From the NCBI RefSeq assembly GCF_036346855.1, contig NZ_CP107841.1:8932001-8996000 (forward strand): DNA of 64,000 nucleotides, in the 5' to 3' direction. A program made the position numbers and the translations under genes. The notes beneath the pieces were generated by a model that ran no database searches, had not been told where the DNA came from, and was given only the letters and a program-made list of their open reading frames with translations. Below are positions 1 through 64,000 of this stretch, one piece after another. Source of the DNA: Streptomyces europaeiscabiei. Lineage in GTDB: Bacteria; Actinomycetota; Actinomycetes; Streptomycetales; Streptomycetaceae. Positions within the stretch are counted from its first letter, which is position 1. Each line of letters starts with the position of its first letter.

Positions 1-378
1 GGCGACGAGCCGCTGCACGTCTTCGGCGACCTGGTGGTCTTCCTCGACGACGACCCGGCCGAGGCGGCGGCCCGGCGGGAGCGCCTCGACACGCTCGCGG
101 GCGAGCCGTACACGAGTGACGCCCGGATCTTCACCGGTACGCCGGTCCAACTCGCGGATCTGCTGCAGGAGTTGGCGGAGGCTGGTCTGACGGGATTCCG
201 GCTGCGGCCCGCGGTCCTGGGCCACGACCTCCCGGCGATCACCCGCGGCCTCGTGCCCGAACTCCAGCGCCGCGACGCCTTCCGCCGCGCCTACGAGGCC
301 GAGACCCTGCGCGGCCTGCTGGGGCTGCCCCGCCCCGCCAGCCGCTACGCCGACGCCGCAGCGACCGCGACCCTCTGA
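1..378 (+). CDS. LLM-class flavin-dependent oxidoreductase, C-terminal part
   Basis: The reading frame is open from the first base, so the gene begins upstream of the window; only about 125 C-terminal residues are present. The visible part holds a short strand (HVFGDLVVFLDDDP), then an ITGTP-like FTGTPVQLADLLQEL segment, and the closing pattern LVPELQRRDAFRRAYE followed by TLRGLLGL. This is how bacterial luciferase-like FMN or F420 monooxygenases end. The gene stops 21 bp before another enzyme of the same superfamily with a similar C-terminus, so the two are probably cotranscribed and may act on related substrates. The substrate cannot be told from this fragment. Confidence 0.8.
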   Translation, partial: GDEPLHVFGDLVVFLDDDPAEAAARRERLDTLAGEPYTSDARIFTGTPVQLADLLQELAEAGLTGFRLRPAVLGHDLPAITRGLVPELQRRDAFRRAYEAETLRGLLGLPRPASRYADAAATATL

Positions 379-399
379 GCCGTAGGGAGACCGACCACC

Positions 400-1746
400 A
401 TGAGCAAGCCCCTGAAGCAGATCCACCTGGCCGCCCACTTCCCCGGCGTCAACAACACCACCGTATGGAGCGCCCCGGAGGCCGGTAGCCACATCGAGTT
501 CAGCTCCTTCACGCACTTCGCGCGGACGGCCGAGCGCGCCAAGTTCGACTTCCTGTTCCTCGCGGAGGGCCTGCGGCTGCGCGAACAGGGCGGCAGCATC
601 TACGACCTGGATGTCGTCGGCCGCCCCGACACCTTCACCGTCCTCGCCGCGCTGGCCGCCGTCACCGACCGTCTCGGACTCACCGGAACCATCAACTCCA
701 CCTTCAACGAGCCGTACGAGGTGGCCCGACAGTTCGCGAGCCTCGACCACCTCTCCGGCGGGCGTGCCGCGTGGAACGTCGTCACCTCCTGGGACGCCTT
801 CACCGGCGAGAACTTCCGCCGGGGCGGCTTTCTGCCGCAGGAGGAGCGCTACTCCCGCGCCAAGGAGTTCCTGGCCACGGCGAACGAACTCTTCGACTCC
901 TGGGACGGGGACGAGATCGTCGCCGACCGGGAGACGGGCGTCTTCCTGCGGGACGCCAAGGCGGGAGCCTTCGTCCACAGCGGACAGCACTTCGACATCG
1001 AGGGCCGGTTCAACGTCCCGCGCTCACCGCAGGGCCGCCCGGTCGTCTTCCAGGCGGGCGACTCCGACGAGGGCCGTGAGTTCGCCGCCGCCGGTGCCGA
1101 CGCCATCTTCAGCCGGTACGCGAGCCCGGACGCGGGTCGGGCCTTCTACACCGACGTCAAGAACCGTCTCGCCACGTACGGCCGCCGCGAGGACCAGCTG
1201 CTCATCCTGCCCGCGGCCAGTTTCATTCTCGGCGATACCGACGAGGAGGCGGAGGAGCTCGCCCACGACGTCCGCCGACAGCAGGTCAGCGGCGCCACCG
1301 CACTCAAGCATCTGGAGTTCGTCTGGAACCGGGACCTGTCCTCCTTCGACCCCGACGGACCGCTCCCCGACATCGACCCGGACATCAGCGACACCCACAT
1401 CTCCAAGGGCCGCGCCCAGGTCCGTATGTACCGCGACCCGCTGGCCACCGCCCGCGAATGGCGGGAGCGTGCCGCCGCCCACAACTGGTCCATCCGCGAC
1501 CTGGTCATCGAGACCGGCAACCGGCAGAACTTCATCGGCTCGCCGGAGACGGTCGCCCGCACGATCAACGACTACGTCCAGTCGGATGCCGCCGACGGCT
1601 TCATCCTCGTCCCCCACATCACCCCCACCGGCCTCGACCCCTTCGCCGACAAGGTCGTACCGCTGCTCCAGGAACGGGGTGTCTTCCGCGCGGACTACGA
1701 GGGCACGACCCTCCGCGACCACCTGGGACTGGAAGCACTGTCCTAG
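400..1746 (+). CDS. NtaA/SnaA/DszA-family FMN-dependent monooxygenase
   Basis: This is a 448-residue luciferase-fold monooxygenase that would use reduced FMN supplied by a separate reductase. Family marks are the N-terminal IHLAAHFPGVNNTTVW, the ARTAERAKFDFLFLAEGL segment, SGGRAAWNVVTSWD near residue 120-135, and NRQNFIGSPETVA with the C-terminal LLQERGVFRADYEGTTLRDHLGL. The length is normal for nitrilotriacetate and dibenzothiophene sulfone monooxygenases. The ATG follows a purine-rich stretch (GTAGGGAGA) at proper spacing, 21 bp after the preceding related enzyme. The family acts on C-N, C-S or aromatic substrates. The adjacent amidohydrolase suggests a nitrogen-compound salvage cluster, which is inference. 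Confidence 0.9.
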   Translation: MSKPLKQIHLAAHFPGVNNTTVWSAPEAGSHIEFSSFTHFARTAERAKFDFLFLAEGLRLREQGGSIYDLDVVGRPDTFTVLAALAAVTDRLGLTGTINSTFNEPYEVARQFASLDHLSGGRAAWNVVTSWDAFTGENFRRGGFLPQEERYSRAKEFLATANELFDSWDGDEIVADRETGVFLRDAKAGAFVHSGQHFDIEGRFNVPRSPQGRPVVFQAGDSDEGREFAAAGADAIFSRYASPDAGRAFYTDVKNRLATYGRREDQLLILPAASFILGDTDEEAEELAHDVRRQQVSGATALKHLEFVWNRDLSSFDPDGPLPDIDPDISDTHISKGRAQVRMYRDPLATAREWRERAAAHNWSIRDLVIETGNRQNFIGSPETVARTINDYVQSDAADGFILVPHITPTGLDPFADKVVPLLQERGVFRADYEGTTLRDHLGLEALS

Positions 1747-1982
1747 CCGCAGGTGGTCGTCCGCCGCGGCACGCAGCTGCGGGCAGCCGAACCCGTATCC
1801 GGCGGCCGGGGCGGAAGGAACCCCAGTCCCGGTCGTCGCCGACGAGGGCTGCGGGCCGATGGACACGCCCGTCCGGCGGGTGGCGGGGGAGTGCGTGCCG
1901 CTGTCGTTCGGCCGCGCCCCTAAGGAGCGGGTCGTCGTCGGTGTCGGCCGGGTCACGAGGACGGTCCGCGACCGCGTCGCAT

Positions 1983-2003
1983 ACTGACTGCCCGTCAGTT
2001 TTT
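1983..2003. promoter_or_regulatory. Inverted repeat ACTGAC-N5-GTCAGT followed by T5
   Basis: A perfect 6-bp inverted repeat around TGCCC, followed by five T, lies 30 bp upstream of the amidohydrolase ATG. It resembles either a short TetR-type operator for the downstream gene or a weak terminator of the monooxygenase pair. The sequence alone does not decide between them. Confidence 0.35.
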
Positions 2004-2033
2004 CACGCGGACCCACCTCTGGGAGGAACGGCG

Positions 2034-3395
2034 ATGACCAAACGGATGCTCCTGCGCTCGGGCCATGTCGTCTCGATGGATCCGGCCATCGGTGACCTGC
2101 CCGAGGGCGACGTCCTCATCGAGGACGGCACGATCACGGCGGTCGAACGCGAGATCGAAGCGGACGTGGACGCCGAGGTGCTCGACATGACCGGCCGCAT
2201 CGTCATCCCCGGCTTCGTCGACACCCACCGCCACACCTGGGAGGCGTCGATCCGCGGCTGCGCCCCCGACGCCACCCTCGACGACTACTTCGTGGACGTC
2301 CTCGACACCTTCGCACCCGTCTACACCCCCGAGGACGTGTACGCCGGCAACCTGGCCGGCACCCTGGAGTGCCTCAACGCGGGCATCACCACCCTCGTCG
2401 ACTGGTCACACATCAACAACACACCCGAGCACCCGGACGCCGCGGTCCGGGCGCTGACGGAGACCGGCATCCGCGCCCAGTACGCGTACGGCAGCGCCAA
2501 CACCTCACTCGCCGACTACTGGTTCGACAGCAAGATCGCGGTACCCGGTGACGACGTACGCCGAGTCCGTGACCGGTACTTCGCCTCCGACGACGGCCTG
2601 CTCACCATGGCGCTGGCCACGCGCGGCCCCGGCTTCTGCGCCGACGACGTCGTCACCCGGGAATGGGGCCTCGCCCGCGAACTGGGCATCCCGATCACCG
2701 TGCACGTCGCCATGGGCCGCCTGGCCGGACGCTTCGGCATGGTCAGGCAGTTGCACGAGCTGGGCCTGCTCGGCCCCGACACGACGTACGTCCACTGCTG
2801 CCACCTCAGCGAGGACGAGTGGCGGATGGTGGCCGACAGCGGCGGCACCGTGTCCATCGCCGCCCAGGTGGAGACCCAGATGGGCCACGGCTGGCCGCCC
2901 GTGATGCAGGCGATCGAACACGGGCTGCGGCCGTCCCTGAGCATCGACGTCGTCACCACCGTGCCCGGCGACATGTTCACCCAGATCCGGGCCGCCTTCG
3001 CCGCCGAACGGGCACGGGTCAACGCCGACTGCTGGCAGGCCAACCTGCCCGTGCCGAAGACGATGCTGACGGCACGTCGGATGCTGGAGATCGCCACGCT
3101 CAACGGGGCTCACGTGGCCGGCGTGGAGGACCGTACCGGCTCCCTCACCCCCGGCAAGCGGGCCGACATCGTCGCACTCGACGCGACCGCCCTCAACATG
3201 GCGCCCGTGCACGACGCGGCGGCCGCCGTGACCCTCGGCGCGGACGTCTCCAACGTGGAGACGGTCATCGTGGACGGCGTGGTCCGCAAGCGCGACGGCA
3301 GGCTGCTCGCGGACGTCGGCCGGGCCCGCCGCCTGGTCGAGGAGTCACGTGACCGGCTGCTGGCGGCCGTGGCGGCGAGGAAGCCGGAAGCATGA
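2034..3395 (+). CDS. Amidohydrolase-family deaminase/hydrolase (ATZ/TRZ type)
   Basis: This is a 453-residue metal-dependent hydrolase of the amidohydrolase superfamily. The metal-binding HxH motif is DTHRH (His65, His67), after the typical N-terminal beta-sandwich ending GRIVIPGFVDTHRH. Further ligands lie in ITVHVAMG and TYVHCCHLS, and the catalytic Asp in PSLSIDVVTT. The C-terminus returns to the composite domain with TGSLTPGKRADIVALD and a final VIVDGVVRKRDG. The ATG at 2034 follows GGGAGGAACGGCG, an excellent ribosome binding site; longer in-frame extensions lack one. Cytosine, 8-oxoguanine and s-triazine deaminases share this fold. The substrate here is undetermined, but a purine or pyrimidine-like amine fits the neighbouring monooxygenases. 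Confidence 0.9.
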   Translation: MTKRMLLRSGHVVSMDPAIGDLPEGDVLIEDGTITAVEREIEADVDAEVLDMTGRIVIPGFVDTHRHTWEASIRGCAPDATLDDYFVDVLDTFAPVYTPEDVYAGNLAGTLECLNAGITTLVDWSHINNTPEHPDAAVRALTETGIRAQYAYGSANTSLADYWFDSKIAVPGDDVRRVRDRYFASDDGLLTMALATRGPGFCADDVVTREWGLARELGIPITVHVAMGRLAGRFGMVRQLHELGLLGPDTTYVHCCHLSEDEWRMVADSGGTVSIAAQVETQMGHGWPPVMQAIEHGLRPSLSIDVVTTVPGDMFTQIRAAFAAERARVNADCWQANLPVPKTMLTARRMLEIATLNGAHVAGVEDRTGSLTPGKRADIVALDATALNMAPVHDAAAAVTLGADVSNVETVIVDGVVRKRDGRLLADVGRARRLVEESRDRLLAAVAARKPEA

Positions 3396-3662
3396 CGCAC
3401 CCTGTGATACGCCGGGCCGCCGAGACCCCCGACCGCCGTACGACAGCGGGGGGTTCCGGCGGCGCGAGGTCGTCGGCGAGACGGAAGGCGCCGCGCACAC
3501 CCGCTCGGCCGTCTGCGAACCACGGTCCCACGGCAGGGCCGACGCCCACGTCCACGCGACGGGGCGAGCTTGCACATCCTCCGGCGACCGCTCGGTCGAC
3601 GCGGGGTTCCCGAACGTCGACGGGGGCGGCTGCTGCGCAGGCGCCGCCCGCCTGCCGCGCTG

Positions 3663-4145
3663 TCAGTCCTCGCGCGGCCAGTTCTCGGCCTCGAACATCC
3701 AGCGCTGCTTCTCCAACTCGTAGGTGATGGAGATCAGCAGGTCCTGCGTGACCTTGTCGGCCTCCTCCGTGGCGTCGATACGCTCGCGCAACCGTCCGAT
3801 CGCCGTCTCCAGCGCCGCCACCAGCAGCCGTACGACCTCGGTGTCCCGCAGCCAGCCGTCCTTCGGCCCCTGCAGGGCGAACCGTGCCGCCACGGTCTCG
3901 GGCCGTCCGTCCGGGGCGACCCCGAGAGCCGCCGCGCGTTCGGCGACCTGATCGGCGAACGACCGTGCCGTGGACACCACCTCGTCGAGCTGGAGGTGGA
4001 TCGAACGGAACCTCGGTCCCACGATGTTCCAGTGGGCCTGCTTCCCGATCAGCGAGAGTCCCAGCAGATCCACCAGGCTCTCCTGCAGCGCCTCGCCCGC
4101 GATCCGGCGGGCGGGCTCGGGAAGGGTGCTCCTCACCATCGTCAT
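3663..4145 (-). CDS. Dps-family DNA starvation/ferritin-like protein
   Basis: This is a 160-residue ferritin-like protein. It shows the Dps pattern in which the ferroxidase site lies between subunits: LIGKQAHWNIVGPRFRSIHL provides the first His/Asp cluster and LDEVV continues helix B. The C-terminal helices carry SITYELEKQRWMFEAENWP, a typical ending of actinobacterial Dps. The protein is expected to form a dodecamer that oxidises iron with peroxide and shields DNA. The start at 4145 is preceded by GAGGAG at 9 nt; the longer frame upstream is a shadow of the WhiB gene. It begins 13 bp after the WhiB-like gene, on the same strand, so it is probably cotranscribed and linked to stress response. 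Confidence 0.9.
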   Translation of the reverse strand: MTMVRSTLPEPARRIAGEALQESLVDLLGLSLIGKQAHWNIVGPRFRSIHLQLDEVVSTARSFADQVAERAAALGVAPDGRPETVAARFALQGPKDGWLRDTEVVRLLVAALETAIGRLRERIDATEEADKVTQDLLISITYELEKQRWMFEAENWPRED

Positions 4146-4158
4146 TGCTCGTTGCTCC

Positions 4159-4434
4159 TCATCGCATCGTGCCGGCGAACGCTTCGTGCCGGGCGGCGTC
4201 GGCGCTCCCGGCCCTGCGGAGCAGTTCGGTGCGCTCCTCCTCGCCCATGCCGCCCCACACGCCGGCCGTCTGCCCGTTGCCGAGCGCCCAGTTGAGGCAC
4301 TCGCGGCGCACCGGGCAGCGGGCGCAGACACGCTTGGCGGTGGCGACGTCGTCGATCGCCGGCCCTGTAGTGCCCACGGGGAAGAACAGTTCGGGGTCCT
4401 CTCCCACGCAGGCCGCTCTCCGCAACCACTCCAT
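4159..4434 (-). CDS. WhiB-family Fe-S transcriptional regulator
   Basis: This 91-residue protein has the four cysteines expected to bind a [4Fe-4S] cluster: Cys9, then Cys37-x2-Cys40-x5-Cys46. The turn GVWGG (58-62) and a short basic tail (ERTELLRRAG) follow. The opening MEWLRRAACVGEDPELFFPV matches WhiB-like proteins such as WblE, which supports the ATG at 4434 even though no strong ribosome binding site precedes it. An upstream in-frame TTG cannot be excluded. WhiB proteins work with the primary sigma factor and sense redox or NO. Lying 13 bp before dps suggests it governs, or is induced with, an oxidative or starvation response. Confidence 0.88.
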   Translation of the reverse strand: MEWLRRAACVGEDPELFFPVGTTGPAIDDVATAKRVCARCPVRRECLNWALGNGQTAGVWGGMGEEERTELLRRAGSADAARHEAFAGTMR

Positions 4435-4487
4435 GCGGGTCCGGGTGCCCAGGTCGCACAAGCGAAAACGCGGCGTGAAGCAGCAGC

Positions 4488-5297
4488 TCAGCGCCCCAGC
4501 ACGCCGTCCACGAACTCCTTGACGTCCGCGAGCACTTCGCCCCTGTTCGTCTCGTTGAACACCTCGTGCCGGGCGCCGGGATAGACGCGCTCGCTCCACT
4601 CGGCGCCGCGGAGCTCCTCGATCCCCGTACGGCTGCCGGGCAGCGGCACGATCCGGTCGTCGTCGCCGTGCAGCCACAGCAGCGGAAGCGAACCGATGGA
4701 CCCGCTCTTCGAGATCGTCTCCAGGGAGCGGTCGATGGCCTCCAGCGTCGGCCGCTTGAACGGGCCGTGCCACACCAGCGGATCGTTCGCGTACGCGGCA
4801 CCGACCGCCATGTCCCGCGAGAGTATCTTCGGATCGAGCGGCACGTCGGGCACCTCCGGCGGCGCGAGCAGTGCCCTCAGCGGCTCCCAGATGCCGATCA
4901 GAGGCCCGGACAGCACGACCGCGGCGAGCCCCGCGCCGTACTGCTGGGCGTACCGCGCGGCGATCAGACCGCCCATGGAATGGCCGATCAGCACCACCGG
5001 CAGACCCGGATACGCGGCCCTGGCCAGCACCTCCACGGTGTGCACATCGGTGACCACGGCCTCGAAGTCCTCGATCAGCACCCGCTCGCCCGCCGACCTG
5101 CCGTGCCCCATGTGATCGGGCCCGAACACCGCCGCACCGTGCCGTACCAGGGCGTCGGCCACATGTTCGTACCGGCCGATGTGCTCCCCGTAGCCGTGCA
5201 CCAGGAGCACGACGTAACGCGCCCCCTCGCACGGCCATTCCCGTGCGGTGACACCGCCCCGCGTACCGGCGAAGCTGTGCTCGCGCGAGTCGGCCAT
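4488..5297 (-). CDS. Alpha/beta hydrolase, monoacylglycerol lipase-like
   Basis: This is a 269-residue alpha/beta hydrolase. The nucleophile elbow is GHSMGG with Ser107. The oxyanion segment is VVLLVHGYGEHIGRYEHVA, the acid lies in LLWLHGDDDRIVP, and the His in GARHEVFNE near residue 245. HGYGEHxGRY and GHGRSxGER are typical of monoglyceride lipases and lysophospholipases (serine aminopeptidase S33 group). The ATG at 5297 follows GGAGGAG at 4 nt; the much longer upstream frame lacks domain content. It is a soluble, probably cytoplasmic enzyme of lipid turnover and ends 53 bp upstream of the WhiB gene on the same strand. Confidence 0.88.
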   Translation of the reverse strand: MADSREHSFAGTRGGVTAREWPCEGARYVVLLVHGYGEHIGRYEHVADALVRHGAAVFGPDHMGHGRSAGERVLIEDFEAVVTDVHTVEVLARAAYPGLPVVLIGHSMGGLIAARYAQQYGAGLAAVVLSGPLIGIWEPLRALLAPPEVPDVPLDPKILSRDMAVGAAYANDPLVWHGPFKRPTLEAIDRSLETISKSGSIGSLPLLWLHGDDDRIVPLPGSRTGIEELRGAEWSERVYPGARHEVFNETNRGEVLADVKEFVDGVLGR

Positions 5298-5523
5298 GAC
5301 TCCTCCAACTACGTCGGTGAAGGTACCCGGGGGATCTTGCCAGCCCGTCGGACGTTGGTCCATGGGCCGACCGGGGCGAAAGCCGAACCGGGCGGCGGCG
5401 GGGGCGCGGAAGATCGAACCGGGCGCAGTCGGGGCCTGGGGAGTCAGGATCGGAAGGTGGCAGGGCCAACTGGCGAGACGGTCCTGTCGCGCGCCGACAG
5501 GTGCGCATAGCATCGGACCCCGC

Positions 5524-6297
5524 ATGAACACCATGACTCTCTGGCACCTGTCCGTGGCCGAGTTCGCGGTCCTCGCCTTCGCCGCAGTACTCGTCGGCTT
5601 CTCGAAGACAGCCGTGAGCGGTGCCAACACGGTCAGCCTCGCGATCTTCGCGGCGGTCCTGCCCGCCCGCGCCTCGACCGGCGTCCTCCTGCCGATCCTC
5701 ATCGTCGGGGACGTCCTCGCCGTACTCACCTACCGCAGGCACGCCCACTGGCCCACCCTGTGGAAACTCTTCCCGGCCGTCGGTGCCGGCGTGGTCCTCG
5801 GCACGCTGTTCCTGATCTGGGCCGACGACCAGATCGTCCGGACCTCCATCGGCGCGATCCTGCTGCTGATGACGGCCGTCACGATCTGGCGCCGCCGCAC
5901 GGTCGACAAGGACGACGAACCCGACGCGATCACCACCCGCGCCGGCCGTGTGAAGGCCCGCTCGTACGGCGTCCTCGGCGGCTTCACCACCATGGTCGCC
6001 AACGCAGGCGGCCCCGTGATGTCCATGTACCTGCTCTCGGCGGGCTTCCGGAAGCTCGGCTTCCTGGGCACCTCGGCCTTCTTCTTCCTCATCGTCAACG
6101 TCTCCAAGGTCCCCTTCAGTGTGGGTCTCGGCCTCATCGACGGGCACTCCCTGCTGCTGGACGCCGCACTCGCCCTGTTCGTCGTGCCGGGCGCCTTCCT
6201 CGGCAAGTGGGCGGTCAACCGCATCAACCAGAAGCTGTTCGAACAGTTGGTGATCGCGGCGACGATCGTGGGCGGCCTGCAACTACTTCTCCGATGA
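5524..6297 (+). CDS. TauE/SafE-family membrane transporter
   Basis: This 257-residue polytopic membrane protein has about eight hydrophobic segments and the two-half arrangement of TauE/SafE (DUF81) permeases. The halves are FAVLAFAAVLVGFSKTAVSG near residue 14-33 and GVLGGFTTMVANAGGPVMSM after the central cytoplasmic loop (RRRTVDKDDEPDAITTRAG). GFSKTAVSG and TTMVANAGGP are the paired family motifs. Such proteins export sulfite, sulfoacetate or related organic anions; the substrate is not evident. The start is set at ATG 5524 because the membrane-spanning region begins shortly after. A second ATG lies at 5533 and neither has a clear ribosome binding site. Confidence 0.85.
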   Translation: MNTMTLWHLSVAEFAVLAFAAVLVGFSKTAVSGANTVSLAIFAAVLPARASTGVLLPILIVGDVLAVLTYRRHAHWPTLWKLFPAVGAGVVLGTLFLIWADDQIVRTSIGAILLLMTAVTIWRRRTVDKDDEPDAITTRAGRVKARSYGVLGGFTTMVANAGGPVMSMYLLSAGFRKLGFLGTSAFFFLIVNVSKVPFSVGLGLIDGHSLLLDAALALFVVPGAFLGKWAVNRINQKLFEQLVIAATIVGGLQLLLR

Positions 6298-6389
6298 CGC
6301 CCCCGCCCCGGAGGACGTCGGTTCCGGTGCCCGCGGGGACAGCCCTTGGGTCAGGTCCTCCCGTGGCGGGCGCTCGGCGATGGTGGCGA

Positions 6390-6780
6390 CGGTGGTCGGC
6401 CCGCGCGGAACCGATGCTGCCGACGCGGCTGTTCCGCAATCCGCGATCAGCGCCATCGCGGTGACCATGAGCCCGCCCGTGCCCACGCCCTGCAAGGCCC
6501 GCCACACGATCGCGGCGTCATGTCCGAGGCGAGGCCGCACAGGAACGAGCCCGTGATGAAGACGACCGCCGACACCTGGAGAACGACCTTCTGGCCGAAC
6601 AGGTCGCCCGACTTCCCCACCAGGGCCGTCGACACCGTCTCCGTCGGCAGATACGCCGTCACGACCCACGTCATGTGCTCCGCACCGCCCAGGTCCGACA
6701 CGATCGTCGCAGCGCCGTCTCCACGATCGTCCGGTCGAGGGCCACCGGCGGCATCCCCGGCGTGATCGTCACAAAGTCGA
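6390..6780 (-). pseudogene. MFS (DHA2/EmrB-QacA-type) transporter fragment, frameshifted
   Basis: Three overlapping reading frames on this strand together spell the start of a 14-TM drug:H+ antiporter: PGMPPVALDRTIVETAL (ending near 6700), SDLGGAEHMTWVVTAYL to VFITGSFLCGLASDM (6701 to about 6530), then AIVWRALQGVGTGGLMVTAM and ALIAD (to about 6430). The order is right for TM1 to TM4, but frames change near 6690 and 6530. The remaining two thirds of the transporter are missing. It is therefore a decayed remnant between a TauE permease and the DUF309 gene. Confidence 0.75.
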
Positions 6781-6825
6781 CATCGCGTTGTGCGTCACGG
6801 CGCGCCGACGCGCGCCCCTGCGTGT

Positions 6826-7380
6826 CTACCGCTGTCCGGAACGGGCCGTCGCATGCCCGGCCTGGTCCCCGCGCAACCGGGGAGCGCAGGCCTCCGCGTC
6901 CACCGCCCGTCCCTCCCGCTCCACGACGTCGGCCAGCCGCCGCGCCCAGGCCCCCACCCCGGCCAGATCGACACCGTAGGGCTGCCGCCGTCGGCTCCCG
7001 GCCCCCCACTCCTCGACGGCCCCGGCCCCGCGCCGCAGCAGCAGTGCCCCACCCTTGACGTTCCCGCGTGCAGAGTGCGTGAGGCCCACCGCGAGCTGGG
7101 CCAGCCCCCGCCACAGCGGGCGCTCCTCGTCCGGCCCCGACTTCCAGGCGTCCTCGAAGACCTCGTGCGCATGGAACGGCTTTCCCGCGTCCAGCAGCGC
7201 CTGCGCCTCGACGACCGTCTCCTCGGGGGCCCGCACCACCCCCTCGGGCTGCCGTTGCACACCCGGCGCCCCGTACGGCAGGGGGCGGCCCAGCCCGTCC
7301 CGGGGCCGCGCGCTCCGCGCCCGCCCCTCCTCGTCCCGGTCCCGCCCCCACGTCGTCCCGTCATCCGCTGTCCCGCTCAT
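6826..7380 (-). CDS. DUF309 domain-containing protein
   Basis: This 184-residue soluble protein has a DUF309 core at residues 55-110: ALLDAGKPFHAHEVFEDAWK, then ERPLWRGLAQLAVGLTHSAR and GNVKGGALLLRRGA. The family is a small helical bundle of unknown biochemical role, common in actinobacteria and often next to tRNA or house-keeping genes. The HAHEVFE motif is the most conserved part. The ATG at 7380 was chosen because the frame upstream runs into the tRNA gene. The C-terminal 35 residues are low-complexity and poorly conserved. No operon partner is visible; the next gene on this side is the tRNA-Pro 100 bp away on the other strand. Confidence 0.75.
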   Translation of the reverse strand: MSGTADDGTTWGRDRDEEGRARSARPRDGLGRPLPYGAPGVQRQPEGVVRAPEETVVEAQALLDAGKPFHAHEVFEDAWKSGPDEERPLWRGLAQLAVGLTHSARGNVKGGALLLRRGAGAVEEWGAGSRRRQPYGVDLAGVGAWARRLADVVEREGRAVDAEACAPRLRGDQAGHATARSGQR

Positions 7381-7480
7381 CCCTCGATTGTCCCCCGCCG
7401 CTCGCCGGCTGCGGGGCGAGGGCCGGACGTACGGTAAAGTTCTCACTGCGCGATCACGCGGTTCACCGCGGACAGCGCAC

Positions 7481-7554
<74 letters not shown>

Positions 7555-7674
7555 CAGTTTGATGGACTGTCGTAGCAGGTCAGGGCCTTGGATCACATGA
7601 CGTGAGACGAGGCCCTTGATCATTTCCGGGCTCTCGTCTCACAATCTCTCACCAACTGGGATGATCTTCCCCAG

Positions 7675-8422
7675 TCAAGCAGCTTGCCTGGCTTCTCCGA
7701 GCCTTGCCTTGAGACTCTGCGGGTCAGGGGGCAGGTAGACGCGCCCGGTGAACGACAGGTCGCTGTGTCCGGCCCAGGCTGAGACCACCGTGTCAGGCAC
7801 CCCGTTGTTGGCCATCCAGGACAGGCACGCATGGCGCGCGCGTACAGACGCACCCGGCGCACTCCTGCTGCCTCCATCGGCTTCTGCGCTTCGCGTCGTG
7901 GCTTGTCCGTCTTGAACGGACGGCCCAGCTCATCGACGCCGACATAGCCGGAGTCCGCGTAGGCCTCGCCCGCCTGCTCCTTCTCTTCGCCTGGAGGGCG
8001 CGGAGCACCACGAGCGCGCTATGAACGGGCTTGGGCAGCGGAAGGACTCGCTTGCCGTTTTGGGTCTTGGGCTGCTTCTCGACGACCTTGTTCCGTAGGC
8101 CTCGCTCCCGGCTTCGGTCGTAGACAATTATGCGGGTATTGCCAACGGCAAGAGTCCCCGATCCGTGAAGGTCAACGTCCTCACGCCACCGTGCGCCACA
8201 GACTTCTGCGGGACGCTCGGCAATAAGGGTGAGAAGCATCGGGCCAAAGAGCCTGTGGCCCTTGCTCGCCTCGACAAAGGCCTTCGCCTCGGCCTCGTCC
8301 CACGGTGGGCGTGCAGGTGCATTCCGAGCGGCCCGGGTACGCGCTTCGCGGGATGCGCCGCTGGCCTGTCCACGGACATCGTCCAGCGTCATGTCGATCA
8401 CCGGTTTGCTGGTGCATTTCAT
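7675..8422 (-). pseudogene. Tyrosine site-specific integrase, truncated and frameshifted
   Basis: The catalytic half of a phage/ICE-type tyrosine recombinase can be assembled from three frames. LLTLIAERPAEVCGARWRED carries the first catalytic Arg. QNGKRVLPLPKPVHSALVVL follows, and a frame change near 7995 gives KEQAGEAYADSGYVGVDELG. A further change near 7830 gives ACLSWMANNGVPDTVVSAWA, GHSDLSFTGRVYLPP with the expected His and Tyr, and an end at the TGA at 7675. The N-terminal arm-binding domain is missing and no intact start exists. It lies just 3' of the tRNA-Pro gene, the usual place of an integrase that targets a tRNA 3' end, so it marks an old integration event. Confidence 0.85.
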
Positions 8423-8587
8423 GCCCGCCGGCCAGGAGGCACCATCGCCGGAGGCCTGCCAACCTGAGCCGGCTACGGAAGGAGAACACCGACCCGCACC
8501 ACACCCTCGCTCTGTACGAGGAGGCCCATCCGCCAGCAGGTCCTCGAAAACGACGCCGTGCGCAGCGGCGGCATCAAGGGGAGTTCA

Positions 8588-9508
8588 TCAAGCCGTGCGT
8601 GCCGACGACGTGCCCGTTCCCGCCCGGGTGGCATCCGCGCCCCAGCTGGCCAGCAGTCGCAGAGCCTCCGCCGACGGGGAGTTCGGTTCGGCGTGGTAGG
8701 TCACCAACATCTGTTCGTGGGCGTCGGCCTGGTGGAACGACTCGAGGCGGAGATCGAGTTCGCCGACGAGCGGGTGATGCAGGCGCTGGATGCCGTGGCA
8801 CTTCTCCTTGACGTCGTGGGTGGCCCACAGCCGCCGGAACTCCTCGCTCTTCACGGAGAGTTCGCCCACCAGCGCGGACAGTCGGGGGTCGTCGGGATGG
8901 GAGCCGGCGTCCATGCGCAGTTGTGAGACGACGTCGCTGGCTTTGTGCTCCCAGTCCATGAACAGGTCGCGGTACTCGGGCTTCAGGAACACCAGCCGTG
9001 CCCAGTTCTGCTCCCTGGCCGGCAGCTCGGCCCAGTCGCCGAAGACCGCCGCGGCCATCCGGTTCCAGACGAGGATGTCCGAGCGCCGCCCCACGAGGAT
9101 CGCGGGAACGCCGTCCATGGTGTCCAGCAGCGTCCGCAGGGGGCCCCGCACCTGCTGGGCGCGGCCGGCCGGCTTCTTCTTCTGTTTCGGCTTCGCCAGG
9201 TGTGTGAGGTGGGCGTGCTCGGCGTCGCTCAGCCTGAGGGCGCGGGCGATGGCGTCGAGGACCTCCGGCGACACGTGCCGTCCGTTGCCCTGCTCCAGGC
9301 GTGTGTAGTACGCCACGGACACCCCGGCCAGCTGCGCGAGCTCCTCGCGGCGCAGCCCCGGTACCCGCCGGTACCGCCCGTAGTCCGGCAGTCCCACGTC
9401 TTCCGGCTTCAGCCGGGCGCGTCGGGTGCGCAGGAACTCACTGAGCTCGGCACGCGGGTCCAGAGCGCCGGCGGCCAGCTCGTGCACCGGTTCGGGGTAT
9501 TCGTCCAT
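8588..9508 (-). CDS. XRE-type regulator with MmyB-like ligand-binding domain
   Basis: This 306-residue transcription factor has its helix-turn-helix at residues 45-85 (RVPGLRREELAQLAGVSVAY then YTRLEQG). A basic linker (KPKQKKKPAGR) follows. Then comes the PAS-like MmyB domain seen in VPAILVGRRSDILVWN, VFLKPEYRDLFMDWE and the closing HHPLVGELDLRLESF and DAHEQMLVTYHAEP. In Streptomyces such regulators usually sit divergently to the oxidoreductase they control, and here the gene is divergent from an aldehyde dehydrogenase with 173 bp between. ATG 9508 is the most likely start, although the frame extends 14 codons further. The ligand is unknown; fatty acid-like or aromatic aldehyde-related molecules are plausible. 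Confidence 0.88.
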   Translation of the reverse strand: MDEYPEPVHELAAGALDPRAELSEFLRTRRARLKPEDVGLPDYGRYRRVPGLRREELAQLAGVSVAYYTRLEQGNGRHVSPEVLDAIARALRLSDAEHAHLTHLAKPKQKKKPAGRAQQVRGPLRTLLDTMDGVPAILVGRRSDILVWNRMAAAVFGDWAELPAREQNWARLVFLKPEYRDLFMDWEHKASDVVSQLRMDAGSHPDDPRLSALVGELSVKSEEFRRLWATHDVKEKCHGIQRLHHPLVGELDLRLESFHQADAHEQMLVTYHAEPNSPSAEALRLLASWGADATRAGTGTSSARTA

Positions 9509-9681
9509 GTCTCGAGTATCCACGGTCGCACGCACACCAGCCTGACCCAACCAGTGGTAGGCACCGCGCGCGTACGCAAAGCCGTGACCTGGGTGGATGC
9601 CGGATCGTCCAGCACGCTGGCCACTGTGCCCGGCTGGAAAACGGCCAGGGCGTGGCCTGGATCAAGAACGGAGTACATCCC

Positions 9682-11028
9682 ATGAGCGCAACACAGGGGA
9701 TCGAGTCGAGGACGCACCAGAGCGAGACGGCTGCGGAGGTGGTGGGCCGCCTTCGTGCGAAGTTCAACACCGGTGTCACCCGCCCATTGGACTGGCGCGT
9801 CGACCAGCTGCAGCGGCTGCGGGCACTGCTGGTCGAGAACGAGCAGGAACTGATCGAAGCCCTCTGGGCGGATCTGAGGAAGAACGCCGCCGAGGCGAAA
9901 ATGCAGGAGATCGACTTCACCGTCGCCGACATCGACGAGGCACTGGCGAATCTCGAGAGCTGGCTTCAGCCTCGCCCGGTGGAGGTTCCCGCCCACTTCG
10001 GTCCCACGACCACGGCCTACACCACGTACGACCCGCTCGGCGTCGTTCTGGTCATCGCTCCGTGGAATTTTCCGCTGCACCTTCTCATCGACCCCATCAT
10101 CGGCGCGCTGGCAGCCGGGAACACCGTGGTGGCCAAGCCGAGCGAGATGTCGGTGCACACCTCGGCGGTCGCTTCACGCCTCCTGCGCGAGTACTTCGAC
10201 GCCGATGTGCTCACCGTGGTCGAGGGGGGAGCCGAGGAGACCACGGCCCTCCTGGCGCAGCGTTTCGACCAGATCTTCTACACGGGTAATGGCACGGTCG
10301 GCCGGATCGTCATGGCCGCAGCCGCCAAGAACCTCACCCCGGTCACGCTCGAACTCGGGGGCAAGTCGCCGGTCTTCGTGGCGCCGGACGCCGACGTGGA
10401 CGAGACCGCGAAGCGGCTGGTCGGCGCCAAGTTCGGCAACGCGGGGCAGCAGTGCATAGCCCCCGACTACATACTGGCCGATCCTGCCACCGCCGCCGCG
10501 CTCGTCCCCGCCCTCCGCGCGGCGGTCGACGCCCAGTTCGGCCCCACTCCGCAGACCGCAGCCGACTACGGTCGGATCATCAACGAGCGGCACTTCGACC
10601 GGCTCACCCGTCTGCTGGACTCCGGCCGGGCGGCGGTGGGAGGCCGGCACGACCGTGACGACCTGTTCATCGCACCGACCGTGCTCACCGATGTCGACCC
10701 CGCATCGCCGGTCATGCAGGAAGAGATCTTCGGTCCGATCCTCGCCGTCGTCGAAGTCGAAGACCTCGATGCCGCCATCGCCTTCATCAACGAACGCGAC
10801 AAGCCCCTCGCCCTCTACGCCTTCACCACCTCCGAGGCCACCAAGTCGCGCCTCGTGAACGAGACGTCCTCCGGCGGCATCGCCTGGGGCCAGCCGGTGA
10901 TGCAACTGCTCATGCCCGGCCTGCCTTTCGGTGGCGTCGGCGAAAGCGGCATGGGCCGATACCACGGCCGGTACTCCCTCGAGACGTTCAGCCACCTCAA
11001 GGCCGTCGCGGACGTCCCTCTCAACTAG
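9682..11028 (+). CDS. Aldehyde dehydrogenase, class 3-like
   Basis: This 448-residue NAD(P)-dependent aldehyde dehydrogenase has its general base in VTLELGGKSPVFV (Glu224) and its nucleophile in NAGQQCIAPDY (Cys258), 34 residues apart as in the family. The N-terminus (RLRAKFNTGVTRPLDWRVDQ) and the C-terminal PFGGVGESGMGRYHGRYSLE and TFSHLK are of the ALDH3 type, which oxidises medium/long-chain or aromatic aldehydes to acids. Its length is slightly short of 490 because ALDH3 lacks the tetramerisation tail. ATG 9682 follows GGAG at 9 nt. It is divergent from the MmyB-type regulator, which is the likely controller. Confidence 0.92.
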   Translation: MSATQGIESRTHQSETAAEVVGRLRAKFNTGVTRPLDWRVDQLQRLRALLVENEQELIEALWADLRKNAAEAKMQEIDFTVADIDEALANLESWLQPRPVEVPAHFGPTTTAYTTYDPLGVVLVIAPWNFPLHLLIDPIIGALAAGNTVVAKPSEMSVHTSAVASRLLREYFDADVLTVVEGGAEETTALLAQRFDQIFYTGNGTVGRIVMAAAAKNLTPVTLELGGKSPVFVAPDADVDETAKRLVGAKFGNAGQQCIAPDYILADPATAAALVPALRAAVDAQFGPTPQTAADYGRIINERHFDRLTRLLDSGRAAVGGRHDRDDLFIAPTVLTDVDPASPVMQEEIFGPILAVVEVEDLDAAIAFINERDKPLALYAFTTSEATKSRLVNETSSGGIAWGQPVMQLLMPGLPFGGVGESGMGRYHGRYSLETFSHLKAVADVPLN

Positions 11029-11358
11029 GGCCCTCCTGGCGGATCTCCACGGCGTCGCGACGCCCGGCACGCCCTCTCGCCGCCCCGGGCGAAAGCCCGA
11101 GTACGTCCAGTACGAGGTCTTCCGCCCGGCACGCCGAGGACACGCACCGAACGACGCTCCTTCTCCCACGGAGATCCATCAGAAGGGCCCCAGGCCCGCG
11201 CTCTCCCGAAGCAGGCTGCGCGACTGACGATCGGCAACGCAGCAAGTGCCTCTGACCAGTTGAGGTGAGGACTGCTGAGGTCCTGGTCCCCGGCACCCCG
11301 CCAGGCCCAGGCCGCCGCCTGTCTCTTCCACCCGACCCATTCTTCGAAGGAAGCTGCC
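11029..11358. other. Intergenic region without a recognisable gene
   Basis: These 330 bp separate the aldehyde dehydrogenase from the Old Yellow Enzyme. No credible coding frame is seen. A short dyad (GGCGTCGCGACGCC) occurs near 11050. The last 20 bp hold the ribosome binding site (AAGGAAG) of the next gene. Confidence 0.5.
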
Positions 11359-12447
11359 ATGACCACCGCGTTCGACCCGATCGACCTGAGCGGCAAGACG
11401 CTCGCCAACCGCATCGCCATGGCACCGATGACCCGCAGCCGCGCGGATGCTCCCGCGGCCACGGCGACGGAGCTGATGGCCACCTATTACGCCCAGCGCG
11501 CGAGCGCCGGCCTGATCATCACCGAGGGCATCCAACCGTCGGCCGGCGGCCAGGGCTACACCAACACCCCCGGCCTGCACTCCGCCCAGCAGGTCGACGC
11601 CTGGCGGAAGGTGACCGAAGCCGTCCACGCCCAGGGCGGCACGATCTTCGCGCAGCTCATGCACACCGGCCGGATCAGCCACCCCAGCCTGCTGCCCGAC
11701 GGACTCCTCCCCGTCGCCCCCTCCTCCGTCGCGGCGGCGGGCCAGGTGTTCACCTACCAGGGCCCCCAGGACTACGTCACGCCGAACGAACTGGATCAGG
11801 ACGACATCGCCCAGACGATCGCCGACTACGCCGACGCCGCGCGCAACGCGATAGCCGCCGGTTTCGACGGCGTGGAGATCCACGGGGCGAACGGCTACCT
11901 GATCCACCAGTTCCTCGCCCCCAACACCAATCTGCGCACCGACAACTGGGGAGGCGGCGCCGCGGACCGGGCCCGCTTCGGGATCGAGGTCGCCACGGCC
12001 GTCGCGGAGGCGATCGGCGGCCACCGGACCGGCTTCCGTATCTCTCCCGGCAACCCCTACAACGACATCGCCGAGACCGACCCGGCCAACGTGCTGGAGA
12101 CCTACACCACCCTGATCGCCGGACTCGCCCCGCTGGACCTCGCCTACCTGCACCTGGTCGAGAGCCCGGACCGCGACCTGACCGCCCGGCTGCGCAAGGA
12201 CTGGCCGACGGTGTTCATCCTCAACCCCTTCACCCACCCCGAGACCACCGGCCCCGGCGCACTCGCCCACATCGCGGACGGCACCGCGGACATCATCGCC
12301 TTCGGCGCGCTGTTCCTGGCCAACCCGGACCTGCCCGCCCGCCTCACAGCCGGCGGCCCCTACAACAGCCCCGACGCGGCCACCTTCTACGGCGGCGACC
12401 ACCGCGGCTACACCGACTACCCGACGCTGCCCGCCGACAGCGCGTGA
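11359..12447 (+). CDS. Old Yellow Enzyme-family alkene reductase (NemA-like)
   Basis: This 362-residue FMN-binding TIM-barrel ene-reductase uses NADPH to reduce activated C=C bonds or nitro groups. The FMN/substrate signature is clear: LANRIAMAPMTRSRAD, AQLMHTGRISHP, GFDGVEIHGANGYLIHQFL and PNTNLRTDNWGG, with His and Asn of the HGAN motif for substrate hydrogen bonding. The C-terminal FMN phosphate site is IIAFGALFLANPDLP. Length matches N-ethylmaleimide reductases. The ATG follows AAGGAAG at 7 nt. It stands alone after the aldehyde dehydrogenase gene and probably serves detoxification of unsaturated aldehydes or quinones, a role that would match that neighbour. Confidence 0.93.
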   Translation: MTTAFDPIDLSGKTLANRIAMAPMTRSRADAPAATATELMATYYAQRASAGLIITEGIQPSAGGQGYTNTPGLHSAQQVDAWRKVTEAVHAQGGTIFAQLMHTGRISHPSLLPDGLLPVAPSSVAAAGQVFTYQGPQDYVTPNELDQDDIAQTIADYADAARNAIAAGFDGVEIHGANGYLIHQFLAPNTNLRTDNWGGGAADRARFGIEVATAVAEAIGGHRTGFRISPGNPYNDIAETDPANVLETYTTLIAGLAPLDLAYLHLVESPDRDLTARLRKDWPTVFILNPFTHPETTGPGALAHIADGTADIIAFGALFLANPDLPARLTAGGPYNSPDAATFYGGDHRGYTDYPTLPADSA

Positions 12448-12594
12448 ACTGAAAAGGGTCATCGCCGGCGAGTGCGGAGGCAAGACGCGGCGTGTCAGGC
12501 CACCGAAGTCCCTCTGGTCCTGACCTATGTGCCTGGTGGCGGCACTCGCCGCCTGGCACGCCCGGCGGATCACCTTGGAGAACCAGCAGCTGCC

Positions 12595-12828
12595 TCAGTA
12601 CCGCAATGCGTCGCGGACCTCGGTGGTCACCGTGCCGGTCAGGTCCCGGTTGCTCCGAGCCGTGGCCTTGGAGGTCTGGCCTGCGGCGACCTCGGGGACG
12701 TCGAGGACGACCACGTCGGCCAGGTTGCCCGACCGGTCCTTGAAATTGACCACGATGATGTAGCTCCTCGACTTCGAGTCGTGGTTGGCGATGGTCACCG
12801 GGACCTCCGCCTTGCCGACCCTGCTCAT
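12595..12828 (-). CDS. Small FxLYD-like beta-domain protein, probably a remnant
   Basis: This 77-residue frame reads VPVTIANHDSKSRSYIIVVN, then VVLDVPEVAAGQTSKATA, and ends TTEVRDALRY. The alternation fits the small beta-sandwich (FxLYD-like) domain found at the C-terminus of many Streptomyces lipoproteins. It lacks the usual N-terminal signal peptide, lipobox and linker. The DNA just upstream encodes no such parts in this frame. It may therefore be the surviving tail of a larger secreted protein rather than an expressed gene. Confidence 0.45.
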   Translation of the reverse strand: MSRVGKAEVPVTIANHDSKSRSYIIVVNFKDRSGNLADVVVLDVPEVAAGQTSKATARSNRDLTGTVTTEVRDALRY

Positions 12829-13242
12829 GACGCGGCGCCTTGCCCGGCCGGGCCCCGGGAGAGGGTGAACCGGCCCGGCTGCCGCTCGGCCAGCCAGCCC
12901 CGCGCGACCGGGCGTTTCGCCTTCGACCGCAGCGCCTCCACCTTGGCCGGCACCGCGTCCAGTCCGAGCATCAAACTCGGTCACCCAGCTGAGCACGTTC
13001 ATCCGTATCTGCCTGAGAGGTGAAGGGACGACGCGGGTCATGTACCACGCGGCGACGGAGGGTTCCGACGATCAGACACTGCCGTGGACGAAGACGGAGA
13101 CCGTCGAACTCACCGAAGCCCACCAGGAGGCGGATGCCTGGTGTCCGTGATCCCGGGCTCGGTCACCGGCGCAGACTGACTGCTGCAGTTCTCACCGCGC
13201 GTGATCAAGGTCGACGGCAAGCCTGCGGCGGCGCCGGTGCGC
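12829..13242. other. Gene-poor region with decayed coding fragments
   Basis: No intact gene is visible. On the minus strand a frame reads VPAKVEALRSKAKRPVARGW then LAERQPGRFTL, which looks like the end of a real protein, but it has no start. On the plus strand a 36-codon frame at 13040-13150 has protein-like composition but no recognisable domain. The region looks like debris. Confidence 0.45.
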
Positions 13243-13280
13243 AGAAGGGGTCTGCGGCCGTCAGGCCGCAGACCCCTTCT
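13243..13280. terminator. Strong hairpin terminator, 17-bp stem
   Basis: A perfect 17-bp inverted repeat (AGAAGGGGTCTGCGGCC) closes on a GTCA tetraloop 28 bp past the stop of the lipase-like gene on the minus strand. No U-tract is needed in streptomycetes for such hairpins to stop transcription. Confidence 0.85.
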
Positions 13281-13308
13281 GGCTGCGTATGCGCGTCCCG
13301 GCTGGTGG

Positions 13309-14565
13309 TTACGCGTCCTTGAGCTTGTTCACGATCCACTCTCCGAGTTCTCGGGTCACGACGGTGTGGCCTTCGTTGGTGGTGGCGCAGCGGAAGTCGT
13401 GGAGGTGGCTGTAGTCGGGATCGATCTTGCTGTAGAGGGCGTCGTGGTTGTCGATGTCAGCGACGGCGACGGCGCTGATGGTGGGGACGAAGGTGGAGGC
13501 GTTGTGCGCGGGTTGCGTCGGCGCGCCGTTGAGAAGGTTGGCCAGCATGTTGGCCACGCCGAAGTTGGAAGCGCCCCCGAGGAGCTCGGGGAAGAGACCA
13601 CCTGGGGCGCCGTCGAGTTCGGGGAAGCCGGTGGTGTTGATCGAGACCTCGGCCTGGTCCAGTTCCCGCATCCGGGCGACGGTCTTGCTTCCCTGGCCCT
13701 GGGTACGCAGCTGCGCGGCCACCTTCGGTCCGGGGGTGTCCATCGCGGGGCTGTCGGCGGGGATGCTGTTTCCGGCTCCGGTGCCCGTTCCGTTGGCGAC
13801 GCCGAGCAGGCGGGGGATCTGGGGCCACTCGCCCATCCGTTCCAGTGCGTCCAGGAAGTCGGTCCGTGCCTGGTCCTGGCCGGCGGCGACGTCGAGAGTG
13901 GTGTTGGTCCCGGTTGCGATGTGCCAGCGCAGCATCTCCCGTGCGGCGGGGCTGTTGATCAGGTCGGAGTAGAGGTTGTAGAGCGGCTTGCCTACGCCTC
14001 CCCAGTGGGCCTTCACGTAGTGGGCGAACGCCTGGACGCCCAGGGGCAGCCACGCGCCGCGGTGCGGGGTGTCGTAGGAGAAGTAGGTGGCGGTCTCGTG
14101 CCGCATCTTCTGCCGCTCCAGCTTGGCCAGGGCGTAGCGGGTGACCAGGCCTCCCATGCTGAAGCCGCCCACCGTCAGCGGGTGCTCGCCTTCGCGCTCG
14201 CCGATCGTCTGCATGATGCACTGGATCGCGACCTCGGCGTTGTCGAGGACGGACGCGGTGCGGTCGGCGAAGCCCAGCAGAATGACGTCGAAACCGGCCT
14301 GGCGCAGCGTGGAGATGAACGGGTACTCCCCGTTCTCCAGGCCGTCGTACAGGTTGTCGACGTTGGTTCCTTCCGGAGCGAAGCCGTCGGCGAGGATCAC
14401 CGGCCGCCTGAGGACCTTCTCACCGGGTGACCTGTAGAAGACCCAGGCGGTTCCGCTGGTGGTCGTGGTGCGGAGATCCCACTTGGCGCCCCAGGGGGCG
14501 GACTCCACTGCGGCGAGCTCAGACCCCGGAGGAGTACCCCAGATATTGACGACAGGCTTGGACAT
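13309..14565 (-). CDS. Lipase/esterase-like alpha/beta hydrolase
   Basis: This is a 418-residue protein with an alpha/beta-hydrolase core. The strand VLRRPVILADGFAPEGTNVD starts the fold, the nucleophile elbow is TVGGFSMGGLVTRYAL with Ser136, and AIQCIMQTIGEREGEHP forms the preceding helix. SYDTPHRGAWLPLGVQAF is the lid-proximal stretch common to lipases and the final GHTVVTRELGEW provides the probable catalytic His. No signal peptide is seen, so it is likely cytoplasmic. The ATG at 14565 follows GGGAGA. It ends just before a strong terminator. Substrate is unknown; long acyl esters are plausible given the large cap region (residues 165-330). Confidence 0.75.
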   Translation of the reverse strand: MSKPVVNIWGTPPGSELAAVESAPWGAKWDLRTTTTSGTAWVFYRSPGEKVLRRPVILADGFAPEGTNVDNLYDGLENGEYPFISTLRQAGFDVILLGFADRTASVLDNAEVAIQCIMQTIGEREGEHPLTVGGFSMGGLVTRYALAKLERQKMRHETATYFSYDTPHRGAWLPLGVQAFAHYVKAHWGGVGKPLYNLYSDLINSPAAREMLRWHIATGTNTTLDVAAGQDQARTDFLDALERMGEWPQIPRLLGVANGTGTGAGNSIPADSPAMDTPGPKVAAQLRTQGQGSKTVARMRELDQAEVSINTTGFPELDGAPGGLFPELLGGASNFGVANMLANLLNGAPTQPAHNASTFVPTISAVAVADIDNHDALYSKIDPDYSHLHDFRCATTNEGHTVVTRELGEWIVNKLKDA

Positions 14566-14863
14566 GCTTCGACGTCTCCCTTTGTGTCGCGGCCGGTCAT
14601 GCCGAACACAGCCATCGTCCCGACGCGTACATCCCCATCCCACCCGAATTCGGCAATATCACCCTCCTGGACATGAAACGGCCCTATTCGCGCCCTCTCG
14701 TGCGCCTGTCGCACGCGGGCGCTCCAGTCAGAACGCCGCCCTGACGAGGCAGAGGCGTCAACGTGGCGGGGGCGCCGGACAGGAGGTGTGTCGGACAGCA
14801 CAGACCCGCGCCGCGACCTCGAAGGGCGCCTTACTGCGAAAGGAGGAGGTTCGGGCGAGGAGG

Positions 14864-14917
14864 CACGGCGGCGAGGCTCTCGGCGGAACCGTCCAGTCCT
14901 ACGACCACAGGGCGGAG
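14864..14917 (-). pseudogene. Universal stress protein N-terminal fragment
   Basis: Eighteen codons read LRPVVVGLDGSAESLAAV, the first strand and turn of a Usp-domain protein. The frame then diverges into unrelated sequence and stops. The rest of the gene is missing, so this is a remnant. It lies in the fragment-rich stretch between the lipase and the glutamine amidotransferase. Confidence 0.5.
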
Positions 14918-15054
14918 CGCGGTCAACACCTCCCGGGATCGGTTCCCGTCCGTTGTGCCGGTGCGGTCGGCCAGGACAACCTCGTGCCGCACGGTGTGCC
15001 CGCCGGAGCGTGCCGCCACGACCCGGACGCCACGCCGCTCGCACACGGCGACTA

Positions 15055-15262
15055 CCCCGGCCGCGCCGCCTCCGAGGAACGCCGACTGCACACCGTCGAG
15101 TACGCGCGTCCGCAGGATTTCGCCGGACGCCGTGTGATCGTCGTCGGGGGCGGCAACTCCGGCGCCCGGATCGCCGCCGACCTAGCGCACGACACCCAGA
15201 TGACCTGGGTCACCCAGCGCCCGCCGCGCTTCCTGGCCGACGACTTCGGCGATCCGAAGCGG
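15055..15262 (+). pseudogene. Flavin-containing monooxygenase internal fragment
   Basis: A stretch of about 65 codons reads HTVEYARPQDFAGRRVIVVG, GGNSGARIAADLAHDTQMTW and VTQRPPRFLADD. This is the NADPH-binding Rossmann segment (GGGNSG) of a bacterial FMO or thioredoxin reductase-like oxidoreductase. Neither the FAD-binding N-terminus nor the C-terminal half is present; the homology ends close to the stop codon of the convergent amidotransferase gene. It is a truncated remnant. Confidence 0.65.
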
Positions 15263-15295
15263 CCCCTTCGCCGTGCTCCGCATCGGCTCCGTGCC

Positions 15296-16129
15296 CTACA
15301 CGGGTTGCGGGGCGAAGGGACACAGCTCGTCCGCTCCGGGCCGGACCACGCCGTAGCTGCTCTCGGGGACCTCGTTCCAGGCGCCGGGCAGATCGCCCAG
15401 GGGTTCGGAGACGACGAGGCGGGTCTCGTCGGAGACCTCCCGCAGGAACGCCAGGTCGGGGTGGAGCGAGCGCAGCGTCTCCACCCGCGTGCTGTAGAAC
15501 AGCGAGCGTGACTGCTTCTGGCTGGAATAGCGGAAGGCCCACAGCGCCTCCCCGTCCGTCACGGCGATCGTCATCTGCAGCGGGAACTCCACCCCGTGCT
15601 CGTGACCCGTCCGCTCCACCAGGCCAGCCATCCGCGCGACCGCGCCCGGAGGGTCCTCTTCCAGGCCGAGCGTGAGCGCCAGGTAGAACATCAGCTCGGA
15701 GTCCGTCTGTCCTTCGATGTCGGCGAAGAGCTCCGGGGCGACGGCCAGGGAGAGGTCCCGCCGGATCAGGTGGAAGTCGGCGATCGCGCCGTTGTGCATC
15801 CACATCCAGCGGCCGTGGCGGAACGGGTGGCTGTTGGTCTGCTGCACGGCGGTACCGGTCGAGGCCCGGATGTGGGCGAAGAACAGCGGGGAGCGGACGT
15901 GGTCGGCGATCTCCCGCAGATTGCGGTTGTTCCAGGCCGGGCCGATGTCGCGGAAGACCGCGGGGGTCTCCAGGTCCGGCGAGTACCAGCCGATGCCGAA
16001 CCCGTCACCGTTGGTGGTCTCGACGCCCAGCCGGGAGTGCAGACTCTGGTCGATCAGGGAGTGCGCCGGCCTGTAGAGGATTGTGTCGAGCAGGACGGGC
16101 GTTCCCGAGTAGGCGAGCCACCGGCACAT
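15296..16129 (-). CDS. Class II glutamine amidotransferase (EgtC/YafJ-like)
   Basis: This 277-residue Ntn-type amidotransferase becomes active when Met1 is removed to expose Cys2 (MCRWLAYSG). Other active-site elements follow: NGDGFGIGWYSPD, FFAHIRASTGTAVQQTNSHP with the glutamine-binding Arg, and WMWMHNGAIADFH with the Asn-Gly oxyanion pair. The start is fixed by the Cys2 requirement and by AAGGTGG upstream. Standalone proteins of this type hydrolyse gamma-glutamyl compounds; EgtC acts in ergothioneine synthesis, but no other egt gene is present here, so that role is not supported. The divergent-facing neighbour is the AcoR-like regulator on the same strand upstream. Confidence 0.85.
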   Translation of the reverse strand: MCRWLAYSGTPVLLDTILYRPAHSLIDQSLHSRLGVETTNGDGFGIGWYSPDLETPAVFRDIGPAWNNRNLREIADHVRSPLFFAHIRASTGTAVQQTNSHPFRHGRWMWMHNGAIADFHLIRRDLSLAVAPELFADIEGQTDSELMFYLALTLGLEEDPPGAVARMAGLVERTGHEHGVEFPLQMTIAVTDGEALWAFRYSSQKQSRSLFYSTRVETLRSLHPDLAFLREVSDETRLVVSEPLGDLPGAWNEVPESSYGVVRPGADELCPFAPQPV

Positions 16130-16282
16130 CGGTTACCACCTTCCTGGCAAACGAGCCGTAGGGGCGAACCGGCCATTCCCATGGTCGTGCGACCGCCCGT
16201 TGATCGCCACACGGCGCCCCCGGCCGGAGTCCGCGCGGGCACGCGTCGGTGTGTCGGACGGGGGCCGGAGGACGGGGACGGT

Positions 16283-18259
16283 TCAGCCCCGATATCCCCG
16301 GAGTTTGCGGTACAGCGTGGCACGGGCGATGCCCAGGGACGCCGCCGTGCGGGCCTTGTTGCCCCCGTTGCGGCGGAGGGCCTCCAGGATGGCGGAGCGT
16401 TCGGCGTGCTCCATGGGGCTGAGGCGCCGCGCCGCGGGACCCTCGCGGACGGCGTCCGGCAGCTCGGCGCGTCGCACGGGCCCGGACGCACGCCGCTGTT
16501 CGGCCAACGCCCGTACGACGTGGACGAGTTCGGTGACATTGCCGGGCCACGGATGCTGCTCCAGTGCGCGCAGGGCGTCCAGTGTCCAGGTGAGCGGGGG
16601 CTGTCCGGGGGCCGGCTTCGGAGCGAGGGCGGTCAGCAACTCCCTTATGTCCTCCGGCCGTTCACGCAGCGCGGGGAGGGTGACCGAACGGGCGGCCAGG
16701 GTGTCCAGGAGCCGCTGGAGGCAGGGGCCCGGTGGTGGTCCGGGAGTGTAGGTGACCAGCAGGGGCACGCCCGGGTGCGTTTCGAGGAGGGAGTTGAGCG
16801 TCGCGGTGTCGGGTTGCGCGAGCCGCTCGACATGGCGGATGAGGAGGGCGTGGCCTTCCGCCAACTCGTCGATCAGGAGGCCGGGTTCGGCCTCCGCCGC
16901 GTCGACGACCAGCAGCTCCGGGGCCAGTTCGTGTGCGAGCGCGGTCTTTCCGGTGCCGCGTTCGCCGACAAGCAGCAGTGGTTCGGGCGACCGGGCCAGC
17001 TCCGTCGCGCGGCCCACCGCGTGCCGCCACGGCACCGAGTGCCCGGCGAGCGCCACGAGACCTCGCCCGAGCGGCACGGCGGCGTCTGCTCCCAGCGGCT
17101 CCAGCACGGCCACCGCGCCGATGACCGACCCCCGGTGCACCACCGGGACGACCGTCGCGGAACACCGCACACCGTCCGGGAGCCGCATACGATACGAGTC
17201 TGTGGTCACGCCGGTCACGCCAGCCACGCCGGTCATGCCAGCCACGCCGGTCACGCCAGTCACGGCCGCTGCTTCGGGATCGGGAGCGGTCGTCTCCGAG
17301 GGGGCTGCGGGCGAGGCTTCGGGCTCGGGTCCGGACGTTTCCGAGAGGGCTTCGGGCACCGCTGTGAGCGCCGCTTCGGGCTCCGTCGTACCCGGGAAGC
17401 CCACACCCTCGGACCTTTCCCCGCCGTTCGCGTCCCGCAGCAGCGCGGCCACGCCTCGTTCCAGCGCCTCCAACCCCTCGGGTGACAGCAAGCGCCCCGC
17501 GGCCTCGCTCACGAGACGGTTGCGGCCGTCGAGGGCGACGACCGCCTGCCCCTGCTCCCGAGCCGCCCGCAGGTACGCGTCCAACAGGACCCGCTCGGCC
17601 GGCTGCGACCGGGCCAGGAGTGCCGCCTCGACGGCACCCGCCGCGGCCTCGGCGAGGGAGGCCCACGGATGCGGAGCGCACTCGGCGCAGAGCCCCGAGG
17701 TGACCGTCACCGTGCCCACGGTCCGCCCGGTCTCCGGCGCGAGCACGGGCACGCTGACCGCGGACACGTCCTGCCACAGATCGAGGAAGTGTTCCGGGCC
17801 GTGCACCTCGGCGCGGCGCCGGGTGCGCAGCGCGAGCGCCGCGCTGTTGTTGCCGACCACCTGTTCGGAGAGATCCTCGCAACAGGGATCGCCGGGCGCG
17901 CACCCGGTCGCCCACAGCACCCGCAGTCGTTCGTCGGTCAGCAGGAGCGCGGTCCGTCCGGTACCCACGGCGGGGGCGAGCCGTTCGAGCACCGGCCGGG
18001 CCGCGGCCAGCAGGGCGGACTCGTCCGGTCGTACGGTATGGCGTGGCGTGTCGGCGGCCTTGCCGGGCGCGTCGGGCGCGGAGTCCGGCACGTCGTGTCG
18101 CAGGCCGAAGAACCGGGCACGCCTCCAGGCGGCGACGATCTCCTCCGGTACACCGTCCGGCAGTTCGCGCCCTTCGAGGAACAACTCACGGGCCCTGCGC
18201 AGCGACGCCAGGGCAGGGTGGACGGGGAGGTGTTCCGCGGTGGTCACGACACCACTCAC
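16283..18259 (-). CDS. AcoR-like GAF/AAA+/Fis-type regulator lacking GAFTGA
   Basis: This protein of about 658 residues is built like an enhancer-binding activator. It has an N-terminal GAF-type sensor (RTALLLTDERLRVLWATG, then EQVVGNNSAALALRTRR), a second sensor-like segment, a reduced AAA+ domain with Walker A GERGTGKT, and a C-terminal Fis-type helix-turn-helix (RNGGNKARTAASLGIARATL). The GAFTGA loop that contacts sigma-54 is absent, as expected in an organism without sigma-54. A Gly-Val-Thr/Ala repeat (TGVTGVAGMTGVAGVTGVT) interrupts the middle. GTG 18259 or 18247 is the start. It is divergent from the aromatic hydroxylase gene and is its probable regulator. Confidence 0.8.
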   Translation of the reverse strand: MSGVVTTAEHLPVHPALASLRRARELFLEGRELPDGVPEEIVAAWRRARFFGLRHDVPDSAPDAPGKAADTPRHTVRPDESALLAAARPVLERLAPAVGTGRTALLLTDERLRVLWATGCAPGDPCCEDLSEQVVGNNSAALALRTRRRAEVHGPEHFLDLWQDVSAVSVPVLAPETGRTVGTVTVTSGLCAECAPHPWASLAEAAAGAVEAALLARSQPAERVLLDAYLRAAREQGQAVVALDGRNRLVSEAAGRLLSPEGLEALERGVAALLRDANGGERSEGVGFPGTTEPEAALTAVPEALSETSGPEPEASPAAPSETTAPDPEAAAVTGVTGVAGMTGVAGVTGVTTDSYRMRLPDGVRCSATVVPVVHRGSVIGAVAVLEPLGADAAVPLGRGLVALAGHSVPWRHAVGRATELARSPEPLLLVGERGTGKTALAHELAPELLVVDAAEAEPGLLIDELAEGHALLIRHVERLAQPDTATLNSLLETHPGVPLLVTYTPGPPPGPCLQRLLDTLAARSVTLPALRERPEDIRELLTALAPKPAPGQPPLTWTLDALRALEQHPWPGNVTELVHVVRALAEQRRASGPVRRAELPDAVREGPAARRLSPMEHAERSAILEALRRNGGNKARTAASLGIARATLYRKLRGYRG

Positions 18260-18395
18260 CGTACCCGGCGAGGTTGAAGGCGCAACAACCACCCCGGAGC
18301 CCGGTGGGCGGGCGGGCGGTGAGCCCGTCCCCCCGTCCACTTGAACGGACGCGGCCCCGGCCCCGTACGACTCCCGTCCGGCAAACCGTACGCAC

Positions 18396-18412
18396 TGTCT
18401 CTTATTGAGACA
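18396..18412. promoter_or_regulatory. Palindrome TGTCTC-N5-GAGACA, likely regulator operator
   Basis: A perfect 6-bp inverted repeat around TTATT lies in the divergent region between the AcoR-like regulator and the aromatic hydroxylase. It has the TGT-N11-ACA form of Fis-type activator sites and sits about 88 bp upstream of the hydroxylase start. Confidence 0.6.
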
Positions 18413-18483
18413 CCCACGCTCCCGCGCCGCCCTCCATGATCTTGAACGGTCGGTGCCTGTCCTCATTCCCTGGAGCGTCTCCC

Positions 18484-20250
18484 GTGCACACCGTCGAGCC
18501 GGATGTCGTGACCGACGTACTGATCGTGGGCAGTGGCCCCGCGGGCGCCTCCGCCGCGCTCGCCCTGAGTACGTACGGCGTCCCGAACATCGTGGTCACC
18601 CGTTACGCGCGTCTCGCCGACACGCCCCGGGCACACATCACCAACCAGCGCACCATGGAGGTGCTGCGCGACCTCGGCGTCGAGGACGAGGTCGTCGCGA
18701 AGGCCACGCCGCAGCGGCTGATGGGCGACACGACCTTCTGCACCAGCCTCGCGGGGGAGGAGCTGGGCCGGGTCCGCTCGTGGGGCAACGACCCGCTCGT
18801 CCAGGCCGCGCACGAACTGGCCAGCCCCACCCGGATGTGCGACATGCCGCAGCACCTCATGGAACCCGTGCTCGTCGACGCGGCCGTGGCACGCGGCACC
18901 AACCTGCGCTTCAGCACGGTCTACAAGTCCTTCGTCCAGGACGACCACGGCGTCACCGTCACCGTCGAGGACCGGCTGCGCGGCGACGAGTACACCATCC
19001 GCGCCAAGTACCTCATCGGCGCCGACGGCGGCCGCTCACAGGTCGCCGAGGACATCGGGCTGCCGATGGGCGGCCAGATGGGCGTGGCCGGCAGCATCAA
19101 CATCGTCTTCGACATGGACCTGGCGAAGTACACCGCGCACCGCCCGTCAACCCTCTACTGGGTGCTGGCCCCCGGCGCCACCGTCGGCGGCATCGGGGCG
19201 GGCCTGGTCCGGTGCGTGCGGCCCTGGAACGAGTGGATGATCGTCTGGGGGTACGACGTCACCGCGGGCGCCCCCGACCTGACCACCGAGTACGCCGAGT
19301 CGATCGTCCGCAGGCTGGTCGGCGACGACGAGATCCCGGTGACCGTCAAGTCGTCCTCGGCCTGGACCGTCAACGAGATGTACGCGCAGACCTACTCCAA
19401 CGGGCGGGTCTTCTGCGCCGGCGACGCCACGCACCGCCACCCGCCGTCCAACGGCCTCGGCTCCAACACCTCCATCCAGGACGCCTACAACCTGGCCTGG
19501 AAGCTCAAGCTCGTCCTCGACGGCACCGCGTCCCCCGAGCTGCTCGACACCTACACCGCCGAACGCGCCCCGATCGGCAGGCAGATCGTCACCCGTGCCA
19601 ACAAGTCCATCGGCGAGACCGCCCCCGTCTTCGAGGCACTCGACGGGCTCTCCCCGCAGAGCCCCGAACAGCTGTGGGCCAACATCGCCGCCCGCAAGGA
19701 CGACACCGAGGCGGCCGAGAAACAGCGGGCGAAGCTCCGCGAGGCGATCGCGTTCAAGGTGTACGAGTTCAACGCGCACGGCGTCGACCTCAACCAGCGG
19801 TACTCCGCCGAAAGCTCTTCGGCGATCGTCCCCGACGGTACGGCGGACCCCGGTTTCGACCGCGACCCCGAGCTGTACCACCAGCCGACCTCCCGCCCCG
19901 GCGCCAAACTTCCGCACGCCTGGATCACCTCCGGCACCCGCACCCTGTCCACGCTCGACACAGTCGGCCGGGGCCGCTTCACCCTGCTCACCGGCATCGG
20001 CGGCGCCGACTGGATCAAGGCCGCCGCCGCCCAGGACCTGGAGATCGCCACCGTCGTCATCGGCCCCGGCCAGGAGTACGAGGACCCGTACGGCGACTGG
20101 GCACGGCTCCGAGAGGTGGCCGACGGGGGAGCCCTCCTCGTACGGCCGGACGGGTACGTCGCCTTCCGCCACGTGACGGCGGCCGCGACCCCGGACGACG
20201 CCGAGCGGTCGCTGACGGACGCGGTCCGGCGGATTCTCGGGCGTGCCTGA
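18484..20250 (+). CDS. FAD-dependent aromatic hydroxylase (phenol/resorcinol type)
   Basis: This 588-residue group A flavoprotein monooxygenase has the FAD dinucleotide fold VLIVGSGPAGASAALALS, the DG motif YLIGADGGRSQVAED and the GD motif FCAGDATHRHPPSNGLGSNT. The C-terminus is a thioredoxin-like domain (FTLLTGIGGADWIKAAA, LLVRPDGYVAFRH), as in phenol 2-monooxygenase, TfdB and PheA relatives. GTG 18484 has GGAG at 8 nt; an upstream ATG at 18436 lacks one. The next two genes encode an intradiol dioxygenase and maleylacetate reductase, so the likely reaction is hydroxylation of resorcinol or a related phenol to hydroxyquinol. Control by the divergent AcoR-like protein is inferred. Confidence 0.88.
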   Translation: MHTVEPDVVTDVLIVGSGPAGASAALALSTYGVPNIVVTRYARLADTPRAHITNQRTMEVLRDLGVEDEVVAKATPQRLMGDTTFCTSLAGEELGRVRSWGNDPLVQAAHELASPTRMCDMPQHLMEPVLVDAAVARGTNLRFSTVYKSFVQDDHGVTVTVEDRLRGDEYTIRAKYLIGADGGRSQVAEDIGLPMGGQMGVAGSINIVFDMDLAKYTAHRPSTLYWVLAPGATVGGIGAGLVRCVRPWNEWMIVWGYDVTAGAPDLTTEYAESIVRRLVGDDEIPVTVKSSSAWTVNEMYAQTYSNGRVFCAGDATHRHPPSNGLGSNTSIQDAYNLAWKLKLVLDGTASPELLDTYTAERAPIGRQIVTRANKSIGETAPVFEALDGLSPQSPEQLWANIAARKDDTEAAEKQRAKLREAIAFKVYEFNAHGVDLNQRYSAESSSAIVPDGTADPGFDRDPELYHQPTSRPGAKLPHAWITSGTRTLSTLDTVGRGRFTLLTGIGGADWIKAAAAQDLEIATVVIGPGQEYEDPYGDWARLREVADGGALLVRPDGYVAFRHVTAAATPDDAERSLTDAVRRILGRA

Positions 20251-20341
20251 ACCGGAGGCCCCCGGGGCAGGCGCCGTGTGCGGGGAAACATCTGCCGTCT
20301 CAGCCGTGGCGAAGCCGCGTGAACAGTCGTAGGAGTGGGGC

Positions 20342-21301
20342 ATGAGCACCGAATTCACCACCCGGATCACCGAGGCTGTCGTCGACAGCCTCGACGGCAC
20401 GGCCGACCCGCGCCTGCGCGAGCTGCTCGCCGCCCTCACCCGCCACCTCCACGCCTTCGTGCGCGAGGCCGAGCCGACGACGGCGGAGTGGGAGCAGGCG
20501 ATCGCCTTCCTCACGGCGACCGGGCGGGCCTGCACGGACACCCGGCAGGAGTTCGTTCTCCTGTCGGACGTCCTCGGTGTCTCGATGCTGGTCGAGACGA
20601 TCAACAGCGACGGGCGTGACGGGCGCGATGAGAGGTACGAGAAGGGCGAGAGCACCGAGGGGGACGAGAGCGATGGGCTCGGCGGCGTGACGGAGTCGAC
20701 GGTCCTCGGCCCGTTCCACATGACCGAGTCCCCGGCCCGGGAACTCGGCGCGGACATCGACCTGGTCGGCGGCGGCGAGCCGTGCGTGATCAGCGGACGC
20801 GTGCTGTCCAAGGACGGCACTCCGCTGCCCGGCGCGGTCCTCGACGTGTGGCAGGCGAACCCCGAGGGCTACTACGACGTCCAGCAGCCCGACCTCCAAC
20901 CGCCGGGCAACGGCCGCGGACTGTTCACGGCGGACGCCGAGGGCCGCTTCTGGTTCCGCACCTGCGTGCCGAGCCCGTACCCCATCCCCACGGACGGCCC
21001 TGTCGGTGACCTCCTCCGGGCGACGGCACGGCACCCCTACCGCCCGGCTCACATCCACTTCATCGTCTCGGCCGAGGGGCACACCCCGGTCACCACCCAC
21101 ATCTTCGTGGCCGGCAGTGACCACCTCGACTCGGACGCGGTCTTCGCGGTCAAGGAGAGCCTCGTCCAGGACTTCACGGAGACCGACGACCCGTCCCAGG
21201 CCCGGCGGTTCGGCATCCGGAACCCGTTCCGCCACGCCCACTTCGACCTCGTACTCGACGCGCCGGACACCGCGGGCGCGCGCGACTCGGAGCGTGCGTA
21301 G
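20342..21301 (+). CDS. Hydroxyquinol 1,2-dioxygenase-type intradiol dioxygenase
   Basis: This 319-residue intradiol ring-cleavage dioxygenase uses non-haem Fe(III). The four ligands are visible as Tyr in NPEGYYDVQQ, Tyr in CVPSPYPIPTDGPVG, and two His in RPAHIHFIV. The N-terminal helical dimerisation domain (FTTRITEAVVDSLDGTADPR) precedes a short TESTVLGPFH turn. Between them lies an unusual highly charged insert of roughly 25 residues (DGRDGRDERYEKGESTEGDE) not seen in typical family members. The stop codon overlaps the GTG of the maleylacetate reductase gene by one base, so the two are translationally coupled. Product would be maleylacetate from hydroxyquinol. Confidence 0.88.
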   Translation: MSTEFTTRITEAVVDSLDGTADPRLRELLAALTRHLHAFVREAEPTTAEWEQAIAFLTATGRACTDTRQEFVLLSDVLGVSMLVETINSDGRDGRDERYEKGESTEGDESDGLGGVTESTVLGPFHMTESPARELGADIDLVGGGEPCVISGRVLSKDGTPLPGAVLDVWQANPEGYYDVQQPDLQPPGNGRGLFTADAEGRFWFRTCVPSPYPIPTDGPVGDLLRATARHPYRPAHIHFIVSAEGHTPVTTHIFVAGSDHLDSDAVFAVKESLVQDFTETDDPSQARRFGIRNPFRHAHFDLVLDAPDTAGARDSERA

Positions 21302-22368
21302 TGGAGTTCGTGTACGAGGCTCAGCCCATGCGGGTCGTCATGCGCCCCGGGGCGTCGGCGACGGCGGTGGCGGAGGAGGCCGAACGGCTGGGGCTGCGGC
21401 GGCTGTTGGTGGTGTGCGGACCGAGGGGTGCCGAGACAGCTCGGGTTGTCGCGGACTCACTCGGTGGCGCATGCGCAGGACTGTTCGCACAGGCCCGCCA
21501 GCATGTACTGGCGGAGGTGGCCGAACGAGCGGTCCGGGCGGCGCGGGCCGCGGACGCGGACGGATGCGTGGCGGTCGGCGGCGGCTCGGCGATCGGACTG
21601 GGCAAGGTGATCGCGCTCCGCACCGAACTGCCGTTGATCGCCGTGCCGTCGACCTACTCCGGCTCCGAGATGACCCCGGTCTGGGGCGTGACCGAACACG
21701 GCGCCAAGCGCACCGGCCGCGCCCCGTCGGTCCTGCCCCGCAGCGTTGTCTACGACCCCGAACTCACCCTCTCTCTCCCCGTGCTCCTCTCCGTGACGAG
21801 CGGAATCAACGCGGTCGCCCACGCCGCCGAAGCCCTGTACGCGCCGGACGCCTCGCCGCTGGTGTCGCTGACGGCGGAGGAGGGCGCCCGTGCCATGGTG
21901 GGCGCACTCCCCGCAGTGGCGGCCGACCCCGGGGACCTGGAAGCACGAGGCCGAGCGCTCTACGGCGCATGGCTCTGCGGGGCCGCGCTCGGCGCGACCA
22001 CCATGGGCCTGCACCACAAGCTGTGCCACGTCCTCGGCGGCACCTTCGGCCTTCCGCACGCCGAAACGCACACGGTCGTCCTTCCGTACGCCCTCGCCTT
22101 CAACGCCCCCGCCGCACCCGACGCCATGACGGCCCTCGGCCGAGCCCTGACGGCAGAGAACGCCCCACAGGCTCTGTGGGACCTGTCGGGCGGCCTCGGC
22201 GCGCCCCGCTCCCTGGCCGAACTGGGCCTCGGTGAAGCGGACTTGACCAGGGCAGCGGCCGAGGTGACGGGGCAGGCGTACCCCAACCCGAGAAAGCTCA
22301 CGGTGACGGACGCCCTGCAGGTCCTGAGGGCGGCATACGAGGGCGACCGGCCTCCGGTGTGGCCCTGA
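21301..22368 (+). CDS. Maleylacetate reductase
   Basis: This 355-residue iron-containing alcohol dehydrogenase-type enzyme has the NAD-binding VAVGGGSAIGLGKVIAL, the YSGSEMTPVWG motif, the metal-region INAVAHAAEALYAPDASPL, and GLHHKLCHVLGGTFGLPHAE with conserved His residues. The pattern GLHHKxCHVLGG with HAETHTVVLPY is characteristic of maleylacetate reductases, which convert maleylacetate to 3-oxoadipate using NAD(P)H. It starts at GTG 21301 within the TAGTG overlap with the dioxygenase gene. With the hydroxylase two genes upstream it completes a short resorcinol/hydroxyquinol route into the oxoadipate pathway. Confidence 0.9.
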   Translation: MEFVYEAQPMRVVMRPGASATAVAEEAERLGLRRLLVVCGPRGAETARVVADSLGGACAGLFAQARQHVLAEVAERAVRAARAADADGCVAVGGGSAIGLGKVIALRTELPLIAVPSTYSGSEMTPVWGVTEHGAKRTGRAPSVLPRSVVYDPELTLSLPVLLSVTSGINAVAHAAEALYAPDASPLVSLTAEEGARAMVGALPAVAADPGDLEARGRALYGAWLCGAALGATTMGLHHKLCHVLGGTFGLPHAETHTVVLPYALAFNAPAAPDAMTALGRALTAENAPQALWDLSGGLGAPRSLAELGLGEADLTRAAAEVTGQAYPNPRKLTVTDALQVLRAAYEGDRPPVWP

Positions 22369-22380
22369 CCGAGGGCCCGA

Positions 22381-22465
22381 CGCGTACCGAAGGACGCGTA
22401 CCGAACGGCGCGTACCGAACGGCGCGTACCGATTGACCCGCACCGACTGACCCGCACCGACTGAC
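22381..22465. repeat. Tandem repeats with 14-bp period
   Basis: Four copies of CGCGTACCGAA(N3) start at 22381, 22395, 22409 and 22423. Two copies of TGACCCGCACCGAC follow at 22434 and 22448. The array fills the gap between maleylacetate reductase and the YceI gene. Confidence 0.85.
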
Positions 22466-22487
22466 GAGAAACCGAAAGGTGAACACC

Positions 22488-23399
22488 ATGCCCCTCGGAC
22501 TGCTCCGGCGGCGATTCAGGAATGCCCCCGGAGGCGCCGCGGGCGCCACGTTCCCCGTCCCGGACGGCGCGGGCGTCGTCCTGCGCGAGGTGCTGGACCC
22601 CGTGAACCAACCCATGGGCGCGGCCGAGGTGACGGTGACGGAGCTGCGCAGCCACCGCGTCGCCGCGCGCGGTGCCACGGACCCGTACGGCTTCTTCATG
22701 GCCGTACTGCCGCCGGGCACCTACAGCGTGCTGATCATGGCCGAGGGGCTGGAGCCGCACCGCGAGACGGTCGAGATCGTCGCGGACGCCGGTGTCTCCC
22801 GGGAGCGGGTGTGGCTCCAGTCGGCAAGGGCGCTCGAACTCCCGGCCCCCGGCACCTGGCTCTTCGACCCACCGCACACCGCGATCCGCTTCATCGCCAA
22901 GCATGTCGGGATGGCCCATGTGCACGGCCGCTTCGAACGCTTCGAGGGCGGCCTCGCGGTCGCCCAGGACATGACCCGGTCCCGCGTCCACGTGCGCATC
23001 GACGCGTCCAGCATCACCACGGGCAACAACACCCGTGACACGCACCTTCGTTCGGCCGACTTCCTCGACGTCGAACGCTTCCCGTACATCGACTTCACCA
23101 GCACCCGTTTCGCCTACCGCGGCGGCAGCAAGTGGACCCTCCAGGGCAGCCTCACCATGCACGGCGTCAGCCGCTCCGTGGCCCTGGACACCACCTACCT
23201 CGGCACCGTCAACGGCGGCTACGGCGAGGAACTCCGCTGCGCCGCCCTCGCCAAGTCCGAACTCCACCGCGAGGACTACACCCTCAACTGGCGCTCCATG
23301 CTCGCCCGTGGCATCGCGGTCGTCGGCCCCACCATCCAGCTGGAACTGGACGTCCAGGCGATGTACCGCACCCACGACACGCCCACGCCGCCGGAGTAG
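22488..23399 (+). CDS. Carboxypeptidase-regulatory domain fused to YceI domain
   Basis: This 303-residue protein has two parts. Residues 20-110 form a carboxypeptidase regulatory-like (transthyretin-like) beta-sandwich: GAGVVLREVLDPVNQPMGAA, TDPYGFFMAVLPPGTYSVLI. Residues 120-300 form a YceI lipid-binding barrel: GTWLFDPPHTAIRFIAKHVG, RDTHLRSADFLDVERFPYID, LTMHGVSRSVALDTTYLG. No signal peptide is evident although YceI is often secreted. YceI binds polyisoprenoids or amphiphiles; the joined beta-sandwich may aid surface attachment. ATG 22488 follows AAAGGTG at 7 nt; a GTG three codons upstream is less likely. It follows the hydroxyquinol genes but no functional link is known. Confidence 0.85.
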   Translation: MPLGLLRRRFRNAPGGAAGATFPVPDGAGVVLREVLDPVNQPMGAAEVTVTELRSHRVAARGATDPYGFFMAVLPPGTYSVLIMAEGLEPHRETVEIVADAGVSRERVWLQSARALELPAPGTWLFDPPHTAIRFIAKHVGMAHVHGRFERFEGGLAVAQDMTRSRVHVRIDASSITTGNNTRDTHLRSADFLDVERFPYIDFTSTRFAYRGGSKWTLQGSLTMHGVSRSVALDTTYLGTVNGGYGEELRCAALAKSELHREDYTLNWRSMLARGIAVVGPTIQLELDVQAMYRTHDTPTPPE

Positions 23400-23677
23400 A
23401 GGGAAAAGTCCGCGCGATATCCGCTCAATCCCTGTTCAAATCCGGTCGACCATTTCTGGTCATCGACAGTCGAGAACTCGGCGGTCATGTACGCCAATTC
23501 GGCCACGGTGGCAAGGAATGGCCGAGGATGCACCTTGATGCTCCGGATGTATGCATGGGGCAACTGACCCCAACTGTCTTGTGGACGCGCGAAGAGCACT
23601 GACAGAGCATGGACAGGGAATACATCCGAGCGGGGCAGCTTCTCCGCGCCCATCGGCTCTCAGGGAGGCAGCTAGGC

Positions 23678-23860
23678 ATGGACGCGCCTCGGAACAGCCA
23701 CATCAGTACAGAGCTGGTCGACATCCGTGAAGTGTCGCCGGCTCTGCTGGAGGCGGAGGCCGGCAAGGACACTGCGTTCGGCCAGGCCGTACGTCGCCAC
23801 CTCCAGGAGCGGGACGACTCGTCGAGGACGACCGACGTCGTGTTCGAAAGTGCGCTGTGA
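23678..23860 (+). CDS. fxsA: FxSxx-COOH precursor peptide (FxsA), first
   Basis: This 60-residue ribosomal peptide precursor has a leader rich in acidic and hydrophobic residues (STELVDIREVSPALLEAEAG), a helix AFGQAVRRHLQERDD, and ends ...DVVFESAL. The last five residues, FESAL, match the Phe-x-Ser-x-x-COOH rule that names this family. The ATG at 23678 has AGGGAGG at 9 nt, better than the upstream ATG at 23609. The stop codon overlaps the start of the FxsB gene. FxsB enzymes of this class are known to link the Phe ring to the Ser beta-carbon, so the predicted product is a C-terminal three-residue cyclophane. Function of the mature peptide is unknown. Confidence 0.88.
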   Translation: MDAPRNSHISTELVDIREVSPALLEAEAGKDTAFGQAVRRHLQERDDSSRTTDVVFESAL

Positions 23861-25110
23861 TGACGGCGGATCCGGAACCGGAGGGCCTGCCCACAGTTCC
23901 TTTCCGGCAGTTCCTGCTGAAAATACACAGTTTATGCAACTTGTCATGCGATTACTGCTACATGTACTTCGCAGCCGACCAGAGCTGGCGCAGACGGCCG
24001 GGAGTGATGGCCCTCGACACGGTGCGCCAGGCAATGGACCGGATCGCCGAACACGCCCGTGAACACGGGCTTTCCACGGTGCGCATCATCCTCCACGGAG
24101 GAGAGCCCCTGCTGGTGGGCAAGCGGCATCTGGCCGAACTGCTCGCCATCGTCGCCGAGCGTCTCACCCCTGTCGTGGAGGTGCGCTGCTCGATGCAGTC
24201 GAACGGCGTCCTTCTCGACCACGAGTTCCTCGCGCTGCTGCGTCACCATCGTGTCGGCGTGGCGGTCAGCGTGGACGGCACGCCCGAGGCACACGACAGA
24301 CACCGGCGGTTCGCGAACGGCCGCGCCAGCCACGCGCGGGTGGCCGCGGCCCTGCGTCTGCTCGACGAACCGCGCCATCGGGACCTGTTCGTGGGCTTGT
24401 TGTGCACCGTCGATCTCGACAGTGACCCCGTCGCCAGCTACGAGGCGCTCCTCGAATTCGCTCCGCCGCGTGTCGACTTCACCCTTCGGCACGCGGACTG
24501 GGGGCACCCGCCGCCCGGTCTCGGACACCGGAGGGTTCCCCCGTCACGACCGCCGGGCGTCGTGCCGGACGGCGAGCCGATCCCGTACGCGCGATGGCTC
24601 ATCGCCGCGTTCGACCGGTGGTTCGACGCACCGCGCAAGGAGACAAGGGTGCGGATGTTCGAGGAGGTCATCTCGGGAGTGCTCGGTGGTGCCGTGAACA
24701 CTGAGGTGTTCGGACTCGCGCCGGTGGACCTCGTGGTCGTGGAGGCCGACGGGGCCCTGGAACACTCCGACTCGCTCAAGATCGTCGGGGAAGGAGTTCC
24801 CGAGACGGGCCTCGATGTCTTCCGGCACGCCTTCTCGGAGGTGCTGGCGACCGGGACCATGAGGCGCAGGCAGGCGGGGCTTCTCGGTCTCGGCCGGGTC
24901 TGCCGGGGCTGTTCCCTGGTCCAGGTCTGCGGTGGCGGCCTCTACACGCACCGGCACCACGAAACGACCGGATTCGAGACCCCGTCCGTCTACTGCCACG
25001 ATCTGGCGGCCTTCATCGGTCACGTCCGCTCCCGGGTCCACGCCGCGATGGCACAGCTCGCCGCGAGCGCACCGCAAGCCGGCCCGGAACGCCCGTCAGC
25101 CCTCTCCTGA
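23860..25110 (+). CDS. fxsB: FxsB radical SAM/SPASM peptide maturase, first
   Basis: This 416-residue radical SAM enzyme binds its catalytic [4Fe-4S] cluster through CNLSCDYCYMY near residue 26. ILHGGEPLLVGKRHL is the SAM-binding GGE region, and SMQSNGVLLDHEFL and VAVSVDGTPEAHDRHRRF are typical of the anSME-like branch. The C-terminal SPASM-type region CRGCSLVQVCGGGLYTHR with a late Cys (SVYCHDL) holds auxiliary cluster ligands. The start ATG overlaps the precursor stop (TGATG); a GTG three bases earlier is an alternative. Substrate is the adjacent FxsA. The enzyme is a close relative of the second maturase at 31273 but clearly a separate paralogue. Confidence 0.93.
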   Translation: MTADPEPEGLPTVPFRQFLLKIHSLCNLSCDYCYMYFAADQSWRRRPGVMALDTVRQAMDRIAEHAREHGLSTVRIILHGGEPLLVGKRHLAELLAIVAERLTPVVEVRCSMQSNGVLLDHEFLALLRHHRVGVAVSVDGTPEAHDRHRRFANGRASHARVAAALRLLDEPRHRDLFVGLLCTVDLDSDPVASYEALLEFAPPRVDFTLRHADWGHPPPGLGHRRVPPSRPPGVVPDGEPIPYARWLIAAFDRWFDAPRKETRVRMFEEVISGVLGGAVNTEVFGLAPVDLVVVEADGALEHSDSLKIVGEGVPETGLDVFRHAFSEVLATGTMRRRQAGLLGLGRVCRGCSLVQVCGGGLYTHRHHETTGFETPSVYCHDLAAFIGHVRSRVHAAMAQLAASAPQAGPERPSALS

Positions 25111-25438
25111 GCCGGAGTGCGACTCGGGGCGCACGGGTGACACCCGCGCGGTTCCCGCGTACGGGCGCACCTGGAAAGGGAGTTGGACGCGGAGAACAGG
25201 GGAAGCATGCATTCGGGTCCTACCGGAACGGGGCCCGTCGGGCTGGACAGGGGTATCGTCTTCTGTCTCGGCACGACTCAACCGAAGGCTATGGCTGAGG
25301 GGTACCGGTTGGGGGGTGGGGAGGTGTGGGAGGCGACCGAACCGCGTGCACTGCCGTCGGCGTCGGCCACCTTCCGAGGCACGAGAATCCATCCACCCCA
25401 CGACAGGGACCCCGCTAACGCGGCACGTCGGGGGCTCG
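25111..25438. other. Gap between fxsB and fxsC
   Basis: These 328 bp contain no recognisable domain. The frame of fxsC stays open through it but reads Arg/Trp-rich, unlike protein, so I treat it as untranslated. A promoter for the large fxsC-fxsT part may lie here; none is obvious. Confidence 0.45.
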
Positions 25439-26773
25439 TTGGAACCGTATTTCTTCCTGAGCTATGCGCGCAGGCGCGGACCCCGCGTCCTCGTCAAGCG
25501 ATTTTACGACGATCTGTGCGCGGAATTACGCCAAGAACTGCGGCGATTACACAAGGGCAATCCCGTGCCCTTCGATCGCCCCTTCTTCGACGTCCAGTCC
25601 ATTCAGGTGGGGCAGGACTGGAGCGCTGCCCTCGGCGAGGCACTGGGCCGCTGCCGCACCATGCTGGCCCTGTACACGCCCGACTACTTCAGAAGCGACT
25701 TCTGTGGTCGCGAATGGAAGGCGTTCGAGGACAGACAACGCAGCCACAGAACAGTGACAGGAGTGGACGCGAAGGCTCTCATTCCCGTTCTGTGGGAGCC
25801 GGTACGAAACATTCCGTCGGGCGCGGCCCACATCCAGTACGACAACTTCGATTTCGGCGAGAACTACGCGCGGTGGGGCCTGCGCCGCATCCTGGTCGCG
25901 GACCCGGGCGGCCAGGAGTACCGCCGCATAGTCAACCTCATCGCGCACCAGATCCTCGTCGCCGCCGAGCACTTCCGCATACTGCCCGTCAACGGCCTGG
26001 ACCTCACCGCGCCGGAGGCCGCCGGCCCGTTCCCGTCTGCCGCGGAACGCGCGGAGCCGGGAAGCCACGCCCTGCTGTTCGTAGCCGCCCGGACCTCGAC
26101 GGACGCCCACAGGGGGGCGGCGGAACCAGGCTGCCACGGGGACACACCGACGGACTGGAACCCCTACCACGCCGACTGTCCGGAACCGCTGGCCGAGAGA
26201 GCGAGCCAGCTTCTGGAGGAGCGTGGCTTCGAGGTACGGACCGAGGTCGTCTCGGACGTGCTGGGCGCCAGCCTGGACGAGGCGCGCGGGCGGGGACAGG
26301 TCGCGGTCCTCCTGGTGGAGGCGATGGCCGCTGCGGACGAACCCTTCGGAAGGGCTCTGCGCGCCTACGACCGGAGCAACCATCCGGGCAGCGCGGCCAT
26401 CGTTCCGTGCGGCCCGGACGACGCAGGTGACGGAGCCCGGAGCAAGGCGTACTGGGAGGCGGTCCGGGGGGCTCTCCCGTTCAACTGGGCGAAAGGAGTG
26501 GGGGATCCCCTGCCGCTGCTCCAATCGGGGATCAGCTCGGACCAGTTCGACGGGGCGCTCCATGCCGTCGTGGTGAAGGTGCAGAACCATCTCCTCTCGT
26601 TCCTGGGCACGCTCAGGACCAGTGTCCTGGAGAAGTCGCAGAGCCCACCCCCTTCGCTCCCCGTCCTGAGTGTGGCACCGCCGCCCGACCGGCCGAGGCC
26701 CGGACCTCCACCGACACCTGCCCGCCCCTTCTCCGAACCGATTCCCATCGAAGAGCAGGAGCAGGACAGATGA
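25439..26773 (+). CDS. fxsC: TIR-like protein FxsC of the FXS cassette
   Basis: This protein of about 444 residues begins with a TIR-like domain: YFFLSYARRRGPRVLVKRFY, then FFDVQSIQVGQDWSAALGEA, CRTMLALYTPDYFRSDFCGR and WKAFEDRQ. Residues 190-350 include a second alpha/beta segment (ERASQLLEERGFEVRTEVVS) typical of the FxsC C-terminal region. The last 60 residues are proline-rich. The start is uncertain: TTG 25439 is the only start codon just before the TIR domain, while upstream sequence lacks domain character. The stop overlaps the fxsT start by 4 bp (ATGA). FxsC homologues occur beside FxsA/FxsB; whether the TIR domain cleaves NAD or acts as a scaffold is unknown. Confidence 0.82.
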   Translation: MEPYFFLSYARRRGPRVLVKRFYDDLCAELRQELRRLHKGNPVPFDRPFFDVQSIQVGQDWSAALGEALGRCRTMLALYTPDYFRSDFCGREWKAFEDRQRSHRTVTGVDAKALIPVLWEPVRNIPSGAAHIQYDNFDFGENYARWGLRRILVADPGGQEYRRIVNLIAHQILVAAEHFRILPVNGLDLTAPEAAGPFPSAAERAEPGSHALLFVAARTSTDAHRGAAEPGCHGDTPTDWNPYHADCPEPLAERASQLLEERGFEVRTEVVSDVLGASLDEARGRGQVAVLLVEAMAAADEPFGRALRAYDRSNHPGSAAIVPCGPDDAGDGARSKAYWEAVRGALPFNWAKGVGDPLPLLQSGISSDQFDGALHAVVVKVQNHLLSFLGTLRTSVLEKSQSPPPSLPVLSVAPPPDRPRPGPPPTPARPFSEPIPIEEQEQDR

Positions 26774-29700
26774 CCCATGACGACCGCGGCCGGGGCACCA
26801 TCATCACCTTCTACTCCTTCAAGGGCGGCACGGGGCGCACCATGGCGCTGGTCAACACCGCCTGGATCCTCGCGAGCAACGGTCTGCGGGTACTCGTCGT
26901 GGACTGGGACCTCGAAGCGCCCGGACTGCACACGTATCTCCAGCCCCTGCTCGCCGACCCCGAACTCACCGAGAGCGCCGGCATCATAGAGATGGTCAGC
27001 GCGTTCACCCTCCGCGAGACACAGGTGAACTCCGGAGCGGAGAACGGGCGCACGCCCGTGCCCCCGCTGAACGGCGGTGGACTGCCCGAGGCCCCCGACT
27101 ACCGCGAGCATGCCCGCGTCGACCGATACGTCGTCGGCACGGAACTTCGGCTGCCACCGGGCGGAAAACTGGACCTCCTGCCCGCCGGTGTGCAGGACGC
27201 CTCGGGCTATGCGGCCGCCGTCAACAGCTTCGACTGGAGCACGTTCTTCCTCACGGGCGGTTCCGAATTCCTCAAGGCACTGCGTGACGACATGGCCGCG
27301 CGCTACGACTACGTCCTGATCGACAGCCGGACCGGCCTCAGCGACACCGCGAGCATCTGTACGGTCGTCATGCCGGACATCGTCGTGGACTGCTTCACAC
27401 TCAGCCGGCAGGGGATCAACGGCGCGGCCCGCGTGGCGGCCGCGATCCGCCGCAACGTCGAGAACCGGCTCAACACGGGAAACTTCCACGACCACCGCGA
27501 CATCCGTATCATGCCCGTCCCCATGCGCGTCGAGGACGCCGGACCCGACCGCCTGGAGGCGGGCCGGTACCAGGCTCGCAGCCTGTTCGCACCGTTCCTG
27601 GACTGGGTTCCGCCCGAGGAGCAGGAGCACTACTGGAGCAGTGTCGAGATCCCGTACAAGGCCAGCTACGCGTATGAGGAGATTCCCGCGACCGTGGGGG
27701 AGCGGCGACAGGACGGCGCTCTGCTCGCCGCCTTCGAACGGCTCACCGCCCGGCTCACCGACCATCGGGTCTCCCGTCTCAGCAACATGCCGGAGGCCTA
27801 CCGGCTGACGCTGCACGCGGAGTACAAGCGCACCTCCCCGATGATTCGCAAGACGTTCTACGTCAGTTACGCCGCGACCGACCGGCTGTGGGCCGACTGG
27901 ATCGTCACGGTGCTGCGGGCGGTCGGCTACGAGGCGACGCTGGCCCCGATCGAGTCGGACGACCTGACCGTCACCTCCGCGACCCCGACGGCGCTGGAGC
28001 ACACGTTGGCCGGTGAGGGCCGCATGCTGGTCCTCCTCTCCCCGCGTTACGTCGCGTTGCCGCCCGCACGGGAGATCTGGCACCAGACCAGCCGCAGGGA
28101 CCCGGCCGGACAGATAGGCCTGGTCGTCCCCCTCCGGGTCGACGACTCCCCGCCCTCGTCGGAGTTCGCGTCCCCTCCGGCGGTCAGCCTCGCCGGTGTC
28201 TCCGCGGAGGAGGCCGTGGCGCGACTGCTGACGGCCGTCGACCGTGGCGGCTCGGCGGAGCCGGGGTCCCGTTCGGGAGCTGCGGGCCTGGCCGCCGCGG
28301 CCCGGATCCCGGGGACGCCGCCGCAGGTCATAGGCGGTCGACCACAGCGCAATGTCGTCTTCACGGGCCGCCGGACGACCATCGAACGTCTGCGTGACAG
28401 TCTGCTCGCAGGCACCACCGCCGTCCTGCCGCAGGCGCTGTTCGGGCTCGGTGGTGTGGGCAAGACCCAGGTCGCTCTCGAGTACTCGTACCGGTTCGAG
28501 TCGGACTACGACCTGATCTGGTGGATCAAGGCTGCGGATCGCACTCAGATCCGGCAGGACCTGAACACGCTGGCCGGGCACCTCGGTATACCCGTCGGCG
28601 GCAAGGACCTGACAGCGGTGTGCAACGAGGTGCTGGAGAAGCTGCGCCTCGGGACGCCGTACTCTCGTTGGCTCCTGGTCTACGACAACGCCGAGAAGCC
28701 GGCCGACCTCGACAATCTGATTCCGGCCAGCGGACCGGGCAAGCACATCCTCATCACGTCGCGGGACCCGGCGTGGGCGGAGCGCGCCGCACGCGTCGAG
28801 GTGAACCTCTTCACCCGTGCGGAGAGCGTCGCGCTGCTGCGGCGTTACAACGAGGAACTGCAGCCCGCGGAAGCCGCCCGGGTGGCCGAGGAACTCGGGG
28901 ACTTCCCCCTGGCGGTGAGCCTCGCCGCCGCCTCACTGCTGGAGTCGGCGACGCCGGTGGACGCCTACGTGGACATGCTGCGGACGAAGATGTCGGACTT
29001 CCTGGGGAGCCGGTCCGCCCCCGACTATCCGACGTCGGCAGCAGCGACCTGGTCACTCGAACGGCTGAAGACACGCACGCCCGCCGCAGCCGTTCTGCTC
29101 GAACTGTGCGCGTTTTTCGGGCCGGACCCCATTCCCCGGGAGCTGTTCAGCAGCCGCCCCGCACTCGAACTGCTCGAACGCCATGACCGGAGCCTCTCCG
29201 ATCCGCTGCTCATGAGCCGACTCTACGGCGACATCGTTCGGAATGGGCTCGCACAGGCCGACCAGCGGACGGACACTTTGACCATGCATCGCTTGATCCA
29301 ACATGTGCTCCGGGACCAGCTCACCGGCGAACAGCAGGACGTCATGAGGGGGCAGGCCCAAGCCGTACTCGGCCAGGCCAATCCGAAGGACCCCGACGAG
29401 TCCGAGAACTGGAAGAGTTACGCCGCCCTGCTCCCTCACCTGTGGCCCACCAGGGCCGAGGAGAGCGACAACCTCGAGGTACGGCAGTGGATCTGTGACA
29501 CTGTCCGCTACCTGTGGCGCAGTGGCGACGCCGACACGGCCACCAGGACGGCTGAGCGGGTGCTCGAGAGCTGGCTGCCACGCTTCGGCGACGACGAGGC
29601 ACTCGTGCTGCGTCTGCGCACCGAACTCGGTAACGCACTGCGCGATCAGGGCCGCCTGGCCGAGGCGTACGAGGTGACGCGCGACGTGTACGAGCGGGGC

Positions 29701-30822
29701 AGCCGGATACTGGGCGAGGAACACCCCTACACCCTCGGCGCGGCCATGAGTCTCGGCTCCGACCTGCGCAGTGTCGGCCGGTATGCGGACGCGATGGAGA
29801 GCGACAGGGAGACGCTGCGGCGCACCCGGAGGGTCTTCGGCGAGAACCACCCACGCGCCCTCGCGGCGGCCAACAACCTGGCCGTGTCGGAGTTCCTCTC
29901 GGGCAACCGCCGGGCCGCCCGTGATACCAACCGGGACATCCTCACGCAGCGCCGGGAGATCTCCGGCCCCGACCAGCGCGCCACCCTCAACTCCGCCACG
30001 AACTACGCGCGCGACCTACGGGCCGCCGGCGCCTTCCGGGAGGCGCTGAAGCTCATCGAGGACACGCTGAAGCGCAGTCGGAGCGCGCTGGGCCCCGACC
30101 ACCTGATCACCTTCCGCGCATCTCTCGGAGCGGCGATCCTCTACCGTCGGCTGGGCCGGTACGAGGACGCGTACAAGCTGACGGACGAGATCTACGAACG
30201 GGCGCTGAAACAACTGGGCCCCGAGCACCCCGACACACTGGCCATCGCGACCAACCTCTGCTCGGACCTGTACGACCGAGGGGAGTCCGTGCAGGGCCGC
30301 GAACTCGCCAAGGAGACCCTGGACAGTTACGAGGGAAGGTTCGGCCCGGACCATGTCTTCACCCTCGCCTGTGGTGCCAACCTCGCCGTACTGCTCCGGC
30401 TGACCGGGGAGCCGGAGGCGGCGCTGGAGCTGTCGATCCGTACCGTCGACCGCTTCCGCCGACTCCTCGGGCCGCGCCACCCGTACACCCTCACCTGCAT
30501 GCTGAACCATGCGACGGACCTGTCCGAGAACGGCGACCACGCGGGGGCCGTCCAGGTGGGCCGCGAAGCGCACAAGGGGCTCACCGAGGTGCTCGGCCCG
30601 GAGCACTACCTCGCCATCGCCGGTGCCTCGAACCTCGCGGCCGAACTGCGCCGCGACGACTCGGAGGAGGCCGAGCGGCTGCAGGAGGAGGCCGGGCGAC
30701 TCCATGGCGAAGCGGAGCGCCGCGCCGTCGACAGTGCCGAACTCGGCGGGGACCACCCGATGACCCGGGCGGTCACGCGCTGGCATCCCATCGACGCGGA
30801 CATCGAGCCACCGGTCACGTGA
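26770..30822 (+). CDS. fxsT: FxsT: MinD-like/TIR-like/NB-ARC/TPR protein
   Basis: This 1350-residue multidomain protein has four parts. The N-terminus is a MinD/ParA-like ATPase with deviant Walker A (YSFKGGTGRTMALVNTAW, residues 15-32), VLVVDWDLEAPGLH, and the IDSRTGLSDTA strand. A TIR-like segment starts near residue 358 (FYVSYAATDRLWADWIVTVL). An NB-ARC/STAND NTPase follows, with P-loop FGLGGVGKTQVALEY (558) and LLVYDNAEKP plus ILITSRD. From about residue 930 to the end are repeats of kinesin-light-chain-like TPR units with the recurring GPDH/GPEHPDTL pattern. Its position in the cassette and architecture match the FxSxx-COOH system tetratricopeptide repeat protein. It is translationally coupled to fxsC and followed by a strong terminator. 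Confidence 0.9.
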   Translation: MTHDDRGRGTIITFYSFKGGTGRTMALVNTAWILASNGLRVLVVDWDLEAPGLHTYLQPLLADPELTESAGIIEMVSAFTLRETQVNSGAENGRTPVPPLNGGGLPEAPDYREHARVDRYVVGTELRLPPGGKLDLLPAGVQDASGYAAAVNSFDWSTFFLTGGSEFLKALRDDMAARYDYVLIDSRTGLSDTASICTVVMPDIVVDCFTLSRQGINGAARVAAAIRRNVENRLNTGNFHDHRDIRIMPVPMRVEDAGPDRLEAGRYQARSLFAPFLDWVPPEEQEHYWSSVEIPYKASYAYEEIPATVGERRQDGALLAAFERLTARLTDHRVSRLSNMPEAYRLTLHAEYKRTSPMIRKTFYVSYAATDRLWADWIVTVLRAVGYEATLAPIESDDLTVTSATPTALEHTLAGEGRMLVLLSPRYVALPPAREIWHQTSRRDPAGQIGLVVPLRVDDSPPSSEFASPPAVSLAGVSAEEAVARLLTAVDRGGSAEPGSRSGAAGLAAAARIPGTPPQVIGGRPQRNVVFTGRRTTIERLRDSLLAGTTAVLPQALFGLGGVGKTQVALEYSYRFESDYDLIWWIKAADRTQIRQDLNTLAGHLGIPVGGKDLTAVCNEVLEKLRLGTPYSRWLLVYDNAEKPADLDNLIPASGPGKHILITSRDPAWAERAARVEVNLFTRAESVALLRRYNEELQPAEAARVAEELGDFPLAVSLAAASLLESATPVDAYVDMLRTKMSDFLGSRSAPDYPTSAAATWSLERLKTRTPAAAVLLELCAFFGPDPIPRELFSSRPALELLERHDRSLSDPLLMSRLYGDIVRNGLAQADQRTDTLTMHRLIQHVLRDQLTGEQQDVMRGQAQAVLGQANPKDPDESENWKSYAALLPHLWPTRAEESDNLEVRQWICDTVRYLWRSGDADTATRTAERVLESWLPRFGDDEALVLRLRTELGNALRDQGRLAEAYEVTRDVYERGSRILGEEHPYTLGAAMSLGSDLRSVGRYADAMESDRETLRRTRRVFGENHPRALAAANNLAVSEFLSGNRRAARDTNRDILTQRREISGPDQRATLNSATNYARDLRAAGAFREALKLIEDTLKRSRSALGPDHLITFRASLGAAILYRRLGRYEDAYKLTDEIYERALKQLGPEHPDTLAIATNLCSDLYDRGESVQGRELAKETLDSYEGRFGPDHVFTLACGANLAVLLRLTGEPEAALELSIRTVDRFRRLLGPRHPYTLTCMLNHATDLSENGDHAGAVQVGREAHKGLTEVLGPEHYLAIAGASNLAAELRRDDSEEAERLQEEAGRLHGEAERRAVDSAELGGDHPMTRAVTRWHPIDADIEPPVT

Positions 30823-30848
30823 CGCCCGCCGAGTGAACGCGATACGTC

Positions 30849-30886
30849 ACCGGGTCCCGCAGACCATCTGGTCTGCGGGACCCGGT
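30849..30886. terminator. Terminator of the first FXS operon, 17-bp stem
   Basis: A perfect 17-bp inverted repeat (ACCGGGTCCCGCAGACC) closes on ATCT, 27 bp after the fxsT stop. It separates the large FXS operon from the second precursor-maturase pair. Confidence 0.85.
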
Positions 30887-30901
30887 GCGACAGCGGGACC
30901 G

Positions 30902-30929
30902 GCGCATCGGATGCGCGCATCGGATGCGC
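30902..30929. repeat. Two overlapping copies of palindrome GCGCATCGGATGCGC
   Basis: The 15-nt hairpin-forming sequence occurs twice, at 30902-30916 and 30915-30929, sharing two bases. It lies about 150 bp upstream of the second precursor and could be an operator or a mRNA structure. Confidence 0.7.
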
Positions 30930-31081
30930 CTCGGACATGGGACAGAGGCTCTCCTGGGTCCCGCTGACGACTGGACCCGCCTTCTGTGCGAATTATGGCA
31001 CTTCCTGTCGTTTCTCTGTGTTTCGTTGCTATTCTCCGGTCGGAGTTACGGCGTGATCGCCATCGCCACACGATTCCCCGT

Positions 31082-31276
31082 ATGAGTTCTGGTCCCCGCG
31101 AGAACGGTGTCAGCTCTATGGTTCCGCCAACCGCGCCCGCCGGCCCCGATCTTGTCGCCGCAGACAACGCTCTGGGTCACATCCTGCGCCGCCTCGAACA
31201 CGAGGCCGCCGATCCGGATGTCACGCACTTCGCCGAGTTCGAATCGTCGATCGACTTTGAAGCACCGATGCGGTGA
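31082..31276 (+). CDS. Second FXS-like precursor peptide with extended C-terminus
   Basis: This 64-residue candidate precursor lies directly before the second FxsB. After a proline-rich N-terminus it has a helical leader (VAADNALGHILRRLEHEAAD) and ends HFAEFESSIDFEAPMR. It thus contains the FES motif of FxsA, but seven residues (DFEAPMR) follow FESSI, and a second Phe-Glu pair occurs there. It therefore departs from the FxSxx-COOH rule. The stop overlaps the maturase GTG by 4 bp (GTGA), the same coupling as in the first pair. The start is uncertain: ATG 31082 or 31118, both with weak ribosome binding sites. Assignment as a precursor rests on motif and position. Confidence 0.75.
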   Translation: MSSGPRENGVSSMVPPTAPAGPDLVAADNALGHILRRLEHEAADPDVTHFAEFESSIDFEAPMR

Positions 31277-32490
31277 TCTCTCCGCCGGTCCCGCCAACTC
31301 CGGTGTGCCTGCGGCAGTTCATCCTCAAGGTGCACAGCCAGTGCAACCTGGACTGCGACTACTGCTACGTCTACCACTCCGCCGACACCAGCTGGCGCGA
31401 CAAGCCGCGCCTCATGGAAGCGGCTGTGGCCGAGCAAGTGGCCCTGCGTATCGCCGAGCACGCCGTGGCTCACCGGCTGCCCGACGTCCGGATCGTGCTG
31501 CACGGCGGGGAGCCGTTGCTTCTCGGGGCCGGGCGGCTGGGGGAACTGCTCGATGTCCTCGCGCGGGGACTGGCGAGGGCGGGGGTGCCCGTCCGTTTCT
31601 CGATGCAGACCAATGGCGTGCTGCTCACCCCCGACACCCTGGACGTGCTCCACCGGCATCGGGTGGGCGTCAGTGTCAGCCTCGACGGCACGCAGGCCGG
31701 CCATGACCGACACCGGCGCCTCCTGAAGGGCGAGGGGAGTCACCGGCGGGTGATGGAGGGACTCGGCCGACTGGGAGAGCCCAGGTACCGCGTCCTGTAC
31801 GCAGGCCTGCTGTGCACGATCGATCTGGCCAACGACCCCGTCGACACCTACGAGGCGCTGCTGGCCTCACACCCTCCTCGCGTTGACCTCCTGCTGCCGC
31901 ACGGCACTTGGGACACACCGCCCCCCGGACTCGCGGATCGGATGAACCGGGTACCCGCTGTCCCGCCGGTGACCGTCCGCGCAGTGACGGACAACTCGGG
32001 GGAGACGCCGTACGCCGACTGGCTGCGGCGGGTGTTCGACCGTTGGTACGACGCCCCCGTACGGGAGACGGGCGTCCGGCTCTTCGAGGAGCTGATGGCC
32101 GGCCTCCTCGGCGGCTCGATGCGCACCGAGTCCGTCGGGCTGGCCCCGGCGACGCTGGCCGTCATCGAGACCGACGGTTCCATCGAGCAGTCCGATTCCC
32201 TCAAGGTCGCCTACCAAGGCGCTCCGGAGACAGGGCTCGACGTCTTCCGCAACACTCTCGACGACGTCCTGGAACAGCCTCTGATCCGTCAACGGCAGTC
32301 GGGCGCCGACGGGCTGGGGCCCACCTGCGGGCGCTGCCTGCTGCTCGGCGTGTGTGGGGGCGGGCTCTTCGCCCACCGGTACGCCTCCGGGAGCGGCTTC
32401 AGTAACCCTTCCGTCTACTGCGCCGACCTGGCAGCGCTGACCCTGCACATCCGGGCCCGGGTGCGGGCCGATATCGCTCCGGCGCCGTAG
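31273..32490 (+). CDS. fxsB: FxsB-type radical SAM/SPASM maturase, second
   Basis: This is a 405-residue paralogue of the first FxsB. The radical SAM motif is CNLDCDYCYVYHSADTSW (Cys24, 28, 31). The SAM region is IVLHGGEPLLLGAGRL, and SMQTNGVLLTPDTLDVL and VSVSLDGTQAGHDRHRR are shared almost word for word with the first. The C-terminal auxiliary-cluster region is CGRCLLLGVCGGGLFAHR with PSVYCADL. The GTG start at 31273 overlaps the precursor stop. Differences from the first maturase concentrate in the central 200-260 region, which may mean a different peptide specificity. No FxsC or FxsT accompanies this pair, so it may share those of the first cassette. Confidence 0.92.
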   Translation: MISPPVPPTPVCLRQFILKVHSQCNLDCDYCYVYHSADTSWRDKPRLMEAAVAEQVALRIAEHAVAHRLPDVRIVLHGGEPLLLGAGRLGELLDVLARGLARAGVPVRFSMQTNGVLLTPDTLDVLHRHRVGVSVSLDGTQAGHDRHRRLLKGEGSHRRVMEGLGRLGEPRYRVLYAGLLCTIDLANDPVDTYEALLASHPPRVDLLLPHGTWDTPPPGLADRMNRVPAVPPVTVRAVTDNSGETPYADWLRRVFDRWYDAPVRETGVRLFEELMAGLLGGSMRTESVGLAPATLAVIETDGSIEQSDSLKVAYQGAPETGLDVFRNTLDDVLEQPLIRQRQSGADGLGPTCGRCLLLGVCGGGLFAHRYASGSGFSNPSVYCADLAALTLHIRARVRADIAPAP

Positions 32491-32570
32491 GAGCCTGTCC
32501 GAGCCGGATGTCGGAGGCGCGTACGGTAGGGTTTACCTGCGCGTTCACATGACACTCCGTGGACACGCGA

Positions 32571-32644
<74 letters not shown>

Positions 32645-32664
32645 CTCGTGAGAGTCGTGGATCC

Positions 32665-32696
32665 GGGGCCGTTTCGGAGCAATCCGAAACGGCCCC
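32665..32696. terminator. tRNA-Pro terminator, 14-bp stem
   Basis: The perfect inverted repeat GGGGCCGTTTCGGA around GCAA, followed by TCGATCTTTCTC, lies 21 bp past the second tRNA-Pro. Confidence 0.85.
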
Positions 32697-32881
32697 TCGA
32701 TCTTTCTCGGGGACCAAATGGGGGACCGGCCCCCCTTGGCCGTGGTGGTGGGCCACCGCGATCGGGCTCGCCGGGGAGCGCGGGGCGGCGCCCCAGCGAC
32801 CGGCCCGGCACCATCGCCGGCCCCGGACGGAATGGCGAAGCCGACTCTTCCGCCGCACCGGGCCGAGACGGAATCCCTGCG

Positions 32882-32921
32882 CGCATGAGTCCCCGCCGGA
32901 AGACCGGCGGGGACTCATGCG
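32882..32921. terminator. Terminator of collagen-like gene, 18-bp stem
   Basis: The perfect 18-bp inverted repeat CGCATGAGTCCCCGCCGG around AAGA lies 26 bp past the stop of the collagen-like gene on the minus strand. The 185 bp between this and the tRNA terminator show no gene. Confidence 0.85.
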
Positions 32922-32946
32922 TAGAACGCGGTCGTGAGGTGTGGGG

Positions 32947-34092
32947 TCAGCTGCAGACCACGTAGACCGTAAGGGTGCTGAGGGCAGCCGCCGTCGCGGT
33001 CACGGTCCAGTGGTCCCCGCTCGGGAAGGTCTCCGCGAGGACGGTGGCGAGGCCGCTGGCGGACAGGCCTCCTGAGATGGGCACGGTGCCGGCCGGGCAT
33101 GACGGGGAGTCGTAGGACGTTTCGACGGCCAACAGGACGCTGTAGTCCTGGGTGAGGATCGTTGCGTCCACAGGGCCGGTGGGGCCGGTGGGGCCGGTGG
33201 GGCCCGTGGCACCCGTGGCACCCGTGGCGCCGGTGGCACCCGTGGCGCCCGTGGCGCCGTCGACGCCGTTGGTGCCGTCGATACCGTTGGTGCCGTCAGC
33301 GCCGGTGGGTCCGGTGGGGCCCGTGGCGCCGGTGGCGCCGGTGGCGCCGTCGACGCCGTTGGTGCCGTCGATACCGTTGGTGCCGTCAGCGCCGGTGGGT
33401 CCGGTGGGGCCCGTGGCGCCGGTGGCGCCGGTGGCGCCGTCGATGCCGTTGGTGCCGTCGATACCGTTGGTGCCGTCAGCGCCGGTGGGTCCGGTGGGGC
33501 CCGTGGGGCCCGTGGCGCCGGTGGCGCCGTCGACGCCGTTGGTGCCGTCGATACCGTTGGTGCCGTCAGCGCCGGTGGGTCCGGTGGGGCCCGTGGGGCC
33601 CGTGGCGCCGGTGGCGCCGTCGACGCCGTTGGTGCCGTCGATACCGTTGGTGCCGTCAGCGCCGGTGGGTCCGGTGGGGCCCGTGGGGCCCGTGGCGCCG
33701 GTGGCGCCGTCGACGCCGTCGACGCCGTCGATACCGTTGGTGCCGTCAGCGCCGGTGGGTCCGGTGGGGCCCGTGGGGCCCGTGGCGCCCGTGGCGCCGT
33801 CGACACCATCGGCACCGTCAGCACCCGTCGGGCCGGTGGGTCCCGTGGGGCCGGTCTCGCCCCGCTGGCCGTTGCCGCCGTCGCCGTAGTCGCCGTAGTC
33901 ACCCTGGTCGTCGCCACTCGGGTTGGTGGCAGAGGCTCTGTTGGCGACCGTCTTCGTGTGCTCCATCGCGAGAGCGGGGCTGGCCAGGCCCGTGAGCACG
34001 AGAGCGAGGGATGCAAGGCTGCTGCCCGCAATCCAGGTGCTCCGCCTGGGGAGCGGGCCAAGTGAGGAACGTGTCCTGGAGTCAGGACTCAT
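32947..34092 (-). CDS. Secreted collagen-like triple-helix repeat protein
   Basis: This 381-residue protein starts with a basic N-terminus and a hydrophobic signal segment ([20 protein letters not shown], cleavage after ALA near residue 42). A short Gly-Asp-Tyr spacer ([20 protein letters not shown]) follows, then about 230 residues of Gly-X-Thr/Asp/Ala triplets ([19 protein letters not shown]). The last 75 residues ([20 protein letters not shown] to [10 protein letters not shown]) form a small globular domain with two Cys, probably the trimerisation head. ATG 34092 follows AGGAG. No sortase motif is seen. Similar bacterial collagens form surface filaments or exosporium-like fibres. It sits between two tRNA-Pro-derived sequences and may be part of a small inserted segment. 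Confidence 0.88.
33301..33750. repeat. Five tandem 90-bp repeats in the collagen-like gene
   Basis: Units beginning GCCGGTGGGTCCGGTGGGGC recur exactly every 90 bp at 33301, 33391, 33481, 33571 and 33661, with a partial sixth at 33751. Differences are few, so copy number could vary by slippage without frameshift (30 codons per unit). Confidence 0.95.
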
Positions 34093-35174
34093 GCGGTCTC
34101 CTGATTTCGCGAAGTCGAATAGTCACGCCGCCCCGGCAGGGGCGACACACCCATCATTACCATTTGTCACGGTTTGCGCACTTTGTGTGATGTGCTGCCC
34201 TGTCGGGGGCCACCCGCCGCTCGCCTCACTTCTCTTGTCGTGCCCATGACATGCATCCGACTTCGACGTGAACGGCCGACTCCGGGACGCCTGTGGAGTG
34301 TGTCCACTCCGTGAGGCAAGGGTGGCTACCGAAATCCGCCTGCTTCCTACGCTCCGCCCGGCTCGCTCACAACGAGAATCACCGTTGCGCCGGCAACCCT
34401 TGTGTCGAAGTGGCTCAAGTGATTACGGCGACTTTTTTCCACGTGATTCAGGATTTATCGTCATGCCCGATCGAAAACTCGAAGGTGGGGTCAGAGGAAT
34501 GAAACCGACCATCTCCCTCTGTGTGATTCGAAAATTCCTCGATGGTGTCCCCGGCGAGCTGTACGGCGCCACCCCTGGGTTGACTTCGGGGACAAGGGCA
34601 TTCTCAATGTCGAACGCGCTCGCGGAAAAGTGGACCACCTGCTTCTGGTGGACGCGGGCATGACCAATCGGCGAGAAGAGTCATTTCCTCCACTGCCCTG
34701 TGAGTCCTGTATGATCCCGCGCGCCGGCCCGCCTACCCGATCAAGCATCTCGTCCGCGGCGATTTGCACGGGCGCTACGAAGGCGTGACACGCGAGTACC
34801 TGACTGCCGATGAGGAGCGCGGACAGGAGTGCGTTCTGCCTGGCCCGGACCAGGCGTGACATGGGACGCAGTGCAGAGGTGATCGCCCCCTGCGGAACCG
34901 GCACGGAACCTTGCGGAGAGGGGTGGCTGGGTGGAGGGGATCTATTACGCACTCACGCAGGCAGGAATCCTCAAGGATGAGTCCGGTGACTGGCCGGGAA
35001 CCAGGAATACCCTCTGACGGGCACGGGCAGCAGTCGCAGCGTCTTGAAGATGTGGGGGCTGCCCTTCGAATATTTTGGAAACGAATTGTCCGCAAAACCG
35101 CGGAGTCGTGATTGTGCCGTCGCCCGTCAGGCCGGAAAATCGAACAGTATCCAGGGGGACGTCCCGGGTGGTCC
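34093..35174. other. Gene-poor region with decayed coding fragments
   Basis: About 1.1 kb of lower GC than its surroundings lacks an intact gene. Protein-like tails appear without starts: near 34570-34670 VDFGDKGILNVERARGKVDH then LLLVDAGMTNRREESF; 34731-34859 YPIKHLVRGDLHGRYEG to GQECVLPGPDQA; and 34940-35020 GIYYALTQAGILKDESGDWP. I do not recognise these families. Order and orientation (all plus strand) suggest one or more genes broken by mutations. Confidence 0.5.
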
Positions 35175-35203
35175 GTCGCAGGTTCAGAACCTGTCGTTCC
35201 GAC
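35175..35203 (+). other. tRNA-Pro 3'-end remnant, possible attachment site
   Basis: From TCGCAGGTTCA to TTCCGAC, 25 of 28 bases match the 3' end of the tRNA-Pro copies (T arm and acceptor 3' strand). The T stem GCAGG/CCTGT is intact. No 5' half of a tRNA precedes it. This is how a displaced attR of a tRNA-integrating element looks. Confidence 0.65.
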
Positions 35204-35222
35204 TTGTGGAGAAGCAGGTTGG

Positions 35223-35256
35223 AAGCCGTATCGGTGTATGTCGATGCGGCTTTTTT
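35223..35256 (+). terminator. Intrinsic terminator with U-tract
   Basis: AAGCCGTATCG pairs with CGATGCGGCTT (one G-U pair) across an 8-nt loop and is followed by TTTTTTCTT. It lies 20 bp past the tRNA-Pro remnant, as a tRNA terminator would. The next 325 bp hold no recognisable intact gene; a minus-strand fragment reads VFAEEPDHAVAIADCQSFLD. Confidence 0.8.
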
Positions 35257-35581
35257 CTTGAGGGTGAGCTGGTGCGCGCCCGCTCACAGTACGGCCGGTT
35301 GTTGAAGTCGCCCGTGCTTTTCCACAGACAGTAGGCCGCCTGGATGTTCCATTCGGGATCCAGTGCCTTGCGCGGAGTTCCGCCGAGTTTCGACGGACGG
35401 GCGTCGGAGTCCGGAAGACGCCCCGGTTCCTGGTGCCGTTGGTGTTCGGCAGCATGCGGAGGGGGTCGAGGAAGGACTGGCAGTCGGCGATCGCGACCGC
35501 ATGGTCGGGCTCCTCGGCGAACACCTGGCGGACGCGTTGCCTCTCACGGAGAGGCATGTGCGGCGGTCGTTCGCGCGGGAC

Positions 35582-36622
35582 TCAGCCGCCGCCGTCGAGG
35601 TCGGCACACCGGCGCAGCACGTGCAGTTCGTGGCCGTCGAGCCGCATCTCGTAGAGCTTGCCGCGCGCGTTCTCGAAGGGGCGGTGGAGGATCATCATCA
35701 GCCGGCCGTCGAAGGTGCGGAACAGCATGCCGTGGCCACTGTCCTCGCGGACCAGGGGCCGCTGCTGGTCCCACGGCCCCGCGAGGTCGCCGGACCTGGA
35801 GACCGCGTACGTCTGCACATAGCCGCCGCTGATGGTGCCGTCGGCGCCGGCCACGTTCTTCTCGTACGTCGACCACAGCATGAGCAGGGAGTTGTCGGGA
35901 GTCCGGTACAGCTGGGGGCCGTCGGTGATGTACGGCGCGAGCTGGTGCGGCACTCCGCCGGGGATCTGCTCGGTGAGCCAGGACGCGTCCGAGGCCTTGA
36001 ACAGGAAGACAGGGTCCCCGATGGTCCCGGTCAGGTCCGGCGCCAGCCGGATCGCCTCCATGGTTCCGTCGACGGTCTGCAGCCACTCGTGCGCGTACAC
36101 CATCCAGGGCTGCCCGGACGGGTCGACGTAGAGGGTGCCGTCGAGGGTCATGAGGTTCTCGGGTGGAGTGGGGCGTGCGGGGTCGACGACGGTGAACGGG
36201 CCCAGCAGCGAGTCGGAGGCGGCTGTGATCGTGCCGCGCATGTGGTTCGGGAGCCGGAAGGGGGTGCCCCACCGGTTGGCCGGTGGCACATCGAGCGGTT
36301 TGTCCTCGTCGTGCAGCGTGGTGAGCAGGTAGTACCGGCCGTCCCACGCGTGCACCTCCGGCGCCCACGCCCCTTCGGTCGCCCAGATGCCCTTCTGCTC
36401 GGCCGTCCGGAAGACCACGACGGGGCGCGTCCAGTCCCGCAGGTCGGCGCTGCGGTAGACCATCGTGCCGGTGCCGTCCACGCCCGAAACGGTCGGGTCG
36501 TTGGACGTGTAGAGGTAGTAGGTGCGGGTTCTGTCGTCGGCGACCACGAACGGGTCGTGCAGCGGCATGTCGGGAAGCCGCATGGCGGGAAGGTGCTTCG
36601 GGTCGCTCTTGGTCACGGTCAC
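35582..36622 (-). CDS. Glycoside hydrolase family 43-like protein
   Basis: This protein of about 346 residues has the five-bladed propeller pattern of GH43: blade 1 LHDPFVVADDRTRTYYLYTS carries the catalytic Asp, then KGIWATEGAWAPEVHAWDGR with YYLLTTLHD, LDGTLYVDPSGQPWMVYAHE, and YITDGPQLYRTPDNSLLMLW. GSGHGMLFRTFDGRLMMILH-like sequence closes the propeller. No signal peptide is seen, so it acts inside the cell on arabino- or xylo-oligosaccharides. The start is uncertain: GTG 36622 or ATG 36583, neither with a good ribosome binding site. It is divergent from an aldo/keto reductase gene with about 100 bp between. Confidence 0.85.
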   Translation of the reverse strand: MTVTKSDPKHLPAMRLPDMPLHDPFVVADDRTRTYYLYTSNDPTVSGVDGTGTMVYRSADLRDWTRPVVVFRTAEQKGIWATEGAWAPEVHAWDGRYYLLTTLHDEDKPLDVPPANRWGTPFRLPNHMRGTITAASDSLLGPFTVVDPARPTPPENLMTLDGTLYVDPSGQPWMVYAHEWLQTVDGTMEAIRLAPDLTGTIGDPVFLFKASDASWLTEQIPGGVPHQLAPYITDGPQLYRTPDNSLLMLWSTYEKNVAGADGTISGGYVQTYAVSRSGDLAGPWDQQRPLVREDSGHGMLFRTFDGRLMMILHRPFENARGKLYEMRLDGHELHVLRRCADLDGGG

Positions 36623-36721
36623 GGTCGAAGAATAGTGAGCGGGGAGCCTTGACTTCGCGTGCGCTCCAAGTTGAAGACTCCCGTTCAGGCCCGAGATCCG
36701 GGTGGAACGGGAGGCAACGGC

Positions 36722-37705
36722 ATGAAGTACCGCACGATAGGCAGTGATCCGGGGACCCGCCGTGAGGTGAGTGTGCTGGCGCTCGGCGCGATGCTGTTCG
36801 GCTCGCGGACCGACGAGAAGACATCCTTCGCGGTGCTCGACCGCTACGTCGAAGCGGGTGGGAACTTCATCGACACGTCCGACAACTACGCGTTCTGGAT
36901 CGACGGAGGGCAGGGCGGGCAGAGCGAGGAACTGCTCGGACGGTGGCGGCGCAGCCGGGGCATCGGCAACGAGATCGTCATCGCCACCAAGCTCGGCGCC
37001 CGGCCCCTCGCGCCCGGCACCAGCTATGTCGACAACGCGGAAGGGCTTTCGGCGAAGGTCATCCGGGAGTCGGCGGAGCGCAGCCGGGAGCGGCTCGGGG
37101 TGGAGCGGCTGGACCTGCTCTACGCACACATCGAGGACCGTACGGTGTCGGCGCGGGAGACCGTCGAGGGGTTCGCGGAGCTCGTCGCGGAGGGCACGGT
37201 CGGGCTGCTCGGCGCGAGCAACCACGCCGTGTGGCGGGTGGAGCGGGCCCGCGCCCTCGCCGCCGCGGCCGGGCTGCCCGGCTACGAGGTGCTCCAGTAC
37301 CACCACAGCTATCTGCGACCGCGCACCGACGTCCCCAACGACCTCTGGGCGGACGGCACCCTCGGCGCGACCACCGCCGAACTGTTGAGCTATCTGGAGG
37401 CCGAGCCGGCCCTCACCCTGGTCGCCTACTCACCGCTGCTCACGGGCGGGTACGTGCGGCCGGACAAGCTGCAGCCGGACTACGACCACCCGGGTACCCC
37501 CGCCCGGACGAAGGTGCTGGGCGAGGTGGCGCGGGAGACCGGTGCGACCGTCAACCAGGTCGTGCTCGCCTGGCAGTTGGGTGGCCGGTTCCCGATCGTT
37601 CCGCTGGCCGGGGTGTCGTCGGTGGCGCAGTTGGAGGAGAACCTGGGGGCGGTGGAACTGGAGCTGACGGAGGAGCAGCGGGTCAGGCTGGACGCCGCGC
37701 ACTGA
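36722..37705 (+). CDS. Aldo/keto reductase
   Basis: This 327-residue NADPH-dependent TIM-barrel oxidoreductase shows the active-site tetrad as Asp/Tyr in GGNFIDTSDNYAFW, Lys in EIVIATKLGARP and His in LLYAHIEDRT. NADPH-binding residues lie in LLGASNHAVW and in the C-terminal FPIVPLAGVSSVAQLEENLG. It is of the AKR11/12-like group without a signal. ATG 36722 is preceded by GGGAGG at 8 nt. It shares a divergent promoter region with the GH43 gene, so both may be involved in sugar use, though this is only positional evidence. Confidence 0.92.
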   Translation: MKYRTIGSDPGTRREVSVLALGAMLFGSRTDEKTSFAVLDRYVEAGGNFIDTSDNYAFWIDGGQGGQSEELLGRWRRSRGIGNEIVIATKLGARPLAPGTSYVDNAEGLSAKVIRESAERSRERLGVERLDLLYAHIEDRTVSARETVEGFAELVAEGTVGLLGASNHAVWRVERARALAAAAGLPGYEVLQYHHSYLRPRTDVPNDLWADGTLGATTAELLSYLEAEPALTLVAYSPLLTGGYVRPDKLQPDYDHPGTPARTKVLGEVARETGATVNQVVLAWQLGGRFPIVPLAGVSSVAQLEENLGAVELELTEEQRVRLDAAH

Positions 37706-37800
37706 ACCACGCGGGCCGGGCGCACCCGTCCTCGGTCACGCCGCCTTCTGAAGGTTCCCGTCCTCGTTCCCGCCGGCCTTCCGGCAGTCCCGGTCCCGGG

Positions 37801-38322
37801 TCACGCCCGAGCGACGTTCGCCGTGAGCAGCCGCAGCAACTGCTTGGCCATGGTGTGCTGTTCGGGGGTCAGCCCCATGGCCTCGCCGATGTCCACGGGA
37901 ACGGTCCGGGCCCGCTCCTCGAGCCGGGCGCCCGACTCGGTCAGGCGGATGGAGACCGAGCGCTCGTCGTCCGTGCGGCGCTCGCGGCGGAGCACGCCGC
38001 CGGCCTCCAGGCGCTTCAGGAGTGGGGAGAGCGTGCTGGACTCCAACTGGAGCGCGGCTCCCAGGTCGCGTACGGAGATCGAGTCCTGCTCCCAGAGCAC
38101 GAGCATGACCAGGTACTGCGGATAGGTCAGTCCCAGCTCGTCGAGCAGCGGCCGGTAGCGGGCGGTGACCGCGCGCGAGGCGGCGTACAGGGCGAAACAG
38201 AGCTGGTCGTCCAGGAGCAGACTCCGCTCCGGCGCCGAGGCCGGGTCCTGGGCCGTTCCGGTCGTGCTCACGATGTCGCCGACTGTGCTCACGGTGTCGC
38301 TCCTCCGCCCTGTGCTCTGCAT
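37801..38322 (-). CDS. MarR-family regulator, OhrR-like
   Basis: This 173-residue winged-helix regulator has the peroxide-sensing Cys42 in DDQLCFALYAASRAV, and TYPQYLVMLVLWEQDSISVR with LQLESSTLSPLLKRLEAGG forms the DNA-binding domain. The LCFALY and YRPLLDELGLTYPQYLVML patterns are those of OhrR, which releases DNA when the Cys is oxidised by organic hydroperoxides. The wing is RRERRTDDERSVSIRLT. ATG 38322 is chosen over the upstream TTG. An unusual 35-residue Ser/Thr-rich N-terminal extension precedes the fold. The usual partner ohr is not adjacent; a palindrome 60 bp upstream may be its own operator. Confidence 0.85.
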   Translation of the reverse strand: MQSTGRRSDTVSTVGDIVSTTGTAQDPASAPERSLLLDDQLCFALYAASRAVTARYRPLLDELGLTYPQYLVMLVLWEQDSISVRDLGAALQLESSTLSPLLKRLEAGGVLRRERRTDDERSVSIRLTESGARLEERARTVPVDIGEAMGLTPEQHTMAKQLLRLLTANVARA

Positions 38323-38381
38323 GACGATCACCCACCCTACCTTCAAGTCCCCCCGACTCTATTGTGTGTCATTTAGTCGGC

Positions 38382-38396
38382 CACGATTTAATCGTG
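38382..38396. promoter_or_regulatory. Palindrome CACGAT-TTA-ATCGTG, likely MarR operator
   Basis: A perfect 15-nt AT-centred palindrome lies 60 bp upstream of the OhrR-like start, within an AT-richer stretch (TCATTTAGTCGG). It fits autoregulation. Confidence 0.6.
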
Positions 38397-38439
38397 CGAT
38401 GTGCCGGGGTGTGGCGTCAGGGCGTCCGTGGGGCGGGCG

Positions 38440-39063
38440 CTACGGACGGACCAGCGGGGCCTGGCGCATGACGGCCCAGCGCGAGGCGGCCGGGAGGGGG
38501 ATCTGCTCCACCTTGACGTCCAGGAGCGAGTGGCGGTAGCGGCAGGTCGGGGGAGTGTCGACCAGGAGAAGGCAGGTGACGGTCGTACCGCAGCCGATGA
38601 GGCCCGGACCGATCCTCAGCTCGGAACCGTGGAGGGTGACGGGCGGGGGTTCGGCCGCGCTGGGCTCCGCTTCGGTGGCGACCAGCTCCACGTAGGGCAC
38701 GCCGAGGTCCACCCGGATCGGCTGACCGCGGTCGAAGGCGCCGCTCGGGATGTCCCGCCGGCCCGGATTGGTGAGGACGATCCGTACCAGGTGGGGATCG
38801 GCCAGCAGCGTGCCGTTGCACCGGATCTCCAGCGCGCCGCCTACCGGCTCGTGGACCAGCGGGGCATGGCTCGTCGCATACGTGAGCCGGCGTCTGGGAT
38901 GCGCCGCGCGCAGTGCGGCCCAGATCGCGCCGCAGCCCATGAGGACGGCCACCGCGACACCGGCGGCCGTCCACAACGTCTGCGACGCGTAGAAGGCGCC
39001 GGAGGCGAGGAGTCCGGAGACGGGACCGGACGCGACGTCCACCCAGTCAGATGTCCCGTGCAT
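38440..39063 (-). CDS. Membrane-anchored protein of unknown function
   Basis: This 207-residue protein has one clear transmembrane segment at residues 28-50 (LWTAAGVAVAVLMGCGAIWA) and a soluble domain of about 150 residues with beta character (LEIRCNGTLLADPHLVRIVL, TNPGRRDIPSGAFDRGQPIR). I do not recognise a family with certainty; the soluble part recalls the beta-sandwich next to DUF397/XRE modules in Streptomyces. The ATG at 39063 lies inside the end of the DUF397 gene, overlapping 17 bp, so expression is coupled to that gene and the regulator upstream of it. Confidence 0.65.
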   Translation of the reverse strand: MHGTSDWVDVASGPVSGLLASGAFYASQTLWTAAGVAVAVLMGCGAIWAALRAAHPRRRLTYATSHAPLVHEPVGGALEIRCNGTLLADPHLVRIVLTNPGRRDIPSGAFDRGQPIRVDLGVPYVELVATEAEPSAAEPPPVTLHGSELRIGPGLIGCGTTVTCLLLVDTPPTCRYRHSLLDVKVEQIPLPAASRWAVMRQAPLVRP

Positions 39064-39322
39064 GGGCGGCTTCCCGTGGACAGGGGCCACCCGGCCACCC
39101 CGAACGTGCCCCGCCGACGAGCCTCCGCCATGCGGCGGGCCGGAACACCAGCCCCGGCCCGTCGGTGTCCTTGGAGTCCCGGACGGCTATCAGGTTCTCG
39201 ACGAAGGCCACCTCCACACAGGCGCCGTTGCCCGAGCTGCGGCTGCTCCTGTGCCAGAGCGCGTTCCTCAGTGCCGTCGGCTCGACCTGCGGGGCCCGTC
39301 GCCCGTCGTCCGTGCTCGTCAT
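39047..39322 (-). CDS. DUF397 domain-containing protein
   Basis: This 91-residue protein has the DUF397 core HRSSRSSGNGACVEVAFVEN, IAVRDSKDTDGPGLVFRPAA and W. Such small proteins almost always follow a DUF5753-type XRE regulator, as here, and act as its partner, similar to BldB/WhiJ modules controlling development. The start overlaps the regulator stop by 4 bp (ATGA). The C-terminus is prolonged by 20 residues that overlap the next membrane-protein gene. Confidence 0.85.
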   Translation of the reverse strand: MTSTDDGRRAPQVEPTALRNALWHRSSRSSGNGACVEVAFVENLIAVRDSKDTDGPGLVFRPAAWRRLVGGARSGWPGGPCPREAAHARDI

Positions 39323-40182
39323 CGGCTCCGCATCTCCCTCGCGATGTTCTCCAGCGTGGCGGGCGTCTCCTGCGGATCCGGGGCCGCTGCCCGCACCAGG
39401 TCGAAGGTCTGGACGAAGGCGCGTACGTCGCGCTCCTTCTCCAGGTACACGTTGCCGGCGATGGAATTGACGTAGACCACGGTCGGTGTGTGGCCCTCGA
39501 ACTCCAGCAGCGAGAACATCCCGGCCAGCGCCGCGTGCGCGCCCTTGGCCGTCGGCATGATCTGGATGGTGACGTGGGGCATGGCCGTCGCCTCGGCCAG
39601 GTGGGCGAGCTGGGCCGCCATCACCTCCGGGCCGCCGACCGGGCGCCGCAGCGCGCTCTCCTCGACCACCACCCACAGCTCCAGCGGGTCCGGGTCACGG
39701 GTCAGCAGCGCCTGGCGCTCCTTGCGGAACCGCACCAGCTGATCCACCTCGTACGGTTCGTTCGGGCGCGCGGCGGAGATCACGGCGCGGGCGTAGTCCT
39801 CGGTCTGGAGCAGTCCGTGCACGAACGTGGGCTCGTACGAGCGCAGCGCGCGGGCGTCGGACTCCAGCCCGGCGTACGTGGCCATGCCGGAGGGGAGGAC
39901 CTCGCCGTAGTGGGCCCACCAGCCCTGCTGCTGCGCGTCCTTGTGGATCTGCAGCACGGTCTCGATCTGCGCCGGGTCGGTGACGCCGTACCACCCCAGC
40001 AGGTCCCGTACGTCCCGTGCCTTGATGGGGGCCTGGCCCGTCTCCACCCGGCTGATCTTGGACATGGAGCATTCGAGGTGGGCCGCGACCTCCTCGATCT
40101 TCCGGCCGGCGTGCTCACGCAGGCGCCGCAGCTCCGCCCCCAGCTGCCGTCGCCGTACCGTCGGTCCCCCCGCCATGGCCAT
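39319..40182 (-). CDS. XRE-family regulator with DUF5753 domain (WhiJ-like)
   Basis: This 287-residue regulator has an N-terminal helix-turn-helix (LGAELRRLREHAGRKIEEVA, LECSMSKISRVETGQ) and a C-terminal DUF5753 domain (IQTEDYARAV-like LLQTEDYARAVISAARPNEP, WVVVEESALRRPVGGPEVMA, ATAMPHVTIQIMPTAKGAHA). This is the standard actinobacterial module with DUF397 directly downstream. Members such as WhiJ influence sporulation or antibiotic timing. MAMAGG.. at 40182 is the annotated start and a second ATG lies two codons on. The three-gene overlap with DUF397 and a membrane protein suggests one operon. Confidence 0.9.
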   Translation of the reverse strand: MAMAGGPTVRRRQLGAELRRLREHAGRKIEEVAAHLECSMSKISRVETGQAPIKARDVRDLLGWYGVTDPAQIETVLQIHKDAQQQGWWAHYGEVLPSGMATYAGLESDARALRSYEPTFVHGLLQTEDYARAVISAARPNEPYEVDQLVRFRKERQALLTRDPDPLELWVVVEESALRRPVGGPEVMAAQLAHLAEATAMPHVTIQIMPTAKGAHAALAGMFSLLEFEGHTPTVVYVNSIAGNVYLEKERDVRAFVQTFDLVRAAAPDPQETPATLENIAREMRSR

Positions 40183-40340
40183 CGCTTCTCCCCACGGTGA
40201 TGCCTCGCGTGACGCAAGTGTGCCGACCGCTCAACTTGCTTGTCCCCGGCCCGAGTTCAGAATACACATGTGACTGACGCAATTGCGTGGAGGAAGTCCC
40301 TTTGGGTGCGGGAGAGGTCGAAAGTGGGCAGAAAGCACAC

Positions 40341-40372
40341 CGCCCCGGCCGGGAACGATCCCGGCCGGGGCG
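40341..40372. terminator. icd terminator, 14-bp stem
   Basis: The perfect repeat CGCCCCGGCCGGGA around ACGA lies 44 bp past the icd stop on the minus strand, between icd and the upstream end of the XRE gene. Confidence 0.85.
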
Positions 40373-40415
40373 GCGCCGTGCGGACCCGCAGATCCGCGCA
40401 GGGTGTGTGTCAGGG

Positions 40416-42875
<2,460 letters not shown>

Positions 42876-42882
42876 CGAACAC

Positions 42883-43965
42883 CTAGGGCGCCACCTCGAC
42901 CGACGCCTCACGCTGATGCGGGATCTCCACGCTGCCCCCGCCCGTCTGCAAGGTGATCGCCCGCCGGGGCACCGGCACGCTGATCCCCTCGGCCCGGTAC
43001 CGCTTGTGCAGGCGCTTGATGAACTCGTGCTTGATCCGGTACTGGTCGCTGAACTCCCCGACCCCGAGGATCACGGTCATTCCGATGCGGGAGTCACCGA
43101 AGGTGTGGAAGCGCACGGCGGGCTCGTGATCCGGGACCGCGCCCTCGACCTCCTTCATGGTCTCGGCGATGATCTCGTTGGTGACCCGCTCGACATGCTC
43201 CAGGTCGCTGTCGTAGCCGACGCCCACCTGCACGAGCAGGGTCATGTCCTGCTCGGGCTGGTTGAAGTTGGTCATGTTGGTGCCGGCGAGCTGGCCGTTG
43301 GGGATGATCACCAGGTTGTTGGAGAGCGACTTGATCGTCGTCTGCCGCCAGTTGATGTCGACGACATAGCCCTCCTCGCCGCTGCTCAGCTTGATGTAGT
43401 CGCCCGGCTGGACCGTCTTCGACGCGAGGATGTGGATGCCCGCGAAGAGGTTGGCAAGGGTGTCCTGGAGGGCCAGCGCCACCGCGAGACCGCCGACGCC
43501 CAGTGCCGTGACCAGCGGGGCGACCGGGATGCCCAGGGTTTGCAGGATCACCAGGCAGCCGATCGCGAGGACCGTGACCCGGGTGATGTTCACGAAGATC
43601 GTGACCGAACCCGCGACCCCGGCCCGGGACTGGGCGAGCGAACGCACCAGGCCGGCGATCACCCTGGCCGACGTGATCGTGGCGACGAGGATGAACAGCA
43701 CCGTCAGGCACTGGTTCACGTTGTGCTGCACGGTCTTCGTCAGTGGCAGCACCGCCGCCGCGGCGGCCGCGCCGCCGACGAACGCGCCCCAGGGGACCAG
43801 GGAGCGCAGTGTGTCGACGATGACGTCGTCACCGCCCCAGCGGGTCTTCGTGGCGTGGCCGCCGAGCCAGCGCAGCAGCAGCCGCAGCAGGAACGCGGCC
43901 AACAGGCCCGCGGCCAGAGTGATTCCGGCCACGAGGTAGTCGTCTAGGGTGAGGGCCCGGGTCAT
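42883..43965 (-). CDS. MscS-type mechanosensitive channel
   Basis: This 360-residue small-conductance mechanosensitive channel has four predicted membrane segments: YLVAGITLAAGLLAAFLL, PWGAFVGGAAAAAAVLPL, LTVLFILVATITSARVIAG and the pore helix region LVTALGVGGLAVALALQDTL with ANLFAGIHIL. The cytoplasmic beta domain follows (GDYIKLSSGEEGYVVDINWR, NLVIIPNGQLAGTNMTNF), then the alpha/beta portal domain. It opens on hypo-osmotic shock to release solutes. GGGAGGTGA lies just before the ATG. It is monocistronic, ended by a hairpin in the dispersed repeat. Confidence 0.93.
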   Translation of the reverse strand: MTRALTLDDYLVAGITLAAGLLAAFLLRLLLRWLGGHATKTRWGGDDVIVDTLRSLVPWGAFVGGAAAAAAVLPLTKTVQHNVNQCLTVLFILVATITSARVIAGLVRSLAQSRAGVAGSVTIFVNITRVTVLAIGCLVILQTLGIPVAPLVTALGVGGLAVALALQDTLANLFAGIHILASKTVQPGDYIKLSSGEEGYVVDINWRQTTIKSLSNNLVIIPNGQLAGTNMTNFNQPEQDMTLLVQVGVGYDSDLEHVERVTNEIIAETMKEVEGAVPDHEPAVRFHTFGDSRIGMTVILGVGEFSDQYRIKHEFIKRLHKRYRAEGISVPVPRRAITLQTGGGSVEIPHQREASVEVAP

Positions 43966-44251
43966 CGGTCACCTCCCGAGTGACGCGCGGAGCGGCCGAC
44001 GGGCCGTATGTCAGGTCCCGTGGGCCGTATGTGATGTGTCGTCACCTTGCCACCTGCTCGAATTCGAGATGCACGATCAGCGCCTGCCCGGATGCGTGTA
44101 CGACGTCGGGCGCGACCGCTCATCCTGCCGTATCCGCACAGCTGATCGGCACCGGACCTGCGTGGATCGGCCGACGACCGGCCCCGCGTCCACAGGAATG
44201 TCCGGATGTGCACCGCGGTACGGCCGCCTCCGCCCGCCGGATCAGGGCAAC

Positions 44252-44430
44252 ATCCTCTTCCCGGATCCGCCGGTGTCCTCTTCCCGGATCCGCCGGGATC
44301 CGCCGGGATCCGCCGGTGTCCTCTTCCCGGATCCGCCGGTGTCCTCTTCCCGGATCCGCCGGGATCCGCCGGTGTCCTCTTCCGGGATCCGCCGGTGTCC
44401 TCTTCCGGGATCGGCCGGTGTTCTCCTTCC
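44252..44430. repeat. GGATCCGCCGG-based tandem repeats
   Basis: Units of GGATCCGCCGGTGTCCTCTT and shorter GGATCCGCCG alternate about nine times, directly 3' of the flippase-like gene. The remaining 280 bp between this and the mscS gene show no gene. Confidence 0.9.
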
Positions 44431-44456
44431 GGCACCGGCCGGCACCTCATCCGGCG

Positions 44457-45497
44457 TCAGATCACCTTCAGCCGGACCAGCGCGCCGAGCGTCAACGCGC
44501 CCGGCAGCAGCGGCAGCCAGACCGTGATGACGCGGAACGTCAGCACCACCGCGGTCGCCACGGCCACCGGACCGCCGGCCGCCACCAGGGCGACCACGAG
44601 CGCGGCCTCCACCGAGCCGAGACCGCCGGGAGTGGGCACGAGGGCGACAGCGACCGTGGCCGCGAGATACGCGAGCGCCATGTGCGTCACCGGGATGTCG
44701 AGCCCCAACGCCAGCCCCACGGCGACCAGTACGGCCGCCTGGAGCGCCGGGAACGCCAGCGAACCGCCCCAGAGCGCCAGCACACGCGCCGGCCGCATGT
44801 GCACCGAACGGGCCTCGCCCAGCGCCGTGCGCACGAACCCGAACACGGCCGTACGCAGCCGTCGTACGAGGAGAGCCACGGCCACGGCGGCGCACGCGAC
44901 GGCGACGGCCGTGATCAGCAGGGGAGTCGACGTGCCGTCGGGCAGGAGCGGGCCGAGTCGCAGTGCCCGCGGGAACGCGAACAGCAGAGCCACCAGCAGG
45001 CCGACGCGGGCGACGGACTCGGCGAGCAGATACAGCGCGAGCGCCGCCGAAGAACGGGACAGCGACACCCCGCACACCGTCATGAACCGTAGGTTCACCG
45101 CGCTCGCGCCGAGGCCGGTCGGCAGCAGATGGTTCGCCGCGCCCGCCGCGAACTGGGTGGCCACCAGCCGCCCCGTCGGCAGCCGCTCGACGAGCGCCCC
45201 CTGCCGGGTCACGGCCGCCGCGACCCACGTCAGACAGGTCACGCCGACCGCCGCGACCAGCCAGGGCCACCGGGCGGTCGCCAGGTGGGTGAAGCCCTCG
45301 GCCAGAACGGAACGGTGCCGCACGGCGACCACCAGAACCATCACGAGGGGCAGCAGACAGAGGATCCGCCGCACCGGAACACGCCGGGTGGGCCGTCGGG
45401 GGAGTGGTATCGCTGTCACACCGGGAGAGGTTCTCCGGGCCCGGCCAACAGGGGGTTGCGGGCGCGGGGACGGCGGCTGACCGACGGCGGACTTCAT
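44457..45497 (-). CDS. Lysylphosphatidylglycerol synthase TM-region / flippase-like membrane protein
   Basis: This protein of about 346 residues has eight or so hydrophobic segments, such as ILCLLPLVMVLVVAV, WPWLVAAVGVTCLTWVAAAV, LYLLAESVARVGLLVALLFA and the closing VVLTFRVITVWLPLLPGALT. The motif PTGLGASAVNLRF and YLAATVAVALVPTPGGLGSVE with AAL are diagnostic of the UPF0104/LPG synthase transmembrane family, which includes lipid-linked sugar flippases. No synthetase domain is attached. The start is uncertain: ATG 45497 or GTG near 45420 (with GGAG upstream). Short tandem repeats flank the gene on both sides, which is unusual. Confidence 0.82.
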   Translation of the reverse strand: MKSAVGQPPSPRPQPPVGRARRTSPGVTAIPLPRRPTRRVPVRRILCLLPLVMVLVVAVRHRSVLAEGFTHLATARWPWLVAAVGVTCLTWVAAAVTRQGALVERLPTGRLVATQFAAGAANHLLPTGLGASAVNLRFMTVCGVSLSRSSAALALYLLAESVARVGLLVALLFAFPRALRLGPLLPDGTSTPLLITAVAVACAAVAVALLVRRLRTAVFGFVRTALGEARSVHMRPARVLALWGGSLAFPALQAAVLVAVGLALGLDIPVTHMALAYLAATVAVALVPTPGGLGSVEAALVVALVAAGGPVAVATAVVLTFRVITVWLPLLPGALTLGALVRLKVI

Positions 45498-45511
45498 CGC
45501 GTCGGGACGTA

Positions 45512-45599
45512 CACCGTCCCAACCGGGCCTCGGCACCGTCCCAACCGGGCCTCTCCACCGTCCCAACCGGGCCTCTCCACCGTCCCAACCGGGCCTCGC
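45512..45599. repeat. Four 22-bp tandem repeats
   Basis: CACCGTCCCAACCGGGCCTC plus two bases recurs at 45512, 45534, 45556 and 45578, just upstream of the flippase-like gene and of the ABC transporter promoter. Confidence 0.9.
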
Positions 45600-45640
45600 C
45601 ACCGTTCTCACCGCGCCATGGCGTGCGCCGTCCCGCGGCC

Positions 45641-45679
45641 TTGACCTCAAGCTTGGTCGAGGTCCTAGCGTCCTCCGTA
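45641..45679 (+). promoter_or_regulatory. MerR/SoxR-type promoter with 19-bp spacer, leaderless start
   Basis: TTGACC (45641) and TAGCGT (45666) are separated by 19 bp, the long spacer typical of MerR-family-controlled promoters. The spacer holds the imperfect dyad GACCTC-N10-GAGGTC. ATG 45679 lies 7 bp after the -10 box, so the transcript likely starts at the ATG without a leader. Confidence 0.75.
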
Positions 45680-47577
45680 TGAGTATGGAGATCACCGCCT
45701 GGACCCAGCTGCAGGGCCTGATGACCGCCCAGCAACAGAACCGCCCCTTCGCCCGCGCGACGCTACGGCGTATCGGCGCCTTCGCCCGTCCACATCGTCG
45801 CCGTATCGCGTGGTTCGTCGCCCTCAGTGTCGTCACCGCGCTGCTCGCCGTGGCGACGCCGGTGCTCGCGGGGAGCGTCGTGGACGTGATCGTGTCGGCC
45901 GGGGACGAGACCCTCGTCGTCCGCCTTGCCGTGCTCATCGCCCTCATCGCGGTCGCCGAAGCGGCGCTGGGCCTGCTGGGCCGCCGCCTGTCTGCGACGC
46001 TCGGCGAGGGACTCATCCTCGATCTGCGGACCGCCGTCTTCGATCATGTGCAGCGCATGCCGGTCGCGTTCTTCACACGTACTCGTACGGGAGCGCTCGT
46101 CAGTCGTCTCAACAACGACGTCATCGGCGCCCAACGCGCCTTCAGCAACACCCTGTCCGGAGTGGTGAGCAACCTGGTCACCCTGCTGCTCACCCTCGCC
46201 GTCATGCTCACCCTCTCCTGGCAGATCACCCTGCTGTCACTCGTCCTGCTGCCCGTCTTCGTGATCCCCGCCCGGCGCATGGGCAGCCGCATGGCCCGGC
46301 TCCAGCGGGAGGCGGCCGACCTCAACGCGTCCATGGGCACCCGCATGACCGAGCGCTTCTCGGCGCCCGGTGCCACCCTGGTGAAACTCTTCGGACGGCC
46401 CGGAGACGAGTCCGCCGAGTTCGCCGAACGAGCCGGCCGGGTACGGGACATCGGCATCCGGACGGCGATGGCGCAGTCGGCGTTCATCACCGCCCTCACC
46501 CTCGTCTCGGCCCTCGCGCTCGCCCTGGTGTACGGCCTCGGCGGCTGGTTCGCACTGCGCGGCACCCTGGAGGCGGGCGCGATCGTGTCCCTGGCGCTGC
46601 TGCTGACCCGGCTGTACGCACCACTGACCGCGCTGGCCGGGGCGCGCGTGGAGATCATGAGCGCCCTGGTGAGCTTCGAGCGCGTCTTCGAGGTGCTGGA
46701 CCTCAAGCCGCTCATCGAGGAGAAGCCGGACGCCCGTGAGGTGCCCGAGGGCCCCGTGGCCGTGGAGTTCGACGACGTCCGCTTCGGTTACCCGTCCGCC
46801 GACAAGGTCTCCCTCGCCTCCCTGGAGGAGGTGGCCTCCCTCGACACCCGAGGCGGTACCGAGGTCCTGCACGGCGTCTCCTTCCGCGCCGAACCCGGCC
46901 AGACCGTCGCCCTCGTCGGCTCCTCCGGCGCCGGCAAGTCGACCGTCGCCCAACTGTTGCCGCGGCTGTACGACACGGACGCGGGCACCGTCCGCGTCGG
47001 CGGCGTCGACGTACGCGACCTCAGCGCCGCGTCGCTGCGCGGCACCCTCGGCATGGTCACCCAGGACGGCCACCTCTTCCACGACACCGTCCGCGCGAAC
47101 CTGCTTCTCGCCCGCCCCGACGCCACGGACGACGACCTGTGGGACGTCCTGCGCCGGGCCCGCCTCGACGACCTCGTACGGTCCCTGCCCGACGCCCTCG
47201 ACACCGTCGTCGGCGAACGCGGCTACCGGCTCTCAGGCGGCGAACGTCAGCGCATGACCATCGCCCGCCTGCTCCTCGCCCGCCAGCGTGTCGTCATCCT
47301 CGACGAGGCCACCGCCCACCTCGACAACACCTCGGAGGCCGCCGTCCAGGAGGCCCTCGTGGAGGCGCTGGAGGGCAGGACCGCCCTGGTCATCGCCCAC
47401 CGCCTGTCGACCGTACGCACCGCCGACCAGATCCTCGTCGTCGAGGCCGGCCGGATCGTGGAACGCGGCCGGCACGAGGAACTGCTCGCGGCGGACGGAC
47501 GGTACGCGGAGCTGTACCGGACGCAGTTCGAGAAGACGGCGGAGTCCGTCGTGGAGGCGCCGGTCGCCGCCGTGTGA
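45679..47577 (+). CDS. ABC transporter, fused permease-ATPase (exporter type)
   Basis: This 632-residue half-transporter has a six-helix membrane domain (RIAWFVALSVVTALLAVATP to LVSALALALVYGLGGWFALR) and a C-terminal ATPase. The ATPase carries Walker A LVGSSGAGKSTVAQLL near residue 414, a Q-loop VTQDGHLFHDTV, signature YRLSGGERQRMTIARLLLA near 518, Walker B RVVILDEAT and H-loop ALVIAHRLST. Before the ATPase an insert (PSADKVSLASLEEVASLDTR) lengthens the usual strand. Such homodimeric exporters pump lipids, peptides or drugs. The MerR-type promoter just upstream suggests induction by a toxic or redox-active compound. The gene seems leaderless. Confidence 0.93.
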   Translation: MSMEITAWTQLQGLMTAQQQNRPFARATLRRIGAFARPHRRRIAWFVALSVVTALLAVATPVLAGSVVDVIVSAGDETLVVRLAVLIALIAVAEAALGLLGRRLSATLGEGLILDLRTAVFDHVQRMPVAFFTRTRTGALVSRLNNDVIGAQRAFSNTLSGVVSNLVTLLLTLAVMLTLSWQITLLSLVLLPVFVIPARRMGSRMARLQREAADLNASMGTRMTERFSAPGATLVKLFGRPGDESAEFAERAGRVRDIGIRTAMAQSAFITALTLVSALALALVYGLGGWFALRGTLEAGAIVSLALLLTRLYAPLTALAGARVEIMSALVSFERVFEVLDLKPLIEEKPDAREVPEGPVAVEFDDVRFGYPSADKVSLASLEEVASLDTRGGTEVLHGVSFRAEPGQTVALVGSSGAGKSTVAQLLPRLYDTDAGTVRVGGVDVRDLSAASLRGTLGMVTQDGHLFHDTVRANLLLARPDATDDDLWDVLRRARLDDLVRSLPDALDTVVGERGYRLSGGERQRMTIARLLLARQRVVILDEATAHLDNTSEAAVQEALVEALEGRTALVIAHRLSTVRTADQILVVEAGRIVERGRHEELLAADGRYAELYRTQFEKTAESVVEAPVAAV

Positions 47578-47591
47578 GCCGCGTAGGAGGC

Positions 47592-47729
47592 CCGCGGTTC
47601 CCCGGGGTCCATCCCCCGACACCGGTCGCCGCGCGGGCGGCACCGATCGGCTCGGACTCCGGGGAACCGCGGTGCACCGGCCGGACCGTGAGAAGGAGAA
47701 CCGCGGGCACCCGGACTGCCCGTTCTCCC
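47592..47729. terminator. Convergent terminator region with two inverted repeats
   Basis: CCGCGGTTCCCCGG at 47592 is mirrored at 47659-47672 across 53 bp. A second hairpin pairs GGAGAAC (47695) with GTTCTCC (47722). They lie between the convergent ABC transporter and phosphoesterase genes. Confidence 0.6.
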
Positions 47730-47841
47730 TCACGTCGACGGCGAGGTCCGAGTCGCCGGACAAAGACCCCGCCTCGGGGCTCGCCAAGGGCGCCGCGCGA
47801 GGGCCCGGGACGGCCGACACCCCCGGCCGGGGCGACGGGCC

Positions 47842-48597
47842 CTACGCACCGTCCGCTCCCGCACCGTGCGCCCGGTCCACCGGCAGCCGGTACACCGCGA
47901 AGGCGCGCCGGATGACCGGCTGGGCGACATTGCGGACCCGTACACCACCGCTGGTGATGCCGTGTTCTGTGCCCAAGTGTGCGTGGCCGTGGACGGCGAG
48001 GTCGGCGCCGGACTCGTCCATCGCCTCGGCCAGCAGATAGCTGCCGAGGAAGGGGTAGCTCTCCAGTGGCTCACCGACGAGCGTGTCCGGTACGGGGGAG
48101 AAGTGGGTGAGCGCGATACGGACCGCGCAGCCGTCCTGCGCCAACGCGTCGAGGGCGCGGCGCAGCTCGTCCGCGAGTGCCCGGGTGTGACGGACGAAGG
48201 CCTTCATCTCGGGTTCGCCGAACTCGCTGCCGCCGCGCCCGGCGAAGCCGCCGCCGAACCCCTTCGTCCCGGCGACCCCGACCCGTACCCCGTCGACCCG
48301 GACGACGGTTCCCTCGCCCTCCAGTACGGTCACGCCCGCGTCCCGCAGCACGGCCGTCACGTCCTCGGGGCGCTCGGCGTGGTGGTCGTGGTTCCCGAGG
48401 ACGGCGATCACCGGAACCGGCAGCCCCGCCACCTCACCGGCGACGACCCGGGCCTCCTCCGGCGTGCCGTGGCGGGTGAGGTCCCCGGCGAGCAGCAGCA
48501 GGTCGGCGTGGTCGGGCAGCGTGTCGAAGGCAGGGCGGAGCAGACCTCGGCTGTCCGGGCCCAGATGGATGTCCCCGACGGCCGCGACCCGGATCAC
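47842..48597 (-). CDS. Calcineurin-like metallophosphoesterase
   Basis: This 251-residue phosphoesterase has the metal-binding motifs in order: VAAVGDIHLGPDS (DxH), LLLLAGDLTRHG (GD), VIAVLGNHDHHAE (GNHD), IALTHFSPV (H) and LAVHGHAHLG (GHxH). It lacks a signal peptide and is cytoplasmic. It starts at GTG 48597, overlapping the BON-domain gene stop by 4 bp (GTGA), so translation is coupled. The family includes phosphodiesterases of cyclic nucleotides and other phosphoesters; the specific substrate is not evident. Confidence 0.9.
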   Translation of the reverse strand: MIRVAAVGDIHLGPDSRGLLRPAFDTLPDHADLLLLAGDLTRHGTPEEARVVAGEVAGLPVPVIAVLGNHDHHAERPEDVTAVLRDAGVTVLEGEGTVVRVDGVRVGVAGTKGFGGGFAGRGGSEFGEPEMKAFVRHTRALADELRRALDALAQDGCAVRIALTHFSPVPDTLVGEPLESYPFLGSYLLAEAMDESGADLAVHGHAHLGTEHGITSGGVRVRNVAQPVIRRAFAVYRLPVDRAHGAGADGA

Positions 48598-48902
48598 GAC
48601 AGCTCCTCGGGACGGTGGTCGGGCACGGTGACGTCGGCCAGCGCGATGTCGGCCCGCACGGCCACGCCCGGCAGTTCCTCCGCCGCGATGCGCAGTATCT
48701 TCTCCCGGTCGGCCGGGGTGGACGCCGAGCCGGTGATGTGCACGGCGTCGCCGCGTGCCTCGATCCGCATCCCGAGTTCGGCCAGCTCGCTCCGGGCGAG
48801 CCGCTCCTCCAGGTGGGCTATGCGGTACTCGGAGTGCGCCGCCGGGTGTGCGGCACGGTTCCCCGGCCCGTTCACCGGTGAGTGGTCATGTCCTGTCGCC
48901 AT
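48594..48902 (-). CDS. BON-domain small protein
   Basis: This 102-residue protein has a BON-like fold: EYRIAHLEERLARSELAELG, then MRIEARGDAVHITGSASTPA and DREKILRIAAEELPGVAVRA. The first 22 residues are His/Gly/Pro-rich. BON domains usually bind phospholipids or help position periplasmic proteins, yet no signal peptide is present. Coupled on one side to the phosphoesterase (GTGA overlap) and on the other overlapping the end of the frameshifted nucleotidyltransferase gene. The three likely form one operon. Confidence 0.8.
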   Translation of the reverse strand: MATGHDHSPVNGPGNRAAHPAAHSEYRIAHLEERLARSELAELGMRIEARGDAVHITGSASTPADREKILRIAAEELPGVAVRADIALADVTVPDHRPEELS

Positions 48903-49498
48903 CGCCGGTCTCCTCCGGCTCGATCACATTCAGGCGTTCCAGCAGATAGAGGAAGGCCGCCTGCATCGGCTCGGCACTCCTGCCGTACCCGGCTCCAGTC
49001 GATCTTCTCGCGCAGGGTGCGGGCGATCGGCAGCACGGCACCGAAGTCGCAGTAGTGCTCGGAGAACGCCCGGAGGCGCCCGACGAGCAGATCCGTCGCG
49101 GCGAGCACGGGCATCCACACGGACTGGACCGACAGCACCTCTGCCCGGTCCAGCAGTTCCCGGCTGACCGGCGCCCGGGACGGCCGGAAGATCAGGTCGA
49201 CCTCCTGGCCCTGGCTCCGCGTCTTCAGCAGCCAGACCTCGGGCGGCTCGACCACGGTCAGCCCAGCGGCCTGAAGCGTGCCGGTGACCGCGCCGATGTC
49301 CTCCGGCAGCACACAGAAGTCGACGTCGTGCTGGAGCGTCCCCGGGCCGCCGTGCGCGTACACAGCGACCCCGCCCGCCAGCGCGAAGGAGTGCTCACCG
49401 GCCTTGAGCAGCGAGGCGACCTCCTTGGCCGCTTCCAGGATGGCCTGGGACCGATCGGGAGCAAGCCCGTCGTCGTCCGGGCCCGCGGGATCACCCAT
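48886..49498 (-). pseudogene. Nucleotidyltransferase-like protein, single C-terminal frameshift
   Basis: About 205 residues. The nucleotidyltransferase core is AGEHSFALAGGVAVYAHGGP followed by TLQHDVDFCVLPEDIGAVTG, close to the AbiEii/DUF6036 group (GG-x-D-x-D pattern). Up to TLREKIDWSRVRQECRA the frame is normal. Then the original frame runs on into unrelated sequence, while the next frame gives PMQAAFLYLLERLNVIEPEE and stops at 48886 exactly over the BON start. One missing base near 48965 explains this. It may be a true mutation or a sequence error. ATG 49498 follows GGTGGA. Confidence 0.7.
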
Positions 49499-49836
49499 GT
49501 TTTCCACCCCGCTCGGGTCAGCAAACGGTCAGCATCGGGCGCGGGAGCGTCCCAGCTTGCTGACCAGGTGGCCGCCATGACAGGGGGTTTGGACACAGGC
49601 GCCTGGCTCCCGCTTGGGAACGTTCGCCGCGTGACCTGCTGCGCCACGATCACCTCGGCTGCGAGCGGGGCTGGTCCAAGGTCGGCAGGTCAGCTGGTTG
49701 CCCCGCCACCTGGGGGCAGCACGGGTAGGCCATGATGCGTGTCCGAGGGAGGGACGGGCGGCGCCCGACCCGTACATGCGACAGGGGAGCCTCCGTATCC
49801 GCCATGCCGCCGCCTCCCAGCAGCGATACTGGATGC

Positions 49837-50199
49837 ATGGACACGACGATCAACGACCCCCGTGCCGAGGTGCTGCGAGACCGCTACCGTAGCCGACTGC
49901 CCGAGCGCTTGCAGGAGCTGGCCGGCCCCGTCGAGGGCAACGTGGACCTGCCCCTCCACATCGTCTGGTCCGGGAGGACGAGTTACAGCCTGGACCGTGC
50001 GAAGTCCCGCATGACGCTCTACCGGACCGTCCTCGCCGAAGGACTGAGTGAGGACCTGGTGGCTCTCCTGCATCACCGGCTGCTCACCGAGCAGTGGCCC
50101 GTCCTGCGGCGCTTGATCAGTCCCTACATCCGCGAGGTCTGGGAGGACGCCTTCCCTGAGCTGCTCCGCACTGCTCTCGCCGATACGACCGCCGCGTGA
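49837..50199 (+). CDS. Hypothetical protein paired with AbiEii-like gene
   Basis: This 120-residue soluble, mainly helical protein (ERLQELAGPVEGNVDLPLHI, LDRAKSRMTLYRTVLAEGLS, LTEQWPVLRRLISPYIREVW) has no family I recognise. Its stop overlaps the GTG of the nucleotidyltransferase by 4 bp (GTGA), the arrangement usual for a regulatory or antitoxin partner. No helix-turn-helix is evident, so it would not be an AbiEi-type antitoxin. The ATG at 49837 lacks a clear ribosome binding site; the next upstream ATGs give low-complexity sequence. Confidence 0.6.
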   Translation: MDTTINDPRAEVLRDRYRSRLPERLQELAGPVEGNVDLPLHIVWSGRTSYSLDRAKSRMTLYRTVLAEGLSEDLVALLHHRLLTEQWPVLRRLISPYIREVWEDAFPELLRTALADTTAA

Positions 50200-50855
50200 A
50201 GCTCACTCCGCTCCACGAGCGTCTCCTCGCTGACATCCTCGACCTCGGCTCCCCCTACCCGCTGGTCCTCACCGGTGGATACGCCGTGCAGGCCCACGGC
50301 CTGGTCGAACGCTTCAGCCGTGACCTCGACGTCGCCACCGAGAACCCCGCTCCGATGCAGGAGATCGTCGCCTCACTCACAGCAGGCCTCAGTGCGCGCG
50401 GATGGCGGACCACGCACGTCCAGACCGATCCCCTCAGCGGCCGGTTCCTCGTCACCGATCCGGACACCGGCGAGGAGTGCGAGGTCGACGTCCTCAAGGA
50501 GGCGTTCTGGGCTCCGCCTGCCCAGACCCCCTACGGCCCCGTTCTTTCCCTCGACGACGTGATCGGCACCAAGGTCCGTGCCCTCGCCGACCGCGGCACC
50601 GTCCGCGACCTCATCGACGTCCAGGCTGCCTCCCGCCACCGCTCCATCGCCGACCTCGAATCCCTGGGCCGCCGCCGCGCCCACGACGAGTTCAGCCTCG
50701 AAGACCTCCGGGACCGGCTCATCGGCGCGGACTGGTACGAGGATGAGGACTACACCGCGTACGGGCTCACCTCCCGACAGATCGAAGAACTCAAGGCGTG
50801 GGCGCTGGAGTGGGCGGAGGATCTGGGTGCGCGGATCCATGACGAGAACGCCTGA
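50196..50855 (+). CDS. AbiEii/AbiGii-like nucleotidyltransferase, possible toxin
   Basis: This 219-residue protein has the nucleotidyltransferase fold motif LTGGYAVQAHGLVERFSRDL with DVATEN (GG then DxD), a later acidic strand ECEVDVLKE, and the conserved LDDVIGTKVRALADRGTVRD with LIDVQA that completes the fold. This matches the AbiEii toxin group, whose members transfer nucleotides to tRNA 3' ends in the related MenT toxins. The preceding coupled gene may be its antitoxin. Start is GTG 50196. A second, frameshifted nucleotidyltransferase is on the other strand 700 bp away. Confidence 0.82.
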   Translation: MKLTPLHERLLADILDLGSPYPLVLTGGYAVQAHGLVERFSRDLDVATENPAPMQEIVASLTAGLSARGWRTTHVQTDPLSGRFLVTDPDTGEECEVDVLKEAFWAPPAQTPYGPVLSLDDVIGTKVRALADRGTVRDLIDVQAASRHRSIADLESLGRRRAHDEFSLEDLRDRLIGADWYEDEDYTAYGLTSRQIEELKAWALEWAEDLGARIHDENA

Positions 50856-50918
50856 GAGGCGGTCGTCGCGTCCATCCCGCCTCTACCGCCGTTGCAACGA
50901 GAAAATGCGGTGTAACCC

Positions 50919-51080
50919 GCCCGTTCTCATCGAATCGATGAACTCGTACTTGCTCGCTACCGGGGATCCCTCGCGAATTACGCTGCGGGCTTTTTCAGGA
51001 AGGCGTTCTCCTGCTCAAGTTTCCGGTTCCGGCGTCGCAGCTCCTACAGCAGCCCGTGCAGCCGGGCGAGTTGATCCATC
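50919..51080 (-). pseudogene. IS3-family transposase remnant
   Basis: The minus strand reads MDQLARLHGLL, a stop, ELRRRNRKLEQENAFLKKPA, a stop, and in another frame SKYEFIDSM. This is the coiled-coil end of OrfA and the start of OrfB of an IS3-type transposase, broken by stops and a frameshift. The rest is missing. The surrounding 50856-51282 region holds no other gene. Confidence 0.75.
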
Positions 51081-51282
51081 ACTCGGATACCTGGTCGCGC
51101 TTGCTTCTGGGGGTGGTGGGATCGGGGTCTGCGGTGGTCCACGCCCACGATGAGCAAGGCACTTGGTCTGAACTGAGTCCGCCGCGATCCAGCATCTGCC
51201 CACGTGCGTGGGAGTGGAGCCTGCGAACGTGGAACAGGTGCTTACGGAAGGCGGTGTGTCTTCCCTTCCGGTTACGCAAGCG

Positions 51283-51307
51283 CTTATCTGACGTATCGTC
51301 AGATAAG
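51283..51307. promoter_or_regulatory. Perfect 25-nt palindrome, orphan operator candidate
   Basis: CTTATCTGACG-TAT-CGTCAGATAAG is perfectly symmetric (11-bp arms) and AT-rich for this genome, as TetR-type operators are. No regulator gene is adjacent; panD starts 233 bp downstream. Confidence 0.6.
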
Positions 51308-51453
51308 TCTGTGTCTGGTCAGAGTCGGTCCTCGAGCATTCCGAGACCGGCGTTCGAACAGGTGGTTGGTCGGCGGCGATATGACAGCCTGGTTCGTACG
51401 GAAGCGCAGGCAGGGAGCCTTCGCGTCAGAATGAAGCGATGTTCCTCACAGTC

Positions 51454-51482
51454 TTCGAGTCCAACGTGCGCCCGTGTAGGGT
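51454..51482 (+). promoter_or_regulatory. Possible panD promoter
   Basis: TTCGAG and TAGGGT with a 17-bp spacer lie about 58 bp upstream of panD. Confidence 0.35.
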
Positions 51483-51539
51483 GAAGAAAGCCCTTGACCT
51501 GCAGAAAGCAGGCAGGGAGCCGTCTTCCAGGAGTCCAAG

Positions 51540-51959
51540 ATGCTGCGAACTTTGATCAAGTCCAAGATCCACCGCGCCACGGTCACCCAGGCCGACCTGC
51601 ACTACGTCGGGTCCGTGACCATCGACGCCGACCTGCTGGACGCCGCCGACCTGCTGCCGGGCGAGCTCGTGCACATCGTCGACATCACCAACGGCGCCCG
51701 TCTGGAGACGTACGTCATCGAGGGCGAGCGAGGGTCGGGGGTCGTCGGGATCAACGGTGCCGCGGCCCATCTCGTCCATCCCGGGGACCTGGTGATCATC
51801 ATCAGCTACGCTCAGGTCTCCGACGCCGAGGCCCGTGCCCTGGAGCCCAGGATCGTGCACGTGGACCGCGACAACCGGATCGTGGCCCTGGGCTCGGACG
51901 CCTCCGAGCCCGTGCCGGGTTCGGACCAGCGGCGCAGCCCGCAGGCCGTCACCGTCTGA
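51540..51959 (+). CDS. panD: Aspartate 1-decarboxylase
   Basis: This 139-residue pyruvoyl enzyme converts L-aspartate to beta-alanine for pantothenate and CoA synthesis. The self-cleavage site is Gly24-Ser25 in [16 protein letters not shown], which creates the pyruvoyl group. Other family marks are [24 protein letters not shown] sequence ([16 protein letters not shown]), [20 protein letters not shown] and the C-terminal [11 protein letters not shown]. The ATG has AGGAG at 8 nt. The protein carries about 20 extra C-terminal residues. The GNAT gene 46 bp downstream is probably cotranscribed. Confidence 0.96.
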
Positions 51960-52005
51960 GGCCACGCGGCCGCCCGGCGTCACTGATCCGCACGCGAGGA
52001 GTGCC

Positions 52006-52350
52006 ATGAGCGACGTACAGATCCGTGACGACCGGGCAGCCGGCCGGCTGGAGGCCTTCGCCGGCGACGAACTGGCCGGTCACATCCAGTACTTCGTCCT
52101 CGAATCCCCACAGGGCGCGCTGGTCCCGGTCCACACGATCGTCGACTCCGCACACGAGGGACAGGGCATCGCGGGCTCACTGGCCCGGGAGTTGTACGGC
52201 ATCGCGGCCCGCGAGGGCGTCGTCGTCGCGCCGCTGTGCCCTTACGTCGTCAGGTGGGCTGAACGCCACCCCGAGGAGGCCCCGGCCGTCGGTCCGGAGC
52301 TGCTACGGGCCGCCAAGGACTGGCTGATCGCCCACCCCGAGGGCTTCTGA
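52006..52350 (+). CDS. GNAT-like N-acetyltransferase (YjdJ/COG2388 type)
   Basis: This 114-residue minimal acetyltransferase has the acetyl-CoA-binding segment VHTIVDSAHEGQGIAGSLAR, followed by PLCPYVVRWAERHPE, the typical ending of COG2388 proteins. The N-terminus DDRAAGRLEAFAGDELAGHI is the usual beta-rich opening. GAGGAG precedes ATG 52006. It lies behind panD. The substrate of this family is unknown; with PanD, a role in modifying or maturing small metabolites or proteins is only a guess. Confidence 0.85.
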   Translation: MSDVQIRDDRAAGRLEAFAGDELAGHIQYFVLESPQGALVPVHTIVDSAHEGQGIAGSLARELYGIAAREGVVVAPLCPYVVRWAERHPEEAPAVGPELLRAAKDWLIAHPEGF

Positions 52351-52468
52351 GGAATCCGTCGGCGGGAGCCGGCACGGCGGCTCCCGTCGACCGGGGGACT
52401 GCCCGTGCGGGGGACGGGTACCCGTGCCACCGGTCCATCGCCGACGTACCTCATGGCTGGAGGACGCG

Positions 52469-52672
52469 ATGACACACCCAGACCCGGACCCCGTGCGCCC
52501 CGGCCCCACCCCGGGACCGGGCCCCGACCGTCCGGAACCCTTCCCGCAGCCCCCGTTCCCCGACCCCGTCCCCACCCCCGACCCCCGTCCCACCCCGACC
52601 CCGGACCCGGTGCCGAACCCCCCGGGCCCGGACCCGGTGCCGGGGGAGCCGAGGCCGGGACCCTTGTCCTAG
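52469..52672 (+). CDS. Short proline-rich protein
   Basis: This 67-residue protein consists almost wholly of Pro-Asp, Pro-Gly and Pro-Thr runs (PFPDPVPTPDPRPTPTPDP). ATG 52469 has GGAGG at 5 nt and a clear terminator follows 25 bp after the stop, so it is probably expressed. Composition alone would be weak evidence. It is an unstructured peptide without signal sequence; function unknown. Confidence 0.55.
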   Translation: MTHPDPDPVRPGPTPGPGPDRPEPFPQPPFPDPVPTPDPRPTPTPDPVPNPPGPDPVPGEPRPGPLS

Positions 52673-52696
52673 CAAGTGGTCAGGTGGCAGAAGAAA

Positions 52697-52726
52697 GGCC
52701 CGGCATGGACGTTTCCATGCCGGGCC
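52697..52726. terminator. Terminator, 13-bp stem
   Basis: Perfect repeat GGCCCGGCATGGA around CGTT, preceded by AAGAAA, after the proline-rich gene. Confidence 0.85.
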
Positions 52727-52741
52727 ACATCTCCCACCTCA

Positions 52742-52765
52742 GGGGCGCGGGGAACTGCGCGACCA
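52742..52765. repeat. Dispersed repeat, short copy C (inverted)
   Basis: GGGGCGCGGGGAACTGCGCG is the reverse complement of the hairpin side of the repeats at 42741 and 61930. It lies before the gnd stop. Confidence 0.7.
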
Positions 52766-52811
52766 GCCACCGACGACCTGCGGCCGTCGACCGATCCGCG
52801 CTCTCGCTCCT

Positions 52812-54251
52812 TTAGGCTTCGACCTCACCGCGGCCCTGTCCCCACAGCGTGTGGAACGACCCCTCCCGGTCCACCCTCCGGTACGTGTGCGCCCCGAAGA
52901 AGTCCCGCTGCCCCTGCGTGAGCGCCGCGGGCAACCGCTCGGCGCGCAGCGCGTCGTAGTACGCCAGCGCCGCCGCGAACCCGGGCGTCGGCACACCCTG
53001 ACGCGTCGCGGCCACCAGCACCTCGCGCCAGTCGTCCTGCGCCGCCGCGATCTCCTGGGCGAACGCGTCGTCGGAGAGCAGGCTCGGCAGGTCGGGCCGG
53101 GCGTCGTACGCGGCACGGATCCGGTCGAGGAAGGCCGCGCGGATGATGCAGCCGCCCCGCCAGATCGACGCCACCTTGCCGAGGTCGATGTTCCAGTCGT
53201 ACTCGTCACGGGCCGCGTCGATCTCGTGGAAGCCCTGGGTGTACGACACGATCTTGGAGGCGTACAGCGCCTGCTCGACCCGGTCGGCGAAGGCGCCCGC
53301 CTCGGCCGCGCTGAGCGGCGTGGCCCTGGGGCCGGCCAGCGAGCGGGAGGCGTCGCGCAGCGCGGCGTGGCCCGACAGGGAGCGCGCGAAGACGGCCTCG
53401 GCGATGCCGGAGACCGGAACGCCCAGGTCCAGCGCGATCTGGACGGTCCAGCGGCCGGTGCCCTTCTGCTCCGCCTGGTCGACGACCACGTCCACGAACG
53501 GCTTGCCGGTGGCGGCGTCCACGTGCGCCAGCACCTCGGCCGTGATCTCGATCAGATACGAGTCGAGCCGCCCGGTGTTCCAGGTACGGAAGATCTCCGC
53601 GATCTGCGCGGGGCTGTATCCGGCCACATCGCGCAGCAGTTGGTACGCCTCGCCGATCAGCTGCATGTCGGCGTACTCGATGCCGTTGTGGACCATCTTC
53701 ACGAAGTGCCCGGCGCCGTCCGGCCCCACGTGCGTGACGCACGGCGCGCCGTCGGAGGCCTTCGCGGAGATCTTCTCCAGCATCGGGCCGAGGGAGTCGT
53801 ACGACTCGACCGGGCCGCCCGGCATGATGCTCGGCCCGTTGAGCGCGCCCTCCTCGCCGCCGGAGATGCCGGCGCCGACGAAGTGGATGCCCTGGTCGCG
53901 CAGCGCGGCCTCCCGGCGGCGGGTGTCGGCGAAGTGCGCGTTGCCACCGTCGATGATCATGTCGCCGGGCTCCAGGAGCGGCGCGAACTCCTCGATCACC
54001 GCGTCCGTCGGCCCGCCCGCCTTCACCATGACGACCAGGCGCCGGGGCCTCTCCAGCGCCTGCACGAAGTCCTTGGCGGTCTCGGCCGCGATGAAGTCGC
54101 CCTCGTGCCCGTGCTCCTTGATCAGCGCGTGGGTCTTCGCCGCGGAGCGGTTGTGGACGGCGACCGTGTAGCCGTTGCGGGCGAAGTTGCGGGCGAGGTT
54201 GCTCCCCATGACCGCGAGGCCGGTGACGCCGATCTGGGCTGAAGTGCTCAT
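52812..54251 (-). CDS. gnd: 6-phosphogluconate dehydrogenase, decarboxylating
   Basis: This 479-residue enzyme of the pentose phosphate pathway oxidises and decarboxylates 6-phosphogluconate to ribulose 5-phosphate. The NADP-binding fold is IGVTGLAVMGSNLARNFARN with HNRSAAKTHAL. Substrate residues are in VGAGISGGEEGALNGPSIMP (SGG) and HFVKMVHNGIEYADMQLIGE (KxxxN). The C-terminal region has QAEQKGTGRWTVQIALDLG and SIWRGGCIIRAAFLDRIRAA. Length is exact for the homodimeric type. The start at 54251 has AGGAG at 8 nt; the longer upstream frame is not supported. Confidence 0.97.
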   Translation of the reverse strand: MSTSAQIGVTGLAVMGSNLARNFARNGYTVAVHNRSAAKTHALIKEHGHEGDFIAAETAKDFVQALERPRRLVVMVKAGGPTDAVIEEFAPLLEPGDMIIDGGNAHFADTRRREAALRDQGIHFVGAGISGGEEGALNGPSIMPGGPVESYDSLGPMLEKISAKASDGAPCVTHVGPDGAGHFVKMVHNGIEYADMQLIGEAYQLLRDVAGYSPAQIAEIFRTWNTGRLDSYLIEITAEVLAHVDAATGKPFVDVVVDQAEQKGTGRWTVQIALDLGVPVSGIAEAVFARSLSGHAALRDASRSLAGPRATPLSAAEAGAFADRVEQALYASKIVSYTQGFHEIDAARDEYDWNIDLGKVASIWRGGCIIRAAFLDRIRAAYDARPDLPSLLSDDAFAQEIAAAQDDWREVLVAATRQGVPTPGFAAALAYYDALRAERLPAALTQGQRDFFGAHTYRRVDREGSFHTLWGQGRGEVEA

Positions 54252-55686
<1,435 letters not shown>

Positions 55687-55710
55687 CGCGGTGCGGGAGG
55701 CCCGGACCCG

Positions 55711-55741
55711 GAGCGGGAGGCCCGGTCCGGGCCTCCCGCTC
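55711..55741. terminator. Bidirectional terminator, 15-bp arms
   Basis: GAGCGGGAGGCCCGG and its complement meet across one base between the convergent rpf and DMT genes. The last two bases reach into the DMT stop codon. Confidence 0.8.
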
Positions 55742-56858
55742 AGGATTTCACGCGGTCGCGGTGCCGGTCGAGAAGTGTCCTGGGCACGTACAGCTCGCCG
55801 TGGAACGGTTGCAGCAGCAGGCCGGGCGGTGCGTCGTCCTCGTCCGCCGCGCTCCTCCCCAGGAACGGGGCCGGTACGACCACGCGCTTGTCCAGGCCGA
55901 TGGCGTCGCCTGCGGCCGGGATCTCCGCGGTGCGCCGCGGAAGCCCCGCGAGCAGCTCCTCCAGGGCCAGGGACTGCCGGTCGGCGGCCGTGACCGGGGC
56001 TTCCTCGTCGGTCCGCTCGGCCCGGACCTCGTCGCCGAGGCGCTCGGTGGTCAGCAGGATCAGACCGCCCGCCGCGACGACGCCGCAGCCCAGCGCGAGG
56101 AGGGTGCCGGCCGTGCCGTAGCGGAACGTCTCGCCGAACATCGTGATGCCGACCGCGGCCGCCACCACCGGGTTCACCACGGTGAGCGTGGCGAGCGGGG
56201 CCGCGAGGCCGCCGCCCCGATAGGCGGCCTGGGACAGCAGCAGACCGGCCGTCGCGAAGACGCCTATGACCGCGAGGGTCGGCACGTCGGAGAGCGCGAC
56301 GCCGTCCGTCCAGTCGACGGCGACCGTCTTCGTGAAGACCGAGGACATGCCGAACGCGACACCGGAGGCGACCGCCAGCAGGATGCTGCGCACCGCCGGG
56401 TGCCGGTGCGCGGCGCGGCCCGCCACCATCAGTGCGGCCACCGCGCCACCGCTGACCACGGCCACCAGCACACGCTGGGTGGTGTCCAGCGACTGCACGT
56501 CGGCCGAGCCGACCAGGGAGAGCAGGCCCGCGAGACCCACCGTCGCCATGATCGCGCCCCGCCAGGCAGTCGCACCCGCCCTGCGGCCCACGAACAGAGC
56601 CGCCATGGGCAGGGCGAAGACGATGGTCAGCGCACCGAGCGGCTGCACCACGCTCAGGGGGCCGTAGGCCAGGGCCACCACGTGCAGCAGCCCACCGAGG
56701 CCGTTCAGTCCGACGGCGGCCCACCAGACCGGCCGGCGCAGCGGCGCGTAGGACGGGGCGGGGGAGGACACCGCGACACGCTCCTGGACGATCGCCCCGC
56801 CCGCGTACGCGACGGCGGAGACGAACGACAACAGTACGGACAACGCGAGGGCACTCAT
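55740..56858 (-). CDS. DMT/EamA-like multidrug or metabolite permease
   Basis: This is a 372-residue membrane protein with about nine to ten hydrophobic helices in two repeats: LALSVLLSFVSAVAYAGGAI, VWWAAVGLNGLGGLLHVVAL, YGPLSVVQPLGALTIVFALP in the first half; SGVAFGMSSVFTKTVAVDWT and ATLTVVNPVVAAAVGITMFG in the second. AYGPLSVVQPLGALTIVFAL and NPVVAAAVG are the EamA-like repeat motifs. A soluble tail of about 90 residues (after LLTTERLGDEV) is rich in charged residues and unusual for the family. GAGGAG precedes ATG 56858. Substrate unknown. Confidence 0.85.
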   Translation of the reverse strand: MSALALSVLLSFVSAVAYAGGAIVQERVAVSSPAPSYAPLRRPVWWAAVGLNGLGGLLHVVALAYGPLSVVQPLGALTIVFALPMAALFVGRRAGATAWRGAIMATVGLAGLLSLVGSADVQSLDTTQRVLVAVVSGGAVAALMVAGRAAHRHPAVRSILLAVASGVAFGMSSVFTKTVAVDWTDGVALSDVPTLAVIGVFATAGLLLSQAAYRGGGLAAPLATLTVVNPVVAAAVGITMFGETFRYGTAGTLLALGCGVVAAGGLILLTTERLGDEVRAERTDEEAPVTAADRQSLALEELLAGLPRRTAEIPAAGDAIGLDKRVVVPAPFLGRSAADEDDAPPGLLLQPFHGELYVPRTLLDRHRDRVKS

Positions 56859-57086
56859 GAGCTGCTCCTCAGCGAAGCGCGGGGGCTCCGGGCCCGGCGC
56901 GGTGAACGCTCGGCTTTCATAGTGACCACGATGCCTCGCGAAAGTGTTCGCGTCGTCGTACCTGAGCACTCAATGAGTCCTACTGCCGTTGGAGTACGAC
57001 GGGCCCACCGTCATACCCAGGGTGGGTGACACGGAGTGCAAGCCCACAGGTGAACACGCCCCCGGGCCCTGGTACTACTCGTCCTC

Positions 57087-57830
57087 GTGGATCACGACCC
57101 CGGCCTCGACGCCCTCTCGGCCCTCGGCGGTTTCTTCGTACTACGCACGGGCGAACCGCCGCACGGTCCCCTGCCCACCCTCGCGGAGGCCTATGCGGCA
57201 CGGGATGCCCATGTGGAAAGGGAGGTTTACGCGAATCCCGTAATTTTCCGTGTCCGGAAGGTCGCGCGGAGTGTGCGGGCGCCCGAACCGCGCGTGGCCG
57301 CCTCCATCGCCCACCTCGGTTTCGCCGCCCGCCTGTGGTCGGTGGCCCTCGGCGCGGCAGCCCTGTACGGCCGCGTCCTCGACCTGGACCCGGGCCTCCT
57401 GTGCTGGGACGCGGACGCGAGCGCCCCGGACGAGCTGTGGCTGACCGAGGTGCGGAGCCTGCCCGCCGAGCGGATCGGCGAGGTCGTACGGGACGGCCAC
57501 CTCGTACCGCTGGCGGCGGCTCTGCGCGCTCAACTGCCCGTCTCCGAGCGCCTGCTGTGGGGGAACGCGGCCTCTGCGCTGATGGGGGCGGTGCGCCAGA
57601 TCGACCACTGGGCCGCCGCCAACGGCCGTACGGAGGAAGCGAGTCGGGCCCGCGCGCTCGCCGCCGAGCTGTTCGCGCACCCCGCCCTGGCGGGCACGCT
57701 CGACCCGGTGACGTACCGCCGCCGCAGCTGCTGTCTCTACTACCGGCTGCCCGGCGGTGGCCTGTGCGGGGACTGCTGCTTCGACCGGCCGCCCGGCCCG
57801 CGGCCCCTCGGTGGCCGCCGCCGCACCTGA
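57087..57830 (+). CDS. FhuF-like (2Fe-2S) iron reductase
   Basis: This 247-residue protein has the C-terminal Fe-S signature of ferric siderophore reductases: RRSCCLYYRLPGGGLCGDCC (Cys-Cys-x10-Cys-x2-Cys). The N-terminal part contains ARDAHVEREVYANPVIFRVR and SIAHLGFAARLWSVALGAAA, seen in FhuF relatives. The protein would reduce Fe(III)-siderophores inside the cell. GTG 57087 is the start with no strong ribosome binding site. No siderophore gene is adjacent; the following gene is glgA, 116 bp away, and probably separate. Confidence 0.85.
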   Translation: MDHDPGLDALSALGGFFVLRTGEPPHGPLPTLAEAYAARDAHVEREVYANPVIFRVRKVARSVRAPEPRVAASIAHLGFAARLWSVALGAAALYGRVLDLDPGLLCWDADASAPDELWLTEVRSLPAERIGEVVRDGHLVPLAAALRAQLPVSERLLWGNAASALMGAVRQIDHWAAANGRTEEASRARALAAELFAHPALAGTLDPVTYRRRSCCLYYRLPGGGLCGDCCFDRPPGPRPLGGRRRT

Positions 57831-57946
57831 CCTCGTCGCCGCCGTGCCTGACCCCGGGAGAGCCACCGCGCGAAAATCGTGGTCTTCCCCAACCGACCCT
57901 TCTGGGTGACCATGTGGGAACCAGCCGCTGAGACAGGGGGTTCCGG

Positions 57947-59098
57947 GTGCGAGTCGGCCTGCTGACCCGGGAGTATCCGCCCGACGTCTACGGTGGCGCG
58001 GGTGTCCATGTCGAGTTCCTCGCCCGCGAGTTGAGGTCCCTCGTCGACCTGGACGTGCACTGCTGGGGCGAGGGGGCGGGCGGCGGCGTCGTACGCCACC
58101 GGCCCTGGTCCGCGCTCGACGGCGCCAACGACGCGCTGCGCACCTTCTCCGTGGACCTCTCCATCGCGGCCGGTCTCGAAGGCCGCGAACTGGTCCACTC
58201 GCACACCTGGTACGCCAACCTCGCCGGCCACTTCGGCAAGCTGCTGCACGGCATCCCGCACGTCGTGACCGCCCACTCGCTGGAGCCGCTTCGCCCCTGG
58301 AAGGCCGAGCAGCTGGGCGGCGGCTACGCCCTGTCCAGCTGGGCCGAGCGCACCGCCGTGGAGTCCGCCGACGCGGTGATCGCCGTGTCCGGCGCCATGC
58401 GCGACGACATCCTCGACTGCTATCCCGCCCTGGACCCGGCGAAGCTCCACGTCGTGCACAACGGCATCGACACCTCCCTCTACCGGCCGGACCACGGCAC
58501 GGACGTCCTCGGCCGCATCGGCATCGACACCGGCCGCCCGTACGTCCTCTTCGTCGGCCGCATCACCCGGCAGAAGGGCGTGCCCCACCTGCTGCGTGCC
58601 GTACGGGACATCGACCCGGCCGTGCAGGTCGTGCTCTGCGCGGGCGCACCCGACACCCCGGAGACAGACCAGGAGTTCCGCGACCTCTTCGCGGAACTGA
58701 GCCGCACGCGCGAGGGCCTGTTCTGGATCCCGCAGATGCTGCCGCGCCCGGATGTGATCCAGCTCCTCACGCACGCCGCGGTGTTCGTCTGCCCGTCGGT
58801 GTACGAGCCGCTGGGTATTGTCAACCTGGAGGCCATGGCCTGCGGCACGGCCGTGGTGGCCTCGCGGGTCGGCGGCATCCCGGAGGTCGTGGAGGACGGT
58901 GTCACGGGCCTCCTCGTGTCGGCCGAGGACGGCTTCGAGGACCGGCTGGCCCGGGCTCTCGACTCGGTGCTCGCCGATCCCCGGGCGGCCGCCCGTATGG
59001 GCGAGGCCGGACGGGAGCGGGTGGTGCGGGAGTTCGGCTGGGACGCGGTCGCCCGGCGGACGGTCCAGCTGTACGAGGAAGTCCTCAAACAGGGCTAG
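57947..59098 (+). CDS. glgA: Glycogen synthase (actinobacterial GT4 type)
   Basis: This 383-residue glycosyltransferase of the GT4 fold transfers glucose from ADP-glucose. N-terminal VGLLTREYPPDVYGGAGVHV with the acceptor loop, VHSHTWYANLAGHFGKLLHG, and C-terminal RPYVLFVGRITRQKGVPHLL, VFVCPSVYEPLGIVNLEAMA and VVASRVGGIPEVV are the donor-binding signature. In mycobacteria and streptomycetes this type (GlgA/GlgM) makes maltose-1-phosphate or alpha-glucan with GlgC. GTG 57947 is the start. glgC follows 71 bp downstream on the same strand. The last 25 bp of the gene are repeated just after its stop. Confidence 0.9.
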   Translation: MRVGLLTREYPPDVYGGAGVHVEFLARELRSLVDLDVHCWGEGAGGGVVRHRPWSALDGANDALRTFSVDLSIAAGLEGRELVHSHTWYANLAGHFGKLLHGIPHVVTAHSLEPLRPWKAEQLGGGYALSSWAERTAVESADAVIAVSGAMRDDILDCYPALDPAKLHVVHNGIDTSLYRPDHGTDVLGRIGIDTGRPYVLFVGRITRQKGVPHLLRAVRDIDPAVQVVLCAGAPDTPETDQEFRDLFAELSRTREGLFWIPQMLPRPDVIQLLTHAAVFVCPSVYEPLGIVNLEAMACGTAVVASRVGGIPEVVEDGVTGLLVSAEDGFEDRLARALDSVLADPRAAARMGEAGRERVVREFGWDAVARRTVQLYEEVLKQG

Positions 59099-59125
59099 TC
59101 GAGGAAGCCCTCAAGCAGGGCTGGC
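59076..59125. repeat. Short tandem duplication of the glgA 3' end
   Basis: GAGGAAGTCCTCAAACAGGG at the glgA end recurs as GAGGAAGCCCTCAAGCAGGG right after the TAG, offset by 25 bp, with two differences. It points to a local duplication in the glgA-glgC gap. Confidence 0.75.
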
Positions 59126-59169
59126 CAAGGAACAGGGTTCGGCACGAGCGGGCGTAGAGGGGCGGCGGG

Positions 59170-60390
59170 ATGCGGCGGGGTGGACCTTCGGTGCTGGGAA
59201 TCGTACTGGCGGGCGGGGAGGGCAAGAGGCTGATGCCCTTGACCGCCGACCGTGCGAAACCAGCCGTGACTTTCGGCGGAACGTATCGCCTGGTGGATTT
59301 CGTGCTCTCCAATCTCGTCAACGCGGACATTCTGCGCATCTGCGTGCTCACGCAGTACAAGTCGCACTCGCTGGACCGGCACATCACCACGACCTGGCGG
59401 ATGTCGAGCCTGCTGGGCAACTACGTCACCCCGGTCCCGGCGCAGCAGCGGCTGGGTCCGCGCTGGTACCTGGGCAGCGCGGACGCGCTGCTGCAGTCAC
59501 TGAACCTGGTGCACGACGAACAGCCGGAGTACGTCGCCGTGTTCGGCGCCGACCACGTCTACCGCATGGATCCCCGCCAGATGCTGGCGCAGCACATCGA
59601 GGGCGGCGCGGGCGTGACGGTGGCCGGCATCCGCGTGCCGCGCACGGAGTCGTCGTCCTTCGGTGTGATCACGCCCGGCTCCGACGGCCGGACCGTGGAG
59701 CGCTTCCTGGAGAAGCCGTCCGACCCGCCGGGCCTGGTCGACGATCCCGAATCCGTGTTCGCCTCGATGGGCAACTACATCTTCACCACCAAGGCCCTGG
59801 TGGAGGCGCTCCAGCGTGACGCCGAGGACGAGAGCTCCGTCCACGACATGGGCGGCTCGATCCTGCCCCAGCTCACCGACCGGGGCGAGGCGCAGCTGTA
59901 CGACTTCAGCGCCAACCACGTGCCCGGCGAGACCACCCGCGACCAGGGGTACTGGCGAGACGTCGGTTCGCTCGACGCCTACTACGACGCCCATATGGAC
60001 CTCATCGCCGAGCGCCCCGCCTTCAACCTCTTCAACCGCAGCTGGCCCATCTACACCAGCTCCGGCCAGCTCTCCCCGGCCCGCTTCAACGCGGGCGGCA
60101 TCGCCAGCGAGTCGATCATCAGTTCTGGCTGTCTGATCCGCGGCCAGGTGACCAGGTCCATCCTGTCGCCGGGTGTCGTCGTCGACCCGGGTGCGGTCGT
60201 CCAGGGCTCGGTCCTGCACGACAACGTCCACATCGGGCGGGGCGCGGTCGTCCGGGGGGCCGTGCTCGACAAGAACGTCCAGGTGCCCCCGGGGGCCACG
60301 ATCGGAGTCAACCCCGAACGGGACGCCGAGTTGTACACCGTCTCCAGGGGTGGAGTGATCGCCCTGGGGAAGGGGCAGCGGGTGTCTTAG
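59170..60390 (+). CDS. glgC: Glucose-1-phosphate adenylyltransferase
   Basis: This 406-residue enzyme makes ADP-glucose from glucose 1-phosphate and ATP, the first step of alpha-glucan synthesis. The nucleotide-binding N-terminus is [20 protein letters not shown] with [35 protein letters not shown] binds metal and substrate, and [11 protein letters not shown] and [11 protein letters not shown] are typical. The C-terminal left-handed beta helix ([24 protein letters not shown] repeats) closes it. ATG 59170 has GGGGCGG-type purines upstream. It follows glgA and is probably cotranscribed. Confidence 0.95.
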
Positions 60391-60429
60391 TCCGTCAGGG
60401 TGACCCCGGTGAACACAGATGTCCCATGC

Positions 60430-60455
60430 GTCCCACCTTCGCCAGGAGGTGGGAC
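60430..60455. terminator. glgC terminator, 9-bp stem
   Basis: GTCCCACCT pairs with AGGTGGGAC over TCGCCAGG, 40 bp past glgC. Confidence 0.7.
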
Positions 60456-60555
60456 GTAATCTGATGTTAACTGTGCGTAGCTTGATCGTACTTGACCGTA
60501 ATCGGCCAACAGCGATTGACTGCTGACTCACCCGTCGTCGACGCGAGGCAAGCCA

Positions 60556-61902
60556 TTGACTTCTGACCTGCTCGCCCCACTCGACCTTGCGTTCTGGAAC
60601 ATCGAGTCCGCCGAACATCCCATGCACCTGGCCGCCCTGGGCGTCTTCACCGCGAACTCGCCCACCGCGGGAGCCCACGCCGCCGAGCTGCTCGCCACGC
60701 GGGCCGCCGCGGTACCGGGGCTGCGGATGCGGATCCGGGACGTATGGCTCCCGGACGTACGGCTGCCGCTGGCGTTCGGCGGCGCGACCCGGGAGCCCGT
60801 CACCGACTTCGAGCCCTTCGACCACGTACGGCTGCACGCGCCGACCGCGGACTTCCACGAGGTGGCCGGCCGGCTGATGGAGCGCCCGCTGGAGCGCGGC
60901 CGCCCGCCGTGGGAGGCGCATGTGCTCCCCGGGGAGGACGGCACCTCCTTCGCCGTGCTGTTCAAGTTCCACCACGCCCTGGCCGACGGACTGCGGGCGC
61001 TGACGCTCGCCGCCGCCGTCATGGACCCCATCGACATGCCCGCGCCCCGGCCGCGCCCCGCGGAACCGCCGCGCGGCCTCCTTGACGAGGTGCGCAAGCT
61101 GCCCGGCCTGGTCCGGGGTACCTTCTCCGACCTCGGGCGCGCGCTCGACATCGGCGCCTCCGTCGCCCGCACCACGCTCGACGCGACCCTCGGCGCCCGG
61201 TCCTCCGCCGCGCTGACCTCCGAGGCCAGCGGCACCCGCCGTACCGCCGGGGTGCTCGTGGACCTCGACGACGTGCACCGGATCCGCAAGACCGTCGGCG
61301 GCACCGTCAACGACGTCCTCATCGCCGTGGTGGCGGGGGCGCTGCGGCGGTGGCTGGACGAGCGCGGGGACGGCAGCGAGGGGGTCGCGCCCCGGGCCCT
61401 GATCCCCGTCTCCAGGCGCCGCCCGCGTACGGCGCACCCGCAGGGCAACCGGCTCTCCGGGTACCTGATGAAACTGCCCGTGGACGACCCGGACCCGCTC
61501 GGGCGGTTGCGTACGGTGCGCGCGGCGATGGACCGCAACAAGGACGCCGGGCCCAACCGGGGCGCCGGCGCGGTCGCCCTCCTCGCGGATCATGTGCTGC
61601 CCCTCGGCCACCGGCTCGGCGGCCCGCTCGTCAGCCAGGCGGCCCGCCTCTGGTTCGACATCCTCGTCACCAGCGTCCCCCTGCCGAGCCTCGGCCTCCG
61701 CCTCGGCGGCTGCCCGCTCGCGGAGATCTACCCCCTGGCTCCGCTCGCCCACGGCCAGTCGCTCGCCGTGGCCGTCTCGACGTACCGGGGAAGCGTCCAC
61801 TACGGGCTGGTCGCCGACGCGGAGGCCGTTCCGGATCTGGAGCTGCTCTCCCGGGCGGTCACCCGGGAGGTCCAGGACCTGTTGGCGGCGTGTGAGCCGT
61901 GA
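60556..61902 (+). CDS. Wax ester synthase/diacylglycerol acyltransferase
   Basis: This 448-residue bifunctional acyltransferase of the WS/DGAT family makes triacylglycerol or wax esters from acyl-CoA. The catalytic HHxxxDG motif is KFHHALADGLRAL (His139, His140, Asp144). The N-terminal LLAPLDLAFWNIESAEHPMH, GTVNDVLIAVVAGALRRWLD and the C-terminal NRLSGYLMKLPVDDPDPLGR with LVTSVPLPS-like sequence complete the fold. The TTG start at 60556 has GAGG at about 7 nt; no better start is near. Streptomyces store TAG through such enzymes. It is alone between the glgC terminator and an inverted-repeat element. Confidence 0.92.
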   Translation: MTSDLLAPLDLAFWNIESAEHPMHLAALGVFTANSPTAGAHAAELLATRAAAVPGLRMRIRDVWLPDVRLPLAFGGATREPVTDFEPFDHVRLHAPTADFHEVAGRLMERPLERGRPPWEAHVLPGEDGTSFAVLFKFHHALADGLRALTLAAAVMDPIDMPAPRPRPAEPPRGLLDEVRKLPGLVRGTFSDLGRALDIGASVARTTLDATLGARSSAALTSEASGTRRTAGVLVDLDDVHRIRKTVGGTVNDVLIAVVAGALRRWLDERGDGSEGVAPRALIPVSRRRPRTAHPQGNRLSGYLMKLPVDDPDPLGRLRTVRAAMDRNKDAGPNRGAGAVALLADHVLPLGHRLGGPLVSQAARLWFDILVTSVPLPSLGLRLGGCPLAEIYPLAPLAHGQSLAVAVSTYRGSVHYGLVADAEAVPDLELLSRAVTREVQDLLAACEP

Positions 61903-61929
61903 CACGCCGGGGGTGACCGGAGAGTTCCT

Positions 61930-62112
61930 CGCCCCCGCCGCCCCTACCCGTCCCATCCCCAGGGGCTGTGCCCCCTTCGACCCCCGTCACAGACTCGGGG
62001 CTCCGCCCCGGACCACGTTCGCGCAGTTCCCCGCGCCCCTGAAAGGGGTGCGGCGGATGGGGGGCGAAGGGGCGCAGCCCGGGGGATGGGACGGGTAGGG
62101 GCGGCGGGGGCG
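61930..62112. repeat. Dispersed repeat, copy B, with 31-bp perfect inverted arms
   Basis: The arm at 61930-61960 (CGCCCCCGCCGCCCCTACCC onward) is perfectly inverted at 62082-62112. The interior contains the core shared with copy A at 42741 (CTCGGGGCTCCGCCCCGGAC) and a nested hairpin. The whole could fold into one long cruciform and may act as a terminator; it also resembles a small mobile inverted-repeat element. Confidence 0.85.
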
Positions 62113-62213
62113 GGAGCTGGTTTTTGGTGACCGGGGCCGCCGCTCCGTAGAATTCCGCGTTCGACGGCGGATGCGGTTGGCGCGCCGCACGGGATCAGGG
62201 AAGCGGCAGCGCG

Positions 62214-63707
62214 ATGACGGTGACAGAGGACGGTCCGGCGACCACGGACGAGGTCGTGCACGGCCCGGGCATCGATCCGGAGCGGCTCGCCGTGTGCCTC
62301 AGCGTGCTGGACGAGCTGGACAAGCTGGAGGTCGACCACCCCGACGCGATCGCGGTGCGCCGGGCGACGGCCGGTGTCTACCGCACGGTGAAGCAGCGCC
62401 GCCGCCAGGAACGCCGCGCCGCCAAGACCGCGCACGACAAGGCGGTCACGGAGTCCACCGCCACCGGCTCCGCCCAGCGGATCGACGACGAGACCGAGGG
62501 CATTCTCCCGTCGTCGGTGACCGAGGCCGGGAAGATCGCGGGGATACTCCAGCGCCCGCGCTCCTGCTACACCTGCAAGACCCGGTACGTCGAGGTCGAC
62601 TACTTCTACCACCAGCTCTGCGCCGACTGCGCCGCCCTGAACCGAGGCAAGCGCGACGTCCGCGCCGACCTCACCGGCAAGCGCGCCCTGCTCACCGGCG
62701 GCCGCGCCAAGATCGGCATGTACATCGCCCTGCGGCTGCTGCGCGACGGCGCGCACACCACGATCAGCACGCGTTTCCCGAAGGACGCCATCCGCCGCTT
62801 CAAGGCCATGGACGACTCGGCGGACTGGCTGCACCGCCTGGAGGTCGTCGGCATCGACCTGCGCGACCCGGCCCAGGCCGTCGCCCTCGCCGACCAGGTC
62901 GCCGAGGCGGGCCCCCTCGACATCCTCATCAACAACGCGACCCAGACCGTACGCCGCCTGCCCTCCGCCTACGCCGCCCTGGTCGAGGGGGAGAGCGCAC
63001 CGCTGCCCGCCGGCGAGCTGCCCGCGCACCACGTCATCGGCGCCTTCAACTCCGGCGCCGTGGACGGCCTGACCGCGCTGCCCGTCGGCATCAGCGGCCT
63101 CGACGCGCAGCAGGTCGCCGACCTCGCCCTGGTCGCGGGCAACGCCAGCGTCGCCCGGCACCTCGACGGCACCGCCATCGACGCGGGCGGCCTCGTTCCC
63201 GACGTGGTCGACAGCAACACCTGGGTGCAGACCATCGAGCAGATCTCCCCGGTGGAGCTGCTGGAGACCCAGCTGTGCAACTACACGGCGCCCTTCATCC
63301 TGATCAGCAAGCTCCGCCCGGCCATGGCCGAGGCCGCCAGGAAGGCGACCAGCAAGCGCGCGTACATCGTGAACGTCTCGGCGATGGAAGGCGTCTTCGG
63401 CCGTGGCTACAAGGGCGCGGGCCACCCGAACACCAACGCCGCCAAGGCCGCGATGAACATGGTCACACGGACCAGCGCCCAGGAGATGTTCCAGACCGAC
63501 GGCATCCTCATGACCTCGGTCGACACCGGCTGGATCACCGACGAGCGCCCCCACTTCGACAAGCTGCGCCTCGCCGACGAGGGCTTCCACGCCCCGCTCG
63601 ACCTCGTCGACGGCGCGGCCCGCGTCTACGACCCGGTGGTGCTCGGCGAGCAGGGCGAGGACGTGTACGGCGTCTTCCTGAAGGACTACGCGCCCGGCAA
63701 GTGGTGA
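62214..63707 (+). CDS. SDR-family protein with N-terminal CxxC zinc ribbon
   Basis: This 497-residue protein has an N-terminal region of about 115 residues, helical and charged (TVKQRRRQERRAAKTAHDKA). A CxxC..CxxC ribbon follows (CYTCKTRYVEVDYFYHQLCA, DC), then a short-chain dehydrogenase fold. The cofactor site is KRALLTGGRAKIGMYIALRL, then DILINNATQT and the active-site strand YIVNVSAMEG. The canonical YxxxK is altered: GHPNTNAAKAAMN has Thr four residues before the Lys. VDTGWITDERP and the end GVFLKDYAPGKW follow. Similar proteins occur widely in eukaryotes and actinobacteria, function unknown. ATG 62214 lacks a strong ribosome binding site. Confidence 0.85.
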   Translation: MTVTEDGPATTDEVVHGPGIDPERLAVCLSVLDELDKLEVDHPDAIAVRRATAGVYRTVKQRRRQERRAAKTAHDKAVTESTATGSAQRIDDETEGILPSSVTEAGKIAGILQRPRSCYTCKTRYVEVDYFYHQLCADCAALNRGKRDVRADLTGKRALLTGGRAKIGMYIALRLLRDGAHTTISTRFPKDAIRRFKAMDDSADWLHRLEVVGIDLRDPAQAVALADQVAEAGPLDILINNATQTVRRLPSAYAALVEGESAPLPAGELPAHHVIGAFNSGAVDGLTALPVGISGLDAQQVADLALVAGNASVARHLDGTAIDAGGLVPDVVDSNTWVQTIEQISPVELLETQLCNYTAPFILISKLRPAMAEAARKATSKRAYIVNVSAMEGVFGRGYKGAGHPNTNAAKAAMNMVTRTSAQEMFQTDGILMTSVDTGWITDERPHFDKLRLADEGFHAPLDLVDGAARVYDPVVLGEQGEDVYGVFLKDYAPGKW

Positions 63708-64000
63708 GACGACGCCCCGACCCGGCCGGCCCGGCCAGCCCGGTCGGCCGCACGGGGGCGGCGGTCCCGCTCGGTCTGGTGCGCCCGGTCCGCCACCAGT
63801 TCCAGCACGGTGCGCCAGTCCTCCAGGACCCCGGCGTCCACCCCGGCCGACCGGCCCGCCTCGTCCGCCTGGCGTAGCGTCAGCACGTCCTCGACGAGAC
63901 CGGTGTCCACCCAGCCGCCCGCATGCAGTCGTACGAGGTGGTCGGGGCCGAGGGCGTGCAGGCGTACGAGATGTGCGACCCGGTCGCCGAGCAGTGGCCG
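63686..64000 (-). CDS. Hypothetical protein, C-terminal part (gene starts beyond window)
   Basis: The minus-strand frame stays open from 64000 to a stop at 63686, giving about 104 residues: LLGDRVAHLVRLHALGPDHL, VRLHAGGWVDTGLVEDVLTL, GVDAGVLEDWRTVLELVADR, then a basic low-complexity end. Codon third positions are GC-rich as in real genes. It overlaps the SDR gene end by 22 bp on the opposite strand. No family is recognised. Confidence 0.55.
   Translation of the reverse strand, partial: RPLLGDRVAHLVRLHALGPDHLVRLHAGGWVDTGLVEDVLTLRQADEAGRSAGVDAGVLEDWRTVLELVADRAHQTERDRRPRAADRAGRAGRVGASSHHLPGA

Follow-up and report, generated by a model that had tools for sequence, protein, structure and literature searches.

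The closest described counterparts of the locus studied here are the FXS systems, which combine four kinds of protein, namely a precursor peptide (FxsA), a radical SAM/SPASM maturase (FxsB), FxsC and FxsT. A second point of comparison is provided by the triceptide enzymes, which form three-residue cyclophanes and include MscB and YhhB; the F-x-S motif is retained in the precursors. The family of MscB, IPR026335, which includes FxsB1 and FxsB2 of the present locus, is presumably the same as TIGR04269. For FxsC, the proteins to consider are SPARTA TIR-APAZ, AbTir and plant TIR-NLRs, from which it differs in that the identities are mostly 10–18% in the rows listed, that there is a second Rossmann-like domain, and that it is a predicted NADase only. 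In an excerpt of the work of Kaur et al. (2020, PMC7159879) on NTP-dependent conflict systems of multicellular bacteria, a radical SAM domain is held likely to modify a peptide effector, and the modified peptides are proposed as alarm signals; the radical SAM passage concerns, however, vWA-MoxR systems, and the text has no mention of 'FxsA'. A literature search, with most subscription papers outside its coverage, found no paper on FxsC or FxsT function or on double FXS loci.

Here, we analyse an FXS locus in a stretch of Streptomyces europaeiscabiei DNA of 64,000 nucleotides, called the window. Its second precursor-maturase pair, A2-B2, is best explained as what remains of a second, once complete cassette rather than as an addition to the first, because relatives show A2-B2 with an FxsC2-FxsT2 of its own. 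The features of the locus (23678–32490) and its borders are as follows:

23572..23599, + strand: conserved block 5' of cassette 1, putative leader or promoter (alignment by eye)
23678..23860, + strand: FxsA1 precursor, 60 aa, C-terminus FESAL-COOH, TIGR04268 29.1 bits
23857..25110, + strand: FxsB1 radical SAM/SPASM maturase, TIGR04269 455 bits
25439..26773, + strand: FxsC1, two-domain, with the TIR-like domain N-terminal; predicted TTG start
26770..30822, + strand: FxsT1, with KGGVGR ParA-like ATPase, TIR-like, NB-ARC (STAND) and TPR parts, from profile matches
30823..31117, + strand: T1-A2 junction, the site of FxsC2-FxsT2 in the complete relative, with a hairpin and the block upstream of A2
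31118..31276, + strand: FxsA2 precursor, 52 aa, core FESSI and tail DFEAPMR
31273..32490, + strand: FxsB2 radical SAM/SPASM maturase, TIGR04269 460 bits
32571..32645, + strand: tRNA-Pro (GGG), just 3' of FxsB2 (ARAGORN)

The gene order A1-B1-FxsC-FxsT-hairpin-A2-B2 had been described in the initial annotation, and the open frames and family matches bear it out, with a correction to A2; the adjoining tRNA-Pro is an addition made here. The assignment to FXS made there also stands, A1, B1, B2, C and T all exceeding their family cut-offs. While all four protein kinds are represented, the locus differs from the FXS system in having two maturases and two precursors per single C-T pair, and in A2 running past FxSxx.

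Both maturases qualify as FxsB enzymes at the TIGR04269 cut-off of 370 bits, the whole genome counting six such genes. Against the YhhB profile, on the other hand, the predicted maturases FxsB1 and FxsB2 reach 325 and 342 bits and lie under the cut-off of 445. Their different central regions had earlier been taken to suggest peptide diversification. This reading is unsupported, because the linker after HGTWxxPPPGL is also variable among orthologues (identity of 49% vs 83% in the remaining enzyme for B2, and 63% vs 75% for B1), and both peptides of the window have the FES core.

Of the two precursors proposed previously, A1 fits the strict definition, with a score above the TIGR04268 cut-off of 28 bits and an FxSxx-COOH end, which is FESAL in five of six copies and FNSAL in the other. 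A2 does not: it scores 14.3 bits, and its C-terminal end is FESSIDFEAPMR, where FESSI is followed by DFEAPMR. An alternative start at 31083 would give a protein of 64 aa. A tail of 4 to 9 residues past FxSxx is present in all eight genomes compared below. The FxSxx-COOH rule for precursor finding overlooks likely partners such as A2, and the A2-like protein of S. deccanensis is annotated merely as 'hypothetical protein'.

We have also considered a tail with a second ring, where FES and [FY]EA would both be cross-linked to a bicyclic product. Enzymes related to FxsB link an aromatic residue to the Cβ of alanine, according to an excerpt of PMC11002830, and F or Y precedes EA in five of the eight genomes and in the A2 relatives P0007–P0009. 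However, C, A or S takes this place in the S. europaeiscabiei relative, S. caniscabiei and S. scabiei, and E-[AS] alone is conserved in 8/8. Given this variation at the aromatic position, the second ring is a weak rival only, and a most improbable one.

FxsC matches NF040588 with 187 bits (cut-off 130) and TIGR04276 with 96 bits (cut-off 55), and it has a TIR fold. The position of this domain that we take to be catalytic carries glutamate in 38 of the 44 rows with a letter there (46 rows in total, some loci giving two), and FxsC is likely the effector through this N-terminal domain. In the TIR part of FxsT the glutamate is mostly not kept. FxsT matches NF040586 with 921 bits (cut-off 300), and also NF047398 (KGGVGR AAA), PF13676 (TIR_2), PF00931 (NB-ARC), PF25000 (DUF7779) and PF13424 (TPR). 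It is of STAND type according to PF00931 (24.4 bits, cut-off 23.5) and TPR_12 (157 bits), and its translation contains the P-loop GLGGVGKT.

Eight genomes, the window included, were compared at the same site. It is important to point out that all were located through FxsB2, such that loci having lost A2-B2 are not seen. S. capitiformicae (G397) has two complete cassettes, in the order A1-B1-C1-T1-C2-T2-A2-B2. C2-T2 is missing in the window, S. stelliscabiei, S. scabiei and the genome G108; decayed collinear pieces of it persist in the latter three, while in the window no clear relic was found, a single 49-nt match (E 2e-6) lying within the conserved block upstream of A2. Cassette 1, in turn, is missing in the S. 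europaeiscabiei relative and S. adelaidensis, and mere scraps of B1 and C1 are left in S. caniscabiei. The comparison shows that, as judged from their genes, relatives have at this site two complete FXS cassettes that are distantly related and follow each other head to tail. Three losses of C2-T2 are required only if regain is impossible; unordered parsimony manages with two changes. A2-B2 has, in all eight genomes, one or more complete FxsC-FxsT pairs as neighbours; a second pair that is always unlinked, which would have spoken against the initial annotation, is not what is seen among genomes located through FxsB2. Neither 120 genomes (E<=1e-130) nor 199 genomes, largely the same as before, added further FxsB2 orthologues.

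Protein searches gave a C1-like list of 19 proteins and, for C2, a list whose part at >=70% identity (38 proteins) was compared with it. S. capitiformicae is the only species-level name noticed in both the former and this part of the latter, which is weak evidence, many rows being nameless and only candidates with most words in common being scored. A 91% match in the C1-like list is named S. caniscabiei (18 member sequences), the contig of which that we read has no intact C1, and this match counts against a strict either-or of C1 and C2.

In the FxsB tree, the B1 clade (6 rows) and the B2 clade (8 rows) each have an SH-aLRT of 100, and a third, neighbouring clade of 9 rows with the gene order C-T-B has a support of 98. 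The three jointly comprise 23 rows (support 95), without resolution of the branching order among them. A recent tandem duplication as origin is ruled out by the separate clades of FxsB1 and FxsB2. Recombination within the locus is likely.

The omega values of FxsB2 are 0.17–0.33 across 28 pairs, from which the enzyme is judged to be under purifying selection even where C2-T2 is missing. A different scenario is that A2-B2 is a dying remnant, orphaned too recently for decay. The highest omega is found in the S. scabiei pairs (0.27–0.33, overlapping with 0.27–0.28 of two others), and the loss in the window may be recent, because the S. europaeiscabiei relative, with an FxsB2 94% identical to that of the window, keeps C2-T2. 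On the other hand, the FxsB2 frame is unbroken in 8/8 genomes, whereas its neighbouring C2-T2 pieces are broken. Between S. stelliscabiei and S. scabiei, neither of which has C2-T2, dS is 0.34 at an omega of 0.27, which also counts against decay if the loss preceded their split. We regard this scenario as very unlikely.

As to the function, we slightly favour a joint reading in which the window was reduced by loss of C2-T2, B1 and B2 cross-link the FES of their own precursors, C1-T1 serves both, and FxsT and FxsC are sensor and effector. FxsB1 and FxsB2 would each link Phe to Ser within the FES core, and the modified peptides would be ligand, guard or signal for the FxsC-FxsT complex. FxsT, with its ATPase, mostly degenerate TIR, NB-ARC and TPR, would act as a STAND-type sensor or scaffold that gathers FxsC when triggered, and the TIR-like domain of FxsC, with its retained glutamate, is the likely NAD-consuming effector. 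That the remaining FxsC1-FxsT1 pair would work for both the A1 and A2 peptides is the leading functional reading. Such sharing was also proposed in the initial annotation; the origin implied there is not retained, as A2-B2 appears to have once had C2-T2.

Against sharing, A2 is preceded by a conserved block of its own and may function alone. A2-B2 would then make a stand-alone cross-linked peptide independent of any FxsC-FxsT, its own partner pair being dispensable. The promoter-like block (about 30993–31041 in the window) is conserved in 8/8 genomes by eye, and selection on FxsB2 without C2-T2 points in the same direction, as do FxsB loci such as L036, L040 and L042 that have no match to the window's FxsT in the fetched DNA (tblastn). 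However, A2-B2 still has a complete C-T pair next to it in every genome, and we consider this option unlikely.

Sharing could also be bypassed by FxsC-FxsT encoded elsewhere in the genome, which has six FxsB genes and six FxsT matches, four full-score ones of the latter being outside the window and able, in principle, to serve A2-B2 in trans. Each of these four is, however, near its own FxsB, and the sixth match is weaker (332.6 bits) and ~45 kb from the nearest FxsB. With a C-T pair adjoining A2-B2 in 8/8 genomes, dependence on a distant pair is quite unlikely.

Returning to the shared pair, a tentative generalization, which we consider somewhat less probable than not, is that FXS loci are built from two kinds of module that can be exchanged, A-B for precursor and maturase and C-T for sensor and effector, where one C-T can read two cross-linked peptides and tandem cassettes shed either C-T, never both. 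The locus constitutes a natural experiment, with both C-T pairs, the first only or the second only in relatives at one chromosomal site. Whether the peptides act through FxsC-FxsT, and whether each needs its own pair, is testable by gene removal.

A few elements around the genes should also be mentioned. The hairpin at 30848–30887 has a perfect 18-bp stem, and its surroundings (146 nt folded) give z = -5.5, with 0/200 shuffles equally good; it has no T-tract and is missing from the terminator predictions. The block 5' of cassette 1 has a GTGGAC..GCGAAGAGCAC core in 8/8 aligned genomes (by eye), persisting in the S. europaeiscabiei relative and S. adelaidensis despite the missing cassette. A tRNA-Pro is also 3' of FxsB2 in the six relatives scanned (ARAGORN; all relatives but G397). 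On the far side, the only tRNA-end repeat is the 9-nt TTCAAATCC at 23435, and the idea of an att site was dropped, because none of the other five loci with A1 that were read has the repeat upstream of that gene. A full second tRNA-Pro is located 25 kb upstream.

The order A1, FxsB1, FxsC, FxsT, hairpin, A2, FxsB2, described in the initial annotation of this FXS locus, was confirmed at the coordinates claimed (23678 to 32490). FxsB1 and FxsB2 score 455 and 460 bits against the maturase family TIGR04269 (cut-off 370), FxsC 187 bits against NF040588 (cut-off 130) and 96 bits against TIGR04276 (cut-off 55), and FxsT, composed of KGGVGR AAA, TIR_2, NB-ARC, DUF7779 and TPR domains, 921 bits against NF040586 (cut-off 300). 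The hairpin after FxsT is indeed strong, with a perfect 18-bp stem (30848-30887; z -5.5, 146 nt folded), and no T-tract was found there. The assignment of both precursors as FxSxx-COOH peptides holds for A1, which ends in FESAL and reaches 29.1 bits in the profile search with TIGR04268 (cut-off 28), but not for A2, which stays below the cut-off at 14.3 bits because it extends beyond FESSI by DFEAPMR. The surroundings are as follows.

7481-7555, tRNA-Pro (GGG), second copy, 25 kb upstream of the first (98% identity across 80 nt)
18436-23399, upstream run resembling aromatic-ring degradation (FAD monooxygenase, catechol dioxygenase-like, iron alcohol dehydrogenase-like, YceI-like), every match being below the NCBIfam cut-off
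32571-32645, tRNA-Pro (GGG), directly beyond FxsB2
32947-34092, minus strand, collagen-like repeat protein adjoining the cassette, with DNA repeats of 9-nt period (SclB-like at 115 bits, below cut-off)

The genome of the window (10.95 Mb) encodes six FxsB above the cut-off and six FxsT-like matches, five with full score (one inside the window) and the remaining one at 332.6 bits. Among 150 genomes from the genus, a set that contains the window's genome, 95 carry FxsB at E <= 1e-60. Two FxsB less than 10 kb apart were seen in at least 4 of the 149 others, the listed places being read by hand; this is a lower bound, as many assemblies are fragmented. Of these four, G108 shows the window's order, while in G068, G079 and G091 the two FxsB flank a short TIR-NB-TPR protein, and neither an AAA part nor FxsC, nor by simple scans an FxSxx precursor, was found. 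FxsB2 orthologues at E <= 1e-170 turned up in four out of 392 genomes from the genus: that of the window, G108, G343 and G397, the last taken to be S. capitiformicae. A contig scan yielded at least 79 loci, among them five matches to FxsB2 of 81-94%, in S. europaeiscabiei, S. stelliscabiei, S. caniscabiei, S. adelaidensis and S. scabiei, the next best among the matches listed being 58%. Judged by its coordinates, G343 is probably the S. scabiei genome and was counted once with it, so that eight genomes were compared: the window's, G108, G397 and the five from the contig scan.

This comparison establishes that relatives carry two cassettes, that absences affect now one and now the other and leave relics, and that FxsB2 survives. 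S. capitiformicae has A1-B1-C1-T1-C2-T2-A2-B2, C2-T2 being a second FxsC-FxsT pair, with every large frame open. In S. caniscabiei, C2-T2-A2-B2 is preceded by A1, scraps of B1 (84 and 93 nt) and C1 (73 nt), and an intact T1; in S. europaeiscabiei 96-14 it follows a T1 relic of 156 nt (74% identity, E 6e-24), and in S. adelaidensis it stands alone. A1-B1-C1-T1 together with A2-B2, and no C2-T2, is the arrangement in the window, S. stelliscabiei, S. scabiei and G108. The T1-A2 gaps of the last three contain decayed collinear C2/T2 pieces, with best E values against S. europaeiscabiei of 4e-47, 1e-23 and 3e-30, respectively. Gaps shuffled in two-base blocks reached E <= 1e-4 twice in 80 trials, and only strong pieces were therefore counted. 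The window's gap has one 49-nt match (E 2e-6), which is no sure relic since it falls inside a block conserved upstream of A2.

A tRNA-Pro follows FxsB2 in the window and in all six relatives scanned (G108, S. stelliscabiei, S. scabiei, S. europaeiscabiei, S. caniscabiei and S. adelaidensis). In S. europaeiscabiei (L111) the same 3' tRNA sequence occurs three times, one copy with a change, the upstream copy lying ~8.6 kb before C2.

FxsB2 is open in all eight genomes, with omega of 0.17-0.33 across all 28 pairs. S. stelliscabiei and S. scabiei, sisters in the tree that each lack C2-T2, give 0.270 (dS 0.34), compared to 0.246 for their FxsB1. Pairs involving S. scabiei give the highest values (0.27-0.33), and constraint is thus possibly somewhat relaxed there.

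In the FxsB2 DNA tree, the window is sister to S. europaeiscabiei (100/98), which has C2-T2, and G108 joins both (98/97). Counted manually, C2-T2 would have been lost three times if its return is impossible; unordered parsimony gives two changes. The G108 loss is not the same as that of S. stelliscabiei and S. scabiei, as G108 retains C2-start pieces absent in those two. Recombination in the locus is likely, since dS between the window and G108 spans 0.20 (FxsB2), 0.38 (FxsC), 0.50 (FxsT) and 0.74 (FxsB1).

C1-T1 is intact in five of the eight genomes, four of which lack C2-T2, and all three without an intact cassette 1 keep C2-T2. This pattern favours C1-T1 being common to both peptides as the leading reading, and it is only suggestive, coming from eight related genomes picked through FxsB2. 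Copy numbers elsewhere (two FxsB with two FxsC-FxsT in L087, one with two in L038) fit separable modules.

In S. caniscabiei, the A1 and FxsT1 frames are open despite the reduced FxsB1 and FxsC1, so T1 may work with C2, or A1 with B2.

The differing central regions of the maturases had been taken as a sign of peptide diversification. The linker after HGTWxxPPPGL is 17% identical between B1 and B2 (whole enzymes 52%), but it also diverges within B1 (63% vs 75% for the rest of the enzyme) and within B2 (49% vs 83%), and the difference is therefore no evidence for diversification.

A1 ends in FESAL in five of six genomes and in FNSAL in one. The A2 core FES[SAT][IL] is present in all eight, each time with a tail of 4 to 9 residues that has E-[AS] at positions 3-4 (8/8) and an aromatic residue at position 2 (5/8); proteins of S. 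deccanensis (P0008) and S. akebiae (P0009) share the ending of the window's A2. Lengthened or repeated FxS cores occur near other FxsB too, so a tail beyond FxSxx is not special to A2. One frame in Nocardia wallacei (L076, upstream of 10001) has three consecutive FNSFI cores and is a possible multi-core FxsA. The simple scan gave a candidate for 22 of 109 FxsB, at least one of which (L013) appears spurious.

Judging from the families, FxsB1 and FxsB2 would cross-link Phe to Ser on the FES core, for which MscB is a precedent in excerpts of PMC11002830, FxsT would be the sensor or scaffold and FxsC the TIR effector, with the modified peptides as putative ligand, guard or signal. An alarm-signal role for a modified peptide is put forward for other conflict systems in excerpts of PMC7159879. 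The locus is a well-supported history of a system of known kind, not a new kind, and it poses a testable functional question; our literature search met no such history for an FXS system.

Five Micromonosporaceae loci (L038, L087, L088, L091, L094) have two FxsC-FxsT pairs oriented face to face, the second pair being partly cut off in the last three. The TIR glutamate is gone from the plus-strand FxsC in 5/5 and present in the opposite FxsC in 3/3 seen.
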